Assembly: GCA_021798635.1 (NCBI GenBank)
Contig: JAJZGH010000163.1
Location: forward strand, 1-11,214
Direction of reading: 5' to 3'
Length of the DNA: 11,214 bases
Source: Planctomycetota bacterium
GTDB taxonomy: Bacteria > Planctomycetota > Phycisphaerae > WQYP01
Shown: positions 1 through 11,214 of the stretch, piece by piece
Layout: each line of letters begins with the position of its first letter
Numbering within the stretch: position 1 is the first letter of the stretch
Notes under the pieces: generated by a model
Databases searched by the model: none
Seen by the model: the letters and a program-made list of their open reading frames with translations, nothing else
Told to the model about the DNA's origin: nothing
Program-made: the position numbers and the translations under genes

Positions 1-2
1 TG

Positions 3-440
3 GCGGGCGGTGTGGTGGGAAGCCTTTACCTGTTTGGATCCGTTTTTCTGGCCTTCGCATTTTTATATCCCGATTTCGTGATCTACGTCGCATTTATTCT
101 GCCGGTGCGCGTAAAGTATCTGGGGTGGATCATGTGGGCGTTTTACGGTTGGATGTTCCTGGCGGGTCCCTGGTCGCAGCGCGCCATTGTCTTCGCGGCC
201 GTGCTTAATTTTCTGATATTTTTCCACCGGGATATTATCAATCGTATCCGCTATGGCCACCGCAAAATGGTACAGAAAGCGGCCACCGCCGTCGATGCGC
301 CCTTTCACCGTTGCACGACCTGCGGCATTACCGAAAAAACCAATCCGCAAATGGAATTCCGCTATTGCAATCGCTGCTCCGGCACGCCGTGCTACTGCAT
401 GGAGCATATTAACAACCATGAGCATCGCGGGCCGCAATAA
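3..440 (+). CDS. C-terminal part of an integral membrane protein with a cytoplasmic-type zinc-ribbon tail (5' partial)
   Basis: The reading frame is open to the left edge, so the gene starts upstream; GTG codons at 12 and 15 are probably internal. The visible part begins with about three hydrophobic segments (roughly residues 4-30, 36-52 and 56-70 from the GTG at 12), rich in aromatic residues. A short basic stretch (HRDIINRIRYGHRK) follows, then a Cys/His-rich tail: C-x2-C (CTTC), a second C-x2-C (CNRC) and a closing CYCMEHINNHEH motif. Spacing of these pairs is typical of a structural zinc-binding module. The arrangement of helices followed by a zinc ribbon recalls some rhomboid-like membrane proteins from the PVC group, but the helices that would carry a Ser/His active site lie outside the window, so this is only a suggestion. 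The gene converges on the sugar-importer permease with 20 bp between stop codons, and no hairpin terminator is visible there. Confidence 0.6.
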   Translation, partial: AGGVVGSLYLFGSVFLAFAFLYPDFVIYVAFILPVRVKYLGWIMWAFYGWMFLAGPWSQRAIVFAAVLNFLIFFHRDIINRIRYGHRKMVQKAATAVDAPFHRCTTCGITEKTNPQMEFRYCNRCSGTPCYCMEHINNHEHRGPQ

Positions 441-460
441 TTAATAGTGCTCGGTCGCAA

Positions 461-1498
461 CTACACCTTGGCGGCGGCAATTTGCGCCTGGCGCTTTAAG
501 CGTTTCCGCTTATTGAAAATGTTGGCCAACTGATCAATCAGCACCGCCAGAAGAATTACCGCGCCGGTAATGAAGTATGTCCAGTTGGAACTTAAGCGGA
601 ATACTTCCCGATGTCCCGCCGAGTGATATACCCATTTGAAAAGAATAATGCCGTTCTGAATCACTTCCATCATCACCGATCCGATAATGGCCCCCAGCAC
701 GCTGCCTTCACCTCCCCGCAGTGAAACGCCCCCGATAACTGCGGCGGCAATGGCATTGAGTTCATAGCCATTACCCACGTTGTAGGTCATCTGTGCGATG
801 TAGGATGCATAGCAGATTCCCGCGACGCCGGCCAGCCCCGCCGAGATCACATAGGTAAGGGTTTCCACCCGGTCCACTGGAATACCGGAATATTGTGCCG
901 CGTCCCGGTTGCCGCCAATGGCAAAAACATACCGGCCAAAAACGGTGGCATGCAACAGATAAGCGGAAAGAATAATCACCGCGATAAACATGATAACCGG
1001 ATAGGCTAAAACAGTATGGTAGCCATAATGCAACAGCCCTTCGGTGGAAAGATTAACCAGCGGTGAAGTTCCCAGGCCTAAGGTTCCGCCATGGGTGATA
1101 ATTTGCGCCGTTCCGCGCACCAGCAGCATTCCGGCAAGCGTGACAATAAAAGGCTGAAGTTTCAATCTGGATATCAGCAACCCCTGAATTAACCCGATCA
1201 GCAATGCCGCCGCCAAAGCAATGCTGATACCGACCCACAGCGGATGATTCAGGCAATGTACGGAGGGCGAGGAAATTTTAGCGATCAGCACACCCGTCAG
1301 GCCGATGATCGCGCCCACGGACAAATCAATACCGCCGGTGATGATGACAAAACTGCTGCCGATGGCAAATATGCCCAGCATGGCCGCCTGGCGCGACACA
1401 TTGATTATATTGGCGATGTTTCCGAAGTCATGATTACTCCAGAATAAAAAGCCGCACATAACAATGACGGCACACAAAATACCCAGCTCACGTCTCAT
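461..1498 (-). CDS. Sugar ABC transporter permease, RbsC/XylH/YtfT-type (CUT2, BPD_transp_2)
   Basis: This 345-residue polytopic inner-membrane protein would form, as a dimer, the channel of a monosaccharide importer. Family marks are visible: the VIITGGIDLSVGAIIG segment at residues 51-66, GRYVFAIGGNRDAAQYSGI at 188-206 (cytoplasmic coupling loop to the ATPase) and ELNAIAAAVIGGVSLRGGEGS at 246-266. About eight to ten hydrophobic segments can be traced, and the C terminus is a basic tail. The start ATG (1498-1496) overlaps the ATPase stop by one base (TGATG on the minus strand), with GGAG four bases upstream, so translation is probably coupled. Compared with what I know of RbsC, the loop at about 288-302 (KWVYHSAGHREVFRL) seems longer than usual. 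It is the last gene of the operon. The transported sugar cannot be assigned from the sequence. Confidence 0.92.
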   Translation of the reverse strand: MRRELGILCAVIVMCGFLFWSNHDFGNIANIINVSRQAAMLGIFAIGSSFVIITGGIDLSVGAIIGLTGVLIAKISSPSVHCLNHPLWVGISIALAAALLIGLIQGLLISRLKLQPFIVTLAGMLLVRGTAQIITHGGTLGLGTSPLVNLSTEGLLHYGYHTVLAYPVIMFIAVIILSAYLLHATVFGRYVFAIGGNRDAAQYSGIPVDRVETLTYVISAGLAGVAGICYASYIAQMTYNVGNGYELNAIAAAVIGGVSLRGGEGSVLGAIIGSVMMEVIQNGIILFKWVYHSAGHREVFRLSSNWTYFITGAVILLAVLIDQLANIFNKRKRLKRQAQIAAAKV

Positions 1499-3015
1499 CA
1501 GACTCCAATGCTTTTATCAGTTGTTCCAGCCCCGGTCATCAGAGCCGCAACACGTTCCTGCGTGGCCTGTTGGCGCGGCAAAATGCCTTCCATGCGTCTT
1601 TCGCGCATGACAATAATTCGGTCGCTCATGCCTAATATTTCTTCCATTTCGGAACTGACCATCAAAATGGTAATCCCCTGCTGGGCCAACTCCATCATCT
1701 CGCGGTAAATTTCCGCCTTGGCCCCCACATCCACGCCGCGCGTGGGTTCATCCAGAATCAGAATTTTGGGGCGCATGGCCAGCCATTTACCCAGCACAAC
1801 TTTCTGCTGGTTCCCCCCCGACAAACTACCCACACGGTACTTGACGCCGGGCGCTTTAATCCGCAAAGACTCCAGCTGCTTTTTCGCCACCGTCACCTCG
1901 TGGCCGCGCTGCAGCCACGCGCGGGGCTTGTAATGATGAATATCCGGCATGGATATATTTTGTGCAATATTCATGGGTAGCACCAGACCATGACGTTTGC
2001 GGTCTTCCGGTGCCAGATAGATTCCGCGATTGATGGCTTCACGCGGGTGGCGCGGCGCAAAAGCTTTTGCATCCACAACAACGGTCCCTCCCAGCGACCG
2101 GGTAGCTCCAAATATCGTCTGCATTAATTCCGTGCGCCCGGAACCAACCAAACCTGCAAAGCCCACAATTTCGCCGGCTCCCGCTGCAAAACTTACTGCG
2201 CACGGCGCACCGGGCACGATCAGATTCTCTACTTTTAAAATAGTGCGATATTCCGTCGCGGGCCGCATAGGCGGATACCAGTTGGTGAGTTCTCTTCCAA
2301 CCATCATGGACACAATTTTGTTCTGGGTTATTTCATTGCGTTGCAGTTCCCCTACCCGCTTGCCATCACGTAGAACGATGACGCGATCCGCCAGACGCTG
2401 CACCTCCTCCATACGGTGCGAAATATAAATAATAGCAATGCCGTCCCTGCGAAGATCACCGATGATTTTGAAAAGTTGTTCAGATTCTGTCAGCGTCAAC
2501 GAACTGGTGGGTTCGTCCAGGATCAGAATTCTGGCGTGGTGGGAAAGAGCTTTAGCAATTTCGACCATTTGCATCTGGCCGGGCGTCAGCGAGCCGACCA
2601 GGGTTGCCGGTGAACATGAAAGCCCCACCCGGTGCAACACCGATTCCGATGCCGATCGCATCACTTTCCGCCGCAACAGGCCCCACGAGCTTTTTTCGCT
2701 CCCCAGAAAAATATTTCCCGCCACGTCCAGGTTGGACGCCATCATTAATTCCTGATGCACCAGGACAATGCCATGCCGCCGGGAATCGGAAACATTGCGA
2801 AACGCAACTTCTTGGCCATCGATGACCAGCGTACCTTCATCCGGGGGCTGCGCACCGCCCAGAATTTTCATCAGCGTGCTTTTGCCGGCACCATTTTCAC
2901 CCATGAGGGCCAGAACTTCGCCGCTGCGGAGTTCCAAGTCCACACGTTCCAAAGCTGTAACACCGGGAAAGCGTTTGGTCACGCCCCGCATTCGCAGGAT
3001 ATAGTCGTCGGCCAT
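1498..3015 (-). CDS. Sugar ABC transporter ATP-binding protein, RbsA/MglA-type tandem ATPase
   Basis: A 505-residue protein with two nucleotide-binding domains in one chain, as usual for CUT2 importers. N-terminal domain: Walker A GENGAGKST (39-47), Q-loop Q88, signature LTPGQ (143-147), Walker B ILILDEP (163-169, catalytic E168) and H-loop H200. C-terminal domain: the Walker A equivalent is GLVGSGRTE (288-296), where Arg294 replaces the lysine, signature LSGGNQQ (398-404), Walker B ILILDEP (418-424), and a VSSE motif (453-456) where the H-loop histidine would be. Such a degenerate second site is normal for RbsA-like proteins, so hydrolysis is expected mainly at the site containing the intact N-terminal Walker A. 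The gene starts 34 bp after the binding-protein gene, with AGGA about nine bases before the ATG, and overlaps the permease start. Confidence 0.95.
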   Translation of the reverse strand: MADDYILRMRGVTKRFPGVTALERVDLELRSGEVLALMGENGAGKSTLMKILGGAQPPDEGTLVIDGQEVAFRNVSDSRRHGIVLVHQELMMASNLDVAGNIFLGSEKSSWGLLRRKVMRSASESVLHRVGLSCSPATLVGSLTPGQMQMVEIAKALSHHARILILDEPTSSLTLTESEQLFKIIGDLRRDGIAIIYISHRMEEVQRLADRVIVLRDGKRVGELQRNEITQNKIVSMMVGRELTNWYPPMRPATEYRTILKVENLIVPGAPCAVSFAAGAGEIVGFAGLVGSGRTELMQTIFGATRSLGGTVVVDAKAFAPRHPREAINRGIYLAPEDRKRHGLVLPMNIAQNISMPDIHHYKPRAWLQRGHEVTVAKKQLESLRIKAPGVKYRVGSLSGGNQQKVVLGKWLAMRPKILILDEPTRGVDVGAKAEIYREMMELAQQGITILMVSSEMEEILGMSDRIIVMRERRMEGILPRQQATQERVAALMTGAGTTDKSIGV

Positions 3016-3049
3016 GCGGTGATCCTGTGTGATCGGATAACAATCCAGC

Positions 3050-4105
3050 TTATTTTGAGGCCATCATCTTAACGAGCTTTTTCTTATAGGCAGCCAAAGT
3101 TTTGGCGTCTACAATTTGTACGCCGGTATCCACATTGGCCGGGGTGGGCACGGCTTTCATGCCGTTGGCGCAGATGTTGCGCAGATATTTGCACGAAAGA
3201 TACCCTTCCATGAATGGATTCTGAACCACTGTGGCGTTGATCAGACCGGTTTTAATATCCTGAAGTGTATCGGGGTCCTGATCAAAGGCGATGACTTTGA
3301 TTTTACCTTTGTCACCGGCGGCCTTTACCGCGGCTGCGGCCAGGGCACCGTTATAGGAATACAGGCCGCACATGAGGCTCAAATGCGGGAACGCACTGAT
3401 GACATTTTCCGCGTTGGACCTTGCACGTGCATAATCCTGATTGTCCTCTTTTTTGGCCACGATGGTGATTTTATGCCCTTTGATAGCATGTTCAATTCCC
3501 TGCAGTCGCCGGGAGGCGTTGCGGGCCGCAAGGTTGCCGACAAAAATCGCCACCTGTCCGCCCTTGGGCAGCAGTTTGACAATTTCCTTACCCATTAACA
3601 GCCCGGCGTTGTAATTCATCGTGCCGATATACATCAACCGGCTGGATTTTGGGGCGTCGGAATCGACGCAGATTAAATTCAAGGCACGCCCGGCGGAATC
3701 CAGGGTGCGAATCTGGTCATTGGGGGCAATGACGCTGATGGCAATGCCGTTATACCCTTCGGTAACGAGATCTTCAACGATTTGGTTCTGTTCGGCGACT
3801 GTCCCTTTGGCCGGTTCTCGGAAGGTTACCTGAATGCCGGTTTTCTTTTCAAACGCGCGCACACCCGCGTGGGCAAAATTCCAGTAATTCGCCACATTAT
3901 TACTGACAAAAGCCAGCTTAATGGGCGTGCCCTTGGCGTATACATGCACCGGCTTGGCCGCCGCAGCCGCTGCCGGCGCGGCTGGAGGCGTATTGGCCGG
4001 TGTGGCGGATTGGTTGGCGCTGTTGCCCCCCTTCCCACATCCGGAGAGTCCGAAGGTCAGGGTCAGTGCCGTTACGATCAACGTTAATTTTGGAAACCGC
4101 CGCAT
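3050..4105 (-). CDS. Sugar-binding lipoprotein of the ABC importer (Peripla_BP_4 / RbsB-like)
   Basis: A 351-residue extracytoplasmic binding protein, first gene of the importer operon. Residues 1-22 form a lipoprotein signal peptide ending in the lipobox LSGC (20-23), so Cys23 should be lipidated. An Ala/Pro/Asn-rich linker follows (about 27-52). The mature domain begins with IKLAFVSNNVANYWNFAHAGVRAFEKKTG and continues with the repeating alpha/beta pattern of type-I periplasmic binding proteins, including GYNGIAISVIAPND, CVDSDAP, GTMNYNAGLLMGKEIVKLL and VIAFDQDPDTLQDIKTGLINATVVQNPFMEGY. These are hallmarks of the LacI/RbsB fold. The start is supported by AGGAG at 4118-4114 (minus strand), eight bases before the ATG. 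The family covers ribose, xylose, galactose and other ligands; the sequence alone does not say which one binds here. Confidence 0.93.
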   Translation of the reverse strand: MRRFPKLTLIVTALTLTFGLSGCGKGGNSANQSATPANTPPAAPAAAAAAKPVHVYAKGTPIKLAFVSNNVANYWNFAHAGVRAFEKKTGIQVTFREPAKGTVAEQNQIVEDLVTEGYNGIAISVIAPNDQIRTLDSAGRALNLICVDSDAPKSSRLMYIGTMNYNAGLLMGKEIVKLLPKGGQVAIFVGNLAARNASRRLQGIEHAIKGHKITIVAKKEDNQDYARARSNAENVISAFPHLSLMCGLYSYNGALAAAAVKAAGDKGKIKVIAFDQDPDTLQDIKTGLINATVVQNPFMEGYLSCKYLRNICANGMKAVPTPANVDTGVQIVDAKTLAAYKKKLVKMMASK

Positions 4106-4147
4106 AGGTCATACTCCTGAATGTAAAACATTTCGGAATTATTGCAT

Positions 4148-4164
4148 CGGAACACGCTATTCCG
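4148..4164. promoter_or_regulatory. Inverted repeat upstream of the sugar-importer operon, possible operator
   Basis: CGGAA (4148-4152) and TTCCG (4160-4164) form a 5-bp inverted repeat with a 7-base spacer, 43 bp before the binding-protein start. CUT2 sugar operons are often controlled by LacI-, DeoR- or ROK-type regulators that bind such dyads near the promoter. Here no regulator gene is adjacent and only the dyad is seen, so an operator role is a guess. An AATAAT hexamer downstream of it on the minus strand could be a -10 box, but no good -35 matches it. Confidence 0.25.
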
Positions 4165-4361
4165 CACGCCTGTTTTTCCTCGTGTCGGGATGACTGCTTA
4201 ATTTACCTGAAATCCAATCCATGCCGACATCCGCTTTCCCCTGCCGGTGCGACACTTCAGCCCGACACCGGCCTCAAGCGTTATCGAATTTTGAATCGTA
4301 ATTTGCTGCTGCGGTTGTGTCAAACCGGAATAAATATGAAAGTTAGGACAATATGAAACAT

Positions 4362-4390
4362 TTGACCCGGTAAATTGAATGCGGTACTGT
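4362..4390 (+). promoter_or_regulatory. Candidate sigma-70-type promoter for tRNA-Ser
   Basis: TTGACC (4362-4367, five of six matches to the -35 consensus) and TACTGT (4385-4390, three of six to the -10) are 17 bp apart, pointing toward the tRNA gene whose 5' end is 70 bp further on. The -35 box and spacing are good and the -10 box is weak. Confidence 0.35.
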
Positions 4391-4460
4391 TTAAGCCGGT
4401 TAAGAGAGAACTGAAGGTTTGCGCGTAACATTTTACGGACCTTCAGGCAACGAAGCATCG

Positions 4461-4547
4461 GGAGGCGTGGCAGAGCGGTTTAACGCGCCGGTTTTGAAAA
4501 CCGGTGTGGGCGCAAGTCCACCGGGGGTTCGAATCCCTCCGCCTCCG
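4461..4547 (+). tRNA. tRNA-Ser, anticodon UGA
   Basis: An 87-nt class II tRNA that folds completely. The acceptor stem pairs GGAGGCG (4461-4467) with CGCCTCC (4540-4546), with discriminator G at 4547. The anticodon stem CCGGT/ACCGG (4488-4492, 4500-4504) encloses the loop TTTGAAA, giving anticodon TGA (4495-4497), which reads UCA and probably other UCN serine codons. A long variable arm with a GTGG/CCAC stem (4506-4509, 4518-4521) is the serine-type identity feature. The T arm is GGGGG/CCCTC around TTCGAAT (4523-4539). The CCA end is not encoded (the gene is followed by TTT). No second copy of the tRNA 3' end, which would suggest an integrated element, is visible in the window. Confidence 0.97.
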
Positions 4548-4564
4548 TTTTAGAATTGCCAGTC

Positions 4565-4617
4565 CGCAGATCCCCCTGCGGGCTGCCTACCTTCGGCAGG
4601 CGAATGCCGAGCCTGCC
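4565..4617. terminator. Two stem-loops between convergent tRNA-Ser and gdx, possible bidirectional terminator
   Basis: CGCAG/CTGCG (4565-4569, 4576-4580) and GGCAGGC/GCCTGCC (4595-4601, 4611-4617, 9-base loop) are two perfect stems in the 84 bp between the tRNA 3' end and the convergent SMR gene end. The position suits transcription termination from both sides. Neither stem is followed by a clear T run, so intrinsic termination is uncertain and these could be ordinary intergenic palindromes. Confidence 0.35.
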
Positions 4618-4631
4618 ATCGCCCCGTTTCT

Positions 4632-4955
4632 TTATGACGGCCCCGTGAGCTTCAAGCCAATGACACCCAGCAGAATCAGAATAATAAAACCGATACGCGA
4701 AACGGTGACAGGTTCTTTGAATAACAGAATCCCCAGCAGGGCCGTACCCACGGCTCCGATGCCCACCCATATCGTGTAAGCGGTGCCCACCGGAATAATT
4801 TTTACCGCCACCGCCAGCAGGGCCATGCTCACAATCATACCGATGAGTGTGACGGTAGCCGGTACAAGCTCGGTAAGGCCATGGGAATATTTTAACCCAA
4901 TCGCCCAGACCACCTCAAAAATCCCTGCGACAATCAGAGCAACCCATGCAATCAT
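4632..4955 (-). CDS. gdx: SMR-family guanidinium exporter (SugE/Gdx subtype)
   Basis: A 107-residue inner-membrane protein with four hydrophobic helices (about 2-20, 29-51, 56-78, 84-104), the usual length for small multidrug resistance transporters. The membrane-embedded glutamate that binds substrate and protons is Glu14. The sequence EVVWAIGLKYSHG (14-26) and the run KIIPVGTAYTIWVGIGAVGTALLG (52-75) are diagnostic of the SugE/Gdx branch, which exports guanidinium by proton antiport as a dual-topology dimer, rather than the EmrE branch. The frame is open to an ATG at 5033, but the extra 26 residues look non-membrane. The ATG at 4955 has GGAGG (4967-4963) seven bases upstream and matches family starts. 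It lies 147 bp downstream of the ABC exporter gene on the same strand and may share its transcript. Confidence 0.9.
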   Translation of the reverse strand: MIAWVALIVAGIFEVVWAIGLKYSHGLTELVPATVTLIGMIVSMALLAVAVKIIPVGTAYTIWVGIGAVGTALLGILLFKEPVTVSRIGFIILILLGVIGLKLTGPS

Positions 4956-4962
4956 AAAACAT

Positions 4963-4967
4963 CCTCC
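4963..4967 (-). promoter_or_regulatory. Ribosome-binding site that fixes the gdx start
   Basis: GGAGG on the minus strand, seven bases before ATG 4955. It is the strongest Shine-Dalgarno match near this gene and argues against the longer 133-residue reading from 5033. Confidence 0.75.
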
Positions 4968-5102
4968 GAATTTTGGCCCAGGCCATGACCTGCGATTTGA
5001 TACCCTGCCTCGAAAATATCCTGCACGCCGCACCGTGAATCTTGATCATAAGGCCCGCAGCTTAACGCAACAACCGTCTCGTGCTGTTTGGTCAAGTGCT
5101 GC

Positions 5103-6932
5103 CTAAACCTGCAAGGCATGCAGCCGGGCGAAGGCGGAGTCGGGTTGCGCCAGCAGATCAGCGTAAGCTCCCACTTCCGCCAGTCGGCCATGATCCATCA
5201 CCGCTACGCGATGCGCATCGCGAACGGTGGACAACCGGTGGGCGACAATAAAAGTAGTCCGGCCTTTAATCAACCGCGCAATGGCCTGCTGAACCAGATG
5301 CTCGGACGCCAGATCCAAAGCGCTGGTCGCCTCATCGAGAATAATAATATGCGGATCACGCAACATCGCCCGGGCAATCGCGATTCGTTGTCGCTGCCCG
5401 CCGGACAGTTTGCCGCCGCGATTGCCCAGCGGCGTATCAATTCCCTTGGGCAGTTCCCGGATAAACTCGGTGCAGTTCGCCATTTCCAAAACACTGTTTA
5501 GCTGCTCCTGCGTGGCATCCTCCAGCCCATAGGCAATATTTTCCCGCACCGTGCCGCTGAAAAGCACCACCTGTTGCGGCACAACCGCCAGAAAACGACG
5601 CAAGGTTTGCAGGTTGATCGCCTCCATGTCGGTGCCGTCCACCAGAATTCTGCCCGCCGTGGGCCTGCGAAACCCGATAACCAGGTTCATCAGCGTGGAC
5701 TTGCCCGATCCGGATTGCCCCACTACCGCGATAGTTTCCCCCCCTGCCACATCCAGTGAAACATTTTCCACAGCGTGTCGGTCAGTGCCGGGATATTGAT
5801 AACAGACGTTCTGAAATTCGATGTGTCCGCGCACGGATGAAACCGTCAATTTGCCGTCATTGCGTTCAATATCCGGCGATTCCAGCACCTCGCCGATGGA
5901 CCGTATGGATTCAATGCCGATGGCCAACTGGGGAATCGTGGCCACCATGGATTGCACCGACCCAACCACCATGGCAAAAAAGCCCTGATACATCACCACA
6001 TCGCCCACGGTTATCCATCCGTGATAGCATTGCCAGACATTAAACACCAGACACAGCATCTGAAAAAATTGGAAGGTCGCCCACCCGGAGGATCCGAAAA
6101 GATTGCTGGTGGTATCAAGTTCCTGACCGACGCGCCGGATGCGCACCAGCCGCCGATTCACCCGGTCCACCTCGGATTGTTCAACCGCATGGGCGCGTGC
6201 CACGGGAATCATCTCAATCATTTCAGATACTTCGCCGGACATTTTTTCCAGCTCAATGCGGAAGGCCTCATTGCGTTGGCGCATGACGCCGCCGAACATC
6301 CGCGTTAAGCCCACCGCCGCCGGAACGGTAATGAGAAAAAACAGAAGCGTCGTGGGGCTTCGCGTGATGGTCACAACAAACGCCGCCACCAGAACCAGGG
6401 CACCGGAAAGCAACGTATCAATCAGCAGGCTGGACAATTGCTGCACCGCCTCCACATCGCGCAGCACTTTGCTTTGCAGCCGCCCCGCCAGCATGTTGTC
6501 ATGAAAACTCATGGACAGTTGCTGCAAACGCACCACCAGCGCGGAGCGCAGCACCAGTTGCACCTGCCGCACCACCGATGACAGCAGCTTGGCATACAGC
6601 GTGTGCATGGGAATATTCTGCCCAATGAGCACAAACATGATCGCCGCATTGATGATCATAAACCGAATCAGCGGCCCGCTTGCATACGCGTGGCCGCCAT
6701 GGCGGTGAAAGTCAATGCGGGTAATGGCCGTGATGATATTGCCCGTGACGATGGGTAAGGCCCAGACCGGCGATTGTTTGATGGCAAAGGTGATGATAAC
6801 CAGCAGCATGCGCGGGCGGTAATTCTGAAACAGACTCCAAAGCGTGCCCAGCGGAGTTTTATTGCGATACGCCGAATCAAGCGCGGCATGAATCTGCTGT
6901 TCCGTCGATCTGGTGCTGCCCTGCGTACTCAC
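5103..6932 (-). CDS. ABC exporter, fused transmembrane and ATPase domains (ABCB/MsbA-like)
   Basis: A 609-residue half-transporter that should act as a homodimer exporting a lipid, drug or peptide; the substrate is not evident. A six-helix type-I exporter domain spans about residues 40-335 and an ATPase domain about 370-609. In the ATPase domain are Walker A GQSGSGKST (405-413), a Q-loop PQQV (452-455), signature LSGGQ (509-513), Walker B IIILDEA (Asp533, catalytic Glu534) and the H-loop His565 in VAHRLST. All catalytic residues are intact. The frame stays open up to an ATG at 7259, but the first 109 residues have low-complexity, non-protein-like composition. I place the start at GTG 6932, which gives a normal length and follows a good promoter at 7040-7012. 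The Shine-Dalgarno there is weak (AGGGTGG, about ten bases away), so the start is only moderately sure. Confidence 0.88.
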   Translation of the reverse strand: MSTQGSTRSTEQQIHAALDSAYRNKTPLGTLWSLFQNYRPRMLLVIITFAIKQSPVWALPIVTGNIITAITRIDFHRHGGHAYASGPLIRFMIINAAIMFVLIGQNIPMHTLYAKLLSSVVRQVQLVLRSALVVRLQQLSMSFHDNMLAGRLQSKVLRDVEAVQQLSSLLIDTLLSGALVLVAAFVVTITRSPTTLLFFLITVPAAVGLTRMFGGVMRQRNEAFRIELEKMSGEVSEMIEMIPVARAHAVEQSEVDRVNRRLVRIRRVGQELDTTSNLFGSSGWATFQFFQMLCLVFNVWQCYHGWITVGDVVMYQGFFAMVVGSVQSMVATIPQLAIGIESIRSIGEVLESPDIERNDGKLTVSSVRGHIEFQNVCYQYPGTDRHAVENVSLDVAGGETIAVVGQSGSGKSTLMNLVIGFRRPTAGRILVDGTDMEAINLQTLRRFLAVVPQQVVLFSGTVRENIAYGLEDATQEQLNSVLEMANCTEFIRELPKGIDTPLGNRGGKLSGGQRQRIAIARAMLRDPHIIILDEATSALDLASEHLVQQAIARLIKGRTTFIVAHRLSTVRDAHRVAVMDHGRLAEVGAYADLLAQPDSAFARLHALQV

Positions 6933-7011
6933 GAAATCTGCGCCACCCTGTTCTTCCTGCCAATCAACATCCCGCGAGGAGCTACCGCCGCCCCGCCCCC
7001 GCCCAAACCCG

Positions 7012-7040
7012 ATTATCCCACAGTCCAGCGGATTTGTCAG
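7012..7040 (-). promoter_or_regulatory. Candidate promoter of the ABC exporter gene
   Basis: On the minus strand CTGACA (7040-7035) and GATAAT (7017-7012) each match five of six consensus bases and are 17 bp apart. Transcription would begin near 7005, about 70 bases before GTG 6932. This placement lies inside the long upstream extension of the reading frame, which argues that the extension is not translated from this promoter. Confidence 0.55.
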
Positions 7041-7083
7041 TGCAGCGGTAAATCGCCGGGAAATACCGGCTGATGTGCAATCG

Positions 7084-7112
7084 TTTGCAGCCAAATTAGC
7101 CCGGCGTATAAT
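7084..7112 (+). promoter_or_regulatory. Candidate promoter pointing toward the RHS toxin module
   Basis: A perfect TATAAT at 7107-7112 is preceded by TTTGCA (7084-7089, 17-bp spacing, four of six matches) or TTGCAG (7085-7090, 16-bp spacing). Transcription would start near 7119 and run through the repeat-rich leader into the open frame at 7438. Confidence 0.4.
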
Positions 7113-7231
7113 CCACTTTCGCATGAGGTAGAAAGGAACACTCGCTTGGTCGCAACGGACGACATGCTTTTGGAATCCACGCTTCCCGGCCAACGCCGCC
7201 AGCGGCGACATCGTACCGCAGACATCCTGCG

Positions 7232-7247
7232 TGCCGCTGCAGCGGCA
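7232..7247. repeat. Perfect 16-bp palindrome
   Basis: TGCCGCTG is followed directly by its reverse complement CAGCGGCA. It abuts the first heptamer array, and no T run follows on either strand. Confidence 0.85.
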
Positions 7248-7282
7248 ATCACGGATCAAAGACCACGGATCACGGACCGATT
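7248..7282. repeat. Degenerate heptamer array A1 (ATCACGG type)
   Basis: Five consecutive 7-base units in exact phase: ATCACGG, ATCAAAG, ACCACGG, ATCACGG, ACCGATT. The last unit is only weakly related. The first and fourth are identical. Confidence 0.75.
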
Positions 7283-7285
7283 ACA

Positions 7286-7313
7286 ATGATCAATGATCGC
7301 TGATCGCTGATCA
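7286..7313. repeat. Heptamer array A2 (MTGATCR type)
   Basis: Four consecutive 7-base units: ATGATCA, ATGATCG, CTGATCG, CTGATCA. Each contains a GATC, so GATC recurs at exactly 7-bp spacing. It lies three bases after array A1 but has a different unit. Confidence 0.85.
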
Positions 7314-7328
7314 AAAACATGGCGCGGG

Positions 7329-7348
7329 AATCGGGCGGTCGCCCGATT
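7329..7348. repeat. Inverted repeat with 9-bp perfect stem
   Basis: AATCGGGCG (7329-7337) and CGCCCGATT (7340-7348) are separated by GT. It would form a strong hairpin in RNA or a cruciform in DNA. It is followed by AGAGC, not a T run, so it is not a typical intrinsic terminator. Confidence 0.85.
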
Positions 7349-7361
7349 AGAGCAGGCGAGC

Positions 7362-7382
7362 AGTGGAGAGTTGAAAGTAGAG
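7362..7382. repeat. Short heptamer array B (AGTNGAR type)
   Basis: Three consecutive units: AGTGGAG, AGTTGAA, AGTAGAG. It is short enough that chance cannot be excluded on its own, but it lies in the same spacer as arrays A1 and A2 with the same 7-base period. Confidence 0.5.
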
Positions 7383-7437
7383 GAAATAAGGCTGGAGCGA
7401 AAGGATGGTTTTGTCGACAAGGTGCGAGCGATAGAAC

Positions 7438-8949
7438 ATGGTTGCCAAGACTGAAACAATCTCCGAAAGCCAATTCCGCTGGCGCTTTCTGCGCTCGGGG
7501 CTGCGGCATTTCCGCGCCGACATCACGCACCGCGCAGCGCTTCCGCCCCATGCCAGATGCACGATGCGAGATGCTGAATGCTGGCGCAGCCCTGCTGGCG
7601 GTAAGAAGCAATACTATCTCGATCAGGAAATGGCGCTGTACCTTCTGGGCGGCGGCAATAATGGAAGGTATTATGACGCCGCCACGGGGCGGTTCTTAAG
7701 TGAGGATCCGACCAAAGAGGCCGGCGGTGACGCCAACCTCTTCCGCTACGCTGGCAACAATCCGATCAACAATCTGGATCCCAGCGGGCATAGTCTTGTG
7801 ACCGACCCGCCCAAGCAAGTTTATCATCCGGTGCAAAACCAGCCGACGCAGCAGCATAACGCAAATGTGCATTCCAAGGTACCGGCAGCTGGTCACGGAG
7901 CGGCGGTGCATGGCGCAACTGGGACACAGGGGCAATCCAAGGCGGCGGGCGCGACCGGAGATGGCGGTATAGGAAAATCACAGCCATTGCCCAAAGGCAT
8001 CCAGCACAGCCTGCTGCACAAGCCGCAGTTGGGACCCCCGCCGACGGATCCCGCGGCCCGGAAGATATATGACGCAGAGTTAGCCCACCAGCAGGCCCAG
8101 GCCAAAATCTCGCCCCCATTGATAACCGGCACCGCGGCGACGCCGGGTAATCCATCGCCGATTGCCGCAGCTATTTCGGGGGCACTTCAAGGGGCCGCCG
8201 GGGTGATGTGGAAATTTAACAATGCAATGACGGCGGGCCTGTGGTCCAAAGTCCAGCCGGTGAACCCGAACCCCAGTGCCGATAAGCCCACCCTCAGCAA
8301 CGCCATCTCGGACCAATTTGTGGGCGTGGCCGCCGCTTTCTTCCCCATTGGCGGTGCCGAAGAAAGCGGCGCGCGTGATATCGCCAACGTGGGAGATGAT
8401 GTCGGCAAGCAGTTGGTGCATTCGGATGTGGTTCCGGGGTCAGCGGCGGGTGCGAAAACGGCGGCGGAGCAGACCGCGAAATCCACCTCCGAAGAATTGC
8501 CGGGGGCGGCTGCGGAGCATGAGGCAACACAGGCGGCGAAAGAGGCCAAAACCGCTACGAAAACCCCCGCAGAGGCAGAAACACCGGCAAAGGGGGTTGA
8601 CGAAACCCGGCCGCAGCATGGCAGGGCTGAACATGATGCCACGGCCTTCAATGAGGCCAAGGCTTGGCAAAAGGATCCAAAAACCGTGCAGGTCCGGTTT
8701 AATCAGAACCTTGTCGACGCAAATGGAAAAGAGATAAAGGGCTTCCGGCCGGACGTGCAACGGATTCGGACCACTCCCGGCGGAAAAAAAGTCGTTGATG
8801 TAATTGAGGTGCAAAGCCCGGGACAGACCAGGGAGTTTATGATTGCTAAGATTGCAGCGATCAAGAAAGCGCTGGGGTCGCAGGCGGGGAACGTGACCTG
8901 GATGCGTCGGGTAACTGGGGCCACACGCGAGGGAGGTCCACTGCATTGA
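7438..8949 (+). CDS. RHS tip module 1: truncated RHS core fused to a variable C-terminal toxin with nuclease-like end
   Basis: A 503-residue frame from ATG 7438, just after an in-frame stop at 7432. Residues 1-53 do not resemble RHS and include a translated heptamer array. Residues 54-118 are the end of an RHS repeat-associated core: GGKKQYYLDQE, NNGRYYDAATGRFLSEDP and NNPINNLDPSGH. Residues 119-404 are a variable Gly/Ala/Pro-rich region with a hydrophobic stretch near 242-306. The last 100 residues look like a compact domain: GFRPDVQRI, then VVDVIEVQS, then a helix and a final strand. Asp439 with Glu457-x-Gln459 fits a PD-(D/E)xK-type nuclease, where ExQ is a known variant of ExK; this is inference. 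Family knowledge says such tips are toxins released from a long RHS shell. Here the shell is missing upstream and no Shine-Dalgarno precedes the ATG, so this may be a silent, recombination-ready tip. The stop overlaps the next gene by TTGA. Confidence 0.7.
   Translation: MVAKTETISESQFRWRFLRSGLRHFRADITHRAALPPHARCTMRDAECWRSPAGGKKQYYLDQEMALYLLGGGNNGRYYDAATGRFLSEDPTKEAGGDANLFRYAGNNPINNLDPSGHSLVTDPPKQVYHPVQNQPTQQHNANVHSKVPAAGHGAAVHGATGTQGQSKAAGATGDGGIGKSQPLPKGIQHSLLHKPQLGPPPTDPAARKIYDAELAHQQAQAKISPPLITGTAATPGNPSPIAAAISGALQGAAGVMWKFNNAMTAGLWSKVQPVNPNPSADKPTLSNAISDQFVGVAAAFFPIGGAEESGARDIANVGDDVGKQLVHSDVVPGSAAGAKTAAEQTAKSTSEELPGAAAEHEATQAAKEAKTATKTPAEAETPAKGVDETRPQHGRAEHDATAFNEAKAWQKDPKTVQVRFNQNLVDANGKEIKGFRPDVQRIRTTPGGKKVVDVIEVQSPGQTREFMIAKIAAIKKALGSQAGNVTWMRRVTGATREGGPLH
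7550..7584. repeat. Heptamer array C (ATGCNNR type)
   Basis: Five consecutive units in exact phase: ATGCCAG, ATGCACG, ATGCGAG, ATGCTGA, ATGCTGG. The array ends about ten bases before the point where similarity to the core of RHS module 2 begins (about 7594), so it sits at the truncation boundary. It is read through by the frame starting at 7438. Confidence 0.85.
7786..7879 (+). repeat. 94-bp near-identical block at core-tip junction, copy 1
   Basis: This matches 10429-10522 with a single mismatch (C at 7829 versus G at 10472). It encodes GHSLVTDPPKQVYH and the following VQNQPTQQHNANVHSK (His-Pro versus His-Arg is the only amino-acid change). It begins at the end of the conserved core (DPSGH), and both sides are much less similar. 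Confidence 0.95.
8931..8937 (+). promoter_or_regulatory. Ribosome-binding site for the TTG start of the immunity gene
   Basis: GGGAGGT lies inside the last codons of the RHS tip, eight bases before TTG 8946. It supports a genuine, translationally coupled TTG start. No other plausible start exists before residue 30 of the downstream frame. Confidence 0.75.
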
Positions 8950-9539
8950 CAAATATTGATCCCAAAAAACTTGAAGGCCGCCTAAAACATCGGAGCTACG
9001 AGGAGATTGAAAATGAGCTTCGAACGCTACAATCGGATGATCTCGTTGCCTTTCTGGACAGTAAGGCAACGAGGGTTGCGGATACGGCCGTGTCGCTACT
9101 TGAGCGCCGGAGGGAGGTCGCGTTAGTAACCCGGTCACTAATCACCAATCGCCTTCGTACGGCCCTTGGAAGAGTGCGAGGCATCTTCGTCCTCAGCGGT
9201 TTTGGAGTCTCCGCTCCAGAAACAGTGGAGGCGTATCTGCACCTACTTAGTGACCGGAGTGCCGACGTAGTCTCTGAAGCGCTCTTTGGCCTCGTGTTCA
9301 TGCGGCGGCGGGACCTGCTGCCGATCTTGCGCGAGCACCTCGAACATTTACCCGCGGGCAGCCCGCGATGCGAGAACTTCAGCGAGGCCATCAGGGCACT
9401 TGAAGCGAACGATCCGTCGCTTTTCGCTCCGGGCTTTCTTGACGCTGGCAATGTTTGGCGACTCAATGAGCCGGCACCTCCATACACTGCCGAAGGGAAG
9501 CTGGAAATGGACGGAAATGGGGGAAAAACGGATGGTTAG
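8946..9539 (+). CDS. Candidate immunity protein for RHS tip 1, HEAT-like helical repeats
   Basis: A 197-residue, soluble, mostly helical protein starting at TTG 8946, overlapping the toxin stop by four bases (TTGA). I do not recognise a named family. Residues about 16-60 (a paired-helix pattern with VAFLDSKATRVADTAVSLLERRRE) and 90-132 (VEAYLHLLSDRSADVVSEALFGLVFMRRRDLLPILREHLEHL) resemble HEAT or Armadillo-type repeats, a scaffold used by many immunity proteins. No signal peptide or membrane segment is seen, fitting a cytoplasmic antitoxin. The position directly after a polymorphic toxin tip, the coupling and the small size are the main reasons for the call; direct binding is not shown. The C-terminal tail from about 175 is Pro/Gly-rich and runs into the second RHS module, whose frame opens eight bases before this stop, so the native 3' end may have been altered by the recombination that placed module 2 here. 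Confidence 0.6.
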   Translation: MTNIDPKKLEGRLKHRSYEEIENELRTLQSDDLVAFLDSKATRVADTAVSLLERRREVALVTRSLITNRLRTALGRVRGIFVLSGFGVSAPETVEAYLHLLSDRSADVVSEALFGLVFMRRRDLLPILREHLEHLPAGSPRCENFSEAIRALEANDPSLFAPGFLDAGNVWRLNEPAPPYTAEGKLEMDGNGGKTDG

Positions 9540-11214
9540 GGCTGTTGTATTTTTCAATGAAGCTAACCCCGGTGCCGCGGTCGGCACGATCGACTGCGAC
9601 CCGGCCGGGAATAGATTCACTGAAAACAGTGGCACAGCCGTTACCACTTATACCTATGACCCCGCCAATCGTTTAACCCTGGCCAATGCCAATGGTGCTG
9701 TGACCACGTATGTCAATGATGCCGCAGGCAATCGCATTGCGCAGGTGACACCCACAGAAACAACGTATTATTCCTGGGACGCGGCGGGCAATATGGCCAC
9801 AGCCGAGCCAGCGGCGGGGATCGTGACCTTAACCTACAACGCCGATCAGCAGAGGGCCGTTAAGCAAAGTACCGATGGCGCGGTTACAGGATTCCTGTAT
9901 GATTACAAACGCCTGCTATGCGAAACCGACACCGTTGGCGGAGCGATCAGCCAGACGTATGCCAGCGATACCACCGATGAATTCGGGGATTTAATCGGTG
10001 AGGATGGGCAATACATTCATCAATACGACGCCCAGGCGAACACCAATGCCCTCCTCGATGAAACCGGCACGGTGGCAGCACAGTACAAGTACCTGGCTTT
10101 TGGACAAGTCAGTGCCGTGAGTATTGATGGCGGCCCGTGGACCGCAGAGGACTGGGAAAGCCTGCCGTTGGACTTTACCAGCAACATGTTGGCGGGCGGC
10201 AAAAAGCAATACTACCTGGATCAGGAGATCTCGCTTTACCTGCTGGGCTGTGGCAATAATGGCCGGTATTACGACGCGGCTACGGGGCGGTTCCTTTCGG
10301 AGGATCCAACGAAACAGGATGGAACTTCCAAAGATTCTAACTCCCAACTCCTAACTTCTAACTCCTCGCCAGATATCAATCTGTACTGTTATACCGGTAA
10401 CGATCCGATCAACAATCTCGATCCGAGTGGGCATAGTCTTGTGACCGACCCGCCCAAGCAAGTTTATCATCGGGTGCAAAACCAGCCGACGCAGCAGCAT
10501 AACGCAAATGTGCATTCCAAGGCTCCGGCTACTGGCCACGGGACGACATCTTCGGGTTCGCTGGCGGGTGCCGAGCGAAATATTGTTCGGCAAACTGATG
10601 CGATGCGGGAAGGTGTTTTGAAAGGTGAGGCCCCCAAGGCCGGCCAGTGGCTGGCCGGGCCGGGACCGGATGCCGGTAAGCAGGACACACCCGGCTATAC
10701 CCCGGCGCAACTGCAAATTATTCACACCCACCTTGAGAAGTTATTCCACAATGGGCCGGCGATGCAGTACGTGAACTATGGCAGGAGCCCGGTTTACGAT
10801 AGTTGGATCGCGCAGGCCCAGGGGGCACAGGCAAGGGCCGGCCAGTCATCGGGCTGGCCATTTGCACGTACCCACAACCAGCGGGATATTGCGCAGACTC
10901 CAACGGTTAAGGTGGACGGGGTAAATATGCCCACCAACGTCGCCCAGAATTCAGCGGCGGCGCTCGATGCCGTACAGGCTTCCATCGACCAAGCGATTGC
11001 GGCAGGAGATTTCAAGCGGGCGGAATATCTCTCGGCCCATGAATTCGACGTGCCGACCACGCCGGTACCTCAAGTGAAACTTCCGCCGGGAGCCAGCCTG
11101 ATACCCGGGGCGCAAAACTTAGCCAATATCCACGCGGATTGGATGACGGGGCATTATTCGACCGCGACGCGGAATCTGAAATTAGGCATCGCCAGCCTGG
11201 GAATGGCGATGATC
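9532..11214 (+). CDS. RHS module 2: YD-repeat core fragment with an unrelated C-terminal tip (3' partial)
   Basis: One frame is open without interruption from ATG 9532 to the window end, 561 codons, with no stop in view. The ATG lies within the immunity gene (8-bp overlap) and GGGGGA is seven bases upstream, so translation could start here, although full RHS proteins are far longer and the module may be a displaced fragment. Residues 15-135 carry YD-type repeats (TTYTYDPANRL, TTYVNDAAGNRI, TTYYSWDAAGNM). Residues 162-259 form the core end (GNNGRYYDAATGRFLSEDP), interrupted by a heptamer-encoded insert (about 262-280), then NLYCYTGNDPINNLDPSGH (283-301). The shared 94-bp junction follows, then a tip (about 335-561) unlike that of module 1, with Ala/Gln-rich helical segments and motifs such as YTPAQLQIIHTHLEKLF. 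I do not recognise the tip, and its effector end lies beyond the window. An immunity gene is expected downstream. Confidence 0.75.
   Translation, partial: MVRAVVFFNEANPGAAVGTIDCDPAGNRFTENSGTAVTTYTYDPANRLTLANANGAVTTYVNDAAGNRIAQVTPTETTYYSWDAAGNMATAEPAAGIVTLTYNADQQRAVKQSTDGAVTGFLYDYKRLLCETDTVGGAISQTYASDTTDEFGDLIGEDGQYIHQYDAQANTNALLDETGTVAAQYKYLAFGQVSAVSIDGGPWTAEDWESLPLDFTSNMLAGGKKQYYLDQEISLYLLGCGNNGRYYDAATGRFLSEDPTKQDGTSKDSNSQLLTSNSSPDINLYCYTGNDPINNLDPSGHSLVTDPPKQVYHRVQNQPTQQHNANVHSKAPATGHGTTSSGSLAGAERNIVRQTDAMREGVLKGEAPKAGQWLAGPGPDAGKQDTPGYTPAQLQIIHTHLEKLFHNGPAMQYVNYGRSPVYDSWIAQAQGAQARAGQSSGWPFARTHNQRDIAQTPTVKVDGVNMPTNVAQNSAAALDAVQASIDQAIAAGDFKRAEYLSAHEFDVPTTPVPQVKLPPGASLIPGAQNLANIHADWMTGHYSTATRNLKLGIASLGMAMI
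10335..10362. repeat. Heptamer array D (TYCTAAC type) inside RHS core
   Basis: Four consecutive units: TTCTAAC, TCCCAAC, TCCTAAC, TTCTAAC, followed by a decayed fifth (TCCTCGC). It is translated in frame as part of the linker between FLSEDPTK and INLYCYTGN. Module 1 lacks it at the same position. Confidence 0.9.
10429..10522 (+). repeat. 94-bp near-identical block at core-tip junction, copy 2
   Basis: Counterpart of 7786-7879 with one mismatch. Similarity fades within about 25 bp on the tip side, and the two tips then share nothing visible. Confidence 0.95.

Follow-up and report, generated by a model that had tools for sequence, protein, structure and literature searches.

Tandem heptamer arrays in one Planctomycetota genus are probably arms of dispersed, small, modular palindromic elements, some of them in frame in genes

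Tandem arrays of 7-base units at an RHS locus of a planctomycete are probably (at roughly 77%) the arms of small modular palindromic elements that are dispersed through the genomes of one Planctomycetota genus, with some copies in frame in genes. Such an element would have a GC-rich hairpin core at its centre and, on its flanks, arrays whose 7-base units come from a handful of word families; the arrays would often be inverted. Dispersed copies have a conserved core, conserved arms, and a conserved composite order, and copies inside genes are in frame, free of stop codons, and located in a loop that distant homologues have only in short form. On the best reading of these data, most copies lie outside genes, and RHS and glycosyltransferase genes have come to contain some that are fixed in the reading frame and have the stop codon of the array changed.

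MATERIALS AND METHODS

The window, i.e. the whole stretch of planctomycete DNA analysed, comprises 11,214 bases and has a G+C content of 55%. All genomes compared with it are draft metagenome assemblies. The nearest of them, G001, has 54% of sampled 31-mers in common with the window, and one of its contigs spans the ABC-transporter region. The ABC-transporter protein of the window is 99% identical, over the best segment, to a protein of the MAG Planctomycetota bacterium ZJ5.bin40. Genome G296 belongs to the genus of G001, G302 and G312 to the same family, and G292 to the same phylum. We sampled 40 stretches of G001, picked by contig number (489,437 bp), 20 stretches of G296 (246,369 bp), 155 kb of G302, 141 kb of G312, and 400 kb of G292, and scanned the samples for tandem arrays at periods 3–21 with a score cut of 12 and an order-3 Markov null.

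RESULTS

Arrays, cores, and genes of the window

The features of the window are as follows.

7248..7282, minus strand: array A1, degenerate GATCCGT-type units; lag-7 matches 17/28; Tandem Repeats Finder score 37
7286..7313, plus strand: array A2, GATCNNT units, the A1 family inverted; lag-7 matches 18/21; above 60/60 shuffles
7329..7348, no strand assigned: AATCGGGCGGTCGCCCGATT, the hairpin core in a second repeat that is dispersed, with many copies in G001, and about 75 bp long (roughly 7329–7403)
7362..7382, minus strand: array B, three AGTNGAR units, a heptamer-like arm beside a hairpin; lag-7 matches 10/14
7438..8949, plus strand: RHS ORF (503 aa) with array C in frame; Rhs_assc_core at aa 60–118
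7532..7544, no strand assigned: hairpin core GCGCAGCGCTTCC of the element with arm C (reads ..AALP..); the same core lies 5′ of TAACTCC arms at many loci
7550..7584, plus strand: array C, GATGCNN arm, read PHARCTMRDAE; lag-7 matches 20/28
9286..11214, plus strand: second RHS ORF (643 aa), running off the window
10213..10434, plus strand: Rhs_assc_core (TIGR03696, aa 310–383 of the second RHS ORF), interrupted by array D
10335..10365, plus strand: array D, which is the right arm of the element and consists of TTC followed by TAACTCC CAACTCC TAACTTC TAACTCC (read SNSQLLTSNS); lag-7 matches 17/21

A preliminary description of this DNA had reported five period-7 arrays with unrelated units. Self-matching at lag 7 bears out all five arrays; control lags of 6 and 8 gave 0–7 matches, and a lag of 5 gave 8/16 in B. 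Tandem Repeats Finder (score of at least 30) detected A1, A2, and D in the window and missed B and C, and with a scoring of +1 per match and −2 per mismatch A2 (16) and D (12) alone were prominent. None of the period-7 runs in 60 dinucleotide shuffles of the window reached 11. The comparison with shuffled sequence proposed in the preliminary description upholds A2 and D, each of which exceeds all 60 shuffles, but not A1, B, and C, each of which falls below significance in the same test. The support for these three is recurrence elsewhere, which was seen for A-type, B, and C arrays each.

"Unrelated" proved too strong a word, because A1 and A2 belong to one GATCNNT family in opposite orientations. 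Specifically, the reverse complement of A1 contains GATCCGT units and A2 contains GATCAAT and GATCGCT units, and a mixed array of the family is present in G001 (locus L026). Array B is the tail of the second dispersed hairpin repeat; dispersed copies of this repeat have a tail like GAGAGTTGAAAGTAGAG, with the period broken by indels in some. Folding of the window stretches that contain C and A1/A2 was no better than that of shuffles (z = −0.05 and −0.28, respectively). The window thus holds arm remnants (C and D) and arm clusters (A1/A2 and B), and a complete two-armed copy is absent from it.

Period 7 dominates in two genomes of the genus

The scan revealed a genome-wide period-7 excess, of the kind that characterizes LSSR and STRR repeats, in the samples of G001 (23 period-7 arrays, at most 6 arrays at any other period from 3 to 21, and 0.2 under the Markov null) and G296 (16 arrays, at most 4 at other periods, and 0 under the null). 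The remaining samples yielded no period-7 arrays in 155 kb of G302, 2 arrays at period 7 and 3 at period 9 in 141 kb of G312, and 4 arrays at period 7 and 5 at period 9 in 400 kb of G292 (null 1.0). Since period 7 does not dominate in these three, the excess is not common to all sampled relatives: the data support the excess raised in the preliminary description for this genus, but do not support it as a property of replication in general.

A phylum-wide set of 294 genomes has exact copies of the 21-base word CTAACTCCTAACTCCTAACTC in three members (G001, G186, and G292). Among 31 relatives, 9 carry the word, and the number of overlapping matches ranges from 0 to 63 per genome; G292, the assembly of which includes a 7.74 Mb contig, has 33. 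With a 14-base form of the word, overlapping matches number 96 (G001) and 339 (G296), and its reversed control has 0.

Most arrays of the G001 sample lie outside long reading frames. In particular, 20/23 are outside stop-free frames of at least 200 aa, though such frames make up 81% of the bases, and one of the three inside lies in a doubtful antisense frame. The corresponding number inside such frames is 8/16 in the G296 sample, all within two genes, and 0/4 in the G292 sample. The suggested gathering of arrays at RHS loci applies within the window but not in the G001 sample, where 21/23 arrays are on contigs without an RHS match (E ≤ 1e-5) and the other two are inside RHS ORFs on the sole RHS contig of the 40 sampled. 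These counts reject a specificity of the arrays for RHS. RHS genes are one host of the elements, and glycosyltransferase genes are another.

The same words recur in a conserved arrangement

The 23 arrays of the G001 sample fall into 12 word classes and form 35 same-class pairs, and random draws from the genome's own 7-mers give a mean of 0.3 such pairs and a maximum of 4 (2000 trials). The same words therefore recur far above chance, so that independent slippage is insufficient to account for them, and the arrays must have either shared descent or a word-specific way of being made. The adjacency of word families within the samples involves few clusters (17 in G001 and 9 in G296), too few for statistics.

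At many unlinked loci, TAACTYC arrays have one layout: core AGCGCAGCGCTTCC, approximately 6 bases, TTC, 2–5 TAACTYC units, and then TCG or a longer pyrimidine-rich run, with the number of units differing from locus to locus. Ten of 23 close pairs of TAACTYC arrays are inverted "−+" arm pairs, i.e. palindromic units in inverted pairs as in REPs and REPINs, although not every pair encloses a core. These contexts and pairs are among the matches listed for the 14-base word (the first 30 places per genome), which cover G001 and G296 in part, a few contigs being overrepresented. Four chosen complete copies (121–148 nt) form long single-strand DNA hairpins (z = −7.7, −4.7, −13.3, and −5.0), and these four copies are thus palindromic dispersed repeats of about 100–150 bp, as Rickettsia palindromic elements (RPEs) are.

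Different heptamer families also occur together in a fixed order. A 26-base string that runs from the end of a TAACTCC arm into a CCCCTG arm (at most 2 mismatches) is present in 2/8 genomes of the genus, namely G001 and G296, where it occupies 12 sites on 10 contigs; a reversed control has 0 matches. Among the 13 contexts of this string that were listed, TGTAACC and GCATNNN arrays and the core lie upstream in most, in the same order, and 10 continue into GTTGTGGTGAAATTGTTC, the right flank, or a close variant of it, which is missing in L264 and in both L270 contexts. Moreover, TAACTCC arrays are followed by TGTAACC arrays in one 7-base register in 13/22 same-strand cases (1/10 for the reverse order), although the 13 are not independent: seven belong to the composite string, and six of these have its 21-base linker. 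The composite order and common register account for different heptamers lying side by side. The earlier view that common descent of one repeat does not explain the arrays is largely overturned by families that travel together in fixed order in a dispersed composite repeat, by the shared register of TAACTCC and TGTAACC, and by the different arms on one core described below.

Copies in frame in RHS genes

Arrays C and D are read in frame in the two RHS ORFs of the window, and D has CAA in place of the in-frame TAA in its second unit. Between the same anchors, with spans normalised to equal anchor ends, five RHS segments with D measure 74 nt each and four without D measure 29 nt each, a difference of 15 codons. 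All five RHS copies of D are equal in length, and a sixth copy, at L011, also has four units.

At the site homologous to C, the RHS ORF of L011 (WY1.bin60) has the same core with a TAACTCC arm after it, read in the same frame (SAALPHPSNSQLLTSNS against RAALPPHARCTMRDAE); a further copy on this contig carries the GATGC-type arm of the window. Different arms are thus found on one core at a homologous RHS site.

Copies in frame in glycosyltransferase genes

In G296, two glycosyltransferase ORFs (499 and 585 aa) remain open through element-built inserts of about 480–530 bp. Across the two inserts, the gene frame contains 0 stops and the five other frames contain 3–13 each. Insertion in frame without breaking the frame, a feature of RPEs, is therefore seen in both RHS and glycosyltransferase genes. 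A search with the insert peptide (residues 225–375), restricted to proteins of comparable length, found 13 proteins among 909 candidates; the 13 include the query and at least one other protein of the query's genome, the 585-aa enzyme P0008. All 13 insert-bearing proteins have Pfam accessions that we take to be those of glycosyltransferase families. A second search with a 43-aa element peptide gave, among the 31 matches listed, 10 in stop-free open frames of 344–599 aa; 20 of the 21 others carry stops.

The inserts occupy a loop that precedes the motif LLWLNPH. We aligned 49 of 120 listed homologues (of 1241 matches in total) and set aside P0033 and P0035 as truncated proteins. The loop comprises 10 residues in 26/26 complete distant homologues (at most 56% identity to P0012) and 53–189 residues in the 21 closest homologues aligned (60–100% identity). 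In the long-loop proteins the 10-residue loop is replaced rather than simply interrupted. Strict arm peptides are present in 9/21 of these proteins, and the other 12 have other repeat-like or plain disordered sequence in the loop; the elements therefore explain only part of the loop expansion. The content of the loop differs at the same site among orthologues, and an inspection for the target-site duplication that would mark a MITE revealed no clean empty site. An AlphaFold2 model of P0012 (30 sequences) predicts the enzyme with confidence (mean pLDDT 85.9) and assigns a pLDDT below 50 to insert residues 107–149. Copies in genes appear to be translated as floppy loops that leave the protein unbroken.

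Two further ORFs, P0006 and the ORF of L191, are fusion-like by eye, with halves of different glycosyltransferases seemingly joined at such repeats.

Arms in open frames lack the stop codon of the array

A perfect TAACTCC array has a stop codon in every frame within 21 bases. To compare arms inside and outside genes, we assembled a set of 80 distinct arms, each with three or more units, from all loci, defining a frame as open if it was so for 100 codons before and 60 codons after the tested codon, the tested codon itself being excluded. Arms in open frames lack a stop at the tested codon in 20/21 cases (having CAA, TAT, TGG, GAG, or TCG) and arms elsewhere retain TAA in 51/59 cases (Fisher p = 1.6e-11), with the qualification that the arms are not independent, several being in one gene or from one copy. 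The sole open-frame arm with TAA (L191) is antisense to the end of a glycosyltransferase ORF. Among the 59 arms classed as outside are eight that have no stop either; at least four of them (L011, two in L235, and L237) do occupy open frames, at positions nearer to an end than the cut allows, and the others may not be in open frames.

DISCUSSION

How the elements may arise and spread

We propose that transposition, or recombination between repeats, spreads the copies, and that arms may lengthen, shorten, and become homogenised in 7-base steps through slippage or gene conversion. In genes, selection would spare only the copies that keep the frame, occupy a surface loop, and lack the array's stop codon, and such inserts would be translated.

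Replication slippage with a preferred 7-base step, set by a polymerase contact and making each array in place, would fit the dominance of period 7 in G001 and G296 and the variation in unit number among loci. Moreover, according to a 2007 survey cited in the available parts of PMC4692102 and PMC4679880, most of the prokaryote genomes examined have more heptanucleotide repeats than repeats of any other class, and polymerase contact is the cause proposed there. Against it stand the recurrence of words (35 same-class pairs rather than 0.3), the lack of a period-7 excess in G302, G312, and G292, the conservation of cores, flanks, and order around the arrays, and the equal length of the five RHS copies of D. 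The independent making of each array is thus unsupported, and word recurrence together with conserved flanks leads us to reject slippage as the whole story and to consider it improbable as the main one; as a step that lengthens arms, it may still act. Comparably improbable is that the arrays are protein- or RNA-binding sites kept for regulation. The location of 20/23 G001 arrays outside long stop-free frames would suit such sites, for which the TAACTGA repeats of Beggiatoaceae provide a precedent (in the available part of PMC4679880), but the several word families, the two orientations, and the copies in coding loops do not.

The elements may instead be classical REPs or REPINs moved by RAYT-type Y1 transposases, with the heptamers as incidental flanks. 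This reading overlaps with the modular palindromic elements proposed here and names a mover, and we regard it as a real possibility, though one that falls short of even odds. Palindromic cores and inverted pairs are consistent with it, as are the Y1_Tnp matches in 25/31 relatives and the REPs reported in Planctomycetes and within genes (in the available part of PMC3733652). However, Y1_Tnp counts, in which all Y1 proteins including RAYTs are pooled, do not match the 21-base word: they are 8 in G001, 7 in G296, and 8 in G312, and 9 each in G307 and G308, which have zero matches to the word. Copy number therefore does not follow a dedicated RAYT gene by this measure, and explanation by co-occurrence with a Y1 transposase is unsupported, counts being alike in relatives with and without the word.

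Assembly artefacts at repeats could also place arrays inside genes. The genomes are draft metagenome assemblies, contig 59 of G001 leaves the sequence of the window at 7235, just before A1, and ends 33 bases on, and two glycosyltransferases are fusion-like. Nevertheless, more than one species has in-frame copies, which are present in five RHS segments and in glycosyltransferases whose inserts have many different lengths, and the 33 overlapping word matches of G292 come from a genome with a 7.74 Mb contig, though 0/4 sampled arrays there are in a long ORF; we judge artefacts to be very unlikely as the explanation.

Relation to known repeats

The closest known kind is the RPE. RPEs are palindromic repeats of about 100–150 bp, in several families, some in frame in genes, and orthologues may carry different elements at one site (PMC10969869 and PMC3767692, as far as their available text goes). 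Judged by these descriptions, the likeness extends to size, palindromes, in-frame gene copies, and different elements at the same orthologous site. The elements described here differ in that their arms consist of heptamers in tandem, from families that are interchangeable, gene copies have an altered stop codon in the array, the hosts are RHS and glycosyltransferase genes, and the phylum is another.

Heptanucleotide simple sequence repeats, among them those of Nostoc, Calothrix, and Xanthomonas, are intergenic 7-base tandem arrays with several words per genome, according to the available part of PMC4692102; intergenic arrays and multiple words are features of both, whereas linkage to hairpin cores and coding copies are features of the elements described here. 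The TAACTGA direct repeats of Beggiatoaceae, Cyanobacteria, and Bacteroidetes resemble the present arrays in being heptamers with an in-array stop, in their patchy distribution, and in sometimes overlapping ORFs, but comprise a single word, lie mostly just upstream of start codons, and come with no mention of a palindromic core in the available part of PMC4679880. The available portion of PMC3733652 describes REPs, BIMEs, and REPINs as short dispersed palindromes, often in opposite orientation, some in genes, and reported in Planctomycetes; heptamer arms distinguish the elements described here. PARCELs, as outlined in the accessible part of PMC2996958, are likewise palindromic coding sequences dispersed among different proteins, but are tandem amphipathic repeats, mostly in membrane proteins, in contrast to the disordered loops in enzymes, and the RHS genes, that are the hosts here. 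We found no mention of heptanucleotide repeats in the available text of PMC4060949, and, among the matches listed by a search of the open-access literature for repeats or palindromes in planctomycetes, no title that describes such elements.

Significance

The elements might further serve as recombination joints in genes, swapping parts between glycosyltransferases and tips between RHS genes while keeping the frame. Frame-keeping swaps would be possible because the copies are dispersed, read in one frame, and located in surface loops; nevertheless, we consider this doubtful. The fusion-like P0006 and L191 ORFs would fit such joints, and assembly error at repeats could give the same picture. If true, this role would equip the bacteria with a built-in means of shuffling domains, for both surface polysaccharides and toxins.

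The finding joins two curiosities, the unexplained heptanucleotide excess of some bacteria and the coding palindromes best known from Rickettsia, and suggests that the heptamers of one planctomycete genus are parts of dispersed, mobile-looking modules. With arms that have or lack a stop codon, and loops of 10 or 53–189 residues, these modules provide a direct test case for selfish repeats turning into protein sequence.

Features of the window and dispersed sequences in relatives

Further features of the window and of relatives are:
4461-4547: tRNA-Ser (TGA anticodon), adjoining a sugar-ABC-transporter gene set
7085-7235: promoter/leader stretch in which a TATAAT-like sequence is followed by a frame that reads VATDDMLLESTLPGQRRQRRHRT
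7438-9539: RHS tail ORF, then a short ORF (8946-9539)
L263-L274 (loci of genomes G001 and G296): composite dispersed repeat, ~200 bp

The sole match of the RHS tail ORF (from 7438) in Pfam and NCBIfam is the RHS core; the short ORF has no match in either database and may be the immunity partner of the RHS tail ORF that it follows. Further copies of the promoter and leader stretch are present at several places in G001, the nearest to the window of the genomes compared. The composite repeat is flanked by non-array sequence, e.g. GTTGTGGTGAAATTGTTC. The G001 sample (L021-L060) contains 14 copies of the CCTGACACCTTTT motif, some of which form inverted pairs or adjoin heptamer arrays.

Glycosyltransferase variants

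Inspection by eye revealed two glycosyltransferases of fusion-like make, the L191 ORF (G301:C326) and protein P0006, in which halves of different enzymes seem to be joined at the in-frame repeats; recombination or assembly error could be the origin. The glycosyltransferases having heptamer-element inserts also carry further in-frame insert types (loci L190 and L203, proteins P0024-P0029), including TENTENTENTE and a 46-residue extra unit that is repeated in longer variants. These additional types point to repeat families other than the heptamer elements.
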